This document shows positions 1 through 64,000 of a DNA stretch of 64,000 nt, one piece after another. The notes beneath the pieces were generated by a model. The model had not been told where the DNA came from and searched no databases. It saw nothing but the letters and a program-made list of their open reading frames with translations. The stretch is from Xylophilus sp. Leaf220 (GTDB lineage: Bacteria > Pseudomonadota > Gammaproteobacteria > Burkholderiales > Burkholderiaceae_C), in assembly GCF_001421705.1 (NCBI RefSeq), contig NZ_LMKO01000012.1:228277-292276 (forward strand). Direction: 5' to 3'. Numbering within the stretch: the first letter of the stretch is position 1; each line of letters begins with the position of its first letter. Both the position numbers and the translations under genes were made by a program.

Positions 1-129
1 TCGATCAAGCACCCGAAAGGGATCGTGTCGATGGCGTGCTCTGCGCAGCGAAATAAAGGAGGAGCGGCGGGCGCAGCCCGTCGCGGGGGACATTCGCGGA
101 GCAGAGTACGCTGTCGGCGCGAGCCCGGA
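1..129 (+). repeat. 129-bp dispersed repeat, copy 1 (cut by the window edge)
   Basis: This stretch recurs at 32369-32497; aligning by eye I count five mismatches over 129 bp and no gaps. It includes a strong Shine-Dalgarno-like AAGGAGGAG at 57-65 but no sensible gene follows. Both copies contain the same minus-strand reading frame, which I read as a property of the repeat rather than a gene. The left boundary may lie outside the window. Confidence 0.8.
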
Positions 130-162
130 TAACGCCATCCCCCTCCACACACGAAAAGCCGA

Positions 163-1575
163 TCAGCCAGCCCCGGCCGCATCTCCCACGCCCCATTCCC
201 CCACCAGCTGCGGATTGCGCGCCAGCACCTGCCGCGTCAGCACATGCGCGCCGATGCGCCGCAACAGCGTGGCCTGCTGCTGGCGCGTCACCGACGCATC
301 CCGTATCAGCGCGGGCCAGGTCTTCGCAGCGGCCAGTACCGTCTGCCGCACCACCGCACTGGCGGGGCCGGGCACCAGCCCCAGGGCGCGACAGAACTCG
401 CGCACGGCCACCGGCGACAGCAGCGACTGGGCCGCGGTGCCGGGTGTTTCCAGCGCGGCGGGCAGCAGCCGCAGCGCGTGGCCGGAGCGCACGCCGTAGA
501 GGCACAGCGCCACCACGTCGTAGGCGGGCGAGAGTTCGGCGGTGCGGCCGTCGCGGTAGATCAGGCCGATGTTCTTCAGGTGGGCGTCGGCGTTGCCCAG
601 CAGTTCGTTGACCGTCAGGCGGCGCAGCAACTCGTGCACCGCCGGCTCGCCGCAGGCCGGCAGGTGGAGCAGCACGGCGGCGATCTCGGCGTAGCTGCGG
701 CTGTACTTTTCCTCGGGCGGCACGCCCAGCACCTGGGCGAAGTCCTCGCACATGATCCGGCCCTGGGGCGAACGGTCGAAGCGCTGCACCGCCAAAAAGC
801 GCTGGCGGCCCTCGTCGCCCAGGTCGTAGCGGTGGGGTTCCAGCAGGGATGCGAGCGGCTCCAGCGAATGGACACAGGTGCTCACGCCCGCGGCCTGCGC
901 CATCGAGAGCGAGAGGTGCTCGACCTCCGGCATCCGCGGATAGCCCACGGCGGGCAGCTTGGCGATGATGTGCGTGTCGGTCGGCTGCGCGCCGCCGCCG
1001 TGCTCCGACAGCTTGGTGCGGCCCACGTAGCGGCCCGCGGCGTCGCGCAGCACCGAGAGCTTGGGCTGCACGCCCGAGAGCGATACCGCGTCCTGCGTGG
1101 GCGCCGCGCCGACCGACAGCTCCAGCGCGTCCTGGTCCTGGGTGACCAGATGCTGCAGGGTGCCGCGGTCGATATCCTCCCAGCGGGCGGTCACCGCGCC
1201 GGGCAGGTCCAGCCCGCAGGCGGCCAGCATGCGGAAATGGTCCTTCGGGTCGCAGCCGGCCTGCTGCGCCACGTGGTCGCGAAAGATCCCCTCGGGCAGC
1301 AGGTTCTGGAAGAAGGGCGGCAACTGGTGGTCGCCGCCGCGGCCCACGACGCCGTTGAAGCGCGCGTCCAGCACGTTGAGCAGCAGGGCGCGCTGCTGCT
1401 CGGGCCGGTCGGCGACGAAGGCCTGGCCCAGCAGGTCGACGGTGCCCGGCGGTGCGGCGGCATAGGCATCGTCGGCGACGAAGCGGATCACCGGCGCCGC
1501 GCCTTCGGCCGCGTAGCGGAACAGGATGCCGACGCGGGTGTCGCGCACCCGGATGACGAGCACGTCGACGTTCAT
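163..1575 (-). CDS. hipA: HipA-like serine/threonine kinase toxin
   Basis: A 470-residue HipA-family kinase, the toxin half of a type II toxin-antitoxin pair; characterised HipA toxins phosphorylate glutamyl-tRNA synthetase and halt growth. The protein has the short N-terminal subdomain (residues 1-100), then LSGVQPKLSVL and the IIAKLP lysine strand typical of the ATP site, QRFDR, and the catalytic loop LGNADAHLKN followed by LSPAYD, which carry the predicted catalytic and metal-binding aspartates. Its length is close to E. coli HipA (440). The ATG overlaps the antitoxin stop codon by four bases (ATGA), so the two are translationally coupled. The target is not inferable from sequence. The pair lies next to a repeat, consistent with an accessory module. 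Confidence 0.9.
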   Translation of the reverse strand: MNVDVLVIRVRDTRVGILFRYAAEGAAPVIRFVADDAYAAAPPGTVDLLGQAFVADRPEQQRALLLNVLDARFNGVVGRGGDHQLPPFFQNLLPEGIFRDHVAQQAGCDPKDHFRMLAACGLDLPGAVTARWEDIDRGTLQHLVTQDQDALELSVGAAPTQDAVSLSGVQPKLSVLRDAAGRYVGRTKLSEHGGGAQPTDTHIIAKLPAVGYPRMPEVEHLSLSMAQAAGVSTCVHSLEPLASLLEPHRYDLGDEGRQRFLAVQRFDRSPQGRIMCEDFAQVLGVPPEEKYSRSYAEIAAVLLHLPACGEPAVHELLRRLTVNELLGNADAHLKNIGLIYRDGRTAELSPAYDVVALCLYGVRSGHALRLLPAALETPGTAAQSLLSPVAVREFCRALGLVPGPASAVVRQTVLAAAKTWPALIRDASVTRQQQATLLRRIGAHVLTRQVLARNPQLVGEWGVGDAAGAG

Positions 1576-1955
1576 GGCCGGCCCTTGCCCGAAGTGCGCC
1601 GGCGGGGCGGCGTCCGTGCGGCATCGCCTGCCGGTGGCCGCAGGCGCGCCAACGCCGCGGCGACGGCGCTGGCGGGTGCGCCGTCGGGCACCGGTGCGGC
1701 AGCGGGCGCCGCGGCGGCGCCTGCCGGCATCGCCGTGCCGAGCGCCGCCGGGACCAGCGCAACCTCCAGTCCCATCGCATGGGCCAGCGCCAGCAGGCTG
1801 GAGACGCGGAAATCCGCGCGGCCTTCCAGGATCTTCTGCAGCGACTGGTACGAAAGCCCGGTCGCCCGTACCAGGTCGCCCCGGGTCTGCGTCCGGGCGA
1901 TGCGCTGCCGCTCCAGTGTTTCGGCGAGTCGGGCCGCGCTGTTGGTGGACGTCAT
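1572..1955 (-). CDS. hipB: HipB-like XRE-family antitoxin/autorepressor
   Basis: A 127-residue helix-turn-helix protein. Residues 1-75 form an XRE/Cro-type HTH (ARLAETLERQRIARTQTRGD, then GLSYQSLQKILEGR and VSSLLALAHAMGLE). The C-terminal 50 residues are an Ala/Pro-rich tail ending in basic residues, probably disordered and available for toxin contact. I chose the ATG at 1955 because an earlier in-frame start would place coding sequence over the putative promoter and palindrome. It should neutralise the downstream kinase and repress its own operon from the adjacent inverted repeat. It overlaps hipA by 4 bp. Confidence 0.88.
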   Translation of the reverse strand: MTSTNSAARLAETLERQRIARTQTRGDLVRATGLSYQSLQKILEGRADFRVSSLLALAHAMGLEVALVPAALGTAMPAGAAAAPAAAPVPDGAPASAVAAALARLRPPAGDAARTPPRRRTSGKGRP

Positions 1956-1959
1956 GGGT

Positions 1960-2009
1960 ACAAGCAAAGTTTGAATTCGTAGGTTATTCAAACTTTGCTT
2001 GTAATGCAA
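1960..2009 (-). promoter_or_regulatory. hipBA promoter with perfect 17-bp inverted-repeat operator
   Basis: Bases 1960-1976 and 1986-2002 are exact reverse complements (17-bp arms, 9-bp spacer). On the minus strand a -35-like TTGCAT (2009-2004), a 17-bp spacer and a -10-like TAACCT (1986-1981) fit sigma-70 spacing, so the palindrome covers the promoter. The left arm ends 5 bp upstream of the hipB ATG. Binding of HipB here is inferred from the autorepression common to HTH antitoxins. Confidence 0.75.
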
Positions 2010-2080
2010 GCATGGTTTGCGATGGGCAGGCGGAGCAAGACGGTACCGTGGCCGGTCGTGCAGGTTGCCGCTTCTTCCAT

Positions 2081-2135
2081 GCTATCGAAACAATAGCTGG
2101 ATGCCGGCGAACGGCGCCGGCCGCAGGCTGATTCG
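2081..2135 (+). repeat. 55-bp two-hairpin element, copy A
   Basis: Member of the 55-bp family: outer dyad GCTAT-N7-ATAGC, then a second stem CCGGCG-N5-CGCCGG that is perfect here (2104-2109 with 2115-2120). The tail is degenerate (GATTCG instead of ACTTTTC). It lies between the hipBA promoter and the 3' end of metR. Confidence 0.75.
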
Positions 2136-2179
2136 CCTCTCATGCGCAGGCCACTGCCGAAAGGGGCCCGCTATCGGCC

Positions 2180-3109
2180 TCACAGCAACGCGATGTCCTT
2201 TAGGCTCAGGAAGCAGGTTTCCCGCACCACGCTCACGAAATCCGACATGTAGGGCCGTGCCGCCGCTGCGCGGGTCGTCGCGGCGAACAGCCGGCCGGTC
2301 AGTCCCTTCGGCCCGATGGACCGGTCCTTCACATAGCCCCGGTCGAGGTAGCCCTGCACCGCCCACACCGGGAGGGTCGCCACGCCGCGGCTGCTGGCGA
2401 CCAGCTGCAGCATGGCGACCGTCAGCTCGGTGGTGCGGCGCAGCGGTTGCACGCCGGCGGGAGCCAGCACCTGGCGGACGACGTCGAGCATCTCGTCGGG
2501 CACCGGATAGGTGATCAGCGTCTGGTCGGCGAAATCCTGTGCCGACAGCCACGGCCGGGTCGCCAGCGGGTGCGCATGGGCGACCAGCGCCCGGATCTCG
2601 AAGCTGAACAGCGGGTGGAAGGCGATCGCGGCGGTGTCGTCCTCGTCGGGTTCCGAGACGATGGCCAGGTCGGCGCGGTTCTGGTGCAGCAGCGCCACCG
2701 GGTCGGGGTGGAAGCCCGAGACGATGTCCATCTCGACCTCGGGCCAGCGCTGCCGGAACGCGTCCATCGCCGGCATCAGCCAGTCGAAGCAGGTGTGGCA
2801 CTCCACCGCGATCCGCAACTGGCCGGCCCGGCCCTGCACCAGCCGGGCCACGTCGCGCTCGGCTTCCTCCACCTGCGGCAACAGCGTATCGGCCAGCGCC
2901 AGCAGCCGCATGCCGGCGGCGGTGAACTGCGGCGGGACCGACTTGCGCTCGAACAGCGGCGTGCCGTAGCGGTCCTCCAGCAGCTTGACCTGGTGCGAGA
3001 GGGCGGACTGGGTGAGGTTGAGCAGCTGTGCCGCACGCACCAGGCTGCCGGCATCGCGCAGCGCGGCCAGGGTCCGCAGGTGGCGCACTTCCAGGATCGA
3101 CAGGCTCAT
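2180..3109 (-). CDS. metR: LysR-family regulator MetR
   Basis: A 309-residue LysR-type transcriptional activator. Residues 5-65 are the winged HTH ([20 protein letters not shown], then [19 protein letters not shown]), followed by the linker helix and an effector-binding domain that includes [10 protein letters not shown]. MetR proteins use homocysteine as co-inducer to activate metE, and the divergent neighbour here is metE, which fixes the assignment. The ATG at 3109 leaves a 98-bp shared control region. I see no strong Shine-Dalgarno, so the exact start is slightly uncertain. Confidence 0.92.
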
Positions 3110-3207
3110 TAGGAATTTTCAAGTTGATCGGCAAAACGTTTCGTTTGAATAATAAACGTTGCCGCGGGACGATCGCCACCCTGTTCATCACCGGCCACGT
3201 TCCTGCC
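3110..3207. promoter_or_regulatory. metR-metE divergent control region
   Basis: A 98-bp, locally AT-rich stretch between divergent metR and metE. It contains a small dyad AAACG-TTT-CGTTT (3143-3155) and nearby TTCAA/TTGAA half sites. The E. coli MetR consensus (TGAA-N5-TTCA) is not matched exactly, so the binding site is only suggested by position. Confidence 0.4.
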
Positions 3208-5553
3208 ATGACCCGCACCTCCGTCCAGATCCATACCCTCGGTTTTCCGCGCATGGGCGCCCAGCGCGAGCTCAAGTTCGCCCTCGAGCGCCACTGGCGC
3301 GGAGAGACCGACGCCGCCGCGCTCGAGGCCACGGCCGCCACCCTGCGCGAGCGCCACTGGGCCCTGCAGAGGGCGGCGGGGCTGGAACTGGTCACCGTCG
3401 GCGATTTCGCGTTGTACGACCATGTGGCCCACCACATCCAGCTGCTGGGCTGCGAGCCGGCGCGCTTCGGCTTCGACGGGAAGGAGCCCGAGATCGCCCG
3501 CTACTTCGCGATGGCCCGCGGCGTCGTGGCCGGCGGCGGAGCCCACGACGATGCCGGGTGCGGCCACGGCCCGGCCGCCCGGGGGCGCCCGGCGCTGGAG
3601 ATGACCAAGTGGTTCGACACCAACTACCACTACCTGGTGCCCGAGTTCGGCGCCGCCACGCGGTTCCGGCTGGCCTCGGAGCGGCTGTTCGACGAAGTGG
3701 CCCAGGCGCGCCTGGCCGGGCATGCGGTCAAGGCGGTGCTGCTGGGGCCGCTGTCGTTCCTGTGGCTGGGCAAGGAGAAGGAGGAGGGATTCGACCGCTT
3801 CGGCCTGCTCGACCGGTTGCTGCCGGTCTACGAGGACATCCTGGCGCGGTTGAAGCTGCTGGGCGTGGAATGGGTGCAGCTCGACGAGCCGATCCTGGGC
3901 CTGGACCTGCCCGACACCTGGCGCCACGCCTTCGAGCCCGCCTACTGGCAGCTGGCCCGCAGCGGGCCTAAGCTGCTGCTGGCGACCTACTTCTCGCCGC
4001 TGAAGGAGAACCTGCGCCTGGCCTGCCAGTTGCCGACCGCCGGCCTGCATGTGGACGCGGTGCGCGCCGCCGAAGAGCTGACCGGCATCGCCGACTGGCT
4101 GCCGGCGCACAAGGTGCTGTCGGTCGGTATCGTCGACGGCCGCAACGTCTGGCGCACCGACCTCGACGCCGCGCTGGAGCGGCTGGCGCCGGTCGCCGCC
4201 AAGCACCAGGGGCCGCTGTGGCTGGCGCCGTCGTGCTCGCTGCTGCACATGCCCTTCGGCCTGGCAGGGGAGACGGCGCTCGACCCGGAGGTCAAATCCT
4301 GGCTCGCCTTCGCGGTGGAAAAGCTCGACGAGCTGGCCACGCTGCGCGCCGCGCTCGAAGGCCGCGCCGACGATGCGCGGCCGGCGCTGGAGGCCTCCCG
4401 CCAGGCCCTGGCCAGCCGCCGCGCCAGCCCACGGGTGCACCGGGCCGACGTGGCCCTGCGCCTGGCCCGCGGCGCCGAAGGCGACGACCGCCGCACCTCG
4501 GATTTCACCGTGCGCCAGGCCCGCCAGCGTGCACGCTTCCAATTGCCGCCGCTGCCCACCACCACCATCGGCTCCTTCCCCCAGACGGCCGAGATCCGCG
4601 CCGCCCGCGCCGCCTTCAAGCGCGGCACGCTGGACGCCGCCGGCTACCAGGCGGCGATGGAGGCCGAGATCACCCTGGCCGTCCGCAAGCAGGAAGCCCT
4701 GGGCATCGACGTGCTGGTGCACGGAGAGGCCGAGCGCAACGACATGGTCGAATATTTCGGCGAACGGCTCGACGGCTTCGTCTTCACCGCCAACGGCTGG
4801 GTGCAGAGCTACGGATCGCGCTGCGTGAAGCCGCCGATCCTCTTCGGCGACGTGGCCCGGCCCGCGCCGATGACGGTCGAATGGGCCCGCTACGCCCAGG
4901 CCCTGACCGCGCTGCCGATGAAGGGCATGCTCACCGGTCCGATCACCATCCTGCAGTGGTCCTTCGTGCGCGACGACCAGCCGCGCGCCACCACCACCGA
5001 GCAGATCGCCTGGGCGATCCGCGACGAGGTGGTCGACCTGGAGCAGGCCGGCATCGGCATCATCCAGATCGACGAGCCTGCCATCCGCGAGGGCCTGCCG
5101 CTGCGCCGCGCGGGCTGGAAACCCTACCTGGCCTGGGCGACCCGCGCCTTCCGCATCAGCGCCAGCGGCGTGCGCGACGACACGCAGATCCACACCCACA
5201 TGTGCTACAGCGAGTTCAACGACATCCTGCCCGAGATCGCCGCGATGGACGCCGACGTGATCACCATCGAGACCAGCCGCTCGGGCATGGAGCTGCTGCG
5301 CGGCTTCGGCGACTTCCGCTACCCCAACGAGATCGGCCCCGGCGTCTACGACATCCACTCGCCCCGCGTGCCGGCGGTCGAGGAGATGCTGCACCTGCTG
5401 CGCAAGGCCGCCCAGGTGGTACCGCCCGGGCAGCTGTGGATCAACCCCGATTGCGGACTGAAGACGCGCGGCTGGCCGGAGACCGAGGCGGCGCTGGGGC
5501 ACATGGTGCAGGCAGCACGGCGCTTGCGGCTGGAGCTGGCGGAAGGGGCGTAG
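3208..5553 (+). CDS. metE: Cobalamin-independent methionine synthase
   Basis: 5-Methyltetrahydropteroyltriglutamate-homocysteine methyltransferase, 781 residues (E. coli 753). It makes methionine from homocysteine without vitamin B12. The N-terminal barrel begins [10 protein letters not shown] and contains [12 protein letters not shown]; the C-terminal catalytic barrel carries the zinc ligands in HTHMCYSEF (about His664/Cys666) and in [11 protein letters not shown]. The extra length is largely a Gly/His/Cys-containing insertion just before EMTKWFD, around residues 109-130, which I take to be a surface loop. The ATG at 3208 matches the family N-terminus. Expression is probably driven by the divergent metR. 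Confidence 0.96.
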
Positions 5554-5569
5554 GCGGCGACAGCTCTAT

Positions 5570-5624
5570 GCTATGGAATGCATAGCGGGTGGTCGTTGAG
5601 CGGTGCCGGCTGGCGGCTCATCGG
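5570..5624 (+). repeat. 55-bp two-hairpin element, copy B (divergent)
   Basis: Outer dyad GCTATG-GAATG-CATAGC at 5570-5586, then GTGGTCG and GTGCCGGC at the same offsets as in the other copies. Aligned ungapped it keeps the GC-rich core columns but has lost the ACTTTTC tail. It starts 16 bp after the metE stop codon. Confidence 0.6.
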
Positions 5625-5674
5625 GGCTTGAATCCCGTGGCACCGGGCATGTCAACGGCCCCCACGCCGGCCGC

Positions 5675-5717
5675 GGTTTCAGTACGAAAACGCGAAAGTA
5701 CGATGCGTACTGAAACC
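5675..5717. repeat. Perfect 12-bp inverted repeat upstream of smc
   Basis: GGTTTCAGTACG at 5675-5686 is the exact reverse complement of 5706-5717, with a 19-nt loop. AGTACGA occurs as a direct repeat at 5681-5687 and 5697-5703, so the site holds three copies of an AGTACG/CGTACT half site. It could be an operator for a dimeric regulator or a long RNA hairpin; there is no T-run for a terminator. Confidence 0.6.
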
Positions 5718-5860
5718 AGGGCGCGGCCCCGCGGGCAGGCGCCGCTGGAAGGCCCCCGGCGCTGCGGAAGGGCTCATGGGCTGCCGTTTATCATCCGCCC
5801 TTGCCCCGGGCCGTAGCAAGCGCCCTGGCGGCCGCGACCTTTTCCACGCCAGCCCACCCC

Positions 5861-8800
5861 GTGCGCCTCAATTCCATCAAGCTCTCCGGCTTCAAATCGT
5901 TCGCCGAACCCACCAACTTCCTGCTGCCCGGCCAGCTGGTCGGCGTGGTGGGACCGAACGGCTGCGGCAAGTCCAACATCATGGACGCGGTGCGCTGGGT
6001 GCTGGGGGAGTCGAAGGCGAGCGAGCTGCGCGGCGAGTCGATGCAGGACGTGATCTTCAGCGGCACCACCACCCGCAAGGCCTCGAGCCGGGCCAGCGTG
6101 GAGCTGGTGTTCGAGAACAACGACCACCGCGCCGGCGGCGCCTGGAGCCGGTTCACCGAGATCGCGGTCAAGCGGGTGCTGACCCGCGACGGCACCAGCA
6201 GCTACTACATCAACAACCAGCCGGTGCGGCGGCGCGACGTGCAGGACGTGTTCCTCGGCACCGGCCTGGGCCCGCGGGCCTACGCCATCATCGGCCAGGG
6301 CACCATCAGCCGGATCATCGAATCGCGGCCCGAGGAGCTGCGGCTGTTCCTGGAGGAGGCTGCGGGCGTCTCCAAGTACAAGGAGCGCCGTCGCGAAACC
6401 GAGCACCGCCTCTCCGACACCCGCGAGAACCTGACCCGGGTCGAGGACATCCTGCGCGAGCTGAACGGCAACCTCGAGAAGCTCGAGAAGCAGGCCGAGG
6501 TGGCGCAGAAGTACAACGCCCTGCTGGGCGACACCACGCTCAAGCAGCACCAGCTCTGGTTCTTGAAGCGCAGCGAGAGCGAGGCCGACCAGGCCAAGGT
6601 GCGCGCCGACGGCCTGCAGGCGGTCAACGACCTGGAGTCGCGTACCGCCGACCTGCGCCACATCGAGACCGAGCTGGAGACGATCCGCCAGGCGCACTAC
6701 GCCGCCGGCGACCAGGTCAACCAGTCGCAGGGCCGGCTGTACGAGGCGAGCGCCGAGGTCGGCCGGCTGGAGGCCGAGATCCGCTTCGTCGTCGAGGGCC
6801 GCCAGCGGGTGGAGCAGCGACTGGCCACGCTGAAGGAGCAGGTCGGCCAGTGGGCCACCCGGCAGGACGACGCCCAGGCAGAGCTGGAAACCCTGGCAGA
6901 GCAGGGCGAGGACGCCGAGGAGAAAGCCGAACTGCTGGCCGCCCAGGTGGAAGAGCAGGCGCTGCAGTTGCCCGATCTGGAAGACGCCCTGCGCCAGGCG
7001 CAGCAGAAGGCCAGCGAGCAGCGCGCCACCGTCACCCAGGTGCAGCAGCAGATCCAGGTGCTGGCCGCCGAGCAGCGCAACGTGGAAGAACAATCGCGCC
7101 AGCTCGACCAGCGGCGCGAGCGCCTGTCGGCCGACCGCAATGCGCTGGCGGCGCCCGACGAGGCGCGGCTGGCCAACCTGCGCGCGCAGTTGGAGGAATC
7201 GCAGGAAGCCGCCGAGGAGGCCGGCGCCCGGCTGCACGACCTGCAGGAATCCCTGCCCCAGCGCGACGACGAGCGCCGCAGCCGCCAGCAGGCGGTCAAC
7301 GCCGAAAGCGCGCGCCAGGCCGATCTCTCGGCCCGGATGGAGGCACTGAAAGCGCTGCAGGAAAAGGTCAAGACCGACGGCAAATTGCAGCCCTGGCTCG
7401 CCAGGCACGGCCTGGACGGCGTGCAGGCGCTCTGGAACCGGCTGCAGGTGGAGCCGGGCTGGGAAAACGCGCTGGAGGCCGCGCTGCGCGAGCGCCTGGG
7501 CGCGCTGGAAGTCGGTCGGCTCGACCTGGTGCGTGCCTTCGCATCCGACGCGCCGCCGGCCAAGCTGGCGTTCTACAGCCCGCCCGTGGCCGGCGCGCCC
7601 GAGGGCGACGCGGCCCTGCCACGCCTGATCGACCGCCTGCAGCTCCACGACGCCGGCCAGCGGGCGCTGCTGGCCGACTGGCTCCACGGCTGCTACACCG
7701 CCGCCAGCCTGGAAGAGGCGCTGGCCGCCCGGGCGCAGTTGCGGCCCGGCGAATCCATCCATGTGCCGCAAGGCCATGCGGTGACGGCGCACGGCGTCGA
7801 TTTCTACGCACAGGATTCCGAGCAGGCCGGCCTGCTGGCCCGCGCCCAGGAAATCGACAACCTGGAAAAGCAATTGCGCGCCCAGGCCCTCATCGGCGAG
7901 GAGGCCCGCTCCGCCCTGGTCCGTGCGGAGGCCGGCTATGCCGATGCCTCGCAGCGCCTGGTCGCCGCCCGCCGCGACGCGACCGAAGCGCAGAGCCGCG
8001 CGCACGAGCTGCAGGTCGAGACCCTGCGCCTGGGCCAGCTGGCCGAGCAGGCCCGCGCCCGCAGCGAGCAGATCGCGGCAGATCTCGGCGAGGTCGATGC
8101 GCTGCTGGACGACCTGCAGGAGCGCCGGGTGACCGCCGAGGCCCGTTTCGAGGAACTCGACATGCAGCTGGCCGACAGCCAGGAGCGGCATGCCCAGCTG
8201 GACGAGCGGGTGATCGAGGCCGAACGCCGGGTCCACGAGTCGCGCGAGCAGCAGCGCAGCCTGGAGCGTCAGGCGCAGGAGGCCACCTTCGCCCGCCGCA
8301 GCCTGGAATCGCGCCGCGCCGAGCTGGGCCGCGCCATCGACACCGCCGCGCAGCAGGCCGGTTCGCTGGCGTCGGAAGAGGCGCGCGCCACCGAGGAATT
8401 GGCGCGGCTGTCGGACGCCGCGGCGCAGGGCGGGCTGCAGGCGGCGCTGGAACTCAAGGCCGGCCGCGAGGCCGCCCTGGGCGCGGCCCGCAGCGAGTAC
8501 GACGACCTGACCACCAAGCTGCGCGCCAGCGACGAGCGCCGGCTGCTGCTGGAGCGGGCGCTCGATCCGCTGCGCCAGCGCATCACCGAATTCCAGTTGA
8601 AGGAGCAGGCCGCGCGCCTGGGCCTGGAGCAGTACGACGCGCTGCTGACCGACGCGCAGGCCGACCTGGAGGCGGTGGCGCAGTCGATCGCCGCCGGCAA
8701 CGTCCGCATGACCGGACTGCAGGGCGAGATCGACCGCGGCAACCGCGACATCGCCGCACTCGGGGCGGTCAACCTGGCCGCGCTGGAAGAACTGGGCACC

Positions 8801-9373
8801 GCCCGCGAACGCAAGACCTTCCTGGACGCGCAGACCGCCGACCTGGTCGAGGCGATGACCACGCTGGAGGACGCGATCCGCAAGATCGACGCCGAGACGC
8901 GCGAGCTGCTGGTCGGCACCTTCAACATCGTCAACGGGCATTTCGGCCGGATGTTCCCCGAGCTGTTCGGCGGCGGCAACGCCAAGCTGATGATGACCGG
9001 CGAAGAGGTGCTCGACGCCGGCGTGCAGGTCATGGCCCAGCCCCCCGGCAAGAAGAACCAGACGATCCACCTGCTCTCGGGCGGGGAAAAGGCGCTGACG
9101 GCGATCGCGCTGGTCTTCGCCATCTTCCAGCTGAACCCCGCGCCGTTCTGCCTGCTGGACGAGGTGGACGCGCCGCTGGACGACGCCAACACCGAGCGCT
9201 ACGCCAAGCTGGTGGCGGCGATGAGCAAAGAGACACAGTTCCTCTTCATCAGCCACAACAAAATCGCGATGGAGATGGCCGAGCAGCTGATCGGGGTGAC
9301 GATGCAGGAGCAGGGCGTGTCGCGGATCGTGGCGGTGGACATGGAGTCCGCTCTTTCGATGGCTAGTGTTTAG
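5861..9373 (+). CDS. smc: Chromosome segregation ATPase SMC
   Basis: Structural maintenance of chromosomes protein, 1170 residues, the usual size. It forms ring-shaped dimers with ScpA/ScpB that compact and separate sister chromosomes. The order is: N-terminal Walker A GPNGCGKSN (31-39), coiled coil with many Gln/Glu/Ala/Arg heptads (about 160-500), a hinge starting near residue 509 (LQPWLARHGLDGVQALW), a second coiled coil, then the ABC signature LLSGGEKALTAIAL (1071-1084) and Walker B/D-loop LLDEVDAPLDD. I chose the GTG at 5861 because VRLNSIKLSGFKSF matches the family N-terminus; an in-frame ATG at 5801 would add 20 unconserved residues. It is followed by zipA and ligA, as in other Burkholderiales. 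Confidence 0.96.
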   Translation: MRLNSIKLSGFKSFAEPTNFLLPGQLVGVVGPNGCGKSNIMDAVRWVLGESKASELRGESMQDVIFSGTTTRKASSRASVELVFENNDHRAGGAWSRFTEIAVKRVLTRDGTSSYYINNQPVRRRDVQDVFLGTGLGPRAYAIIGQGTISRIIESRPEELRLFLEEAAGVSKYKERRRETEHRLSDTRENLTRVEDILRELNGNLEKLEKQAEVAQKYNALLGDTTLKQHQLWFLKRSESEADQAKVRADGLQAVNDLESRTADLRHIETELETIRQAHYAAGDQVNQSQGRLYEASAEVGRLEAEIRFVVEGRQRVEQRLATLKEQVGQWATRQDDAQAELETLAEQGEDAEEKAELLAAQVEEQALQLPDLEDALRQAQQKASEQRATVTQVQQQIQVLAAEQRNVEEQSRQLDQRRERLSADRNALAAPDEARLANLRAQLEESQEAAEEAGARLHDLQESLPQRDDERRSRQQAVNAESARQADLSARMEALKALQEKVKTDGKLQPWLARHGLDGVQALWNRLQVEPGWENALEAALRERLGALEVGRLDLVRAFASDAPPAKLAFYSPPVAGAPEGDAALPRLIDRLQLHDAGQRALLADWLHGCYTAASLEEALAARAQLRPGESIHVPQGHAVTAHGVDFYAQDSEQAGLLARAQEIDNLEKQLRAQALIGEEARSALVRAEAGYADASQRLVAARRDATEAQSRAHELQVETLRLGQLAEQARARSEQIAADLGEVDALLDDLQERRVTAEARFEELDMQLADSQERHAQLDERVIEAERRVHESREQQRSLERQAQEATFARRSLESRRAELGRAIDTAAQQAGSLASEEARATEELARLSDAAAQGGLQAALELKAGREAALGAARSEYDDLTTKLRASDERRLLLERALDPLRQRITEFQLKEQAARLGLEQYDALLTDAQADLEAVAQSIAAGNVRMTGLQGEIDRGNRDIAALGAVNLAALEELGTARERKTFLDAQTADLVEAMTTLEDAIRKIDAETRELLVGTFNIVNGHFGRMFPELFGGGNAKLMMTGEEVLDAGVQVMAQPPGKKNQTIHLLSGGEKALTAIALVFAIFQLNPAPFCLLDEVDAPLDDANTERYAKLVAAMSKETQFLFISHNKIAMEMAEQLIGVTMQEQGVSRIVAVDMESALSMASV

Positions 9374-9470
9374 ATCACCCCCAGGCTGCGCACTGCGTGT
9401 CTTCGCCTACCCCCTTCCGGGGGCGACGCTGGCGGGCCGGCGGAGCCGGACCCACGGCGTTCCGAGGCAG
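9374..9470 (+). repeat. ~95-bp dispersed repeat, copy 1, immediately after smc
   Basis: Shares its whole length with 40581-40678: an ACCCCCAG start, CACTGCGTGTC, a CCCCCTT-CCGGGGG hairpin, a CCGGCGGAGCCGG hairpin and CCCACGGCGTT. It starts directly after the smc TAG, just as copy 2 starts two bases after the livH TAG. It could act as a 3'-end hairpin or terminator, but no T-run follows. Confidence 0.8.
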
Positions 9471-9574
9471 TCGGCTTCGCTGCGCTGGCCTCTTTCGACC
9501 ATGGGCTGCAGAACTTTGTTGAGAACACTCAAAATTAGAATGACGACCTTTCGCATCCCAAAGGACTTCCGACC

Positions 9575-12776
<3,202 letters not shown>

Positions 12777-12897
12777 GAGGCGCAGCGGTGGAGCGGCGGA
12801 CGACCTTACGCATCTTTACCCCGGAGATACCTGGCGGCCTGCACCCGCCACGTCGCTGGCGCGTTGAATGGGGCAGCCTGTTTCCAAAGGAGACCCC

Positions 12898-13122
12898 ATG
12901 AAATCGCTTCGTCTTGTCCGTGTGTCGTTTCTCGTCGCTGCAGCCGGTGCACTGAGCGGCTGCGTCGTCGCCCCGGTCGCCCCCGTCGGTTACTACGGTG
13001 GGCCGGCGTACTACCAGGCGGCGCCGGTCGTCGTAACACCCAGCATCGGCATCTGGGGCGGATCCGGCTATCGTGGCGGTGGGTATGGCTACGGCGGCTA
13101 TGGCCGGCGTGGCTGGCGCTAA
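12898..13122 (+). CDS. Small Gly/Tyr-rich lipoprotein
   Basis: A 74-residue exported protein. The N-terminus has positive residues, a hydrophobic core and a lipobox ending at LSGC (Cys22), so it should be lipid-anchored. The mature part is dominated by Gly, Tyr, Pro and Val and ends in a GYGGYGRRGWR tail. A good ribosome site (AAAGGAGA) lies just upstream of the ATG. No catalytic motif is visible and I cannot name a function. The next gene encodes a longer protein of the same kind, suggesting a paralogous pair. Confidence 0.8.
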   Translation: MKSLRLVRVSFLVAAAGALSGCVVAPVAPVGYYGGPAYYQAAPVVVTPSIGIWGGSGYRGGGYGYGGYGRRGWR

Positions 13123-13247
13123 GCCGCCGCGTAAATGCACGGCGGTCCGGCCGATGCGGAAAAAGCGCATGTGCCTACCCGGAGCCCTGGGTCCGCTGCC
13201 ATGCTGTCAGGACTGCGATGCACCGACGCATCGGTGAGGAGATTCGA

Positions 13248-13712
13248 ATGCACGTCAAATTCATCACCCGTTCCGTCCTGGCACTCGGCGTGGCGGCGGC
13301 ACTGGTCGGTTGCGTTGCGCCGCCGGTGGACAGCTACGGCTACGGCTATCCGTACGGCGGGGTCGGTTACTCCGAAACCGTGGTCGTACCGCCGCCGGCC
13401 TACGGCTATGGAGGATACGGTGCCTACGGCGGCGACTACGCCTATCCGCGCGGCTACTACTCCAATCCCGGCTACTACTATCCCCGCCCCGGGTATGGCG
13501 GTGGGCGTCCGTACGACCGGGGGCAGCCACCCCGCGCCGGGGACAACCGGCCTGCACCACCCGCCATGGCGCCCCCCGTGGGCCGCAGGCCCGATGCGGC
13601 GGACGTACCGCGGTTCAACCAGCCTTCCGGCCGGTCGGCTCCACCGGCGATGGCGGTACCACCGATGGATGGACGCAGGCCCGACGCGGCCGACGTGCCG
13701 TTCAATCGTTAA
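13248..13712 (+). CDS. Gly/Tyr/Pro-rich lipoprotein with C-terminal duplication
   Basis: A 154-residue predicted lipoprotein: signal peptide, lipobox LVGC (about Cys22), then a Tyr/Gly-rich low-complexity segment (GYGYPYGG, GYGGYGAYGGDYAY, YYYPRPGYGG) and a Pro-rich C-terminus. PPAMA followed by RRPDAADVP occurs twice near the C-terminus, a tandem duplication of about 30 residues. A GAGGAG ribosome site precedes the ATG. The stop codon abuts, without overlap, the stop of the convergent gene at 13713. Function is unknown; surface-exposed or envelope-associated roles are possible, based on composition alone. Confidence 0.8.
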   Translation: MHVKFITRSVLALGVAAALVGCVAPPVDSYGYGYPYGGVGYSETVVVPPPAYGYGGYGAYGGDYAYPRGYYSNPGYYYPRPGYGGGRPYDRGQPPRAGDNRPAPPAMAPPVGRRPDAADVPRFNQPSGRSAPPAMAVPPMDGRRPDAADVPFNR

Positions 13713-14144
13713 TCATCCGAAGGTCCGGAGACGTTCGCCGGCAGCAGCACGCGGTGGTTCGGGTCTGCACCACAGCCAGGCGAGCACGCCGTCCATGCAG
13801 CCGATCGCGAGCGATGCGATCCAGACCTGCCGAACTGTCAGAAGAACCACCGCAGCGCAGGCCGCCATCGCGATGCTGGCGCTCCATTTGGACCGACGGC
13901 TGACGTAGCCGCCCTGCTGCCACTGTTGCAACAAGGGGCCGAACACCGGATTGCGCATCAACCGGGCGTGCAGCGTCGGCGAACTGCGGGCGGCGGCCCA
14001 GGCCGCCAGGATCACGAAGACCGTGCTGGGCATGCCCGGTACCATCACCCCGATCACCGCCAGCACGAGGCACACCACGGCCATGGCATAGAGCAGCCAC
14101 CGCACCGGGGCGGGCGGCAGTGAACCGGGGGAGGGCAGGGTCAT
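13713..14144 (-). CDS. DUF454 (YbaN-like) inner-membrane protein
   Basis: A 143-residue membrane protein with the DUF454 pattern: a first hydrophobic segment (WLLYAMAVVCLVLAVIGV) running into MPGMPSTVFVILAAWAAARSSP, then RLMRNPVFGPLLQQWQQ and YVSRRSKW, and two further hydrophobic helices. The function of the family is not established. I chose the ATG at 14144, since upstream sequence in this frame lacks family similarity. It is convergent with the preceding lipoprotein gene, with no intergenic space. Confidence 0.85.
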   Translation of the reverse strand: MTLPSPGSLPPAPVRWLLYAMAVVCLVLAVIGVMVPGMPSTVFVILAAWAAARSSPTLHARLMRNPVFGPLLQQWQQGGYVSRRSKWSASIAMAACAAVVLLTVRQVWIASLAIGCMDGVLAWLWCRPEPPRAAAGERLRTFG

Positions 14145-14285
14145 GCGGGAGAGGTCGATCGGCCGGGGCCGCCACCGTCGGCGGCCGGTGCCGGCATTGT
14201 GCCTGCGCACCCTGGCCGGTCGGGCTATGCTCGGTACCTTTGATCCGAGGATGGCGCCGGCCCGGCCGGCACCCTCCGCACTCCC

Positions 14286-14831
14286 ATGGCCATCCGAGAA
14301 ATCCTCAAGATGGGCGATCTGCGCCTGTTGCGCGTGGCGCCCGCCGTACCGTCCGATGCGTTCGGAAGCGAAGCGCTGCATACGCTCGTCGCGGACATGT
14401 TCGAGACGATGCAGGCGGTCAACGGCGCCGGGCTGGCGGCGCCCCAGATCGGCGTCGACCTGCAACTGGTGATCTTCGGAACCGATGCGCCGAATGTCCG
14501 CTACCCGGATGCGCCGGTGGTGCCGCGCACGGTGCTGCTCAACCCGGTGATCGAACCGCTCGGCCCGGAGGAGGAAGACGGCTGGGAAGGCTGCCTGTCG
14601 GTGCCGGGCCTGCGGGGCGTGGTGCCGCGCTGGTCGCGCATTCGCTACAGCGGCGTCGATCCGCAGGGTTCGCCGATCGACCGTACGGTGGAAGGCTTCC
14701 ACGCCCGCGTGGTGCAGCACGAGTGCGATCACCTGGTCGGCAAGCTCTACCCGATGCGGGTGCGGGATTTCAGCCGGTTCGGCTTCACCGAGGTGCTGTT
14801 CCCCGGAATGGACCCGTCCGACGACGATTGA
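14286..14831 (+). CDS. def: Peptide deformylase
   Basis: Removes the formyl group from the N-terminal methionine of new proteins; a 181-residue metalloenzyme. All three signature motifs are present: [10 protein letters not shown] (motif 1), EGCLSVPG with the metal-binding Cys (motif 2) and QHECDHLVG with two metal-binding His and the catalytic Glu (motif 3). It stands alone rather than beside fmt, so it may be the second deformylase of the genome, as often seen in this group. Its stop overlaps an in-frame ATG of the next gene (TGATG), although I place that gene's start further downstream. Confidence 0.95.
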
Positions 14832-14866
14832 TGTTCGACACGAACGACTTGCAGAAAGAAAACGCC

Positions 14867-15919
14867 ATGCCGCATTTCCGCCCACCTTCCTTTTCCCGAC
14901 AGGCTGTCTACGGCTTCGCCCTGGCGGCTGCCGCCGTGCTTTCCGCGCCTGCGGCGCACGCGGGCAAGACGCTCGACGCCGTCAAGCAGCGGGGCACGGT
15001 CAACTGCGGCGTGACCAACGGCGTGGCCGGCTTCTCGGCCCCCGACTCCAAGGGCGAATGGTCGGGCCTCGACGTCGACACCTGCCGCGCGGTGGCCGCG
15101 GCTGTCCTGGGCGACGCCAAAAAGGTCAATTTCGTGCCGCTCAACGCGCAACAGCGCTTCTCGGCGCTGCAGGCCGGCGAGATCGACATCCTGGCCCGCA
15201 ACACCAGCTGGACGCTCGCCCGCGACGCTTCGCTGGGCCTGCAGTTCACCACCATCACCTACTACGACGGCCAGGGTTTCCTGGTGCCGAAGAAGCTCAA
15301 GATCACCAGTGCCAAGCAGTTGAAGGGCGCCGAGATCTGCACCCAGTCGGGCACGACCAACGAGAAGAACGTCGCCGACTATTTCCGCGCCCAGAACATC
15401 AAGGTCAAGACGGTGGTGTTCGAGAACTTCGAGGCGGCGTTCAAGGCATTCTTCTCCGGCCGGTGCCAGGTCTTCACCACCGACGCGTCGGCCCTGGCAG
15501 GCCTGCGCAACAAGGAAGCCAAGAACCCCGACGACTACCTGATCCTGCCCGAGCTGATCTCGAAGGAACCGCTCGCACCCGCCGTGCGCCGGGGCGACGA
15601 CGAGTGGTTCACCATCGTGAAATGGGTGCCCAACGCGCTGATCGAAGCGGAAGAGTTGGGGCTGACCCAGGCCGGCGTGGACGCCGCCCGCACCGCCAGC
15701 CAGGACCCTGCGGCCCAGCGGCTGCTGGGCACCGGCGAAGACACCGGCAAGCTGTTGGGCCTGGACAAGGACTGGGCGTTCCGCGCGATCAAGGCGGTCG
15801 GCAACTACGGCGAGATGTTCGAGCGCAACGTGGGCCCGAAATCCGTTCTGCAGCTTCCGCGCGGGGTGAACCGGCTGTGGAACCAGGGTGGGCTGATGTA
15901 CGCACTGCCGGTGCGCTGA
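14867..15919 (+). CDS. Amino-acid ABC transporter periplasmic binding protein (AapJ/BztA type)
   Basis: A 350-residue periplasmic solute-binding protein for polar/general L-amino acids. Residues 1-33 are a signal peptide ending AHA-GK. The mature part starts TLDAVKQRGTVNCGV and shows the family 3 binding-protein pattern: GEWSGLDVDTCRAVAAAVLG, ARNTSWTLARDASLGL, GAEICTQSGTTNEKNVADYF and WFTIVKWVPNALIEAEELG. I prefer the ATG at 14867 with AGAAAGAA upstream; an in-frame ATG at 14831 would extend the signal peptide by 12 polar residues. It is followed by two permease genes of the same system. Confidence 0.93.
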   Translation: MPHFRPPSFSRQAVYGFALAAAAVLSAPAAHAGKTLDAVKQRGTVNCGVTNGVAGFSAPDSKGEWSGLDVDTCRAVAAAVLGDAKKVNFVPLNAQQRFSALQAGEIDILARNTSWTLARDASLGLQFTTITYYDGQGFLVPKKLKITSAKQLKGAEICTQSGTTNEKNVADYFRAQNIKVKTVVFENFEAAFKAFFSGRCQVFTTDASALAGLRNKEAKNPDDYLILPELISKEPLAPAVRRGDDEWFTIVKWVPNALIEAEELGLTQAGVDAARTASQDPAAQRLLGTGEDTGKLLGLDKDWAFRAIKAVGNYGEMFERNVGPKSVLQLPRGVNRLWNQGGLMYALPVR

Positions 15920-15977
15920 TGCAGGCAGCGCGCGCCGTGGCCGCATCGCGCCCGGTCGACCGGCCGAGGCGTCGGGC

Positions 15978-16970
15978 ATGAGCCGTCTGCCGCGCGCCAC
16001 GGTATGGGCCTGGGTGGTGCAGCTGCTCCTGCTGGCGGTGCTGCTGGCCGGCGTGGCCGCGCTGGTCGGCCATGCGTTCGAGGTGCTCCGGGCTCGCGGC
16101 ATCCGCTCGGGGTTCGATTTCCTGCTGCAGCCCGCGGGTTTCGAGGTGGGCGAGGGCTGGCTCGACTACGCGGCCGGCCAGCCGTTCTGGCGCGCCTTTC
16201 TCGCGGGCCTGGTCAACACGGTCCGCGCCGCGGTGCCGGCCGCGATGCTCGCGCTGGTGCTGGGCACGCTGCTCGGCATCGGCCGGCTGGCGCCGCACCT
16301 GCTGGTGCGCGGGATCTGCACCGCGTATGTCGAGGCGCTGCGCAACGTGCCGTTACTGGTGCAACTGCTGATGCTGTACTTCGCCCTTACCCAGTTGCTA
16401 CCGGATGCGAGCGAGGCGGTACAACTGCTGCCCGGCATCTGGATCAGCAAGAGCGGCCTGTCGCTGCCCTGGCCGGTGACCGAGGCCGGCAGCTGGTGGC
16501 CGCACGCCCTCGAATGGCCGGAGCGCACGGTGTTCAACGTCAGCGGCGGCGCGTCGCTCACGCCGGAGTACCTGGCGATCGTCTGGGCACTGGGCTTCTA
16601 CACCGCCGCCTTCGTGGCCGAGATCGTGCGGGCCGGGATCGCGTCGGTGTCGGACGGCCAGAACGACGCCGCACGGGCGATGGGGTTCACGCCGGTCCAG
16701 CAGCTGCGGGTGGTCGTGCTGCCGCAGGCCCTGCGCGTCATCGTGCCTGCGCTTACCAACCAGTTGCTGAGCCTGGTCAAGAACTCTTCGCTGGCGGTGG
16801 CGGTGGGTTATCCCGAACTGGTGTCGGTCGCCAACACGTCGCTCAACTCGACCGGACGGGCCTTCGAATGCATCGCGGTGGTGATGGCGGTGTACCTGCT
16901 GCTGTCGCTGCTGATTTCGGCGGTCATGAACTTCTACAACCGCCGGGTGGCGCTGCGGGGGTGGTCGTGA
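15978..16970 (+). CDS. Amino-acid ABC transporter permease (AapQ/BztB type)
   Basis: A 330-residue inner-membrane permease of the His/Glu/Gln/Arg/opine family. After an N-terminal helix and a periplasmic segment come helices with the family motif EALRNVPLLVQLLMLYF and the ATPase-coupling loop (EAA motif) DAARAMGFTPVQQLRVVVLPQALRVIVP, here near residues 230-258. It partners the upstream binding protein and the overlapping downstream permease; BztB/C-type systems also carry an enlarged N-terminal region like this one. Confidence 0.92.
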   Translation: MSRLPRATVWAWVVQLLLLAVLLAGVAALVGHAFEVLRARGIRSGFDFLLQPAGFEVGEGWLDYAAGQPFWRAFLAGLVNTVRAAVPAAMLALVLGTLLGIGRLAPHLLVRGICTAYVEALRNVPLLVQLLMLYFALTQLLPDASEAVQLLPGIWISKSGLSLPWPVTEAGSWWPHALEWPERTVFNVSGGASLTPEYLAIVWALGFYTAAFVAEIVRAGIASVSDGQNDAARAMGFTPVQQLRVVVLPQALRVIVPALTNQLLSLVKNSSLAVAVGYPELVSVANTSLNSTGRAFECIAVVMAVYLLLSLLISAVMNFYNRRVALRGWS

Positions 16971-18001
16971 GACGGCCGACGGCGGCGGTCGACTGGCGGG
17001 CCGATCTGTTCGGCGGCCCGGTGCGCAGCGCGTGCACTTTGGGGCTGGTCGCGGTCTTCCTCTGGATAGCTTGGCAGGCGATCGCATGGGGCGGCGTGGG
17101 CGCGGTGTTCCGGCCCGATGCCGAAGCCTGCCGGGCCGCCACCCACCATGCCTGCTGGGGCGTGATCGCCGAGAAATGGCGGTCGCTGCTGTTCGGCCGC
17201 TACCCGTTCGACCAGCAGTGGCGGCCAGCGACCGCCTTGGCCGTCCTGGTGGCTTTGCTGGCCGCGAGCGCGTGGCCCCGGTTCTGGCGCTGGCCGCTGG
17301 TACCCGCCTGGATCGCGGGCATCGCGTTGTTCGTGCTGCTCATGCGTGGCGGCTGGGGCGGGCTGGAGACGGTCCCGACCGGCAGATGGGGTGGCTTGCC
17401 CCTGACGGTGGCGCTGGCCGTCTTCTCGCTGGGCGCGGCATTTCCGATCGGGCTGGCGCTGGCGCTGGGCCGGCGGTCGCAACTGCCGGTGGTGCGCACC
17501 GTGTGCGCGAGCTACATCGAACTGATCCGCGGCGTGCCGCTGATCTCGGTCCTGTTCATGGCGTCGTTCCTGGTGCCGCTGCTGGTGCCGCAGGCCTTCC
17601 AGCCCGACGTGCTGCTGCGTGTGCTGACGGGCATGGCGCTGTTCACGGCAGCGTACCTGGCCGAGATTATCCGGGGCGGCCTGCAGGCGGTGCCGCGGGG
17701 GCAGGTCGACGCGGCCGTTGCCCTGGGCATGCGGCGCTGGCAGGTGCAGCGCACGGTGGTGCTGCCGCAGGCCCTGCGCATCGTGGTGCCGGCGCTCGTC
17801 AACGCGGTGATCGGCACCCTGAAGGACACCTCGCTGGTCACCGTGGTCGGTCTGTTCGAACTGACCGGTGCCCTGGGGCTGGCCCTGGGCGGCGACCCGG
17901 TGTGGCGGCCGTTCTACCTCGAGGGCTACCTGTTCCTCGCGGCCGTCTACTGGGTCATGTGCTTCGGGCTCTCGCGCTACGGCCGTTGGCTGGAGCGCTG
18001 A
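16967..18001 (+). CDS. Amino-acid ABC transporter permease (AapM/BztC type)
   Basis: The second permease subunit, 344 residues. ELIRGVPLISVLFMASF and the EAA loop DAAVALGMRRWQVQRTVVLPQ match the family. The start is the GTG at 16967, overlapping the previous stop codon by four bases (GTGA), which argues for coupling. No ATP-binding subunit (AapP) follows: the next gene is an unrelated minus-strand DoxX protein. The complex must borrow an ATPase encoded elsewhere or have lost it. Confidence 0.9.
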   Translation: MRRPTAAVDWRADLFGGPVRSACTLGLVAVFLWIAWQAIAWGGVGAVFRPDAEACRAATHHACWGVIAEKWRSLLFGRYPFDQQWRPATALAVLVALLAASAWPRFWRWPLVPAWIAGIALFVLLMRGGWGGLETVPTGRWGGLPLTVALAVFSLGAAFPIGLALALGRRSQLPVVRTVCASYIELIRGVPLISVLFMASFLVPLLVPQAFQPDVLLRVLTGMALFTAAYLAEIIRGGLQAVPRGQVDAAVALGMRRWQVQRTVVLPQALRIVVPALVNAVIGTLKDTSLVTVVGLFELTGALGLALGGDPVWRPFYLEGYLFLAAVYWVMCFGLSRYGRWLER

Positions 18002-18002
18002 G

Positions 18003-18018
18003 CACCGCTTTCGCGGTG
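18003..18018 (+). terminator. Short hairpin after the aapM-type gene
   Basis: CACCGC-TTTC-GCGGTG forms a perfect 6-bp stem directly after the stop codon. There is no U-run, so termination by this hairpin alone is doubtful; it may protect the mRNA 3' end. Confidence 0.4.
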
Positions 18019-18077
18019 AGAAGCCATGGGTCGGCGGTCTTGCGGGCCTGGCGCCCCGCCGCCGATGCAGCACGTGA

Positions 18078-18482
18078 TCAGTTCAGCTTGCCGCCGCTGC
18101 CGCCGACACTGAAGCGTCCTGCGCCGAGAAACGCCACTGCCAGCGCGCCGAAGAGGAACATGCCCTGCAGCTCGAGCTTCCAGCCGCCCATGTTGTTGAG
18201 CGCGCCGAAATCCTTCATGTGCGCCAGGAACAGCGCGAACAGCATGTTCACCACGATGATCCACGCCGCAGGGCGTGTGAAGATGCCCACGATCAGGAGC
18301 AGCGGCGCCACCACCTCGCCGATGTAGGCAAGGTAGGCCAGTTCGGCCGGCAGGCCGTGCGACGACAGCATGCCGGCGATGCCGCCCACGCCGGAGCCGA
18401 TCTTGGCGATGCCGTGCAGCAGGATGAGAATGCCCACGCTCAGGCGCAGGACGAGCTTGCCGGTGTCTTCGGAACGGACCAT
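18078..18482 (-). CDS. DoxX-family membrane protein
   Basis: A 134-residue four-helix membrane protein of the DoxX family. LRLSVGILILLHGIAKIGSG is the first helix with the family HGxxK motif, followed by YIGEVVAPLLLIVGIFTR and MLFALFLAHMKDFG. DoxX relatives are linked to quinone-dependent redox or sulfur metabolism, but most are uncharacterised, and nothing here narrows it. AGGGGA upstream of the ATG at 18482 supports the start. It is divergent from rfbB, with 333 bp between them. Confidence 0.85.
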   Translation of the reverse strand: MVRSEDTGKLVLRLSVGILILLHGIAKIGSGVGGIAGMLSSHGLPAELAYLAYIGEVVAPLLLIVGIFTRPAAWIIVVNMLFALFLAHMKDFGALNNMGGWKLELQGMFLFGALAVAFLGAGRFSVGGSGGKLN

Positions 18483-18815
18483 GTGAATTTCCCCTAGGCT
18501 TGTGTGTTGTACGGCGCGCGTTGTCGCGTGCCTCGTGTGGCGCACCGACGGGCAAACGATGTGCCCATGCGCCACAGGGCGCGACCATAGCGCAAACCGC
18601 AGGGGTTCGGGAAGGGCCCGCGCCATGCCGGAGCACGACGCTCCTCGCAGGCTGCGGCACGAGGAGCGGTGTTTACAATCCCGGCACGCCGTGCGTATCC
18701 CAGTCCAGCTTTTTCGCGCCCTCGTGAACACGCAAGCGTCGGACCACCCACCGGATGCGCGTCGAAGCCATGGCGGTCTACCGCCATACGCTCATAGACA
18801 TCAGGACTTAGCGAC
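18483..18815. other. Divergent interval between doxX-like gene and rfbB
   Basis: 333 bp without a credible gene. A -10-like TACAAT at 18674-18679 on the plus strand is the best candidate for the rfb operon promoter, implying a leader of about 130 nt. I see no convincing -35 or riboswitch fold. Confidence 0.4.
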
Positions 18816-19892
18816 ATGACGATTTTGGTGACCGGCGGAGCCGGTTTCATTGGTGCGAACTTTGTGCTCGACTGGGTCGATGCGACCGACGAAACCGTCG
18901 TCAACCTCGACAAACTGACCTATGCGGGCAACCTGCAGAACCTCGCAGGCATCGACGGAAATGCGCGGCACGTCTTCGTGCAGGGCGATATCGGCGACCG
19001 CGCTTTGATGGACGGCCTGTTGCGGCAACACCGGCCCCGCGCCGTGCTCAACTTCGCGGCCGAGAGCCATGTCGACCGTTCGATCCACGGGCCGGGCGAT
19101 TTCATCCAGACCAACGTGGTCGGTACCTTCCATCTGCTGGAATCGGTACGCGCCTACTGGGCTTCGCTCGACGCGCCGGAAGCCGCTTCTTTCCGCTTGC
19201 TGCACGTGTCGACCGACGAGGTGTACGGCACCCTGGGCGCGGCCGATCCGGCCTTCACCGAAACCCACCGCTACGAGCCCAACAGCCCCTACAGCGCGAG
19301 CAAGGCCGCCAGCGACCATCTGGTCCGCGCCTGGCACCACACCTACGGCCTGCCGGTGCTCACCACCAACTGCAGCAACAACTACGGCCCTTTCCACTTC
19401 CCGGAGAAGCTGATCCCGCTGGTGATCACCAACGCGCTGGCGGGCAAACCCCTGCCGATCTACGGCGACGGCCTGCAGGTGCGCGACTGGCTCTACGTGC
19501 GCGACCATTGCAGCGCGATCCGCCGCGTGCTCGAGGCCGGACAGCTGGGCGAAACCTACAACGTCGGCGGCTGGAACGAGAAAGCCAACATCGAGATCGT
19601 GCGCACCATCTGCGCGCTGCTGGACGAACTGCGCCCCCGCACCGACGGCAAGCCCTACGCCGAGCAGATCACCTATGTGAAGGACCGCCCGGGCCACGAC
19701 CGCCGTTACGCGATCGACGCCCGCAAGATCGAGCGCGAGCTGGGATGGAAGCCGGCCGAAACCTTCGACACCGGCATCCGCAAGACGGTGCAGTGGTACC
19801 TGGACCATGCCCAGTGGGTCGCCGACGTGCAGACCGGTGCGTACCGCGACTGGGTCGCGCAGCAGTACGCGCCGGCGGCGGTGTCCGCGTGA
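18816..19892 (+). CDS. rfbB: dTDP-glucose 4,6-dehydratase
   Basis: Second step of dTDP-L-rhamnose synthesis: converts dTDP-glucose to dTDP-4-keto-6-deoxyglucose. The 358-residue extended SDR has the NAD-binding [10 protein letters not shown] at its N-terminus, [17 protein letters not shown] with the family Asp-Glu pair, and [10 protein letters not shown] with the catalytic Tyr/Lys. First gene of an rfbBDAC operon; its TGA overlaps the rfbD ATG (TGATG). Confidence 0.97.
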
Positions 19893-20785
19893 TGCGCATC
19901 ATGCTCCTGGGCAGCTCGGGGCAGGTGGGCTGGGAACTGCAACGCAGCCTGGCGCCGTTGGGCGATGTGACGGTACTGCCGCGCAGCGCCGCCGACCTCG
20001 AGAGCCCAGACTTGCTGACCGAAGCGGTGCGCGCCGTACGACCCGACGTGATCGTGAACGCCGCCGCCCACACCGCCGTCGACAAGGCGGAAAGCGAAGC
20101 GGAGCGCGCGCACCGCATCAATGCCGAGGCGCCCGGCGTGCTGGGACACGAGGCAGCACGCCTGGGCGCGCTGCTGGTGCACTACAGCACCGACTACGTC
20201 TTCGACGGCGGAGGTACCCGAGCCTGGTCGGAAGCGGATGTGACCGGCCCACTGTCGGTGTACGGCAGCACCAAGCTCGAGGGCGAGCAGCGCATCCAGG
20301 CCAGCGGCTGCCGGCACCTGATCTTCCGCACCAGCTGGGTGTATGCCGCGCGCGGTGGCAACTTCGCCAAGACCATGCTGCGGCTGGCCCGCGATCGGAG
20401 CCGGCTGACGGTCATCGACGACCAGTGGGGCGCCCCGACCGGCGCCGACCTGATCGCGGACGTGACGGCGCATGCGATCCGTGCCGTGGAACACCACGGC
20501 GCGCCTGCCGGGCTGTACCACCTGGTCGCCGGCGGCGAGACGACCTGGCACGGCTACGCTTCCCACGTCATCGCGCAGGCGCGGCGGCTGCAGCCCGACG
20601 TGCCGCTGGCCGTCGAGGACATCGCGGCGGTGCCGACCAGCGCGTTTCCGACGCCCGCCCGCCGTCCCGCCAATTCGCGCATGGACACCACGCGCCTGCA
20701 ACAGGCTTACAAGCTGACGCTGCCTGCATGGCAGACCGGCGTCGACCGGATGCTGGCCGAGATCCTGGAGACTTCGAACCGATGA
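19892..20785 (+). CDS. rfbD: dTDP-4-dehydrorhamnose reductase
   Basis: Last step of dTDP-L-rhamnose synthesis, NAD(P)H-dependent reduction of the 4-keto group. 297 residues; N-terminal [10 protein letters not shown] dinucleotide site, [21 protein letters not shown] and the YGSTKLEGE catalytic Tyr/Lys motif. Overlaps rfbB by one base and rfbA by four, so translation is probably coupled along the operon. Confidence 0.96.
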
Positions 20786-21672
20786 CCACACAACGCAAAG
20801 GCATCGTGCTGGCGGGGGGCTCTGGCACCCGCCTGCACCCGGCCACCCTGGCGATCAGCAAGCAGCTGCTGCCGGTCTACGACAAGCCGATGATCTACTA
20901 CCCGCTGAGCACGCTGATGCTGGCGGGTATCCGCGACATCCTGATCATCAGCACGCCGCAGGACACGCCGCGCTTCCAGCAGCTGCTGGGCGACGGGGCC
21001 CAGTGGGGCCTGAACTTGCAGTACGCGGTGCAGCCCAGCCCGGACGGCCTGGCCCAGGCGTTCATCATCGGCGAGCAGTTCCTGGCCGGTGCGCCGAGCG
21101 CGCTGGTGCTGGGCGACAACATCTTCCACGGACACGACTTCCAGGTGCTGCTCGAAGACGCGGATGCCCGCCGGGCGGGTGCGACGGTGTTCGCCTACCA
21201 CGTGCAGGACCCCGAGCGTTACGGCGTGGTGGATTTCGACGCGGAAGGCCGCGCTACCAGCATCGAGGAAAAGCCGGCGAAGCCCAAGAGCCAGTACGCG
21301 GTGACCGGCCTCTACTTCTACGACGAGCAGGTGGTGGACGTGGCCAAGGCTGTCAAGCCGAGCGCCCGCGGCGAGCTGGAGATCACGGCCGTCAACCAGC
21401 ACTACCTCGAGAACCAGGCGCTCAACGTGCAGATCATGCAGCGCGGCTATGCCTGGCTCGACACCGGCACGCACGAAAGTCTGCTGGAGGCCGGCCAGTT
21501 CATCGCCACTCTGGAACAGCGCCAGGGTTTGAAGATCGCCTGCCCCGAAGAGATCGCATGGCGCAACGGCTTCATCACCGCTGAACAATTCGAGCGGCTC
21601 GCCCAGCCGCTGACCAAGAACGGCTACGGCCAGTACATGCTGCGCCTGCTGAAGGAAAAGATCGTCAAATGA
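20782..21672 (+). CDS. rfbA: Glucose-1-phosphate thymidylyltransferase
   Basis: First step of the pathway: glucose-1-phosphate plus dTTP gives dTDP-glucose. 296 residues, typical length. [31 protein letters not shown] is the nucleotide-binding region (residues 7-37), with VLGDNIFHG (metal-binding Asp) and EEKPAKPKS further on. ATGA overlaps on both sides. The product feeds rfbB in this same operon. Confidence 0.97.
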
Positions 21673-22217
21673 AGGTCATCGCCACGTCCATCCCCGAAGT
21701 CGTGATCCTGGAGCCGAAAGTCTTCGGCGACGCAAGAGGTTTCTTCTTCGAGAGCTTCAACCACCGCGCGTTCGAGGCCGCGGTCGGGCATACGGTCTCG
21801 TTCGTGCAGGACAACCACAGCCGCAGCGCGCAAGGCGTTCTGCGTGGCCTGCACTACCAGCTGCGCCAGGCGCAAGGCAAGCTGGTGCGCGTGGTGCGCG
21901 GAACGGTGTACGACGTGGCGGTGGACATCCGCAAGCAGTCGAAGACATTCGGCCAGTGGGTCGGGGCGGAGTTGAGCGAAGAGAACCAGCGCCAGATGTG
22001 GGTCCCACCGGGATTCGCGCACGGCTTCCTGGTGACCAGCGAATCGGCGGATTTTCTCTACAAGACGACCGACTACTACGCGCCGGAGTTCGAGCGCTGC
22101 ATCGCCTGGAACGATCCCGAACTTGCGATTCCGTGGCCGCTCCAGGGTGTCGAGGCCAAGCTTTCCGGCAAGGATTCCGCCGCACCCCGTTTCGGCGATG
22201 CCGAAGTCTTCGAATAA
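21669..22217 (+). CDS. rfbC: dTDP-4-dehydrorhamnose 3,5-epimerase
   Basis: Third step, epimerising C3 and C5 of the keto-sugar. 182 residues. [18 protein letters not shown] carries the catalytic His, [11 protein letters not shown] and [11 protein letters not shown] are family motifs, and [19 protein letters not shown] closes the active site. The four genes together supply activated L-rhamnose for lipopolysaccharide or exopolysaccharide; no glycosyltransferase follows, so the polymer locus is elsewhere. Confidence 0.97.
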
Positions 22218-22251
22218 CGTTGCGGCCGCAGCGGTTGCGGCCTGCCACGGG

Positions 22252-22277
22252 CTGATCCGGGCGTTGTCCCGGATCAG
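22252..22277. terminator. Perfect 10-bp hairpin between convergent rfbC and glnD
   Basis: CTGATCCGGG at 22252-22261 pairs exactly with 22268-22277 around a 6-nt loop. The right arm includes the glnD stop codon (22274-22276). There are no T-runs, so it is a candidate bidirectional 3'-end structure rather than a textbook terminator. Confidence 0.5.
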
Positions 22278-24895
22278 GCCCCCTGCAGGACTTCCAGCAG
22301 TTCCGTCTCGATCGCGAGCTGCGCGCGGTTGCGCTGCAGGCTCGGGCCGTCTATCAGGAAGGTGTCTTCCACCCGCTCGCCCAGGGTGCTGATCTTGGCC
22401 AGCTGCAGGTTGAGCTGGTGCTTGGCCAGCACGCGGGCGATCGAATACAGCAGGCCGGCACGGTCGCTGGCGGAAATGCTCAGCAGCCAGCGCTGGGCGC
22501 GGTCGTCCGGCCGCAGCTCGACGCGCGGCGCGACGGGAAAGCTCCGGACCCGCCGGGACACGCGGCCACGGCTCGGGGCGGGCAGGGGGCCCGACTGCTG
22601 CAAGGCCTGCGGCAGGTCGGTCTGCACCATGCTGACCAGTTCGCGGTAGTGCTCGGGCAGCACCGAGGTGACCACCTGGAAGGTGTCCAGCGCATACCCG
22701 TCGCGGGCGGTGTGCACCTTGGCATCCAGGATGCTGAAGCCAGCCTGGTCGAAGTAGCCGCAGATGCGGGCGAACAGGTCGGGGGCGTCGGGCGTGTAGA
22801 CCAGCACCTGCAGGCCCTCGCCGACCGTCGACAGCCGCGCCCGCACGATGCAGGCATCGGCGCCGGCCGCGGCCGGCCGGGGATCGCCGCGCACATGCCG
22901 CGACAGCTGCCGGGCATGCCAGGCGATGTCGGCCGCGTCGTGGCGCATGAAGTAGCGCACGTCCAGGGTGTCCCACAGCTTCTTGTGGGCCTCGTGCGGC
23001 TCGGCGTGCAGCGCCAGCAGCACCAGGGCCTCGCGCTTGCGCGATTCGATCAGCGCGGCCGGGTTGGGCGTCTGGCCGCCGAGGGCCCGCAGGGTGTAGC
23101 GGTACAGGTCCTCCAGCAGCTTGCCCTTCCAGGCGTTCCAGACCTTGGGACTGGTGCCCCGGATGTCGGCCACGGTGAGCAGGTAGAGCGCGGTGAGGTG
23201 GCGCTCGTCGCCGACCTTCTGCGCGAACGCGCTGATCACCGCCGGATCGCTCAGGTCGGATTTCTGCGCGATGTGGCTCATCGTCAGGTGCTCCTGCACC
23301 AGGAAGGCGATCAGGTCGGCGTCGTCCTGCTCGATGTCGTGGTCTTCGCAGAACTTGCGCACGTCGCGGGCGCCCAGTTCGGAATGGTCGCCGCCGCGGC
23401 CTTTCGCAATGTCGTGGAACAGCGCGGCGGTGTACAGGATCCACGGCTTGTCCCAGCCGGCCGCCAATTGCGAGCAGAACGGATATTCGTGCGCATGCTC
23501 GGCCATGAAGAAGCGCCGGGCGTTGCGCAGCACCATCAGGATGTGCTGGTCGACCGTGTAGACGTGGAACAGGTCGTGCTGCATCTGCCCGACGATGTGG
23601 CGGAACACCCGCAGGTAGCGGCCCAGCACCGAGGTCTGGTTCATCAGCCGGATCGCATGGGTGATGCCCACCGGCTGCTGCAGGATGGTGCGGAAGGTGG
23701 CGCGGTTGACCGGGTCGCGCCGGAACGACGCATCCATCGCATCGCGGGCGTTGTAGAGGGCGCGCAGCGTGCGGGCCGACAGGCCGCGCAGGCCGATGTG
23801 CGTCTCGTACAGCAGGAATGTTTCGAGGATCGCGTGCGGCTGGGTGCGGTAGAGGTCGTCGCTCGCCACCTCGATCATCCCGGCCTTCTCGTAGAAGCGC
23901 TCGTTGATCGGGATCAGCGCGTGGGTGGTCGGGTTGAGCCGCTCGCCGATGTTGAGCAGCAGGATCTGGCTCAGCTGCGTGACCGCCTTGGCCGCCCAGT
24001 AGTAGCGCCGCATCAGCGCCTCGCTGGCGCGGCGGGCCAGCCGGGTGCCGTCGGGTGCCAGCGACCGGTAGCCGAAGGATTCGGCGACCGCCGTCTGCAG
24101 GTCGAACACCAGCCGGTCTTCGCGGCGCTTGGCGATCAGGTGCAGCCGGGTGCGGATCAGGCTCAGCAGCGCCTCGTTGCGCTTGATCTGGCGCACCTCG
24201 AATGCGGTGGCCAGGCCGTTATGGGCCAGTGCGTCCCAGTTCTCTCCGTAGCCGGCCGCAGTGGACACCCACAGGATGCTCTGCAGGTCGCGCAGCCCGC
24301 CGGGCGATTCCTTGCAGTTGGGCTCCAGCGAGTAGGGCGTGTCCTCGAACTTGTGATGCCGCTGGCGCAGCTCCAGCATCTTGGCGGAGAAGAACGCCTG
24401 CGGATCGAGCGCTTCGCGGAACGCCTTGCGGAACCGGTGAAACAGGGTGGCGTCGCCGACGAGCCGGCGCGATTCGAGCAGCGAGGTCTGCACCGTCACG
24501 TCGCGGGCCGCCTCGTCCAGGCATTCGGCGGCGGTGCGCACGCTCGATCCGATCTCCAGGCCAGCGTCCCAGCAGCTGCCGATGAAGCCCTCGATCTTCA
24601 GCCGCAGCGCGTCGTCGGCATCGGGCTGGGTGCCGTCGGGCAGCAGCAGCAGCACGTCGATGTCGGAATGGGGAAACAGCTCTCCCCGGCCGTAGCCGCC
24701 GACAGCCAGCAACGCGAAGCTCTCGGGGAAGGCCGCCCGCGTCCACAGGGTGCCGAGCAGCTGGTCGGCCATCCGCGCCAACTGGCGCAAGACCGTGTGG
24801 ATGCCGCGGGCGGTGGCGCCGCTGCGCTCGGCCGCGTCCAGCAGCGTCGCCTTCTTCTGGCGGTAGTCGTCGCGCAGCAGCGAAAGATCGGACAT
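22274..24895 (-). CDS. glnD: PII uridylyltransferase / uridylyl-removing enzyme
   Basis: The nitrogen sensor that uridylylates PII proteins under low glutamine and removes the group when glutamine is high. 873 residues from the ATG at 24895 ([12 protein letters not shown]). The nucleotidyltransferase domain contains [20 protein letters not shown] with the GS-like and DxD residues, the HD domain has [18 protein letters not shown], and two ACT domains ([17 protein letters not shown] and [17 protein letters not shown]) bind glutamine. An in-frame ATG at 24919 exists but AGGAG sits upstream of the chosen one. It lies directly downstream of map, a common arrangement in beta-proteobacteria. Confidence 0.96.
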
Positions 24896-24937
24896 CGGGG
24901 AGGGGCTCCTGCCGGACACGTCGGGATCGGACGCGGG

Positions 24938-25768
24938 TTACGCGGCGAGGGCCGGCGTGCCGTGCACATCGGTGTAGAAGGCGGGCGGCGGCGGGCATTC
25001 GGCCGACAGGGTCAGCACCTCGCAGCCCGTCTCGGTGACCAACACCGTGTGCTCCCACTGGGCCGACAGGCTGTGGTCCTTGGTGACGATGGCCCAGCCG
25101 TCGTTGCCGAACTCCTTGACCTCGCGGCGGCCGGCGTTGAGCATCGGCTCGATGGTGAAGGTCATGCCGGGCTTGAGCTCCTCCAGCGTGCCGGGCTTGC
25201 CGTAGTGCAGCACCTGCGGTTCTTCGTGGAAGTTGCGGCCGATGCCGTGGCCGCAGAACTCGCGCACCACGCTGAAGCCGTGGCCCTCGGCGAACTTCTG
25301 GATCGCCGAGCCGATGTCGCCCAGCCGCGCACCGGGCCGGACCTTCATGATGCCGATCCAGAGCGATTCGAAGGTGATCGCGCTCAGCCGCCTGGCGGCG
25401 ATGGAGGGCTCGCCCACCATGTACATCCGGCTGGTGTCGCCGTACCAGCCGTCCTTGATGACGGTGACGTCGACATTCATGATGTCGCCTTTCTTCAGCG
25501 GCTTGTCGTTGGGAATGCCGTGGCAGACCACGTGGTTCAGCGAGGTGCAGAGCGATTTCGGGTAGGGCGGATAGCCCGGCGGCTGGTAGCCGAGCGTGGC
25601 CGACACGCTGCCCTGCCGTGCCATGCACTCCGCGGCGAGCCGGTCGATCTCGTTGGTGGTGACGCCCGGCTTCACATGCGGCGCGAGGTAGTCCAGCACT
25701 TCGGCGGCAAGGCGGCAGGCGACGCGCATGCCTTCGATTTCCTGGGCGTTCTTGTAGGTGATGCTCAT
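24938..25768 (-). CDS. map: Methionine aminopeptidase, type I
   Basis: Removes the initiator methionine. 276 residues. The five metal ligands are in recognisable motifs: [19 protein letters not shown] (two Asp), [13 protein letters not shown] (His), [10 protein letters not shown] (Glu) and [13 protein letters not shown] (Glu). [11 protein letters not shown] carries the substrate-contacting His. It probably shares a transcript with glnD, 42 bp downstream, and is divergent from purL. Confidence 0.96.
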
Positions 25769-25847
25769 CCGGGAATTATCCCATCGGCTCTCCAGGCCGT
25801 GCCGCCGCAGGGGTGCCGGCCCGGGCGCCGGGCGGGTGGCGCCGCTT

Positions 25848-25853
25848 TAGAAT
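25848..25853 (+). promoter_or_regulatory. -10-like box upstream of purL
   Basis: TAGAAT within CTTTAGAATCC, 101 bp before the proposed purL GTG, is the only -10-like hexamer in the map-purL divergent region. No clear -35 was seen, and no PurR-type palindrome was recognised. Confidence 0.35.
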
Positions 25854-25953
25854 CCGGGGTTTCCCGGAGCAGCCCGCGCCCGCCCCATCCAGCGGCGGTC
25901 GCGCGGCGCCCGTCCTGCTTCTCGCACCCGCAGACATCCAACAGGCCGCCCCC

Positions 25954-28900
25954 GTGACCTTGCCCACCCCGACCCCGCTCGCCATCACTTCCTTCGACGG
26001 CGGCAACGCGCTGAGCGAATTCCGCGTCCGCCAGCTGCTGCCGCGCCTGCAGGCGGTGCATCCGCGCATCGACGGCATCTCGGCCCGCTTCGTGCACCTG
26101 GTGCTGTCGGATGCTGCGCCAGGCGCCGACGACCATGCCCGCCTGGCGGCCCTGCTGACCTACGGCGACCCGTACGCCGCGCCGGCCGGCGCCGACAGGC
26201 CGGGCCAGGGCACGACCATCGTCGTGGCGCCACGCCTGGGCACCGTGTCGCCCTGGGCCTCCAAGGCCACCGACATCGCGCACAACTGCGGCCTGGCGGT
26301 GCGCCGGGTCGAGCGCATCGTCGAATACCGCGTCCATCTGAAGCAGCCGCTGCTCGGCAAGGCGACGCTGGACGACGGCCAATCGGTGGCGCTGGCCGGG
26401 TTGCTGCACGACCGGATGACCGAGTCGGTCTTCTTCGACCGGGCCGAGGCCGCCGCGCTGTTCACCGAATTGCAGGCCGCGCCGATGGAGCAGGTCGACG
26501 TGCTGGGCGGCGGCCGTGCCGCGCTGGTGGCGGCCAACGCCACCTTCGGCCTGGCCCTGGCCGAAGACGAGATCGACTACCTGGTCGATGCCTTCACCGG
26601 GCTGCAGCGCAACCCGACCGACGTCGAGCTGATGATGTTCGCCCAGGCCAACAGCGAGCACTGCCGCCACAAGATCTTCAACGCCCAGTTCGTGATCGAC
26701 GGCCAGCCGCAGCCCGACAGCCTGTTCGGCATGATCCGCAACACCCACAAGCTGCACCCCGCGCATACGGTGGTGGCGTACTCCGACAACGCCTCGGTGA
26801 TGGAAGGCCATACCGTCGAGCGATTTCTGGCGAAAAGTGCCTCTGGCCAGGACGGTGCGCCGGCCTACAGCTACCAAAAAGATAGCAATCTGCAGCATGT
26901 GCTGATGAAGGTGGAGACGCACAACCACCCGACCGCCATCTCGCCGTACCCCGGTGCCTCGACCGGCGCCGGCGGCGAGATCCGCGACGAAGGCGCCACC
27001 GGCCGAGGCTCCAAGCCCAAGGCCGGCATGACCGGCTTCACCGTCTCCAAACTCTGGCCGGGCGACGACGACTTCGGCCGGCCGGCGCACATCGCCAGCC
27101 CGCTGCAGATCATGACCGAGGGCCCGCTGGGCGGCGCCGCGTTCAACAACGAGTTCGGCCGGCCCAACCTGCTGGGTTATTTCCGCGAGTACGAGCAGAC
27201 GGTCGCGAGCGACATCGACACCGTCCGCCGCGGCTACCACAAGCCGATCATGATCGCGGGCGGCCTGGGCACGATCGACGCGGCCCTCACGCAGAAGATC
27301 GAATTCCCCGCCGGATCGCTGCTCATCCAGCTGGGCGGCCCCGGCATGCGCATCGGCATGGGCGGCAGCGCCGCCAGCTCGATGGCCACCGGCGCCAATG
27401 CGGCCGAACTGGATTTCGATTCGGTCCAGCGCGGCAATCCCGAGATCGAGCGCCGTGCGCAGGAGGTCATCAACCACTGCTGGCACCTGGGCGCCGAGAA
27501 CCCGATCCTGGCGATCCACGACGTGGGCGCCGGCGGCTTGTCGAACGCCTTCCCGGAGCTGACCAACGATGCCGGCCGCGGCGCGCGCTTCGACCTGCGG
27601 GCGGTGCCGCTGGAGGAATCCGGACTGGCGCCCAAGGAAATCTGGTCCAACGAGAGCCAGGAGCGCTACGTGCTGGCGATCGCACCCGAATCGCTGGCCC
27701 GGTTCCAGGCCTTCTGCGAGCGCGAGCGTTGCCCGTTCGCGGTGGTGGGCGTGGCGACCGACGCCCGCCAGCTCGTCGTCGGCGACCACGTTCCCCTGTC
27801 CGAAAGCCCCCTGCCGCCAGCGGGCGAGGGCGCCCCGGCCTGGGCCGTCGACATGCCGATGAACGTCCTCCTCGGCAAGCCTCCCAAGATGCTGCGCGAT
27901 GTGAAAACCGTGCAACGCAGCTTCCGGCCGCTGGAGCTGACCGGCGTCGCCCTGCAGGACGCGGCCATCGCGGTGCTCTCGCACCCCACGGTCGCCTCCA
28001 AGCGCTTCCTGATCACCATCGGCGACCGTACCGTCGGCGGCCTGACCCACCGCGACCAGATGGTCGGCCCGTGGCAGGTGCCGGTGGCCGATTGCGCGGT
28101 CACGCTGGCCGACTACGCCGGTTTCGCGGGCGAGGCGATGGCGATGGGCGAGCGCACCCCGCTGGCCGCGCTGGACGCGCCCGCATCGGGCCGGATGGCG
28201 GTGGCGGAGGCGATCACCAACCTGCTGGCCGCCCCGATCGAGCTGCCGCGGGTCAAGCTCTCGGCCAACTGGATGGCCGCCTGCGGCGAGCCCGGCGAAG
28301 ACGCGGCGCTCTACGCGACGGTGAAGGCCGTCGGCCTGGAGCTGTGCCCCGCGCTGGGCGTGTCGATCCCGGTGGGCAAGGATTCGCTGTCGATGCGTAC
28401 CCAGTGGCAGGACGGCGGCACCGCCAAGAAGGTCACCTCGCCGGTCAGCCTGATCGTGTGCGCCTTCGCCACCCTGGCCGACGTGCGCGGCACGCTCACG
28501 CCGCAGCTCGACGCGGCCGAGGCCGACACCACCCTGGTGCTGGTCGACCTGGGCCGTGGCCGGCACCGCATGGCCGGCTCGATCCTGGCGCAGACCCTCT
28601 CGCAGACCGGCTGCCCGGTGCAGGACGGCGTGCCCGACCTGGACGATCCGCAGGATCTGGTGAACCTCGTCGCGGCGGTCAATGCACTGCGCACCGAAGG
28701 CAAGCTGCTGGCCTACCACGACCGCAGCGACGGCGGCCTGTTCGCCGCCGCGGTCGAGATGGCCTTCGCCGGCCATGTGGGCGTGGCGCTCAACGTGGAC
28801 CTGCTGGTGACCGAGGGCGACGGCATCTCCGACAGCCGCGCCGAATACGGCGACGCCAAGAACTGGGCCGGCCAGGTGAGCGCCCGGCGCGAGGAACTGA

Positions 28901-30051
28901 CCCTCAAGGCGCTGTTCAGCGAAGAGCTGGGCGTGCTGCTGCAGGTGCGCACCGCGGACCGCGACGCGGTCATGCAGGCCCTGCGCGTCCACGGTTTGTC
29001 GAAGCACAGCCATTTCGTCGGCAAGACCCGGCCTGCCAGCTCGCCGATGGAAGCCGGCAAGGGCAAGCTCGAAGTCTGGCGCGACGCCAAGTCGGTGTTC
29101 AGCGCCACGCTGGCCGACCTGCACCAGGTGTGGGACGCCGTCAGCTGGAAGATCTGCGCCGAGCGCGACAACCCGGCCTGCGCCGATGCCGAGCATGCCG
29201 CCGCCGGCGATCCGGCCGACCCGGGCCTGCACTGGCATGTGCCGGCCGCGGCGCTCGCGCCCCAGGCACCGGCCATCGTCGGCACCGCCCGGCCACGCGT
29301 GGCGATCCTGCGGGAGCAGGGCGTCAACTCCCATACCGAAATGGCCTATGCCTTCGACGCGGCCGGCTTCGAATCGGTCGACGTGCACATGACCGACCTG
29401 CAATCGGGCCGTGCTGCGCTGTCCGACTTCCGCGGCGTGGTCGCCTGCGGCGGATTCAGTTATGGCGACACGCTGGGCGCCGGCATCGGCTGGGCCCGCA
29501 GCATCACCTTCAACCCGCAGCTGGCAGACCAGTTCGCCGCCTTCTTCGGCCGCACCGACACCTTCGGCCTGGGCATCTGCAACGGCTGCCAGATGTTCGC
29601 CGAGCTGGCCGACATCATCCCCGGTGCCGCTGCCTGGCCGCGTTTCACCACCAACCAGAGCGAGCGCTTCGAGGCCCGCCTGGCGATGGTCGAGGTGCTT
29701 GAGTCGCCCAGCGTCTTCCTGCAGGGCATGGCCGGCTGGCGGCTGCCGATCGCGGTGGCGCACGGCGAGGGCTACGCCAACTTCGCGCGCCGGGGCGACC
29801 CGGCCACCGCGCTGGCCGCGCTGCGCTTCGTCGACAACGCCGGCCAGGCCACCGAGCGCTATCCGTTCAACCCCAACGGCAGCGCCGGCGGCCTGACCGG
29901 CGTGACCACGCCCGACGGCCGCTTCACCGCGCTGATGCCGCACCCCGAGCGGGTGTTCCGCAACATCCAGATGAGCTGGACCGGTGGCGACGCCGCGGCG
30001 CCGAGCCCGTGGCTGCAGCTGTGGCACAACGCGCGGCGCTGGGTCGGCTAG
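25954..30051 (+). CDS. purL: Phosphoribosylformylglycinamidine synthase (FGAR amidotransferase)
   Basis: Fourth step of purine synthesis, using glutamine and ATP. Single-chain large form of 1365 residues (E. coli 1295). Visible: [76 protein letters not shown], and a C-terminal class I glutaminase domain with GICNGCQM (nucleophile about Cys1209), HGEGYANF and [11 protein letters not shown] chose GTG at 25954 because [16 protein letters not shown] matches the family start. Residues 293-311, in the variable loop just before [12 protein letters not shown], are encoded by a copy of the 55-bp repeat. Confidence 0.96.
26832..26886 (-). repeat. 55-bp two-hairpin element, copy D, inside purL coding sequence
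   Basis: Read on the minus strand: GCTAT-N7-GTAGCTG, TAGGCCGGCG, then AGGCACTTTTC, aligning column for column with intergenic copies at 61666 and 63724. In the purL frame it encodes residues 293-311 ([19 protein letters not shown]) without a stop or frameshift. Confidence 0.85.
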
Positions 30052-30225
30052 CGCGGACGACGCGGCCTGCGCCAGGGCCGATGCTTGCAGCGGGCTGACG
30101 CCAGGGAGCCGATACGCGCCGATGGCTGACAGGCGGCCGACCGCACCGCGGTTCTAATCCCGCGTCGAACCCCGTCAACCCGGCGCACCGCCCTGCCGCT
30201 GCGCCCTCCCACAAGGAAACTCCCC

Positions 30226-31188
30226 ATGGCCGGAGCCAGTCTGCTCACCCTGCTCGACGACATCGCCGCGATGCTCGACGACGTCGCGCTGATGACCAAG
30301 GTGGCCGCCAAGAAATCGGCCGGCGTGCTGGGCGACGATTTGGCGCTCAACGCCCAGCAGGTCTCCGGCGTGCAGGCGGCACGAGAGCTGCCGGTGGTCT
30401 GGGCGGTGGCGAAGGGCTCGATGCGCAACAAGGCGATCCTGGTCCCCGCGGCCCTGGCGATCAGCGCGTTCGCACCCTGGCTGGTCACGCCGCTGCTGAT
30501 GCTCGGCGGCGCCTTCCTGTGCTACGAGGGCGTCGAGAAGCTGGTCCACGTGGCCCGGCACCGCCGCGGTTCCAATGCACACGCGGCAGAGGGCGCCACG
30601 GCAGCCCACGCCGCTGCGGCCCCGGCTGCGCTGGCGCACGGCGCGGCGAATGACTCCAAGGTCAACCTCGCGAGCGACGACCAGCCCCTGCTGATGGAGA
30701 AGGAAAAAGTTCAGGGCGCGATCCGCACCGATTTCATCCTGTCAGCCGAGATCATCGCGATCACCCTGGGCGCCGTGGCCGGAGCCCCGTTCGTTCAGCA
30801 ACTGGCGGTACTGGTGGGCATCGCGGTCGCGATGACCGTCGGCGTGTACGGCCTGGTGGCCGGCATCGTGAAGCTGGACGACCTGGGCCTGTACCTGAGC
30901 CAGCGCGCCAGCGCGGCGGCCCAGGGTGCCGGCCGCACGATCCTGGCGGCGGCGCCGTACCTGATGAAGGCGCTGTCGATCGCCGGCACCGCGGCCATGT
31001 TCCTGGTGGGCGGCGGCATTCTGGTGCACGGCGTGCCGGCGCTGCACCACATGGTCGAGGGCTGGGGTGCGTCCGGCGGCATCGCCTCGGTGTTGCCGAT
31101 GCTGGGCAACGCGGCCATCGGCGCGGTGGCTGGCGCCATCGTGCTGGCGGCCGTCACCGGCATCCAGAAACTGCGCAAGCGCGCCTGA
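30226..31188 (+). CDS. DUF808 family inner-membrane protein
   Basis: A 320-residue multi-span membrane protein matching DUF808 (YedI-like). The hallmark N-terminus is present: LLTLLDDIAAMLDDVALMTKVAAKKSAGVLGDDLAL, residues 5-40, then ELPVVWAVAKGSMRNKAILVPAAL. Several hydrophobic helices follow, with an Ala/His-rich cytoplasmic insert at about residues 110-145 (HAAEGATAAHAAAAPAALAH) and EKEKVQGAIRTDFILSAEI. No function is established for the family. Confidence 0.88.
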   Translation: MAGASLLTLLDDIAAMLDDVALMTKVAAKKSAGVLGDDLALNAQQVSGVQAARELPVVWAVAKGSMRNKAILVPAALAISAFAPWLVTPLLMLGGAFLCYEGVEKLVHVARHRRGSNAHAAEGATAAHAAAAPAALAHGAANDSKVNLASDDQPLLMEKEKVQGAIRTDFILSAEIIAITLGAVAGAPFVQQLAVLVGIAVAMTVGVYGLVAGIVKLDDLGLYLSQRASAAAQGAGRTILAAAPYLMKALSIAGTAAMFLVGGGILVHGVPALHHMVEGWGASGGIASVLPMLGNAAIGAVAGAIVLAAVTGIQKLRKRA

Positions 31189-31249
31189 TGCGGCGCTCTG
31201 CAGAAGTCCCGGGCGGCGGGGCAGGGCTGCTGCTCTAGACTCGTCCGCC

Positions 31250-31999
31250 ATGGACACTGTTGCCCGCTATGAACGCGTCGACGCACTGCGCGGCCTCGCC
31301 GTGGTGTGGATGACGGCGTTTCATTTCTGCTTCGACCTCAACTACCACGGCTTCTGGCGCCAGAACTTCCTGGGCGATCCGGTCTGGACGGCGCAGCGTA
31401 CCGCCATCGTCAGCCTGTTCCTGTTCTGCGCGGGCCTGGGCCAGGCGATCGCGGTGAAGCACGGGCAGGGCTGGCCGCGTTTCTGGCGGCGGTGGGCCCA
31501 GGTGGCCGTGTGCGCGGTGTTGGTCACGGCCGGCTCGTACTGGATGTTTCCCAGGACGTTCATCTACTTCGGTGTACTGCACGGCGTGGCGGCGATGCTG
31601 ATCGTCGCCAGGCTCACGGCGGGGGCGGGCGGCTGGTTATGGCCGATGGGAGCGCTGGCGATCGCATTGCCGCCGGTCGGTGCCGCGTTGCTCGAAGGTT
31701 CAGCCTGGAGCGCGGTGTTCAACGGTCGGTCCTTGAACTGGCTCGGACTGGTCACGCAGAAGCCCGCGACCGAAGATTACGTACCGATGCTGCCGTGGAT
31801 CGGCGTCGTGTGGTGGGGTATGGCGGCCGGCCAGTGGGTCATGTCCCGACGGCCTGGGTGGATGATGGGGAGCGCTGCGCCGGGTGCTCGCAACGCGGCT
31901 AGCCCACTGGCGTGGCTGGGGCGGCACAGCTTGCCTTGGTACATGCTGCACCAGCCCGTGTTGCTGGGGCTGGTGGGTCTGGCGGCTTCGTTGCGCTAA
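31250..31999 (+). CDS. DUF1624 / heparan-N-acetyltransferase-like membrane protein
   Basis: A 249-residue integral membrane protein. It starts YERVDALRGLAVVWMTAFHFCFDL, the first helix of DUF1624 and related acyltransferase-like families, with the conserved RG and His residues. LFLFCAGLGQAI, MFPRTFIYFGVLHGVAAMLI, MLPWIGVVWWGMAAGQ and WLGRHSLPWYMLHQP follow in family order, giving about seven helices. Members are presumed to transfer acyl groups across the membrane; the substrate is unknown. No clear ribosome site precedes the ATG. Confidence 0.85.
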   Translation: MDTVARYERVDALRGLAVVWMTAFHFCFDLNYHGFWRQNFLGDPVWTAQRTAIVSLFLFCAGLGQAIAVKHGQGWPRFWRRWAQVAVCAVLVTAGSYWMFPRTFIYFGVLHGVAAMLIVARLTAGAGGWLWPMGALAIALPPVGAALLEGSAWSAVFNGRSLNWLGLVTQKPATEDYVPMLPWIGVVWWGMAAGQWVMSRRPGWMMGSAAPGARNAASPLAWLGRHSLPWYMLHQPVLLGLVGLAASLR

Positions 32000-32046
32000 C
32001 TTTTGGATCGAATGATGCTGTGGTCGGCTTGCGGAGACGATGTTTA

Positions 32047-32063
32047 GCTATTGAATTGATAGC
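32047..32063 (+). repeat. Isolated outer dyad of the 55-bp element family (copy E)
   Basis: GCTAT-TGAATTG-ATAGC has the same 5-7-5 geometry as the family's first hairpin. Beyond it only AAGG-type similarity remains, so this is a decayed or solo-dyad relative. Confidence 0.55.
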
Positions 32064-32180
32064 GTAAGGATTGGCAGGCAGCGATTGTCGGGCAGCGTGT
32101 GACGCCGTTGCGCTGATAGTTGGGTGGGTCGGTTCAGCCGTGCTTGCGCGGCGCTGGGGGCCGTGATCGCCGGGTAACCC

Positions 32181-32226
32181 CCTCCGCGAATGTCCCCCGC
32201 CTTCGGCTCCTCCTTTATTTCGCTGC
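32181..32226 (-). repeat. Inverted partial copy of the 129-bp repeat
   Basis: The reverse complement contains GCAGCGAAATAAAGGAGGAG followed by GCGGGGGACATTCGCGGAG, both identical to the central part of the 129-bp repeat apart from a shorter segment between them. It faces the full copy 180 bp away. Confidence 0.75.
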
Positions 32227-32368
32227 GGGGGTCACCCGACACTCCCGGCCCTGGACGCGTCGCGTCGTGCGGGTCGAATCAGTGACTGGCGCTGTTCGCT
32301 GGTACCGTGTGTGCATCGACGTCTATCGAAGCAAGCAGTGCCCATCGCAAGCGCCCGCCTCACCACCG

Positions 32369-32497
32369 TCGATCAAGCACCCGAAAGGGATCGTGCCGAT
32401 GGCGTGCTCTGCGCAGCGAAATAAAGGAGGAGCTGCGGGCGCAGCCCGTTGCGGGGGACATTCGCGGAGCAGAGTACGCCGTCGGCGCGAGTCCGGA
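32369..32497 (+). repeat. 129-bp dispersed repeat, copy 2
   Basis: Near-identical to bases 1-129 (five mismatches by eye). The shared segment ends abruptly on the right at 32497, which helps define one boundary. It contains the same AAGGAGGAG and the same spurious minus-strand reading frame. Confidence 0.85.
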
Positions 32498-32548
32498 CCA
32501 AGCCCACAAGACAATACTCGCTCTGGCAATCCCAGAACCGCCAAATCC

Positions 32549-32576
32549 AAAAACGAAAAACGGCCCCGAAGGACCG
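32549..32576 (-). terminator. Intrinsic terminator of ppiC
   Basis: On the minus strand: CGGTCC-TTCG-GGGCCG stem-loop (32576-32561) followed by TTTTTCGTTTTT. It lies 50 bp after the ppiC stop codon. This is the clearest rho-independent terminator in the window. Confidence 0.85.
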
Positions 32577-32625
32577 CTCCAAACCGGCACCCCGAAAGGC
32601 CCGACCAGAAAAACCGAAAGACCGA

Positions 32626-33411
32626 TTACTCGACCTTGGCCTTCGCGCGCAGCTCTTCCTGGTACTTGGCGAGCTTCTGGCCTTGCAGTTGCTGCATCAG
32701 CTGCGGCTTGACTTCGTCGAACGACGGCAGCTTGGCTTCGCGGGTGTCGTCCAGGCGGATGACGTGGTAGCCGAACTGGCTCTTGACCGGTGTGTCGGTG
32801 ACCTGGCCCTTCTTGAGCTTGACCAGGGCTTCGGTGAACTCCTGCACGTAGCTGCTAGGGTTGGCCCAGTCAAGCTCGCCGCCGTTGGCGCCGGAGCCGG
32901 TGTCCTTGGATTGCTTCTTGGCGATGTCCTCGAACTTGGCACCCTTCTTCAGGCGGGCGATGATGTCCTTGGCGTCGCTTTCCTTCTCGACCAGGATGTG
33001 GTGGGCCTTGTATTCCTTGCCGCCGTTGGCTGCGACGACCTTGTCGTACTCGGCCTTGGCTTCCGCATCGGTCACCGGGTTCTTGGCGACCCAGCCGGCG
33101 AACAGGTCACGGATCAGCACGGTCTGGCGGGCCAGTTCCATCTGGTTCTTGAAGTCTTCGGTGCCTTCCAGGCCCTGCTTCTGCGCTTCCTGCAGGAACA
33201 CTTCCCGGGCGATGACCTCGTCCTTGATCTGCTGCTCCACCTCAGGCGTGATCGGGCGGCCCGACTTGGCGACCTGCTGGCTCAGCACGTCGGCGCGCGA
33301 CTTGGGCACGGCCTTGCCGTTGACCACGGCGATGTTCTGGGCGAAGGCCGGCAGGGCCAGGGCGGCTGCGACGGCGACGAGCGCCAGGCGGGACGTACGG
33401 TTTTTTTGCAT
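32626..33411 (-). CDS. Periplasmic parvulin-type peptidyl-prolyl isomerase
   Basis: A 261-residue exported foldase. Residues 1-25 are a signal peptide (ALALPAFA-QN); an N-terminal helical SurA/PrsA-like region follows, and the parvulin domain covers about residues 135-230 with KAHHILVEKESDAKDIIARL, FEDIAKKQSKDTGSGANGG and VKSQFGYHVIRLDD. It should assist folding of outer-membrane or periplasmic proteins. The start at 33411 has GAGGAAAC upstream and gives a clean signal peptide; an upstream in-frame ATG would not. A strong terminator follows. Confidence 0.92.
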   Translation of the reverse strand: MQKNRTSRLALVAVAAALALPAFAQNIAVVNGKAVPKSRADVLSQQVAKSGRPITPEVEQQIKDEVIAREVFLQEAQKQGLEGTEDFKNQMELARQTVLIRDLFAGWVAKNPVTDAEAKAEYDKVVAANGGKEYKAHHILVEKESDAKDIIARLKKGAKFEDIAKKQSKDTGSGANGGELDWANPSSYVQEFTEALVKLKKGQVTDTPVKSQFGYHVIRLDDTREAKLPSFDEVKPQLMQQLQGQKLAKYQEELRAKAKVE

Positions 33412-33525
33412 GGTTGTTTCCTCGAAAGTCCTGGAATGATGGGAAGGGATTGGAGGGGTCCGCGAGCGCCGCAAGCGCGGCAGCGGGAAATGCCGCGAGG
33501 GCAGGGAACGAGGGAAGTTGGTGCC

Positions 33526-33798
33526 TCAGGAGGTTTCGATCGCCAGCGCATGCACGCCCTGGTCGATGAAATCGCGCAGCGCATCATACACAAGGCGATG
33601 TTGCGCCACGCGGGCCTTGCCGGCGAAGAGCGGCGTGGCGATCCGCACCCGGAAGTGGGTGCCGAACCCGGTGCCGTTGGCGCCGGAATGGCCTGCGTGG
33701 GCGGCGCTTTCGTCGATCACCTTGAGCGCGGTCGGTGCGAGCCGCGAGGCCAGGCGTTCGTGGATCGCGTCTGCCGTCAGGACGAGGGTGGCGCTCAT
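33526..33798 (-). CDS. bolA: BolA-family protein
   Basis: A 90-residue BolA/IbaG-type protein. The conserved core is visible: THFRVRIATPLFAGKARVAQHRLVYDALRDFIDQGVHALAIE, residues 46-87, with the invariant His that can ligate an Fe-S cluster together with a monothiol glutaredoxin. BolA proteins act in iron-sulfur cluster trafficking and envelope/stress control. It overlaps yciB by four bases (ATGA). Confidence 0.92.
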   Translation of the reverse strand: MSATLVLTADAIHERLASRLAPTALKVIDESAAHAGHSGANGTGFGTHFRVRIATPLFAGKARVAQHRLVYDALRDFIDQGVHALAIETS

Positions 33799-34337
33799 TT
33801 CGCGGCCTCCTCGGTATTCATGAACCGGCTCAGGTACAGGGCCTGCACCACCACGAACACGGCCATCAGGCCCATGCCGCCGAAGAGCTTGAAGTTGACC
33901 CAGGTGTCCAGGTCGTAGTTGTAGGCCACCCATAGGTTGAGGCAGCCCATCACCGCGAAGAACCCGACCCAGCTCCAGCAGGCGGTGCGCCAGGCGCTGT
34001 CGGGCAGCTGCATCTGGGCGCCCATCAGCGACTTGATGAAATTCTTCTTGAAGAAGAGCTGGCCGATGGCCAGGGCGCCGCCCATGAGCCAGTACAGCAC
34101 CGTCGGCTTCCACATGATGAAGGTCTCGTCGTGGGCCAGCAGCGTGGCACCGCCGAAGAGCACGATCACCCCCAGGCTCATCCACTGCATCGGCTCGACC
34201 TTGCCGTTGCGCCAGCGCAGGTAGCCGATCTGCAGGACCGTGGCCGCGATCGCGATGCCGGTCGCAACGTAGATCCCCCAGATCTTGAAGGCAACGAAGA
34301 ACAGGATGATGGGAAAGAAATCGATCAGCAGTTTCAT
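33795..34337 (-). CDS. yciB: Septation protein A / YciB (inner-membrane)
   Basis: A 180-residue polytopic protein of the IspA/YciB family. It has the hallmark start MKLLIDFFPIILFFVAFKI, WMSLGVIVLFGGATLLAHDETFIMWKPTVLYW (residues 53-84), FFKKNFIKSLMGAQMQLP and NLWVAYNYDLDTWVNFKLFGG. Five hydrophobic helices. Family members influence division-site envelope synthesis. Upstream of and overlapping bolA, an arrangement typical of beta-proteobacteria. Confidence 0.95.
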   Translation of the reverse strand: MKLLIDFFPIILFFVAFKIWGIYVATGIAIAATVLQIGYLRWRNGKVEPMQWMSLGVIVLFGGATLLAHDETFIMWKPTVLYWLMGGALAIGQLFFKKNFIKSLMGAQMQLPDSAWRTACWSWVGFFAVMGCLNLWVAYNYDLDTWVNFKLFGGMGLMAVFVVVQALYLSRFMNTEEAAK

Positions 34338-34407
34338 GCGGTCGCGCCGTGGTCCGGCGATGCGTGGTGCGAAGGCGCGATTGTCGCGCCCCCTGCGGAG
34401 CCTCGGC

Positions 34408-34836
34408 TCAGGTGCCCGAAGCCGGGGTGAAGTCGAGCGAGGCCGAGTTCATGCAGTAGCGCAGGCCGGTGTCGGTCGGGCCGTCCGGAAAGACGTGGCC
34501 CAGGTGGGCGCCGCACTGGGCGCAGACCGTCTCGGTGCGCACCATGCCGTGGCTGCGGTCGACGATCTCGCGGATCGCGCCGGGCACGGCCTTGGAGAAG
34601 CTGGGCCAGCCGCAGCCGGCGTCGAACTTGGTGTGCGAGTCGAACAGCGTATTGCCGCAGCAGACGCAGTGGTAGCTGCCGTCGGCCCACACCGCGTTGT
34701 ACTTGCCGGTGAAGGGCCGCTCGGTCGCGGCGTGGCGGGTGATCTCGAAGGCGCCGCGTTCGGCGCCCTTCTGTGCGAGCAGTTCCTTCCACTCGGCATC
34801 GGTCTTCTGTACGGCAGTGGCAACGTGTTCGGTCAT
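34408..34836 (-). CDS. msrB: Peptide methionine-(R)-S-oxide reductase
   Basis: Repairs oxidised methionine in proteins. 142 residues. Two zinc-binding CxxC pairs (CVCCGN and CAQCGAH), the substrate loop CGWPSFSKA and the catalytic Cys in [10 protein letters not shown] are all present. The ATG at 34836 overlaps the selO stop by four bases, fixing the start; an in-frame ATG at 34869 would lie inside selO. Coupling to selO suggests a shared oxidative-stress role. Confidence 0.95.
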
Positions 34837-36365
34837 GAGGAGCAGCTGATTTCTATGGAAGAGGCCCAATCGGGGGGGAAGCCGGCATATGCGTCGAAGC
34901 CCGGATGTTCGTCACATGGGGCGGCCAGCAGCCGGCGCAAGGTATGGACTTCCGAGAAGTCTTTTAGTTTCGCCTGCCGGATCGCCTGCTCGCCCAGGTG
35001 GTTGCGCAGGACGAACCTGGGATTGGTTTTGAGCATCGATTCGCCTGCCAGTCCGCGGTCCGCGCCGGCCAGGCGCTCCGAATACTGTAGCAACCAGGCA
35101 TCGAACCGCACACGGTCGATGACCATATCCTGCACCGGCGCATCGGTGGCGCCGGTAACGTGGTGCGACAGGCGGCGCCAGAAGATGGTCCAGTCGGTCC
35201 GCTCGGCGGCCAGGAGCTTGAGCAGGCGGTCTATCAGGTCTGCGTCCGTTTCCCGGGCGTCCGTCAGCCCCAGCTTGGCACGCATGCGGCCGAGATAGGC
35301 CGCCGGGAACGCGCCGCGGTAGCTTTCCAGCGCTTCCAGCGCGATCTTTTCGGCGTCGATCAGCGGCATCAGCGCCTGGCCCAGGCAGAAGAGGTTCCAG
35401 TAGGCGATATTGGGCTGCTGGTTGTAGGCGTAGCGGCCCTGGGTGTCGCTGTGGTTGCAGATGTGCGCCGGGTCGAAGCCGTCGAGGAACTGGAACGGCC
35501 CGTAGTCGATGGTCAGGCCCAGGATGCTCATGTTGTCGGTGTTCATCACGCCGTGGCAGAACCCGACGGCCTGCCACTGCGCCACCATCTCGGCGGTGCG
35601 CAGGGACACCGCCTTCAGCATCGCCGCATAGGGGTTGCCGCCCAGGTCGACACCGCCCCGGCATTCGGGGTAGTGCCGGTCGATCACATGGTCGGCAAGG
35701 CGGCGCAGGTCGTCGATCTGGCCCCGGGCCGCGAAATGCTCGAAATGGCCGAAGCGCACGAAGCTCGGCGCCACCCGCGCCACGATGGCGGCGGTCTCGG
35801 TGGTTTCGCGCCGTACCGGCGTGTCGGAGCCGACGATGCACAGCGCGCGGGTCGTCGGAATGCCCAGGCCGTGCATCGCCTCGCTGCACAGGAACTCGCG
35901 GATGCTTGAGCGCAGCACCGCGCGGCCGTCGCCGCCGCGGGAGTAGGGCGTGGGGCCGGCGCCCTTCAACTGGATCTCCAACCCGGATGCCGTCTGCCCC
36001 AGCGTCAGCGCGCGGCCGTCGCCCAGCTGCCCGGCCCAGACGCCGAACTGGTGGCCGCTGTAGACGGTGGCGTAGGAGGCGGTTCCGGCCGCGGGCCGGT
36101 TGCCGGCGAACACGTCCAGCACCGCGGGGTCGTCGAGCGCACCCGGCGCCAGGCCGACCAGCGCAGCGACTGCGGGGCTGGCGTCGACCAGGTAGGGCGG
36201 TGCGACCGGGCGTGCGGGAAGTCGGGTGAGGAAGTCGGTGCCGAGCGCTGCGAAACCGGGCTGCCAGGCCAGTCCCAGGTCGATCGCGCCTGCGGACAAC
36301 GCCTCGGCGCGGTAGGAGATGCCGGCGGGGGAATCGGCAGGGGAATCGGCGGTCGAGGATGTCAT
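34833..36365 (-). CDS. selO: SelO-family protein adenylyltransferase (YdiU)
   Basis: A pseudokinase-fold enzyme that transfers AMP to proteins; E. coli YdiU modifies redox proteins such as glutaredoxin. 510 residues from the ATG at 36365. Family motifs: [83 protein letters not shown] and [21 protein letters not shown]. The C-terminus is ISCSS: the third-last residue is Cys where eukaryotic SelO has selenocysteine. It overlaps msrB and is divergent from the acyl-CoA ligase. Confidence 0.95.
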
Positions 36366-36504
36366 CGTTTTATTGTCCCGCACGCATCCATCACGCGTCC
36401 GCATGAGGGCAATCCCGTAAGAAGGCCCATGTTGCGCTGCGCAATACTGGTCGCCCGTTGCGCCCGCAACCCACCACCAACGCCATTCAGCCAAAGGACC
36501 GTCC

Positions 36505-38145
36505 ATGCTGGGCCTCATGCAAAGCCAACCCCTGCTCATCTCGTCGCTGCTCGAGTTCGCCGAACGCCACCACGGCGACGGCGAGATCGTCTCGCGCCGA
36601 GTGGAGGGCGACCTGCACCGCTACACCTACCGCGACCTGGCCCTGCGCGCACGCCAGGTAGCGCGCGCCCTCGACGCGGAAGGCCTGCCGGCCTCGACCC
36701 GCGTGGCCACGCTGGCCGTCAACGGTTACCGCCACCTGGAGCTGTACTACGGAGTGAGCGGCTCCGAGCGGGTGCTGCACACGGTCAACCCGCGGCTGCA
36801 CCCCGACCAGATCGCCTGGATCGCCGGCCATGCAGAAGACCGGATCCTGTTCTTCGACCTGTGCTTCCTGCCGATCGTGCAGGCGGCGCACGCCAAGTGC
36901 GGCACCGTCAAGAAGTGGATCGCCCTGTGCGACGCCGACCGGCTGCCGCAGGACAGCGGCATCCCGGGCCTGGAGAGCTACGAGGCCTGGATCGGTGCCC
37001 AGCCGGCCACCTACGACTGGCCGACCATCGACGAGAACACCGCCTCCAGCGTCTGCTACACCAGCGGCACCACCGGCAATCCGAAGGCCGTCATGTACAG
37101 CCACCGCTCCAGCGTGCTGCATGCGTACGGCTCGGCCCTGCCCGACGTGATGGCGCTCTCGGCGCGCGATGCGGTGCTGCCGGTGGTGCCGATGTTCCAC
37201 GTCAACGCCTGGGGCATCCCGTACTCGGCCCTGCTCACCGGCTGCAAGCTGGTGTTCCCCGGCGCGGCGCTGGACGGCAAATCGGTCTACGAGCTGATCG
37301 AGGCGGAGGGCGTGACCTTCGCCGCCGGCGTGCCGACGGTCTGGCAGATGCTGCTCGGCCACATGAAGCCGCAGGGCCTGCGTTTCTCGACGCTCAAGCG
37401 CACGGTGATCGGCGGCTCGGCCTGCCCGCCGGCCATGATCACCGCCTTCCAGGACGACTACGGCGTGGAGGTGCTGCACGCCTGGGGCATGACCGAGCTG
37501 TCGCCGCTCGGCACGCTCTGCACCCTGAAGAACAAGCACCTGGCCCTGCCGGCCGAGGAGCAGATGAAGATCCGCATGAAGCAGGGCCGCGCGATCTTCG
37601 GTGTCGACATGAAGATTGTCGACGGCGACGGAAACGAGCAGCCGTGGGACGGTCGCACCTACGGCGACCTGTACGTGCGCGGGCCGTGGACGGTCGGCTC
37701 CTACTACGGCGGCGACGCCAGTCCGCTGGTGCCGGATGCCCAGGGCCGCGGCTGGTTCCCCACCGGCGACGTGGCCACCATCGACCCCGACGGCTACATG
37801 CAGATCACCGACCGCAGCAAGGACGTGATCAAGTCGGGCGGCGAGTGGATCAGTTCGATCGACATCGAGAACATCGCGATGTCGCATCCCTCGGTCGCGA
37901 TCGCCGCCTGCATCGGCATGCCGCACCCCAAGTGGGACGAGCGGCCGATCGTGGCGGTGGTGCTGCGTCCGGGCGCGGTGGTCACGCGGGAGGAACTGCT
38001 GCAGTTCTACGAGGGCAAGACCGCCAAGTGGCAGGTGCCCGACGACGTGGTCTTTGTCGGCGCGATACCGCTGGGAGCCACCGGCAAGATGCTGAAGACC
38101 CGGCTGCGCGAGCAACTGGCCGATTACCGGCTGCCGGGCGCCTGA
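36505..38145 (+). CDS. Medium/long-chain acyl-CoA ligase (AMP-forming)
   Basis: A 546-residue ANL-superfamily enzyme that activates a carboxylic acid to its CoA thioester. The P-loop motif [78 protein letters not shown] and the catalytic lysine in GATGKMLK are present. It most resembles the AlkK-like fatty acyl-CoA ligases. It heads a plus-strand block of a liv-type importer and beta-oxidation genes, so it probably activates the acid that these genes handle; the exact substrate cannot be read from sequence. Confidence 0.93.
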
Positions 38146-38178
38146 TCGCGGCGCGCGCGGGTGGGTCGCCAGCGTTAC

Positions 38179-38194
38179 AGCACGGTCGTTCGCT
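38179..38194. promoter_or_regulatory. Candidate TetR-type operator upstream of the liv-type operon
   Basis: AGCACGGTCGTTCGCT matches 15 of 16 bases of the site at 43673-43688. It lies 82 bp before the binding-protein ATG. Near-palindromic CGxxCG-centred sites of this kind are typical of TetR-family repressors of fatty-acid catabolism; no TetR gene lies in the window. Confidence 0.55.
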
Positions 38195-38275
38195 TAGGGG
38201 CATTCCCTGTGCGGCCGGCCGGCCAAGCTTTGTAAGCTGGCCGCGTCGAGTCCATACAACCACAGGAGACAAACC

Positions 38276-39508
38276 ATGCGTCCGATTCCTTCCCTGCTTG
38301 CGTTCTGCATGATGGCGGCGAGCACCGGTGCCGCGTTCGCGCAGAGCGGCCAGACCGTCAAGATCGCATGGCTCGACCCGCTGTCGGGCCTGATGGCCGC
38401 GGTCGGCACCAACCAGCTCAAGAGCTTCCAGTTCCTGGCCGAGGAGTTCAACAAGAAGAACGCCGCCGGTGTGAAGTACGAGATCATCGGCATCGACAAC
38501 AAGCTGAGCCCGCAGGAGACCACCAGCGCGCTGCGCTCGGCGATGGACCAGGGCGCCCGTTACGTGGTGCAGGGCAACGGATCGGGCCCGGCACTGGCGA
38601 TCATGGACGCGCTGGAGAAGCACAACGCCCGCAATCCCGGCAAGGAAGTGCTGTTTCTCAACTACGCCGCGGTCGACCCGGACCTTACCAACAGCAAGTG
38701 CAGCTACTGGCACTTCCGCTTCGACGCCGACACCTCGATGAAGATGGAGGCGCTGACCACCTACATGAAGGACCAGCCCGAGATCAAAAAGGTCTACCTG
38801 ATCAACCAGAACTACTCGCACGGCCAGCAGGTGTCGAAGTTCGCCAAGGAGAACCTGAAGAACAAGCGGCCCGACGTCGAGATCGTGGGCGACGACCTGC
38901 ATCCGCTGGCCCAGGTGCGCGACTTCTCCCCCTACATCGCCAAGATCAAGCAATCGGGCGCCGACTCGGTCATCACCGGCAACTGGGGATCCGACCTGGC
39001 GCTGCTGATCAAGGCCAGCAACGACGCGGGCCTGAACGTCAAGTTCTACACCTACTACGCGGTCACCACCGGCACCCCGACCGCCATGGGTGCCGCGTCC
39101 GACGGCAAGGTCTATGCGGTGGGCTACGGCCACTACAACATGGGCGGCGAGATCCAGAAGCTGGCCGACCAGTACAAGGCCAAGTTCAACGACGACCTCT
39201 ACACCACCGACATCTACACCGTCTATGCCGCCCTGACCGAGGCTTTCGTGCGCACCAAGTCGACCGACCCGGTCAAGGTGGCCGCCGCGATGGAGGGCAT
39301 GAAGTTCAAGAGCTACAACGGCGACGTCGAGATGCGCAAGAACGACCACCAGCTGCAGCAGGGCCTCTACATCTCGCGCTGGGAAAAGGCGGGCGGCAAG
39401 TACCCCTACAGCCCCGAGAACACCGGCTACACCCTGGCCCCGGTGAAATACTACGAAGCTTACGTGGCCAGCACGCCGTCGTCGTGCCAGATGAAGCGCC
39501 CGTCCTGA
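38276..39508 (+). CDS. Branched-chain-amino-acid-type ABC transporter binding protein
   Basis: A 410-residue periplasmic binding protein (type I fold, LivK-like). Signal peptide residues 1-22 (GAAFA-QS), then VKIAWLDPLSGLMAAVGTNQLKSFQF, YEIIGIDNKLSPQETTSALRSAMDQGARYVVQG and DFSPYIAKIKQSGADSVITGNWGSDLALLIKA in the usual order. It starts a five-gene importer locus. Given the surrounding acyl-CoA genes the ligand may be a carboxylic acid rather than an amino acid; this is inference. A GGAGA ribosome site precedes the ATG. Confidence 0.93.
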   Translation: MRPIPSLLAFCMMAASTGAAFAQSGQTVKIAWLDPLSGLMAAVGTNQLKSFQFLAEEFNKKNAAGVKYEIIGIDNKLSPQETTSALRSAMDQGARYVVQGNGSGPALAIMDALEKHNARNPGKEVLFLNYAAVDPDLTNSKCSYWHFRFDADTSMKMEALTTYMKDQPEIKKVYLINQNYSHGQQVSKFAKENLKNKRPDVEIVGDDLHPLAQVRDFSPYIAKIKQSGADSVITGNWGSDLALLIKASNDAGLNVKFYTYYAVTTGTPTAMGAASDGKVYAVGYGHYNMGGEIQKLADQYKAKFNDDLYTTDIYTVYAALTEAFVRTKSTDPVKVAAAMEGMKFKSYNGDVEMRKNDHQLQQGLYISRWEKAGGKYPYSPENTGYTLAPVKYYEAYVASTPSSCQMKRPS

Positions 39509-39524
39509 GCGCCGCCTGAACCAC

Positions 39525-39542
39525 CCGGCCCGCCAGGGCCGG
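39525..39542 (+). other. Stem-loop between binding-protein and permease genes
   Basis: CCGGCCC-GCCA-GGGCCGG is a perfect 7-bp stem with a 4-nt loop, 16 bp after the binding-protein stop. Hairpins here in ABC operons commonly stabilise the binding-protein mRNA and lower downstream expression; that role is inferred. Confidence 0.55.
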
Positions 39543-39624
39543 CGTCGGCTCCCGGGGCGCGCGCCTTGCGCTCCGGGCCTCCCATCCTGCTCCACACCGG
39601 ACGCCCACGGCGCTCCCATCACCG

Positions 39625-40578
39625 ATGAATGCAGAGTTCTTCGTCATCTCGCTGCTCAACGGCGTGAGTTATGGCCTGCTGCTGTTCATGCTGAGCTCGG
39701 GCCTGACCCTGATCTTCAGCATGATGGGCGTGCTCAATTTCGCGCACACCAGCTTCTACATGCTGGGCGCGTACCTGGCGTATTCCATCTCGCAGGTGGT
39801 CGGCTTCTGGCCGGCGCTGGTGCTGGCTCCGCTGGCGGTCGGCCTGCTGGGCGCCGCCTTCGAGCGCTACTGCCTGCGCCGGGTGCACAAGTTCGGCCAC
39901 GTGCCCGAACTGCTGATCACCTTCGGCCTGTCGTACCTGATCCTGGAGCTGGTGCAGCTGATCTGGGGCCGCTCCACCGTGCCCTACGGCCTGCCGACGC
40001 AGCTGCAGGGGCCGCTCTTCACCCTCTACGGCACGCAGTTTCCCAAGTCGCGCTCCTTCATCATGCTGGTGGCACTGCTGATGCTCGCGTCGGTCTGGTT
40101 GCTGCTGACCCGCACCCGGATCGGCCTGGTGATCCAGGCCGCGCTCAAGCATCCCGACATGGTCGAGGCGCTGGGCCACAACGTGCCGCGGGTCTTCATG
40201 ATGGTCTTCGGCGGCGGCGCGGCGCTCGCGGGCCTGGCCGGCGTGATCGGCGGCAACACCTACGTGACCGAGCCGGCGATGGCGGCCTCGGTCGGCTCGA
40301 TCATCTTCGTGGTGGTGGTCGTCGGCGGCATGGGTTCCCTGGCGGGGGCGTTCCTGGCATCGCTGCTGATCGGGCTGCTGCAGACCTTCGCGGTGGCGCT
40401 CGACTGGTCGATGGCCGGCGGCCTGCGCAACCTGGGCATGGCGGTGACCGACCAGACCTTCGGCTGGCCGCTGCTGCGGCTGACCGTGTCGCAGGTGGCG
40501 CCGATCCTGCCCTACCTGCTGCTGGTACTGATGCTCATCTTCCGCCCCAAGGGCCTGCTCGGCACTCGGGAGGACTAG
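39625..40578 (+). CDS. livH: Branched-chain-type ABC transporter permease LivH
   Basis: A 317-residue inner-membrane permease. FFVISLLNGVSYGLLLFMLSSGLTLIFSMMGVLNFAHTSFYMLGAY (residues 5-50) is the LivH N-terminal signature, followed by FGLSYLILELVQLIWG, RTRIGLVIQAALKHPDMVEALGHN and LAGLAGVIGG. About eight helices. Its stop is followed within two bases by the ~95-bp repeat, separating it by 155 bp from livM. Confidence 0.94.
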   Translation: MNAEFFVISLLNGVSYGLLLFMLSSGLTLIFSMMGVLNFAHTSFYMLGAYLAYSISQVVGFWPALVLAPLAVGLLGAAFERYCLRRVHKFGHVPELLITFGLSYLILELVQLIWGRSTVPYGLPTQLQGPLFTLYGTQFPKSRSFIMLVALLMLASVWLLLTRTRIGLVIQAALKHPDMVEALGHNVPRVFMMVFGGGAALAGLAGVIGGNTYVTEPAMAASVGSIIFVVVVVGGMGSLAGAFLASLLIGLLQTFAVALDWSMAGGLRNLGMAVTDQTFGWPLLRLTVSQVAPILPYLLLVLMLIFRPKGLLGTRED

Positions 40579-40580
40579 GC

Positions 40581-40678
40581 ATGACCCCCAGTCTCCGCGC
40601 ACTGCGTGTCGCTGCGCCAACCCCCTTGCAGGGGGCGACACCGGTGGCCCGGCGAAGCCGGATCCACGGTGTTTCCGG
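40581..40678 (+). repeat. ~95-bp dispersed repeat, copy 2, between livH and livM
   Basis: Same ordered blocks as 9374-9470: ACCCCCAG, CACTGCGTGTC, the CCCCCTTGCAGGGGG hairpin (40620-40634), CCGGCGAAGCCGG and CCACGGTGTT. It sits inside what should be one operon, so if it terminates transcription at all it must do so partially. Confidence 0.8.
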
Positions 40679-40733
40679 CCGCGCCGCATCCATACACACA
40701 GATCGCGCAGCAGCGTGACGGGAATAATCTGAG

Positions 40734-42035
40734 ATGACAACTGTTTCGACCCACTACCGCTTCCGTCCGCTCAACATCGGCCGCTTCGTGGTGTGGAGCC
40801 TGTTCGCGGCGGCACTGGTCGTAGCGCCGATGCTGTTCACCAGCAGCCTGGCGCTGACGATGCTCTCGCAGATCGGCTACCTGATCATCATCTGCCTGTC
40901 GTACAACATGCTGCTGGGGCAGGGCGGCATGCTGAGCTTCGGCCATGCGGTCTACACCGGCATGGGCTCCTTCATCGCGGTGCATGCGATGAACGCCGCG
41001 GCACGCGAAGGCGGCTTCCACGTGCCGCTGGTGTTGGTGCCGGTCGCGGGCGGGCTGGCCGGGCTGGCGGTGGCGGTGCTGCTGGGCTACGTGACCACCA
41101 AGAAGTCGGGCACGACCTTCGCGATGATCACCCTGGGCATCGGCGAGCTGGTCGCGTCGATGGCGCTGATGTTCCCCGAGTTCTTCGGCGGGGAGGGCGG
41201 CATCACCACCAACCGCGTCTACGGCGCCAAGTTCCTCGGCTGGGACTTCGGGCCGCAGATGCAGGTGTACTACCTGATCGCCGCCTACTGCTTCGTCTGC
41301 ACCGGGCTGATGTTCGCCTTCACCGGCACGCCGCTCGGCCGCATGCTCAACGCGGTTCGGGACAACCCGGAGCGGGTCGAGTTCATCGGCTACAGCACCC
41401 GGCACGTGCGCTATTTCGCGTTCATCATCGCCGGCTTCTTCGCCGGCGTGGGCGGCGGGCTGGCGGCTATCAACTTCGAGATCGTCACCGCGGCCGACAG
41501 CGTGAGCGTGGTGCGCTCGGGCGGCTACCTGCTGTTTACCTTCCTGGGCGGCGCCACCTTCTTCTTCGGGCCAATCATCGGCGCGGTTCTGCTGGTGCTG
41601 GCCTCGGTGCTGCTGTCGGAGCTGACCAAGGCCTGGCTGCTCTACCTGGGCATCGCCTTCCTGATCATGGTGATGTATGCGCCCGGCGGCATCGCCAGCC
41701 TGGTGATGCTCAACCTGCGGATGGCGCGCTACGGCCGGCTGAGGCCGCTGCTGCCGCACTACGCGGCGCTGCTGGCGGCGATCGTGGTCGCGGTGGCGGG
41801 CGGTGCGGCGATGGTCGAGATGCTCTACCACCTGCAGCTCAATGCCGCCGTGGGCCCGCAGCTTGCCTACATGGGCCTGACGCTGCAGGCCGACCGGCCG
41901 ACGACCTGGCTGGGGGCCGGCGCCTTGTTCGTCGCCGGTGCCGCACTCTTCGAATGGGCCCGCCGGCGCTTCGTCCGGGCCTGGGACGTGGCGCAGGAAT
42001 CGGTCGAGAAGCAGAGCCGGGGAGCCGCGGCATGA
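40734..42035 (+). CDS. livM: Branched-chain-type ABC transporter permease LivM
   Basis: A 433-residue permease, longer than many LivM proteins because of a C-terminal extension with two more hydrophobic segments and a basic cytoplasmic tail. Core motifs: YNMLLGQGGMLSFGHAVYTGMGSF, VTTKKSGTTFAMITLGIGELVASMALMF, GRMLNAVRDNPERVEFIGYSTRHVRYFAF and FLGGATFFFGPIIGAVLLV. Its TGA overlaps the ATG of a 22-codon reading frame (ATGA). Confidence 0.93.
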   Translation: MTTVSTHYRFRPLNIGRFVVWSLFAAALVVAPMLFTSSLALTMLSQIGYLIIICLSYNMLLGQGGMLSFGHAVYTGMGSFIAVHAMNAAAREGGFHVPLVLVPVAGGLAGLAVAVLLGYVTTKKSGTTFAMITLGIGELVASMALMFPEFFGGEGGITTNRVYGAKFLGWDFGPQMQVYYLIAAYCFVCTGLMFAFTGTPLGRMLNAVRDNPERVEFIGYSTRHVRYFAFIIAGFFAGVGGGLAAINFEIVTAADSVSVVRSGGYLLFTFLGGATFFFGPIIGAVLLVLASVLLSELTKAWLLYLGIAFLIMVMYAPGGIASLVMLNLRMARYGRLRPLLPHYAALLAAIVVAVAGGAAMVEMLYHLQLNAAVGPQLAYMGLTLQADRPTTWLGAGALFVAGAALFEWARRRFVRAWDVAQESVEKQSRGAAA

Positions 42036-42100
42036 ACCCGCGCCCGGCCGTTGCGAAAAAAGCGCGCGCCGCAGCGCGCAGCACGGAGGTTGTCCAATGA
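42032..42100 (+). CDS. 22-residue basic micro-ORF bridging livM and livG
   Basis: MNPRPAVAKKARAAARSTEV plus VQ and a stop. Its ATG overlaps the livM stop by four bases and its TGA overlaps the livG ATG by four bases, so translation could pass from livM to livG through it. It contains the livG ribosome site (GGAGGT). It may simply be a coupling device; whether the peptide accumulates is unknown, and chance is possible. Confidence 0.4.
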   Translation: MNPRPAVAKKARAAARSTEVVQ

Positions 42101-42900
42101 GCGCCGTCATGACCGAAAACACCCGCGCGGTCGCCCATCCCGAGGCCACGCCGCCCGCCGTCGAGCTGCGCGACCTGCGCAAGAGCTTCGGCCGCACCGA
42201 CATCATCCGGGGCGCCAACCTGTCGGTCGCGGCGGGAGAGCGGGTGGCGATCATCGGGCCCAACGGCGCCGGCAAGTCGACGCTCTTCAACCTGATCAGC
42301 GGCCGCCTGGTGCCCAGCAGCGGCGAGATCCGCCTGCACGGCAAGCGGATCGAGGGCCGGGCGCCCTACGAGATCAACCGCATGGGCCTGGCCCGCAGCT
42401 TCCAGATCACCAACATCTTCCCCAAGCTGAGCGTGTTCGAGAACCTGCGCTGCGGCGTGCTCTGGAGCCTGGGCTACCGCTACACCTTCCTGCGCTTCCT
42501 CTCGGGCCTGCACGACGCCAACGCCCGCACCGAGCAACTGGCCGAGCGCATCGGTCTGGCCGGCAAGCGCGACGTGCTGGCGGCCAACCTGACCTACGCC
42601 GAACAGCGCGCGCTGGAGATCGGCATCACCATCGCCGGCGGTGCCGACGTGGTCCTGCTCGACGAGCCCACCGCCGGCATGAGCCGCAGCGAGACGCGGC
42701 ACTTCATCGACCTGATCCGCGAGGTGACCACCGGCAAGACGCTGCTGACGGTCGAGCACGACATGGGCGTGGTCTTCGGCCTGGCCGACAAGATCGCGGT
42801 GGTGGTCTACGGCGAGGTGATCGCCTTCGACACGCCCGAGGCGGTCCGCGCCAATCCAAAGGTGCAGGAAGCCTATCTGGGCACGGCGGGAGGCCATTGA
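42097..42900 (+). CDS. livG: Branched-chain-type ABC transporter ATPase LivG
   Basis: A 267-residue ATP-binding subunit. Walker A GPNGAGKST, Q-loop near SFQITNIFPKLSVFENL, signature region LTYAEQRALEIGITIAGG, Walker B VVLLDEPTAGMS and H-loop TVEHDMGVVFGLADKIAVV. GGAGGT lies upstream of the ATG. It pairs with LivF, one base after its stop, to energise LivH/LivM. Confidence 0.95.
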   Translation: MSAVMTENTRAVAHPEATPPAVELRDLRKSFGRTDIIRGANLSVAAGERVAIIGPNGAGKSTLFNLISGRLVPSSGEIRLHGKRIEGRAPYEINRMGLARSFQITNIFPKLSVFENLRCGVLWSLGYRYTFLRFLSGLHDANARTEQLAERIGLAGKRDVLAANLTYAEQRALEIGITIAGGADVVLLDEPTAGMSRSETRHFIDLIREVTTGKTLLTVEHDMGVVFGLADKIAVVVYGEVIAFDTPEAVRANPKVQEAYLGTAGGH

Positions 42901-42901
42901 G

Positions 42902-43597
42902 ATGCTGAAGATCGAAGGATTGCACGCCTACTACGGCAAGAGCCACGTGCTGCACGGCGTCGCGTTCGACGTGCGGCCGGGCGAGATCGTCGCGCTGCTC
43001 GGCCGCAACGGGTCGGGCCGCTCCACCACCGCCAAGGCGATCATGGGCCAGGTCGACTGGCAGGGCAGCGTGCAATGGAAGGGCGCGTCGCTCGCAGGCC
43101 GCAAGGCCTACGAGATCGCGCACCTGGGCATCGGCTACGTGCCGGAGAACCGCGACATCTTCCCGCGCCTGACCGTCCACCAGAACCTGCTGCTGGGCCA
43201 GAAGGGCAGCGGCGCCGGCAGCCGCTGGTCGTTCGACGACATGTACACCATGTTCCCGCGGCTGAAGGAACGCCAGCACACCGAGGCCGGCGTGCTCTCG
43301 GGCGGCGAGCAGCAGATGCTGACCCTCTGCCGTACCCTGATGGGCGACCCCGACCTGATCATCATCGACGAGCCGACCGAGGGGCTGGCACCGAAGATCG
43401 TCGAGCTGGTGGGCCAGTACCTCGAGCGCCTCAAGGACCGTGGCCTGTCGGTGCTGCTGATCGAGCAGAAGCTCACGATCGCGATGGAGATCTCCGACCG
43501 GGTGCTGCTGATGGGCCACGGCAGCGTGGTCTTCGAAGGCACGCCCGATGCGCTGCGCGCCGACGCGGCCGTCCGCAAGGAATGGCTGGAGGTCTGA
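42902..43597 (+). CDS. livF: Branched-chain-type ABC transporter ATPase LivF, Walker A variant
   Basis: A 231-residue ATPase. IEGLHAYYGKSHVLHGV, LGIGYVPENRDIFPRLTVHQNLLLG, signature LSGGEQQMLTLCRTLMGD, Walker B LIIIDEPTEGLAP and an H-loop region reading LLIEQKLTIAMEISDRVLLM are LivF-like. The Walker A motif is GRNGSGRST: the invariant lysine is arginine (Arg40, CGC). The H-loop His is replaced by Gln as is normal in LivF. Either this subunit hydrolyses ATP poorly and LivG carries the cycle, or Arg is tolerated in this subfamily. Confidence 0.93.
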   Translation: MLKIEGLHAYYGKSHVLHGVAFDVRPGEIVALLGRNGSGRSTTAKAIMGQVDWQGSVQWKGASLAGRKAYEIAHLGIGYVPENRDIFPRLTVHQNLLLGQKGSGAGSRWSFDDMYTMFPRLKERQHTEAGVLSGGEQQMLTLCRTLMGDPDLIIIDEPTEGLAPKIVELVGQYLERLKDRGLSVLLIEQKLTIAMEISDRVLLMGHGSVVFEGTPDALRADAAVRKEWLEV

Positions 43598-43661
43598 GGC
43601 GACGCGCCCGGCCCATGTCCTCTGTGGGACATCGCCGGTGGCCGGACCGCAGGCAGGCCCG

Positions 43662-43688
43662 TAGAATAAAAAAGCACGATCGTTCGCT
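43662..43688 (+). promoter_or_regulatory. Promoter with overlapping TetR-type operator for the beta-oxidation operon
   Basis: A -10-like TAGAAT at 43662-43667 is followed by AGCACGATCGTTCGCT at 43673-43688, exactly where a transcription start would fall, 50 bp before the FadB/J-like ATG. The position suits a repressor. The same 16-mer with one change lies at 38179-38194. Confidence 0.6.
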
Positions 43689-43738
43689 CTTGGCCCTGGC
43701 GCCGGGGGCATTGTCATTTCTCACCAAGGAAGAAGCGC

Positions 43739-45850
43739 ATGACGGCTGAATACCGATTGGACGGCGACGTTGCCGTGATCACCCTGAGCAACCCACCGGT
43801 CAACGGGCTGGGACTGTCGACCCGCCAGGGCATCACCGATGCGCTGGCACGCGCCGAAGCCGACGACGCCGTCAAGGCCATCGTGCTGACCGGCGCCGGC
43901 AAGGCCTTCTCGGGCGGTGCCGACATCAAGGAATTCGGCTCGCCGAAGGCGGTGCAGGAGCCCAATCTGCTCAGCGTGATCCTGGCGTTGGAGAACACCC
44001 GCAAGCCGGTCGTGGCGGCACTGCATTCGGTGGCGATGGGCGGCGGCCTGGAGCTGGCCCTGGGCTGCCACTACCGGATCGCCGCCCCCGGCACGCTGGT
44101 TGCGCTGCCCGAAGTGAAGCTGGGACTGATCCCCGGCGCCGGCGGCACCCAGCGCCTGCCCCGGGTGCTGGGCGTGGAGACGGCCCTCAACATGATCGTC
44201 TCGGGCGAGCCGGTCAAGAGCGAGCTGCTCAACGGCCTGCCGGGCCAGAAACTGTTCGACCGGCTGGCCGCCTCGGCCGAAAGCCTGCCAGCCGAGGCCG
44301 CCGCGTTCGCCCGCGAAGTGGCTGCTAAACACGCCGACGGCAGCGCGCTGCCCCTGGTGCGCAACCTGCCCTGCAAGCATCCGCAGGGCGATGCGTACTT
44401 CCAGTTCGCGCGCAACATGGTCAAGGGCATGGCCAAGAACTTTCCGGCGCCGCTCAAGTGCGTGGACGCGGTCGAAGCCGCGACCAAGCAGAAGTTCGAC
44501 GCGGGCATGGTGTTCGAGCGGGAGATCTTCACCAACCTGATGTTCACCCCGGAATGCAAGGCGCTGCGCCACATCTTCGTATCGGAGCGCGCGGCCTCCA
44601 AGATCCCGGACGTCCCCGAGGACACGGCCAAGCGCGAGGTCAAGGCCGTCGGCGTGATCGGTGCCGGCACCATGGGCGGCGGCATCGCGATGAACTTCCT
44701 GAATGCCGGCTTTCCGGTCACGATGCTCGAGACGAAGCAGGAAGCACTCGACCGCGGCGTCGCCACGATCAGGAAGAACTACGAAGCCCAGGTCAAGAAA
44801 GGCAAGCTCAAGCAGGACAAGTACGAGCAGCGGATGGCGCTGCTGACCACCACGCTGCAGTACGAAGACCTGAAGAACGCCGACCTCATCATCGAGGCCG
44901 TGTTCGAAGAATTGGGCGTGAAGGAAACCGTGTTCAAGCAACTGGATGCGGTGGCCAAGCCCGGCGCGATCCTGGCCTCCAACACCTCGACGCTCGACGT
45001 CGACAAGATCGCCGCCTTCACGAAGCGCCCGCAGGACGTGGTGGGCATGCACTTCTTCAGCCCTGCCAACGTGATGAAGCTGCTGGAAGTGGTGCGCGGC
45101 AAGGAAACCGCCAAGGACGTCCTGGCCACGGTGATGGCTATCGCCAAGAAGATCAAGAAGACGGCGGTGGTTTCGGGCGTCTGCGACGGTTTCATCGGCA
45201 ACCGCATGATCGAGCAGTACAGCCGCCAGGCGGGCTTTTTGCTGGAGGAGGGCGCCACGCCGCAGCAGGTCGACAAGGCGGTCGAGAGGTTCGGCTTCGC
45301 GATGGGCCCGTTCCGCATGGGCGACCTGGCCGGCAACGACATCGGCTGGGCGATCCGCAAGCGCCGCTACGTGGAAAAGCCAGGCCTCAAGTACAGCAAG
45401 ACCGCCGACCTGCTCTGCGAGCTGGGCCGCTACGGCCAGAAGACCGGCGCCGGCTGGTACGACTACCTGCCGGGCAAGCGCGATGCGATCCCGTCGAAGG
45501 TGGTGACCGACATGGTCGAGCAGCACCGCAAGGATCTCGGCATCGCCCCGCGCAAGATCAGCGACGAGGAGATCGTCCAGCGCCTGGTGTACGCCCTGGT
45601 CAACGAAGGCGCGCACATCCTGGAGGACGGCATCGCCTCGAAGGCGAGCGACATCGACATGGTGTATCTCACCGGCTACGGCTTCCCCGTCTGGCGCGGC
45701 GGCCCGATGCACTATGCCGACCAGGTGGGGCTTTTCAACGTGGTGCAGAGCATGCAGCGCTTCGCGCGCAATCCGCAGGACGATGCCGATTTCTGGCAGC
45801 CCGCGCCGCTGCTCGCCCGGCTCGTCGCCGAAGGCAAGAGCTTCAACTAA
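43739..45850 (+). CDS. Bifunctional enoyl-CoA hydratase / 3-hydroxyacyl-CoA dehydrogenase
   Basis: A 703-residue multifunctional beta-oxidation protein (FadJ/FadB-like). The N-terminal crotonase domain has [15 protein letters not shown] and [20 protein letters not shown] with its two oxyanion/glutamate elements. The NAD-binding dehydrogenase starts [22 protein letters not shown] (about residue 305) with [13 protein letters not shown] and [17 protein letters not shown], then two C-terminal helical domains. AAGGAAG precedes the ATG. It is followed 22 bp later by the partner thiolase. Confidence 0.95.
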
Positions 45851-45872
45851 AGACCACCCGAGGCATCCACAC

Positions 45873-47048
45873 ATGAGCAAAGCCGTCATCGTCTCCACCG
45901 CCCGCACCCCGCTCGCCAAGAGCTGGAAGGGCGCTTTCAACATGACCCACGGCGCCACCCTGGGCGGCCATGCGGTTCGCCACGCGATCCAGCGCGCCGG
46001 CATCGACGCGGCCCACGTCGAGGACGTGATCATGGGCTGCGCCACGCCCGAAGGCGCCACCGGCTCCAACATCGCCCGCCAGATCGCGCTGATGGGCGGC
46101 TGCCCGGTCACCACCTCGGGCGTCACCGTCAACCGGTTCTGCTCGTCGGGCCTGCAGACCATCGCCACCGCCGCCCAGCGCATCATCGCGGGCGAAGGCG
46201 AGGTGTTCGTCGCCGGCGGAGTGGAAAGCATCTCCTGCGTGCAGCAGGAGGCCAACACGCACATGCTGCGCGACCCCAACCTGGTCAAGCAGAAGCCCGA
46301 GATCTACTGGAGCATGCTGGAGACGGCCGAGCAGGTCGCCAAGCGCTACAACATCGGCCGCGATGCGATGGACGAGTACGGCGCCGCCAGCCAGCAGAAG
46401 GCCTGCGCCGCCCAGGCCGAAGGCCGCTTCGACGACGAGATCGCCCCGATCACGGTGACGGCCGGCGTGGCCGACCCGGTGATGGGCCTGCGCACCAAGG
46501 AAGTGACCGTCTCCAAGGACGAGGGCACCCGCGAAGGCACCACCAAGGAAGGCATCAGCGGCATCCGTCCGGCGATTCCCGGGGGCGTGATCTCGGCCGG
46601 CAACGCCAGCCAGTTCTCGGACGGCGCCGGTGCCTGCGTGGTGGTGTCGGAGGAGTACGCCGAGCGCCATGGACTGAAACCGCTGGGCCGCTTCCTGGGC
46701 TTTGCCGTCGCCGGCTGCGAGCCCGACGAGATGGGCATCGGCCCGGTGTTCGCCGTGCCGAAGGTGCTGGATCGCCTGGGCCTGAAGGTGTCCGACATCG
46801 ACCTGTGGGAGCTGAACGAGGCTTTCGCGGTGCAGGTGCTGTACTGCCGCGACAAGCTGGGCATTCCGGCCGACCGGCTCAACGTCAACGGCGGCGCGAT
46901 CGCGCTCGGCCACCCCTACGGCGTGTCGGGCCAACGCCTGACCGGCCATGCCCTGATCGAAGGCAAGCGCCGCGGCGCCAAGCGTGTTGCGGTGACGATG
47001 TGCATCGGCGGCGGCATGGGTGCGGCCGGCGTGTTCGAGGTGTTCTGA
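45873..47048 (+). CDS. Acetyl-CoA acyltransferase (3-ketoacyl-CoA thiolase)
   Basis: Cleaves 3-ketoacyl-CoA to acetyl-CoA and a shortened acyl-CoA. 391 residues. The nucleophilic Cys is in [12 protein letters not shown] (about Cys88), with [24 protein letters not shown] (His) and [10 protein letters not shown] (second Cys) in order. Likely cotranscribed with the upstream bifunctional protein to complete a beta-oxidation turn. Confidence 0.95.
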
Positions 47049-47124
47049 TCCCATCGGGATCGACAGGTGGGGCCGCGCGATGCGGCCCTTTTCGTTTCCA
47101 CCCTTCCTGACGGCGGCACCGGCC

Positions 47125-48969
47125 ATGTCCCTGCGACCCACACTCGATTTCCTGCTCTACGACTGGCTGGACGCTCCAGCCCTCGCGGGTCGCGAACGCT
47201 TCGCCGACCACTCGCGCGAGACCTACGACGCGGTGCTCGACACCTGCGAGCGGATCGCCCGCGAAAAATACGCGCCCTTCAACCGCACCGTCGACACGCA
47301 GGAGCCGCAGTTCGACGGAGAAAAGGTGGTGCTGCCCGCCGCCACGCATGCGGCGCGCAAGGCCTATGCCGAATCCGGCATGCTGGCCGCGGCGCAGGAC
47401 TACGCCGACGGCGGTATGCAGCTGCCCTACACAGTGGAGGCGGCGGCCAACGCCTTCTTCGCGATGGCCTCGATCAGCATCGGCTCCAACCTGCTGACCA
47501 CCGGCAACGCCAACCTGCTGATGCAGCACGGCACGCCCTTGCAGAAACAGGTGTTCGCCGCGAACGAATTCAACGGCCGCTGGGCGGGCACCATGTGCCT
47601 CTCGGAGCCGCAGGCGGGCTCCAGCCTGTCGGACTTGGCGACGCGGGCGGTGCCCGACGGAGACGATGCCGCGCACGACCCGCTGGGGCCGCGCTACCGG
47701 CTCACCGGCAACAAGATGTGGATCAGTGCCGGCGACCACGAGCTGACCGAGAACATCGTGCACCTGGTGCTGGCCAAGATACCGGGGCCGGACGGGGCGC
47801 TGGTGGCCGGGACGCGGGGCATTTCGCTCTTCATCGTGCCGAAGTGGATGGTGCAGGTGGAGGCGGGCAACGGCGGCGACGTGCCGGCGCGGGTGGCCTT
47901 GGGCGAGCGCAACGACGTGGCGCTGGCGGGGCTCAACCACAAGCTGGGCTGGCGGGGCACCACCAACACGCTGCTCAACTTCGGGGAAGGGCGCTATCCC
48001 GTCGGGGGCAGGGCGGGCGCCGTCGGCTATCTGGTGGGCGAAGCCGGCAAGGGCCTGCACTGCATGTTCCACATGATGAACGAGGCGCGCATCGCCATCG
48101 GCATGGCGGCGTCGATGCTGGGCATGGCCGGCTACCACGCGTCGCTGGAGTACGCCCGCAACCGGCCCCAGGGCCGCCCGGTGGGGCCGGCGGGCAAGGA
48201 CCCGGCCCAGCCGCAGGTCCGGATCATCGAACACGCCGACGTCAAGCGGATGCTGCTGGCCCAGAAGGCCTATTGCGAAGGCGCGCTGGCGCTGCAGCTC
48301 TACTGCGCACGGCTGGTGGACGAGCAGCACACGGCCGAGCCGGCCGCGGCCGACGAGGCCCGGCTGCTGCTGGAAGTGCTGACGCCGATCGCCAAGAGCT
48401 GGCCGAGCGAGTTCTGCCTGGAGGCCAACTCCCTCGCGATCCAGGTGCACGGCGGCTACGGCTACACCCGCGACTTTCCGGTGGAGCAGTACTGGCGCGA
48501 CAACCGGCTCAACATGATCCACGAGGGCACCCACGGCATCCAGGCGGCGGACCTGCTGGGCCGCAAGGTGCGGATGGAGGGCGGGCGCGGCCTGATGCTG
48601 GTGGCAGGGCGCATCAACGCCACCATCGAGCGGGCGATCCAGCGGCCTGCACTGGCCGCCCACGCCAATGCGCTCGGCCAGGCGCTGGCGCAGGTGGGGG
48701 CCGCCACCAAGGCTGCCTGGGCCACCGAGGACCCGGCCGCCGCGCTGGCCAACGCGGTGCCCTACCTGCAGGCCTTCGGCCACACGGTGATCGCCTGGAT
48801 CTGGCTCGACATCCTGCTGGCGGTGGAGGGCGAGGCGCCGGCGGCGCAGGGGCGGCGGGCGGCGGCGCGCTACTTCTATCATTACGAGCTGCCCCGGATC
48901 GGCGCCTGGCTGCAGGTGGTGCGCGAACGCGACCTCACCTGTGCCTCGCTGGCCGAAGACGCCTTCTAA
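47125..48969 (+). CDS. Acyl-CoA dehydrogenase, large C-terminally extended type
   Basis: A 614-residue FAD enzyme introducing the alpha-beta double bond. MCLSEPQAGSSLSDLATRA, KMWISAGDHELTENIVHLVLAK, CMFHMMNEARIAIGMAASMLG and IQVHGGYGYTRDFPVEQYWRDNRLNMIHEGTHGIQAADLLGRK (residues about 437-480, with the catalytic Glu in IHEGTHGIQ) identify it. The extra C-terminal domain is that of the ~600-residue subgroup used for medium/long or unusual acyl chains. It begins 76 bp after the thiolase gene. Confidence 0.94.
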   Translation: MSLRPTLDFLLYDWLDAPALAGRERFADHSRETYDAVLDTCERIAREKYAPFNRTVDTQEPQFDGEKVVLPAATHAARKAYAESGMLAAAQDYADGGMQLPYTVEAAANAFFAMASISIGSNLLTTGNANLLMQHGTPLQKQVFAANEFNGRWAGTMCLSEPQAGSSLSDLATRAVPDGDDAAHDPLGPRYRLTGNKMWISAGDHELTENIVHLVLAKIPGPDGALVAGTRGISLFIVPKWMVQVEAGNGGDVPARVALGERNDVALAGLNHKLGWRGTTNTLLNFGEGRYPVGGRAGAVGYLVGEAGKGLHCMFHMMNEARIAIGMAASMLGMAGYHASLEYARNRPQGRPVGPAGKDPAQPQVRIIEHADVKRMLLAQKAYCEGALALQLYCARLVDEQHTAEPAAADEARLLLEVLTPIAKSWPSEFCLEANSLAIQVHGGYGYTRDFPVEQYWRDNRLNMIHEGTHGIQAADLLGRKVRMEGGRGLMLVAGRINATIERAIQRPALAAHANALGQALAQVGAATKAAWATEDPAAALANAVPYLQAFGHTVIAWIWLDILLAVEGEAPAAQGRRAAARYFYHYELPRIGAWLQVVRERDLTCASLAEDAF

Positions 48970-48990
48970 TCTTTTCGCTCCTCCTTCCGC

Positions 48991-49188
48991 ATGACGAATC
49001 CCCTCCGCACCAAACGCATCGAAAACCTGATCTGGATCCTGATCTACGGCGGGCTGTTCAGCATGCTGGCCGGCGCCATCGCCCACGACAGCTCCGGCCC
49101 GACAGGCAAGACGCTGGTGGTGCTGGGCGGGATCGCCGCCGCGGCGGGCGTGGTGCTGATCTACGTCCGCTCGAAGATGGGCGACTAG
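48991..49188 (+). CDS. Small two-helix membrane protein
   Basis: A 65-residue protein with a basic start (MTNPLRTKRIE) and two hydrophobic segments, LIWILIYGGLFSMLAGAIA (13-31) and TLVVLGGIAAAAGVVLIYV (41-59), separated by HDSSGPTGK. It is 21 bp after the acyl-CoA dehydrogenase. I do not recognise a family; an accessory membrane role is only a guess from position. Confidence 0.75.
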   Translation: MTNPLRTKRIENLIWILIYGGLFSMLAGAIAHDSSGPTGKTLVVLGGIAAAAGVVLIYVRSKMGD

Positions 49189-49292
49189 GTACGGCCGGCC
49201 ACCGCTATCACCGGCGGGACTCTCGCCTGCAGGCCGCCGCACCACAATCGTCCGACCCATTCACACAGACGCCGCAGAGGCGGGAGACACGG

Positions 49293-50084
49293 ATGACACG
49301 CACGGTTCAACAACTCTTCGACCTCACCGGCCGCAACGCGCTGGTCACCGGCGGCTCGCGCGGGCTGGGGCTGCAGCTGGCGCGGTCGCTGGGCGAGGCC
49401 GGTGCACGGGTGATGCTCAGCTCGCGCAAGGCCGACGACCTGGAGGAGGCGGTCGCCACGCTGCAGGCCGAGGGCATCGACGCCCGCTGGACCGCCGCAG
49501 ACTGCGCCCGCGTGGAAGACGTAAACCGGCTCGTCGACGAGACGATGCAGCGCATGGGCGAGATCGACATCCTGGTCAACAACGCCGGCGCCACCTGGGG
49601 CGCCCCGGCCGAGGACCATCCGGTCGAGGCCTGGGACAAGGTGATGAACCTGAACGTGCGCGGCTACTTCCTGCTGGCCCAGCAGGTGGGCCGCCGCAGC
49701 ATGATCCCGCGGCGCACCGGCAGCATCGTCAACGTCGCCTCGATCGCCGGCCTGGGCGGCAACCCGGCCGCGATGCAGACCATCGCGTACAACACCTCGA
49801 AGGGCGCGGTGATCAACTTCACCCGCACCCTGGGCGCCGAATGGGGCCGCCACAACATCCGGGTCAACGCGATCTGCCCCGGTTTCTTCCCCAGCAAGAT
49901 GAGCAGCGGCCTGATCGCCGCGATGGGCGAAGAAAAGATGGCCGCGCACGCGCCGCTCGGCCGCCTGGGCGACGACGAGGACCTGAAGGGCCTCTGCCTG
50001 CTCTACGCATCGGACGCCGGCAAGCACATCACCGGCCAGTGGCTGGCGGTGGACGGCGGCGTGAGCGCGGTGACTGCGGGATGA
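49293..50084 (+). CDS. Short-chain dehydrogenase/reductase
   Basis: A classical 263-residue SDR. TGGSRGLGLQLA is the cofactor loop (Arg suggests NADP), NNAGATWGAP the structural Asn motif, catalytic Ser near NVASIAGLGG, YNTSKGAVINFTR holds Tyr/Lys, and CPGFFPSKMS follows. It resembles 3-oxoacyl reductases or 3-hydroxyacyl-CoA dehydrogenases, fitting the beta-oxidation context. Its stop overlaps the next ATG (ATGA). Confidence 0.92.
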   Translation: MTRTVQQLFDLTGRNALVTGGSRGLGLQLARSLGEAGARVMLSSRKADDLEEAVATLQAEGIDARWTAADCARVEDVNRLVDETMQRMGEIDILVNNAGATWGAPAEDHPVEAWDKVMNLNVRGYFLLAQQVGRRSMIPRRTGSIVNVASIAGLGGNPAAMQTIAYNTSKGAVINFTRTLGAEWGRHNIRVNAICPGFFPSKMSSGLIAAMGEEKMAAHAPLGRLGDDEDLKGLCLLYASDAGKHITGQWLAVDGGVSAVTAG

Positions 50085-50557
50085 TGGCGGTTTCTTCACC
50101 CGGATCTTCGCCCATGCCTTCCGAGAACGACCTGATCGACCGCTGGAACCAGAGCAGCATTCCCTTCGCCAAGCACCTGGGCTTCACCCTGCACAGGATC
50201 GCCGACGGCGCATCCGAGCTGCACTTCACCGCGGCGCCCGAGCACCTCAACACCCACGGGGTGACCCACGGCGGCGCCTCGATGGCGCTGCTCGACGTGA
50301 CGATGGCCGCGGCCGCCCGCAGCGTCGATTTCGAGATGGGCGTGGTCACCATCGAGATGAAGACCAGCTTCATGCAGCCGGCCGCCGGCCCGCTGGTGGC
50401 CCGCGGCCGGCTGATCCACCGCACCGTCACCATGGCATTCGTCGAGGCGACGATCACCGATGCCGCCGGCGAGCCCTGCGCCCATGCCACCGGCACCTTC
50501 AAGTACGTGCGCCGTCGCCTGCCGGTGACGGCGGGCGAGGGCATCTCGACCGATTGA
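50081..50557 (+). CDS. PaaI-type hotdog thioesterase
   Basis: A 158-residue hotdog-fold thioesterase, likely to hydrolyse acyl-CoA intermediates. The catalytic segment HGVTHGGASMALLDVTMAAAAR has the HGG loop and Asp, then VTIEMKTSFMQPA and TMAFVEATITDAAGEPCAHATGTFKY. The ATG at 50081 overlaps the SDR stop; an in-frame ATG at 50114 would remove 11 low-complexity residues and cannot be excluded. Confidence 0.9.
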   Translation: MMAVSSPGSSPMPSENDLIDRWNQSSIPFAKHLGFTLHRIADGASELHFTAAPEHLNTHGVTHGGASMALLDVTMAAAARSVDFEMGVVTIEMKTSFMQPAAGPLVARGRLIHRTVTMAFVEATITDAAGEPCAHATGTFKYVRRRLPVTAGEGISTD

Positions 50558-50589
50558 GCGTTGCAGGCGCGCATCGCACCAATTCAGAG

Positions 50590-50644
50590 GAAAAGTAGCT
50601 GCGGCTGGCGCCAAACGCCGACCACCAGCTATCGATTTAATAGC
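50590..50644 (-). repeat. 55-bp two-hairpin element, copy F
   Basis: On the minus strand: GCTAT-TAAATCG-ATAGCTG, GTGGTCGGCG, GGCGCCAGCC, then CAGCTACTTTTC. This is one of the best-preserved copies, in the 119-bp gap between the thioesterase and MDR genes. Confidence 0.85.
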
Positions 50645-50676
50645 AACGGCCCACGGGCCCCATCCGGAGCACACCC

Positions 50677-51693
50677 ATGACCCAGAACCGCCAGATCCTG
50701 CTCGACAACCGGCCCGAGGGCGAGGCCACCGCCGGCAACTTCCGCATGGCCACCGCCGAGACGCCCGCATTGCAGGACGGCCAGGTGCTGGTGCGCCACC
50801 ACTACCTGAGCCTCGACCCGTACATGCGCGGCCGGATGAACGACAGCAAGAGCTACGCGGCCAGCCAGCCGCTCGGCGAAGTGATGATCGGCGGCACGGT
50901 GGGCGAGGTGGTCGAGAGCCGTAATCCCAAGTTCGCCGCCGGCGACAAGGTGGTCGGCATGGGCGGCTGGCAGGAATACAGCGTCGTCGACGCGGGCCAG
51001 CCCGGCGCGCTGCGCAAGGTCGACACCACCCACGTGCCGCTGTCGCACTACCTGGGCGCGGTCGGCATGCCGGGCGTCACCGCCTGGTACGGGCTGGTGA
51101 AGATCATCGCGCCCAAGGCGGGCGAGACGGTGGTGGTGAGCGCCGCCACCGGCGCGGTGGGAAGCGCTTACGGCGCGCTGGCCAAGGCCCGCGGCTGCCG
51201 GGTGGTCGGCATCGCCGGCGGCCCCGAGAAATGCAGGTACGCCACCGAGGAGCTGGGCTTCGACGCCTGCATCGACCACCGCGAGCACGGCGACCTGAAG
51301 GCCATGTCGAAGGCGCTGAAGGAAGCCTGCCCGGACGGCATCGACGGCTACTTCGAGAACGTCGGCGGCTACATCCTGGACGCGGTGCTGCTGCGGGCCA
51401 ACGCGTTCGCCCGCATCGCCGTCTGCGGCATGATCGCCGGCTACGACGGCAAGCCGCTGCCGCTGCAGAACCCGGCGCTGATCCTGGTCAACCGGATGAA
51501 GGTGCAGGGCTTCATCGTCAGCGAGCACATGGAGATCTGGCCCGAGGCGTTGAAGGAGCTGGGCGAACTGGTCGGCTCCGGCAAGCTGCGCCCGCGCGAG
51601 ACGGTGGCCGAGGGCCTGGAAGCGGCGCCGGAGGCGTTCCTGGGCCTGCTCAAGGGCCGCAACTTCGGCAAGCAGCTGGTCAAGCTGGTCTGA
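50677..51693 (+). CDS. MDR-family NADP-dependent oxidoreductase
   Basis: A 338-residue zinc-free medium-chain reductase, like leukotriene B4 dehydrogenase/CurA/YncB. SLDPYMRGRMNDSKSYA, GDKVVGMGGWQEYSV, GMPGVTAWYGLVKI and the nucleotide loop SAATGAVGSAYGALAKARGCRVVGIAGG (residues 148-175) are diagnostic, with YFENVGGYILDAVL. Family members reduce alpha-beta unsaturated ketones or quinones. Confidence 0.93.
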   Translation: MTQNRQILLDNRPEGEATAGNFRMATAETPALQDGQVLVRHHYLSLDPYMRGRMNDSKSYAASQPLGEVMIGGTVGEVVESRNPKFAAGDKVVGMGGWQEYSVVDAGQPGALRKVDTTHVPLSHYLGAVGMPGVTAWYGLVKIIAPKAGETVVVSAATGAVGSAYGALAKARGCRVVGIAGGPEKCRYATEELGFDACIDHREHGDLKAMSKALKEACPDGIDGYFENVGGYILDAVLLRANAFARIAVCGMIAGYDGKPLPLQNPALILVNRMKVQGFIVSEHMEIWPEALKELGELVGSGKLRPRETVAEGLEAAPEAFLGLLKGRNFGKQLVKLV

Positions 51694-51742
51694 ACACCCG
51701 GGCCCGCGGGCCCTTCGCCTCCCAATTCCCGAGGAACGCACG

Positions 51743-52678
51743 ATGCCCGACCTGATCCTGCACCACTACCCCACCTCGCCGTTCTCCGAAAAAGTGCGCC
51801 TGGTGCTCGGCTACAAGCAGCTGCCCTGGCACTCGGTGCTGATCCCGGCCATCGCGCCCAAGCCGGACCTGACCGCGCTCACCGGCGGATACCGCCGCAC
51901 GCCGGTGCTGCAGATCGGCGCCGACATCTACTGCGACACCGCGCTGATCTGCGATGTCCTGGAGCACCGGGCGCCCGCGCCCACGCTCTATCCCGAGCCC
52001 GAGAAGGGCATCGCCCGCACCCTGGCGCAATGGGCCGACAGCACGCTGTTCTGGGCCGCGATGGCCTGGAACCTGCAGCCCAAGGGCGCCGAGCAGATGT
52101 TCGCCAAGGCGCCGCCCGAGGTGGCCAAGGCCTTCGCCGCCGACCGGGCGGCGATGTCGGGCACCGGCATGACCCGGCTGCGCCCGGCCGACGCCGCGGC
52201 GGCGTACAAGTCCTACCTGCGGCGCCTGTCCGACATGCTGGACGACCGGCCGTTCCTGCTGGGCGCGGTGCCCAGCATCGCCGACTTCGCGGCCTACCAT
52301 CCGCTGTGGTTCACCCGCACCCGGGTGCCGGCGGTGGCCGGCATCTTCGACCTGACGCCGGCGGTGGTCGACTGGATGGACCGGGTCGCCATGCTCGGCC
52401 ACGGCAGCATGGCGCCGCTGGACGCGGCCGAAGCGATAGCCCGGGCCGCGGCCGCAACGCCGCTGCCGGTGGAGGGCGAGGTGTTCCAGGACGAGCACGG
52501 CATCGCGCTCGGCACCCAGGTCACCGTGGCGGCCGAGACCTTCGGCCCCGAGACGACGCAGGGCGAACTGGTCGCGGCCACCCGCATGCACTACACGCTG
52601 CGTCGCGAGGACGCGCGGGCCGGCACGGTGCACGTGCATTTCCCGCGCATCGGCTACGTGCTGCGCAAGGCCGCCTGA
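51743..52678 (+). CDS. Glutathione S-transferase-like protein with C-terminal extension
   Basis: A 311-residue protein. The N-terminal thioredoxin-like GST domain starts LILHHYPTSPFSEKVRLVLGYKQLPW and contains GYRRTPVLQIGADIYCDTALICDVLE. An all-helical C-terminal GST domain follows, then about 80 further residues forming a predicted beta-rich tail (GEVFQDEHGIALGTQVTVAAE). The length exceeds typical 200-230 residue GSTs. It lies between an MDR reductase and an SDR. Confidence 0.88.
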   Translation: MPDLILHHYPTSPFSEKVRLVLGYKQLPWHSVLIPAIAPKPDLTALTGGYRRTPVLQIGADIYCDTALICDVLEHRAPAPTLYPEPEKGIARTLAQWADSTLFWAAMAWNLQPKGAEQMFAKAPPEVAKAFAADRAAMSGTGMTRLRPADAAAAYKSYLRRLSDMLDDRPFLLGAVPSIADFAAYHPLWFTRTRVPAVAGIFDLTPAVVDWMDRVAMLGHGSMAPLDAAEAIARAAAATPLPVEGEVFQDEHGIALGTQVTVAAETFGPETTQGELVAATRMHYTLRREDARAGTVHVHFPRIGYVLRKAA

Positions 52679-52726
52679 GCCGGCGGTTCCTTTTCGAGGC
52701 TTTCGATAAAAACAGGAGACGACAAG

Positions 52727-53632
52727 ATGATCGAAGACTTCCGCGGCAAGACGGCGGTGCTGACCGGCGCCGGATCGGGTTTCGGGCTGGAGTGCGCCCG
52801 CATCGCCGCGGCGCGCGGCATGCAGCTGGTGCTGGTCGACGTGCAGCAGGATGCGCTCGACCGGGCGCGGGCCGAGATGGAGGCCGCCGGTGCGCAGGTG
52901 CTGGCGCGCCGGGTCGACGTGTCCGATGCCGTGCAGATGGAGGCGCTGGCGGCGGCGGTGCAGGACCGTTTCGGCGCGCCGCACTTCGTCTTCAACAACG
53001 CGGGCGTCGGCGCGGGCGGCCTGGTCTGGGAAAACTCGGTGGCCGACTGGCAGTGGGTGCTGGGCGTCAACCTCTGGGGCGTGGTGCACGGGGTGCGGCT
53101 CTTCACGCCGATGATGCTGGCCGCCGCCAAGGCCGATCCGGCATACCGCGGCCACATCGTCAACACCGCCAGCATGGCCGGGCTGCTGGCACCGCCCAAC
53201 ATGGGCATCTACAACGTCAGCAAGCATGCGGTGGTGAGCCTGACCGAAACCCTCTACCAGGACCTGCGCCTGGTCAGCGACCAGGTCTCGGCCAGCCTGC
53301 TGTGCCCGTTCTTCGTGCCGACCGGCATCAGCCAGAGCCACCGCAACCGGCCGGGCGACGCCGCGGCGGCCGCACCCACGCACAGCCAGCGCATCGGCCA
53401 GGCGATGAGCGACAAGGCGGTCGGCAGCGGCCGGGTGACGGCGGCCGAGGTGGCGCAGAAGGTGTTCGACGCGGTGGCGGCCGACAGCTTCTACATCTTC
53501 AGCCATCCGCAGGCCCTGGCCTCGGTGCAGACGCGCATGGAGGACGTGTTGCAGGGCCGCAATCCGAGCGATCCGTTCTCGCACAAGCCGGAACTGGGCC
53601 GCGACCTGAAGGCGGCGCTGCGGGCCGGCTGA
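52727..53632 (+). CDS. Short-chain dehydrogenase/reductase
   Basis: A 301-residue SDR. TGAGSGFGLECARIAAARG cofactor loop followed by VLVDVQQD (acidic residue, suggesting NAD), FNNAGVGAGG, HIVNTASMAGLL (catalytic Ser) and YNVSKHAVVSLTETL (Tyr/Lys). The C-terminal extension contains THSQRIGQAMSDKAVGSGRVTAAEVAQKVFDAV, common in SDRs beside acyl-CoA genes. CAGGAG precedes the ATG. Last gene of the catabolic block. Confidence 0.92.
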   Translation: MIEDFRGKTAVLTGAGSGFGLECARIAAARGMQLVLVDVQQDALDRARAEMEAAGAQVLARRVDVSDAVQMEALAAAVQDRFGAPHFVFNNAGVGAGGLVWENSVADWQWVLGVNLWGVVHGVRLFTPMMLAAAKADPAYRGHIVNTASMAGLLAPPNMGIYNVSKHAVVSLTETLYQDLRLVSDQVSASLLCPFFVPTGISQSHRNRPGDAAAAAPTHSQRIGQAMSDKAVGSGRVTAAEVAQKVFDAVAADSFYIFSHPQALASVQTRMEDVLQGRNPSDPFSHKPELGRDLKAALRAG

Positions 53633-53681
53633 TAGGCGGGGCCCGGTCGCGGCACGCCGCGATGGTTTTTGACTCATGAAA

Positions 53682-53735
53682 GAAAACAGCCGTCGTCCTT
53701 GCGGATCGACGGCTGCGTGCTGCGAAAATAATAGC
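53682..53735 (-). terminator. 55-bp-family element (copy I) acting as candidate terminator of the DUF2239 gene
   Basis: On the minus strand this starts GCTAT three bases after the DUF2239 stop and, with one 1-nt deletion, aligns with the 55-bp family (GCCGTCG core, TTTTC end). The stem CAGCCGTCG (53715-53707) pairs perfectly with CGACGGCTG (53695-53687) and is followed by TTTTCTTTC, a plausible intrinsic terminator. Confidence 0.65.
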
Positions 53736-53738
53736 AGG

Positions 53739-54365
53739 TTACGGCGTCAGCGCCTCGGCCCACGCGCCGGAAGCCCGGGCCCGCGCATAGTCCCGGACAT
53801 CTTCCGGCCAGGCGCTGGTCGACATGTCGAAACGCTTGCGATCGCCCACGAACAGGGCCCGCAGCGCATCCTCGTAACCGGGCAGGTTGCCTGCGATGGC
53901 GGACACGAAGCGGTAGGCCACCTCCTGGCCGGCACGCGCGCCGTCTTCCTGGGCGTAGCTCTGGCGCGCTTCCACCACCAACCGGCGGATCGCGACCGAG
54001 GCGCCCCCGGGCTGGCGCGACAGCCATTCCCAATGTTCGGGCAGCAAGGTCACCTCGCGGGCCACCACCCCGAGACGGGGACGGCCGCGCGGGCGGGGTG
54101 GCGGAGCGCAGACGGTCTCCTTCGACGACGAGTCTGCGGGCTCCGGTTGGGGTGCGAGATCTTCGACGCTGTCGAGATCGAGACAGCGGCCGGTACGGTC
54201 GTCGAAGACCATGAAGGGCCCCGCGACATGCTTCAACGCTTCGGCCACCGATGCACGGTTTCCGCTGGCTACCAGGAGGGTGCCGACGAAAGCTGTGCAG
54301 TGATCAATATGGTGCGGTGACGGGTCCGGGGCTGAAAAAGGAGCGGTGGGCGGAACAGCGGGCAT
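53739..54365 (-). CDS. DUF2239 family protein
   Basis: A 208-residue cytosolic protein matching DUF2239: TAFVGTLLVASGNRASVAEALK and FMVFDDRTGRCLDLD at the N-terminus, then the RPRGRPRLGVVAREVTLLPEHWEWLSRQPGGASVAIRRLVVEAR signature (residues about 92-135), and a C-terminal helical part. AT-hook-like RPRGRPR hints at nucleic-acid contact but this is speculative. The ATG at 54365 is chosen; an upstream TTG at 54392 would add nine residues. No function is known. Confidence 0.85.
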   Translation of the reverse strand: MPAVPPTAPFSAPDPSPHHIDHCTAFVGTLLVASGNRASVAEALKHVAGPFMVFDDRTGRCLDLDSVEDLAPQPEPADSSSKETVCAPPPRPRGRPRLGVVAREVTLLPEHWEWLSRQPGGASVAIRRLVVEARQSYAQEDGARAGQEVAYRFVSAIAGNLPGYEDALRALFVGDRKRFDMSTSAWPEDVRDYARARASGAWAEALTP

Positions 54366-54816
54366 CTCGGCGAACGTTAAGGTTATTTGCAAATATACGC
54401 ATCAGAAACAAATTCAGATGCATGCACACCGTTCACATCGCCCGGGGCATGGGCCACGGAGAAACTTCTGGACTGGAGGCAAGCACAGCATGCTGCTGGA
54501 AACATAGATTCGAAAGGGCCTTGCGGCAGTGGAATGGTGAATTCCCTCGGGTGTTGGCCTCGATGCCGAACGCAGGTCAGATAACGCCTGGAGCCGGACT
54601 TCGTTGACTTCTGCGGATCGGGCCCGATAAGGCCTGCCCGCCATGGTCGGCGCACTGTACGGCGTTTGCGCGGTTTGCGGCTGCCTATTACATCCTCCAA
54701 CACAGGGCGCGATTCTCCACCAACGCAAGCGGGAGAAACCTAGCGATTGAAACCGCTCGTCGGAATCTTGGATGCAACATGGTACTCAGCACTGTCTTTT
54801 GACATACCGACTGTCG
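54366..54816. other. 451-bp gene-free interval
   Basis: No credible gene. The part next to the DUF2239 gene is AT-rich for this genome and holds an imperfect 9-bp inverted repeat (GCATCAGAA at 54399-54407, TTCAGATGC at 54413-54421), a possible operator. No terminator was recognised for the Sel1 gene that ends at 54817. Confidence 0.5.
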
Positions 54817-56055
54817 TTATTTCCGAAAATTCGCCGGGAGATACTCGTAAAGCGGTGTCGGATCCCGCTGCAGCTGCGGCACGCTGGAAGGCGCGCCCAG
54901 CTGGGGCATGGCACCCGCCACGTCCACGTCCGCCAGTTGCCGCATCCAGGCGATGTCGATCTGCCCGTTGGCGGCCGGCCGCGAGTAGATCAGGCCCAGC
55001 ATGCGGCGGGCTTCCGGACTGCCTTCCGACGCCGCCAGCTGGTAGAGCCGTATCGCCTCCGCGAAATTGGCGGGTACGCCGGCGCCGCGGTGGTAGCGCC
55101 GGGCAGCGGCCAGCCAGCCCTCGGGGCCCTGGCGGCCCTGCGTGCGGACCGCTGCCGCTTCGCGGCGCGACATCCACTCGGCATTGGCCGCCGCCGCCTC
55201 CGACCGCGGTGCTGCGGCGCGGAACCGCGCCAGTGCTTCCGTGGTGCGCCCCGCCGCGACATCTTCGATGCCCAGCTCGATCGACGCGGCGACGCTTCCT
55301 GCCTGTGCAGCGCGGACCAGGGTCTCGCGGTGCGGCGTGCGGTCGGGCGGCGGCCCCTGGCCCGGGAGCGGCGACGCCGCGACCTGCACCGGCGCGACGC
55401 CGTTCTGCGCCAGCCATTCCAGGTACAGCGCCAGGGCCCGCTGGTCGCGGCCGAGCCGGGCGATCCAGGGCCGGGCCGCGGCCGGGTCGGCCGGGCCTTC
55501 GCAGCCGTCGATCGCGCACCAGGCCATGCCGGCCGGCGCCAGCGGATCGCCCAGGTCGACGGCGCGCTCGAACCAGCTGCGTGCCTGCGCCGGGTCGGTC
55601 GCCACGCCCTTGCCGTGCAGGTAGGCCAGGCCGAGCAGCCAGGACGCGCGTGCGGAAGCCTTCTCGGCGGCGCTGCCGCGGCGGGCCCGCTGGGTGGCGG
55701 ATGCCCGCAGCCGTGCCAGCTCGGCGACGTTGGCGGTCGAGGCCGGCTCCGCGATGCGCAGCGCCGCCGGGCCCACCGCGTCCGGCGGCCGGATCGGGTC
55801 GGGCGACAGCGGCGCGGTGGAGCGCAGCGGCGGCGGCGCCGTTGCCGAGCCGTTGCCGAGCGGCGCCAGGTCGACCCGGCCGGGTTGCATGCCGGCCGGG
55901 GCCGGCGCCGCGGTCAGCGCGTGGGCGGCCCCCAGGGCCCAGCATGCCATTGCCGCCAGACAGGCCGCGCCGAACCGGCGGCCCGGCGTCCGGCACTGGG
56001 CGGTCGCTGCCGCCCGGATCGGGGCGGCGAGGGATGTCGCGCCGTACGTTTGCAT
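54817..56055 (-). CDS. Exported Sel1/TPR-repeat protein of the curli-like cluster
   Basis: A 412-residue protein with an N-terminal secretion signal (CLAAMACWALGAAHALTA) and Sel1-like helical repeats: ASWLLGLAYLHGKGVATDPA followed by QARSWFERAVDLGDPLAPAG, then WLAAARRYHRGAGVPANFAE and AIRLYQLAASEGSPEARRMLGLIYSRPA near the C-terminus, with degenerate repeats between. Sel1 repeats are protein-interaction scaffolds. I prefer the ATG at 56055 with GGAAG eight bases upstream; an ATG at 56079 is possible. It lies 38 bp after the CsgG-like gene and probably serves the same assembly. Confidence 0.8.
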   Translation of the reverse strand: MQTYGATSLAAPIRAAATAQCRTPGRRFGAACLAAMACWALGAAHALTAAPAPAGMQPGRVDLAPLGNGSATAPPPLRSTAPLSPDPIRPPDAVGPAALRIAEPASTANVAELARLRASATQRARRGSAAEKASARASWLLGLAYLHGKGVATDPAQARSWFERAVDLGDPLAPAGMAWCAIDGCEGPADPAAARPWIARLGRDQRALALYLEWLAQNGVAPVQVAASPLPGQGPPPDRTPHRETLVRAAQAGSVAASIELGIEDVAAGRTTEALARFRAAAPRSEAAAANAEWMSRREAAAVRTQGRQGPEGWLAAARRYHRGAGVPANFAEAIRLYQLAASEGSPEARRMLGLIYSRPAANGQIDIAWMRQLADVDVAGAMPQLGAPSSVPQLQRDPTPLYEYLPANFRK

Positions 56056-56093
56056 CGCGGGCGCTTCCGTGGTGCGCATTAGGGTGCCGGCGT

Positions 56094-57848
56094 TCAGCGG
56101 GTCGCGGCGACGGGTGCGGCCGGCGGCGCAGCGGCGTCGGCGCGCCTGGCGCTCACCTGCCACTGCAGGCCGCCGCGGACCACGCCGTCGCTGCCCATGC
56201 TCTGGCCGAAGGCCCGTTCCACGTCGTCGAGCGACGCGAACCCGGGCATCGCCTTCAGCGCAGGCCCCTGCAGCTCGGCGGACAGCCGGCCCGCCGGGTT
56301 GCGGTCCATCGCGAAGCAGGCGACGGCCTCGGTGCCCGGCTTGCCGGCGTCCATGATGAAGGCGGTGTTGGGGCTCATCCAGTCGGGGATGCGGATCGCC
56401 AGGTTGGCCGGCACCATCGCGTTGGGGTTGGCGGCGTTGGGCATCAGCCGCATCACCGTGCCGCCGGAGTCGACGAAGTAGCAGTACAGGAACGAGGCCC
56501 GCGACACGGTGGCCGAGAGGAACACCTGCTCGCCCTCGGTGAAGGCCGGCCGTTCGCCGGCGGGTTGCGGATTCTCGATCTGCAGGTTGACGGTGGTGAC
56601 GGCCGGCGTGACCGGCGGCGTCGGGTCGCCGATATCGACGACCGGCGGTCCGTCCTCGTCCTTGTGGCCGGCGGGCATGGAGACCATTCCGCCGGCGTTC
56701 CAGCCGATCCGGTCGAGCGTGCCCTGGCTGGTCAGGCCGACGAAGTTGCGCAGCGCCCGCTCGTAGGTGGCGAAGTCGATCACGCCGGTGACGGCGATGC
56801 CCTTGTCGGCCTGGAACCGTGCGACGGCGGCGCGCAGCGGCGCGGCGTTGGCCGGCAGCGGCGCGGGCTGCACCGGCAGGTAGCCCTGGCGGGCGAAGGC
56901 GTTCTGCACCAGGGCCGACTGGCCCTGCGCGCCGCTCTCGTCGAACCACTCGCGCATCTGGCGCTGGAATCCGGGGTGGGTCTGGTCGAGCGTCAGGCAC
57001 TGCCAGTAGGGCACCCTGGCCCATTTGCCGATCAGCTCGATCGTCGCCAGGTCGACCAGGGTGCGGGTGGCGGCGCCAGCGCCCTGGGTGTAGTCGCGGC
57101 CCACGTTGAAGGTGACGCCGTAGCTGCCGATGCGGCCGGCCAGGTCCAGGCCCTGGCCCGCGCCGCCGATCACCACCTCGTTGGCCGAATCCAGCCCGGG
57201 GATCAGGGTGCGGGTGCGGAAGTCGCCCAGGTGCATCTCCAGGCCGATGATGGTGCCGTTGCGGCTCTGGCTCAGGCCGGTGTCGAGGCGCGAGCCCGAG
57301 GTGCCGACGTCGCTGCGGTTGCTGACGACGTTCTGCTCCACGTACGAGATGGCGCCCGAGATGTAGAGCGCCGGGCGCTGCAGCTGCATCTGGTTGTTGT
57401 TGAGCAGGATGGTGGTCAGGTTCTGCACCGTGTCCTGCCGGGCGATGTCGACTTCGTAGTCCACCACCCGGAACGCATTGCTCAGGCGCGACATCTGCGA
57501 GAGCGCGGTGATCACCATGTCCTTGGTCGCCACCGGCACCCGGCTGGAGAAATCGGGGATCTGCTTGCTGGCGATCAGGGTGGTCGGCAGTTGGGCCTCG
57601 CGGAGCATGTAGTCCATGCACAGCAGCGAGTCCGAGAAGCTGGAGAGCGCCCGGTTGGGCCGCACCACCGGCCGGTCGTAGGTGGGCGCGTAGCTCTGGA
57701 AGGCGGCGTCCTTGCGCGCGTCGAGCGGCGTCGCGCAGCCTGCCAGGAACAGCGCCGCCGCCAGGGCGGTCGGCACGCCCAGCCGCAGGCCGGCGGGTGC
57801 CGCGGCGCGGGAGGCTGCGGACGGGTGCTGGGCGGGGTGGGGGCGCAT
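56094..57848 (-). CDS. CsgG-like outer-membrane lipoprotein with peptidoglycan-binding and DUF4384-like domains
   Basis: A 584-residue lipoprotein (lipobox LAGC, Cys38). Residues 69-285 resemble the CsgG/HfaB secretion-channel family: SSFSDSLLCMDYML, VATKDMVITALSQMSRLSNAFRVVDYE, ALYISGAISYVEQNVVSN, an amphipathic TIIGLEMHLGDFRTRTLIPG and TRTLVDLATIELIGKWARVPYWQCL. Residues 310-366 look like a peptidoglycan-binding type 1 fold (VQNAFARQGYLPV, AVARFQADKGIAVTGVIDFATYERAL). Residues 438-515 match DUF4384 (LYCYFVDSGGTVMRLMPN). CsgG proper is about 277 residues and lacks both extra domains. It should export the neighbouring repeat protein. Domain calls are by eye. Confidence 0.8.
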   Translation of the reverse strand: MRPHPAQHPSAASRAAAPAGLRLGVPTALAAALFLAGCATPLDARKDAAFQSYAPTYDRPVVRPNRALSSFSDSLLCMDYMLREAQLPTTLIASKQIPDFSSRVPVATKDMVITALSQMSRLSNAFRVVDYEVDIARQDTVQNLTTILLNNNQMQLQRPALYISGAISYVEQNVVSNRSDVGTSGSRLDTGLSQSRNGTIIGLEMHLGDFRTRTLIPGLDSANEVVIGGAGQGLDLAGRIGSYGVTFNVGRDYTQGAGAATRTLVDLATIELIGKWARVPYWQCLTLDQTHPGFQRQMREWFDESGAQGQSALVQNAFARQGYLPVQPAPLPANAAPLRAAVARFQADKGIAVTGVIDFATYERALRNFVGLTSQGTLDRIGWNAGGMVSMPAGHKDEDGPPVVDIGDPTPPVTPAVTTVNLQIENPQPAGERPAFTEGEQVFLSATVSRASFLYCYFVDSGGTVMRLMPNAANPNAMVPANLAIRIPDWMSPNTAFIMDAGKPGTEAVACFAMDRNPAGRLSAELQGPALKAMPGFASLDDVERAFGQSMGSDGVVRGGLQWQVSARRADAAAPPAAPVAATR

Positions 57849-57949
57849 GGTGGGATCCTGGTGCGGTTCGTGGGAGAAGGCGAGGGCGCACGGCCGCGGG
57901 CCCCGCAGGCGGCAGGCCCCGGGGCACGGAGTCGCCGTCGGCGACGGCG

Positions 57950-58375
57950 TCAGTTGCAGATGTTCACCAGGTCGCCCCGCAGCACCACCACCTGCTGCGT
58001 GGTCTTGCCGTTGGCACCCACCGTGGTGGTCGTCGTCGGCAGGGCGCCGATGGTCTGGGTGCAGGTGGTCTTGAAGCCGTCGGCCGTGGCGGTGTTGATC
58101 ACGTCCTTGTCGGTCAGGATGCCGGTGGTGTCGCCCGAGAAGGCCTTGGCCTCGTAGCGGGCCACCTTGGCCTTCTGCCAGGCGGGCATGTCGCTCGACG
58201 GGCTCATGTAGCCCGAGCGTGCGGCGGCGGCGGTCGGCAGGCCCTGGACGAAGACCTTGCGCTCGAGCACGACCGGGTCTTCGCCCGGCGCTATCTGGAC
58301 GGATTGCGCAATTGCCGGGCCTGCGCAGCAGGCCGCGAGGAGCGCGGCTGCCGAAAGACGGAACGTCGGGTGCAT
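57950..58375 (-). CDS. Small exported protein of the curli-like cluster
   Basis: A 141-residue protein with a clear signal peptide (AALLAACCAGPAIA-QS). The mature part contains QIAPGEDPVVLERKVFVQGL, YMSPSSDMPAWQKAKVARYEAKAF, GILTDKDVINTATADGF and two cysteines (TTCTQ and NICN at the C-terminus) that could form a disulfide. GGAGG precedes the ATG. I do not recognise the family. By position between the repeat protein and the channel it could play the part of CsgE/CsgF or HfaA, a chaperone or nucleator; that is inference. Confidence 0.75.
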   Translation of the reverse strand: MHPTFRLSAAALLAACCAGPAIAQSVQIAPGEDPVVLERKVFVQGLPTAAAARSGYMSPSSDMPAWQKAKVARYEAKAFSGDTTGILTDKDVINTATADGFKTTCTQTIGALPTTTTTVGANGKTTQQVVVLRGDLVNICN

Positions 58376-58463
58376 GGTGGCCTCCGGATCAAGGGGTGCA
58401 GGCAGGCGCCGGGCCGTGGCCGGCGCGCTGCGCTGCAATCAGGCGAATCGCAGCGAGGTCGGA

Positions 58464-59177
58464 TCAATGGCAGGTCGGGCAAGGATCGCGCGGCTCGTCG
58501 CAGGCATCGTTGGAGGCGATGTTCTGGATGGCGTGGCTGCGTGCGCCGTTGGCTGCGTTGCTGATCGACGCGTTCTGCAGCGCGGTGGTCTGCTCGGAGT
58601 AGCCGGCGATCAGCACCCTGCCGAAGTTGGACGACAGGTTCTGCGTCGCCATGGCACCGTTGCCGCTGGCCAGGTTGGTCACGGTCGACGATGCCGACCA
58701 GACGTTTTGCTTCGAGGTGCCCTTGATCTCGATGCCGTCGCCGTTGTTGCTGGCCAGGTTCTGCAGCGCGGTCGCATCGCCGCCCTGCGCCTTGTTGGTC
58801 ACGTTCGTATCGCGCAGGCCGGTGGTCTGCTCGGAGTACGCGCCCTGGAACACGGTCACGCGGCCGGCATTGCTCGAGACGTTCTGGTTGGCGAAGTCGC
58901 CGCGGCCGGCCGACTCGTTCTGCAGGGATCCGCTGCTGGCGGTGGTGACGTTCTGCCTGGAATTGCCCTTGATCTCGATCGTGCCGGCGTTGCTGGCCAG
59001 GTTCTGCATCGCCGTGTTGTTGGCGTTCGACTTGTTGGTCACATTGACGTTGGTCAGGCTCGCGGTCTGGAGCGAGGTGGCGCCCGCGGCGATGGTGATC
59101 GAGCCGGGCGAGGTCGGCTGAACGGCCATGGCGGCGGTGGCGATCGAGCAGAGAGCGAATACGGCGAGGTTCTTCAT
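58464..59177 (-). CDS. Secreted Q/N-rich repeat protein, candidate functional amyloid subunit
   Basis: A 237-residue exported protein: signal peptide 1-18 (TAAMA-VQ), then five ~40-residue repeats (27-65, 66-105, 106-146, 147-186, 187-223). Each has an SxQ motif (35, 73, 115, 155, 194) and closes with QN[LVI][AS]SN (58, 98, 139, 179, 218). Odd repeats (3 and 5) share YSEQTT, even ones (2 and 4) IEIKG-N/T-S. Regularly spaced Ser, Gln and Asn with short beta-strands are what CsgA/CsgB curli repeats show, although the motif spacing differs. The C-terminus has three Cys and a terminal His (CDEPRDPCPTCH). AAGGAATC precedes the ATG at 59177. It is probably the substrate of the CsgG-like channel. 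Confidence 0.8.
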   Translation of the reverse strand: MKNLAVFALCSIATAAMAVQPTSPGSITIAAGATSLQTASLTNVNVTNKSNANNTAMQNLASNAGTIEIKGNSRQNVTTASSGSLQNESAGRGDFANQNVSSNAGRVTVFQGAYSEQTTGLRDTNVTNKAQGGDATALQNLASNNGDGIEIKGTSKQNVWSASSTVTNLASGNGAMATQNLSSNFGRVLIAGYSEQTTALQNASISNAANGARSHAIQNIASNDACDEPRDPCPTCH

Positions 59178-59550
59178 GACGATTCCTTCAGACGGTGGTG
59201 GCTGCCGGCGGACGGCCCGGAGGCAGGGGCTCGGTGGGAACCGCCCCCTTCGGGAAGCCGTTCTTTCCTTGCCTGGATGCAGTGTCTGCAGTGGAGGCCG
59301 CAGCGCCAATCGCCTGTAGGAGGTAGCCGGTTGCAGGCCGGTATCGTTACCCCGACCTACCCATCCGGCATCGCCATGCCACGATTCCATTGCCTAAGAA
59401 ATTAACCCGGATCAAATAAACCCATTGCTATTTCTGGTCAGTAAGCAGTTGCAACTTTCGAAACATTGATTGTTTACAAGCGGACACCCTGTACACATTT
59501 ACTTGCCGCTGTCCGCTAATACACCCCGACACAACGAAGAGGGGCGCACC
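59178..59550. promoter_or_regulatory. Divergent control region between the repeat protein and the response regulator
   Basis: 373 bp, with an AT-rich core at about 59395-59530 that contrasts with the surrounding GC. AGCGGACA at 59479-59486 and TGTCCGCT at 59510-59517 are perfect 8-bp inverted arms 23 bp apart, close to the response-regulator ATG. Likely promoters for both directions lie here; I could not fix the hexamers. Confidence 0.5.
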
Positions 59551-60360
59551 ATGCAACTGCCATCGATCGACGACCACCGCGCGGCCTCGCTCCGCGACGG
59601 ATCGAGCGCCACCCACCGCCACATGCGCGACAGCGAAGGACTGCCGTTCCGGCTGCCGGCAGCCGCCGTGCCGACATGGCCCGAGTTCTTTCGCGGGCAG
59701 GAGGCCAACCCGATCCGGGTGCTGCTGGTGGACGACGACGCCCACATCCGCAACACCGTGGTGCGCGACCTGATGGCCGACCTTCGGATCCAGGTGGTCG
59801 GCCAGGCGGGCAGCTTCCGCGAGGGCCGGCGGCTGGTCGGCATGCAGGCGTTCGACGTGCTGCTGGTCGACCTGAACCTCGGCGACGGCTCGGGCCTGGA
59901 GCTGATCGAGCATGCCAAGGCGCTGCGCCCCGGCATCGAGGCGATCGTCATCTCGAGCATGGAGGACGAGCAGCGGGTGCTGCAGGCGTTCGAGCTGGGC
60001 GCCACAGGCTTCCTGGTGAAGAGTTCGTGGTTCGGCAGCTTCGCCCAGGCGGTGCTGCAGGTGGTCAACGGCGGCGCCTCGATCACGCCGCAGCTGGCGC
60101 GCCGATTGCTGATGCGCTTCGAGAAATCGAACGGCGGCGCGCGCAGCGCGCCCGCGCCGGCCGAGCGCGAAAAGCTCTCCGATCGCGAACGCGAGGTGCT
60201 GAAGCTGGTGGCCTCCGGCCACACCAGCGCCGAGGTGGGTGGCCGGCTGCAGATCAGCGCGCAGACGGTCAATTCCCATGTGAAGAACATCTACCGCAAG
60301 CTGCGGGTCAAGACCCGGGCCCAGGCCGTGAGCTATGCCGGAGCGCGCGGATTGTTGTAA
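59551..60360 (+). CDS. NarL/LuxR-family response regulator
   Basis: A 269-residue regulator. After an unusual 50-residue N-terminal extension comes a receiver domain (VLLVDDDAHIRN; phospho-acceptor Asp107 in LLVDLNLGDG; Lys157 in GFLVKSS) and a C-terminal LuxR HTH (LSDREREVLKLVASGHTSAE, then ISAQTVNSHVKNIYRKLRVK). GAAGAGGGG precedes the ATG. It is followed 29 bp later by its probable kinase and is divergent from the curli-like cluster, as csgD is from csgBA, so that cluster is its likely target. Confidence 0.92.
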   Translation: MQLPSIDDHRAASLRDGSSATHRHMRDSEGLPFRLPAAAVPTWPEFFRGQEANPIRVLLVDDDAHIRNTVVRDLMADLRIQVVGQAGSFREGRRLVGMQAFDVLLVDLNLGDGSGLELIEHAKALRPGIEAIVISSMEDEQRVLQAFELGATGFLVKSSWFGSFAQAVLQVVNGGASITPQLARRLLMRFEKSNGGARSAPAPAEREKLSDREREVLKLVASGHTSAEVGGRLQISAQTVNSHVKNIYRKLRVKTRAQAVSYAGARGLL

Positions 60361-60389
60361 CCGACCGGGGTGGCGGTGGATGTCCGAAT

Positions 60390-61661
60390 GTGTTGTCGAG
60401 CGGCCTGAACGTGGGTAACTCCCCCCTGCTGATCGTCGCGCTGGTGATACCCCTGTGCATGGCGATGGCGATGCTGCTCGCCGGTCGCCGGCGGCGCAGT
60501 CCGCGCGACCGGGCTTTCGCCGGGCTCTGCCTGGCCTGGACGCTCGACCTGGCGGCCGATCTGTGGCCCTGGGAGACGGCGGGCCTTTTCACCCCGCGCA
60601 ACCTGAACGCGGTCAGCTGCTGCGCGGCGGTGCTGGCGCTGACCTGCTTCGGCATCATGGCCGGCCCGGTCGCGCCGGGGCCGCGCTGGACCACGGTTGG
60701 TTGGGTCGCAGCGGCCACAGCGGTGCTGGCCACCGCCGTATGGCTCGTCCATGCGACGACCGCGGCGGGTGCCGCATGGCTGGCGGCGCTGACCACGGCA
60801 GCGCTGCTGCCGCCGTTGCGATGCGCGCAGGTGCTGCGACACCATCCTCCGCGAAAGCCCTGGGGCTGGGCCGCGACCTGCGTCGTCGGCGCGGCCCTGC
60901 TGCTGCATGCCGCATGGCTTCCCTACCGGCAGGCGCTCGACATCGTGCTGCTCGACACCGCCTACCTGGGCCTGGTGCTCTGCGCCTGGATGCTGAGCGG
61001 GCCTGTGCTGCCCGAGCCGCAAGGCCCTCCGCAGGGCGAAGGCGACACGCTTTCCGATGCGGCCCAGGCCCGGCTGCAGCGCGCCGTGGCCCACGAACGG
61101 CAACGCATCGCGCAGGAACTGCACGACAGCATCGGCTCCCACCTGACCGGCCTGATCGCCCGGCAGGACCGCACGTTGCCGGGCCAGCAGGCGATGGCCG
61201 CAGCGCTGGAGGAGTGCCTTCTCGAGCTGCGAATCGTCGTCGACAGCTTCCACGACGACGGCGAATCGCTGGTGCTGTCGCTGGCCCGCCTGCGCTACCG
61301 GATCCAGCCATCGCTGGACCGGCTGGGCATCGCCATGCAGTGGAACGTGGAGGATGCCGATGCCTGGGGCACCCTGCCCGCGGAGCATGCCAAGGAACTG
61401 CTGCGGATCGCGCAGGAATCGCTCACCAACGTGATGCGCCATTCGGGCGCCACCCATGTCGCGGTCACGCTCTGCCGCCGGACCGCCGAGTCGGTGATGG
61501 TGCTGGAGGTGCGCGACGACGGCAGCGGCGGGGACCGCGCGACCGGTGCCGGCAAGGGGCTTGCCGGCATGCGGCGGCGGGCGCAGCAGATCGGTGCCCG
61601 GTTCGAGGTATTCGCCGAGCCCGGTTTCGGCACCCGGGTGTGGGTGGGGTATCCGCTGTGA
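60390..61661 (+). CDS. Membrane sensor histidine kinase (HisKA_3/NarX-UhpB type)
   Basis: A 423-residue kinase. The N-terminal half has about six hydrophobic helices with short loops, so sensing is probably within or near the membrane. Then a dimerisation/phosphorylation domain HERQRIAQELHDSIGSHLTG (His245) and an ATPase domain: AQESLTNVMRHSGATHVAVTL (N box), RDDGSGG (G1) and GKGLAGMRRRAQQIG (G2). No ATG suits; GTG at 60390 (with GGTGGA upstream) is proposed and GTG at 60411 is the alternative. The 55-bp element begins four bases after its stop. Confidence 0.88.
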   Translation: MLSSGLNVGNSPLLIVALVIPLCMAMAMLLAGRRRRSPRDRAFAGLCLAWTLDLAADLWPWETAGLFTPRNLNAVSCCAAVLALTCFGIMAGPVAPGPRWTTVGWVAAATAVLATAVWLVHATTAAGAAWLAALTTAALLPPLRCAQVLRHHPPRKPWGWAATCVVGAALLLHAAWLPYRQALDIVLLDTAYLGLVLCAWMLSGPVLPEPQGPPQGEGDTLSDAAQARLQRAVAHERQRIAQELHDSIGSHLTGLIARQDRTLPGQQAMAAALEECLLELRIVVDSFHDDGESLVLSLARLRYRIQPSLDRLGIAMQWNVEDADAWGTLPAEHAKELLRIAQESLTNVMRHSGATHVAVTLCRRTAESVMVLEVRDDGSGGDRATGAGKGLAGMRRRAQQIGARFEVFAEPGFGTRVWVGYPL

Positions 61662-61665
61662 GGGT

Positions 61666-61720
61666 GCTATGAAATCCATAGCTGTAGGCCGTCGCCCTGC
61701 GCCGGCAAAAGCCACTTTTC
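61666..61720 (+). repeat. 55-bp two-hairpin element, copy G, just after the kinase gene
   Basis: GCTAT-GAAATCC-ATAGCTG, TAGGCCGTCG, TGCGCCGGC, then AGCCACTTTTC. Full-length, well preserved, starting four bases after the histidine-kinase stop. The terminal TTTTC after GC-rich stems makes it a possible 3'-end or terminator structure. Confidence 0.85.
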
Positions 61721-61774
61721 ATACGTGAACCGCGCTCGTGGACCGAACGCGACCGTCGGGAAGGACGGGCGTGG

Positions 61775-63646
61775 CTAGTTCGAGGATTGCACCGCGGCCG
61801 GGCCGTCGCCAGCCGCCCCGATCGCCGCCGCCGCTTCGTCGTTGAGCGCCTGTCCGGTGCGCTTGGGCTTGGTCAGCGGCGTCGCCGTCCAGCGGTTGCC
61901 GTGCAGCAGGTCGCGGCCCTGGGCGATGCCGCCGGCCATCTGCAGCTGCAGGCGTTCCAGGTCGCGGCGGCGGATGTCCTCGGCGATCTCCTCGATGTCG
62001 CGCTCGGGCACGCCCACCTGGCGCAGCGCGGCGTTGCTGAACAGCAGGGCCGATTCGAAGGTCTCGCGCAGCTGGAAGTCGACGCCGTGGCGCACCAGGT
62101 CGATCGCGTGCTGCCGGTCGTAGGCGCGGGCCAGCAGCGGGATCAGCGGAAAGGTCTTCTTCGCCTCTTCGACGATCAGCGTGGTCGCGGCCCGGTCGTC
62201 GGTGCAGACCAGGATCGCCCGGGCGTGGCCGGCGCCGGCGGCGCGCAGCACGTCCATCCGGGTGCCGTCGCCGTAGAAGGCGTGGAAGCCGAACTTGGCC
62301 GCGTTGCGGATCTGGTCGGTGTCGCGCTCGATGATCGTCACCGGTATGCCGCGCGCCAGCAGCGCCTGGCTGGCGATCTGGCCGAAGCGGCCGAAGCCGA
62401 TGATCAGCACCCCGCCCGCCGCGCCGTGGCCGCTGCCGGGGATGTCGGCCGCCGCCTGCACGTCGTGCATGTCGGGCACGATCGGCGCGTTGCGCTGCCA
62501 GCGGCGCAGCGCGAAGGCGGCCAGCGGCGTGAGGCCCATCGAGAGGATCACCGCCGCCGTCAGCAGCGCATGGGTGGGCGCGGCGATCAGCCCAGCGGTG
62601 GCGCCGGCCGAATACAGCACGAAGGCGAACTCGCCGCCCTGGGCCATCAGCACCGCCCGCTCCAGCGCCTCGGCGCCGTGGGCCCGGGTGAGCCGGGCGA
62701 CCAGGAAGATGCCCGCGCCCTTGATCAGCATCGTCGCCACGACGGCCGCCAGCAGCAGCGGCCAGTCGGCCGCCACCAGCCGCAGGTCGAGCGACATGCC
62801 CACCCCCATGAAGAAGAGGCCCAGCAGGATGCCGCGGAACGGCTCGATGTCGGCCTCCAGCTGGTGGCGGAAAGTCGATTCCGACAGCATCACCCCGGCG
62901 GCGAAGGCGCCCATCGCCATCGACAGGCCGCCCCACTGCATCGCCAGCGCCGCGCCCAGCACCACCAGCAGCGCGGCGGCGGTCATCACCTCGCGCGCCC
63001 GGGCCCGGGACAGCACCCGGAAGAACGGGTTGAGCAGGAAGCGGCTCACCGCCACCAGCCCCACGATCGCGACCAGCCCGACGCCCACCTGCACCCAGCG
63101 CGAGCCGGTCTCGGCACCCGGCACCTGGGGCGCCAGCAGCGCGACCGCCGCCAGCAGCGGCACGATGGCCAGGTCCTCCAGCAGCAGCACCGACACGATC
63201 CGCTGGCCGCGCGGGGTGGAGGTGTCGCCGCGCTCGTCGAGCATCTGCATCACGATGGCGGTGGACGACAGCACGAAGCCCATCGCGGCGACGAAGGCGA
63301 CCGGCGTGTCGAAGCCCACCGCCACGCCCGCCGCCGTCAGCAGCGCGCCGCAGACGGCCACCTGCGCCACGCCCAGGCCGAAGATCTGGCGCCGCAGGTT
63401 CCAGAGGCGCGAAGGCTGCATCTCCAGCCCGATCACGAAGAGGAACATCACCACGCCCAGCTCGGCGATGTGCAGGATCGTCTGCGCCTCGCTGAAGAAG
63501 CCCAGGCCGAACGGGCCGACGGCCAGCCCTGCCGCCAGGTAGCCCAGCACCGAGCCCAGGCCCAGGCGCTTGAACAGCGGCACGGCCACGACGCCCGCCG
63601 CCAGCACCACCACCGCCTTGGCGAGTTCGCCGCCCTGTTCGACCAT
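61775..63646 (-). CDS. Kef-type monovalent cation/proton antiporter
   Basis: A 623-residue CPA2 antiporter. About 12 helices (residues 10-385) include LGYLAAGLAVGPFGLGF, ELGVVMFLFVIGLEMQPSRLW, GFVLSSTAIVMQML, LLLEDLAIVPLLAAVALL (paired-acid region), MGAFAAGVMLSESTFRHQLEADIEPFRGILLGLFFMGVGMSLD and MAQGGEFAFVLYS. A cytosolic Rossmann/TrkA-N domain starts VLIIGFGRFGQIASQALLARGIPVTIIERD (about residue 420). It resembles KefB/KefC, which are glutathione-gated potassium efflux systems; gating here is not proven. AAAGGACG precedes the ATG. Confidence 0.93.
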   Translation of the reverse strand: MVEQGGELAKAVVVLAAGVVAVPLFKRLGLGSVLGYLAAGLAVGPFGLGFFSEAQTILHIAELGVVMFLFVIGLEMQPSRLWNLRRQIFGLGVAQVAVCGALLTAAGVAVGFDTPVAFVAAMGFVLSSTAIVMQMLDERGDTSTPRGQRIVSVLLLEDLAIVPLLAAVALLAPQVPGAETGSRWVQVGVGLVAIVGLVAVSRFLLNPFFRVLSRARAREVMTAAALLVVLGAALAMQWGGLSMAMGAFAAGVMLSESTFRHQLEADIEPFRGILLGLFFMGVGMSLDLRLVAADWPLLLAAVVATMLIKGAGIFLVARLTRAHGAEALERAVLMAQGGEFAFVLYSAGATAGLIAAPTHALLTAAVILSMGLTPLAAFALRRWQRNAPIVPDMHDVQAAADIPGSGHGAAGGVLIIGFGRFGQIASQALLARGIPVTIIERDTDQIRNAAKFGFHAFYGDGTRMDVLRAAGAGHARAILVCTDDRAATTLIVEEAKKTFPLIPLLARAYDRQHAIDLVRHGVDFQLRETFESALLFSNAALRQVGVPERDIEEIAEDIRRRDLERLQLQMAGGIAQGRDLLHGNRWTATPLTKPKRTGQALNDEAAAAIGAAGDGPAAVQSSN

Positions 63647-63723
63647 GAGAATCGTCCTTTCGGGGGACGGCGGGTGGTGCAACCGGGTAAATACCCGCAG
63701 CCCTGCCGTCGAAATTTCGGTAT

Positions 63724-63778
63724 AAAAAGTGCCTGCAGCCGTTGACTGTCGCCGGCCCCCAGCTACTTTTTGTATAGC
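63724..63778 (-). repeat. 55-bp two-hairpin element, copy H
   Basis: On the minus strand: GCTAT-ACAAAAA-GTAGCTG, GGGGCCGGCG, ACGGCTG, then CAGGCACTTTTT. Full length and ungapped against copies D and G. It lies in the divergent region between the Kef antiporter and tex. Confidence 0.85.
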
Positions 63779-63877
63779 AAGCCCGGCGCGCTGCCGGTGA
63801 GCCGGGAGCATATGGCACACTCGCCCGCTTTCGCCCACCTCCCACCCGCCGGCCCTCCCGGGGCCGCGCGCCGAGAC

Positions 63878-64000
63878 ATGCTGAACATCCTCCGCCAGAT
63901 CGCCTCCGAAGTCCGCGTGACCGAGCAGCAGGTGCGCACCGCCGTCGAACTGCTCGACGGCGGCGCCACCGTGCCCTTCATCGCCCGCTACCGCAAGGAG
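63878..64000 (+). CDS. tex: Transcription accessory protein Tex, 5' fragment
   Basis: The first 41 codons only; the gene runs off the window. [20 protein letters not shown] then [20 protein letters not shown] is the conserved Tex N-terminus, where Tex proteins (about 780 residues) begin their helical domain before an S1 RNA-binding domain. It is divergent from the Kef antiporter gene, with 231 bp between. Confidence 0.9.

Follow-up and report, generated by a model that had tools for sequence, protein, structure and literature searches.

We describe here a six-gene locus of Xylophilus sp. Leaf220 that rather probably encodes a CsgG-fold secretion and assembly system, neither curli nor holdfast anchor. 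From its sequence and predicted structures we infer that it would export a beta-repeat protein, REP, under two-component control, and may build a surface fibre. Curli and, by analogy, the holdfast anchor are the known cases of CsgG-type secretion. The locus is a CsgG-like gene set kept across the Comamonadaceae, whose members are mostly environmental, and is apparently undescribed; a search of largely subscription-free literature returned no paper linking CsgG with DUF4384 or describing the locus in Comamonadaceae. The stretch of DNA that was analysed, hereafter the window, is 64,000 nucleotides long and holds the following features:

54817-56079, minus strand: SEL1, 420 aa, exported Sel1-repeat protein and operon gene 4 (Pfam Sel1 at 7e-13; secretion signal by inspection; 3' of the channel gene in 82 of 83 loci).
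56094-57848, minus strand: CSGG, 584 aa, lipoprotein and predicted channel with lipobox Cys38; predicted CsgG fold at about 68-288, PG_binding_1 at 313-363, DUF4384 at 436-513.
57950-58375, minus strand: SMALL, 141 aa, exported, with two invariant cysteines and without known family.
58464-59177, minus strand: REP, 237 aa, exported, rich in Q, N, S, T and A, with five repeats of about 40 aa and a C-terminal Cys tail; likely the cargo.
59178-59550, no strand: shared divergent control region with an AT-rich core at 59391-59540; divergent response regulator in 63 of 74 loci.
59434-59453, plus strand: weak copy of a 20-bp element with the family consensus ctnGGTAGTtaCnAaaTGTA; candidate response regulator or promoter site.
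59551-60360, plus strand: RR, 269 aa, NarL/LuxR-type response regulator (Pfam receiver and GerE).
About 60390-61661, plus strand: HK, membrane sensor histidine kinase (Pfam HisKA_3 and HATPase_c), start uncertain.

All six genes were confirmed at the expected positions, four on the minus strand and the divergent RR and HK genes on the plus strand. An earlier note on this DNA had proposed four genes for exported proteins facing a LuxR-type regulator and a kinase across an AT-rich region, and gene calls, Pfam and GC content bear this out. Export-type N-termini are visible by inspection on all four minus-strand products. Pfam also matched Sel1, DUF4384, PG_binding_1, receiver with GerE, and HisKA_3 with HATPase; for the kinase the gene itself stands and its start position is uncertain. 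Between the module and a set of acyl-CoA-type genes lies a small minus-strand gene (53739-54392), which we take to resemble one for a DUF2239 protein.

The gene set behaves as a unit far beyond this genome. A protein search over 149 related genomes recovered a close channel homologue in 12, the window's own included, with 41-63% identity in the alignment, and the genomic contexts of these 12 loci differ. We also scanned the GTDB species collection with the channel alignment only; of 102 matching stretches the best 80 were retained. Their titles point mainly to Comamonadaceae, apart from a few metagenome genomes that carry other labels. The module occurs in Acidovorax, Comamonas, Delftia, Polaromonas, Hydrogenophaga and other genera, several of which include readily cultured strains. 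Partners were counted around 88 distinct channel genes (deduplicated, with the best 80 of the 102 GTDB stretches included), using only contigs that reach far enough. REP accompanies the channel in 82 of 82 loci, SMALL in 85 of 85 and SEL1 in 82 of 83. A divergent regulator is present in 63 of 74 loci and a kinase in 54 of 74, where an apparent absence may reflect a missed gene, given that genes in other genomes were called with a home-made caller and profiles. Since the GTDB scan used the channel protein alone, the co-occurrence of the partners is independent evidence. The order REP-SMALL-CSGG-SEL1 and the orientation are kept in dozens of genera, and the pairwise divergence of each partner correlates with that of the channel (r = 0.72 for REP, 0.82 for SMALL, 0.78 for SEL1, 0.59 for RR and 0.64 for HK; maxima in shuffled controls 0.14-0.22). 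Consequently, the six-gene organisation is far beyond chance and the module is real. The association of repeat protein and channel gene in related genomes, on which the earlier proposal hinged, is complete in this set.

The predicted channel is a lipoprotein with three recognisable parts. Among 48 CSGG homologues the lipobox cysteine (C38) is invariant, and Pfam finds DUF4384 in all 48 and PG_binding_1 in 47. The Pfam CsgG family (PF03783) matched neither the 584-aa protein nor its family, and a PDB sequence-profile search with the channel gave no match. The HfaB model NF037935 reached 17.4 bits (E 0.0019) over residues 35-274, far below its cut-off of 300, which by profile makes CSGG a distant relation of HfaB and not a member of that family. 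In hhalign comparisons, for which single-template E-values are not meaningful, the close-family channel alignment scored 95.9% with HfaB and 4.6% with CsgG, and a wider alignment 99.1% and 95.1%, respectively. An AlphaFold2 model built from 48 aligned sequences (mean pLDDT 72) revealed a CsgG-like domain at residues 32-252. This domain matched CsgG chains in Foldseek (6l7a, 9.8e-9) and by VIA (Z 16.1 over 185 residues, rmsd 4.2), the match spanning residues 17-256 of the CsgG protomer. Long strands at 125-148, 153-173 and 178-200 occupy the positions of the CsgG membrane hairpins. The stretch 195-219 has a pLDDT below 50 and the membrane-strand part is of moderate confidence only, so that a transmembrane barrel is probable without being firmly predicted. 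The predicted fold, together with the profile relation to HfaB, argues for kinship with CsgG: in the model the fold is that of CsgG, and at the sequence level HfaB comes closest among the named relatives. The CsgG-like lipoprotein of the earlier note is therefore upheld in its fold, which the note had made decisive for 56094-57848, and in its lipobox cysteine, but not in a PF03783 match; of the two families it had suggested searching, DUF4384 was found and CsgG was not.

The repeat protein and the small two-cysteine protein named in the earlier note were both recovered as described. REP consists of five units of 39-44 aa, each ending in [AS]SN, followed by a short Cys-containing tail. Its 63 homologues carry a 38-aa unit in 3-7 copies each, 233 units in total, with the consensus G.V.I.G.S.Q........S.V.N.A.G..S.A.QN(L/I)(A/S)SN, in which the near-invariant positions G, Q, N, A, Q, N and N are conserved at 94-100%. 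The predicted structure is all-beta (pLDDT 80.6, pTM 0.84), each unit contributing about four short strands, and found no usable match in the PDB. No Pfam family matched any of the 63 members, and no REP was found in the plasmid collection. Some Polaromonas loci hold two tandem REP genes (L042:5774-6950, identical to L120; L117), which could encode major and minor subunits. The mature part of SMALL contains two cysteines that do not vary among 50 homologues, none of which matched a Pfam family. SMALL carries the C-terminal motif QVVVLRGDLVNIC, and the family ends in C.Q.(V/I)GS...Q(V/I)VVLRGDLVNIC.

The control region is set apart by composition. Its core has 43% GC compared to 69% for the window and is the lowest-GC 150-bp stretch in it. 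An EM motif search on 60 dereplicated intergenic regions yielded the 20-bp element, which most loci possess, with a log-likelihood of 276 against 83-100 in shuffled sets, a comparison that somewhat overstates its significance because the regions share descent. More telling are the fixed distance and orientation: 44 of the 45 sites above 12 bits lie in one orientation, mostly 250-320 bp upstream of REP (middle half of sites 290-314 bp). The copy in the window is weak and reaches only 12 bits. The element may be an RR site or a promoter. A search of the control region against Rfam gave no match. The window RR scores 241-310 bits against the module RRs of other genera and 80 bits against the next RR of its own genome, which on sequence grounds marks it as specific to the module.

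How might these parts work together? CSGG would be lipidated at Cys38 and form an oligomeric CsgG/HfaB-like pore in the outer membrane, while its PG_binding_1 and DUF4384 domains could link the pore to the cell wall, take up periplasmic cargo, or both. REP, as the main cargo, would leave the cytoplasm by Sec export and pass through the CSGG pore. Outside the cell it would fold into a Q/N-laddered beta-repeat rod that either stays surface-bound or polymerises. SMALL, probably disulphide-bonded, might serve as nucleator, plug or adaptor, a role like that of CsgF or HfaA without their sequence, and SEL1 might be a scaffold or chaperone in the periplasm. HK and RR would regulate the operon via the divergent promoter region, possibly through binding of RR to the 20-bp element. 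Several lines of evidence point to export: the predicted CsgG fold and the invariant lipobox cysteine, the obligate partners whose divergence tracks that of the channel, the invariant Q/N positions and confident all-beta model of REP, the module-specific RR with a conserved upstream element, and the two-Cys SMALL and short exported repeat proteins kept in most of the distant loci examined. The surface role of HfaB points the same way, since in Caulobacter HfaB is needed to place HfaA and HfaD on the surface (PMC6707917). Speaking against export are the missing PF03783 match, the moderate confidence of the membrane strands, the weak control element of the window, the lack of a curlin or PDB fold match for REP, and the likeness of the channel domain to PelC and FlgT, which do not export proteins.

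The same machine could serve another use. A CsgG-fold ring with REP and SMALL might fasten exopolysaccharide, or a capsule, to the wall of the cell in the manner of HfaABD, forming an anchor and not a fibre. We regard this as possible though on balance unlikely. It would fit the closer profile relation of the channel to HfaB than to CsgG, seen with both alignments, the fusion to a cell-wall-binding domain, the small number of units in REP (just 3-7) and the alphaproteobacterial HfaB-family loci, which contain repeat and small proteins, in some cases LuxR-type regulators and in one a Sel1 protein. However, no conserved polysaccharide genes lie beside the module, and the equation of SMALL with HfaA and of REP with HfaD fails at hhalign probabilities of 0.2-0.3%. 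The comparison with HfaB drawn in the earlier note thus holds for the channel but does not extend to its partners.

Two further readings concern the channel itself and the whole gene set. CSGG might be a periplasmic scaffold ring without a pore, similar to PelC (Z 11.1) or FlgT (Z 10.7), while REP would help to maintain the envelope as a structural protein, either in the periplasm or bound to the outer membrane; cell-wall-binding and Sel1 components and a stress-type NarL two-component control would suit such a role. The matches to CsgG are well higher and span its protomer from 17 to 256, and the model places long beta strands at 125-200, the site of the CsgG membrane hairpins, which makes this reading improbable. 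We give least credence to a diverged true curli system, in which CSGG would be CsgG, REP would be CsgA or CsgB, SMALL would be CsgF or CsgE and RR would be CsgD. The divergent layout, the CsgG fold and the Q/N repeats would be expected of it, but the curlin repeat (PF07012) is silent in all 63 REP members and in the whole genome while an E. coli control was positive, and the profile of the 38-aa unit reaches only E 9.6 against CsgA. CsgE and CsgF (PF10627, PF10614) are likewise absent from the whole genome and matched none of 50 SMALL members, and the channel profile lies nearer to HfaB. The statement of the earlier note that the locus is not simply curli is borne out by these searches. We prefer the reading of a separate CsgG-fold secretion and assembly system.

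Relatives of the channel, close or distant, occur in about 5% of sampled genomes (19 of 399 in the order, 19 of 398 in the phylum). In most distant DUF4384/CsgG-like loci examined, a two-Cys small exported protein and at least one short exported repeat protein adjoin the channel gene. SMALL aligned with these two-Cys proteins at 96% in hhalign. For the repeat proteins an hhalign value of 90% was discounted because repeats inflate the score; the REP unit gave two clear matches (L043, 6.7e-10; L174, 1.2e-6), and because shuffled controls reach 1.6e-4 we claim homology for these two only and see in the others a resemblance. With its fused lipoprotein next to a two-Cys SMALL and a repeat protein that is exported, the window locus belongs to this unnamed DUF4384/CsgG-like class. 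Two of the operons (L045:7701-15961, L046:182-8813) have T6SS-type TagF/TssM and sigma/anti-sigma genes as neighbours, judged by sequence, and a caspase-type protein lies beside L045. The Xylophilus genome contains a second, distant CsgG/HfaB-like locus (C27, about 62500-71100; L050:3516-12107) with genes for a 122-aa exported protein, a 1214-aa exported repeat protein, a 151-aa protein, a Sel1-like protein, OmpA and a CsgG-like 399-aa lipoprotein without DUF4384; operons of similar make-up recur elsewhere in the genus and family (L051-L055, L057). The only PF03783 protein found in the genome (C8, L058:9422-10495), a lipoprotein of 357 aa whose C-terminal part resembles a peptidoglycan-binding stretch, lies outside any operon of the module type.

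Tentatively, and with somewhat less confidence than for the window locus, we suggest that Beta- and Gammaproteobacteria contain a widespread but unrecognised class of secretion systems with a CsgG fold. It would combine a DUF4384-bearing, usually also cell-wall-binding channel with an obligate two-Cys partner, short Q/N- or G/N-rich beta-repeat proteins as new surface fibre or anchor, and lineage-specific regulators. In the module, kept across the Comamonadaceae, the predicted CsgG pore fold is fused to a cell-wall-binding part, and its cargo and accessory proteins come from unrelated families. Should REP be exported and assemble, it would provide surface fibres with a new kind of repeat scaffold, and the locus would supply CsgG-like pores from a new source. 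How such pores work could be approached through the two-Cys partner, which accompanies all close homologues (85/85) and most of the distant ones.

Compared with curli, the window locus shares the CsgG fold, a divergent operon with a LuxR-type regulator and a Q/N-rich repeat protein. It differs in having no curlin repeat, CsgE or CsgF, a channel protein twice as long with extra domains, and a true receiver plus kinase. In a survey of curli systems Betaproteobacteria accounted for only two, and CsgG was placed within a larger family with paralogues (PMC3521004); the window locus fits among unassigned relatives of this kind. The Pseudomonas Fap amyloid system also exports a repeat protein over the outer membrane. 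Its FapF is a beta-barrel porin and does not have the CsgG fold; no Fap family appeared among the Pfam or NCBIfam results. Distant loci of Beta- and Gammaproteobacteria (L044-L049, L167-L186) share the CsgG-like and DUF4384 protein and mostly a two-Cys SMALL relative and repeat proteins, but have an extra OmpA, other small Cys proteins and no conserved NarL pair, and some have ECF sigma, caspase or T6SS-type neighbours. Alphaproteobacterial HfaB-family loci (L225:1988-8018, L226, L227) contain a repeat protein, a small protein and LuxR-type regulators, the first of them also a Sel1 protein, and so parallel the layout of the window locus. From HfaABD the window locus is set apart by the fusion of PG_binding_1 and DUF4384 to the channel, by its two-component pair, by a channel score of 17 against the 300-bit HfaB cut-off, and by SMALL and REP, which show no profile relation to HfaA and HfaD. 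Common to both are a CsgG-fold lipoprotein, related by profile, and, as its partners, a repeat protein together with small proteins that are exported.
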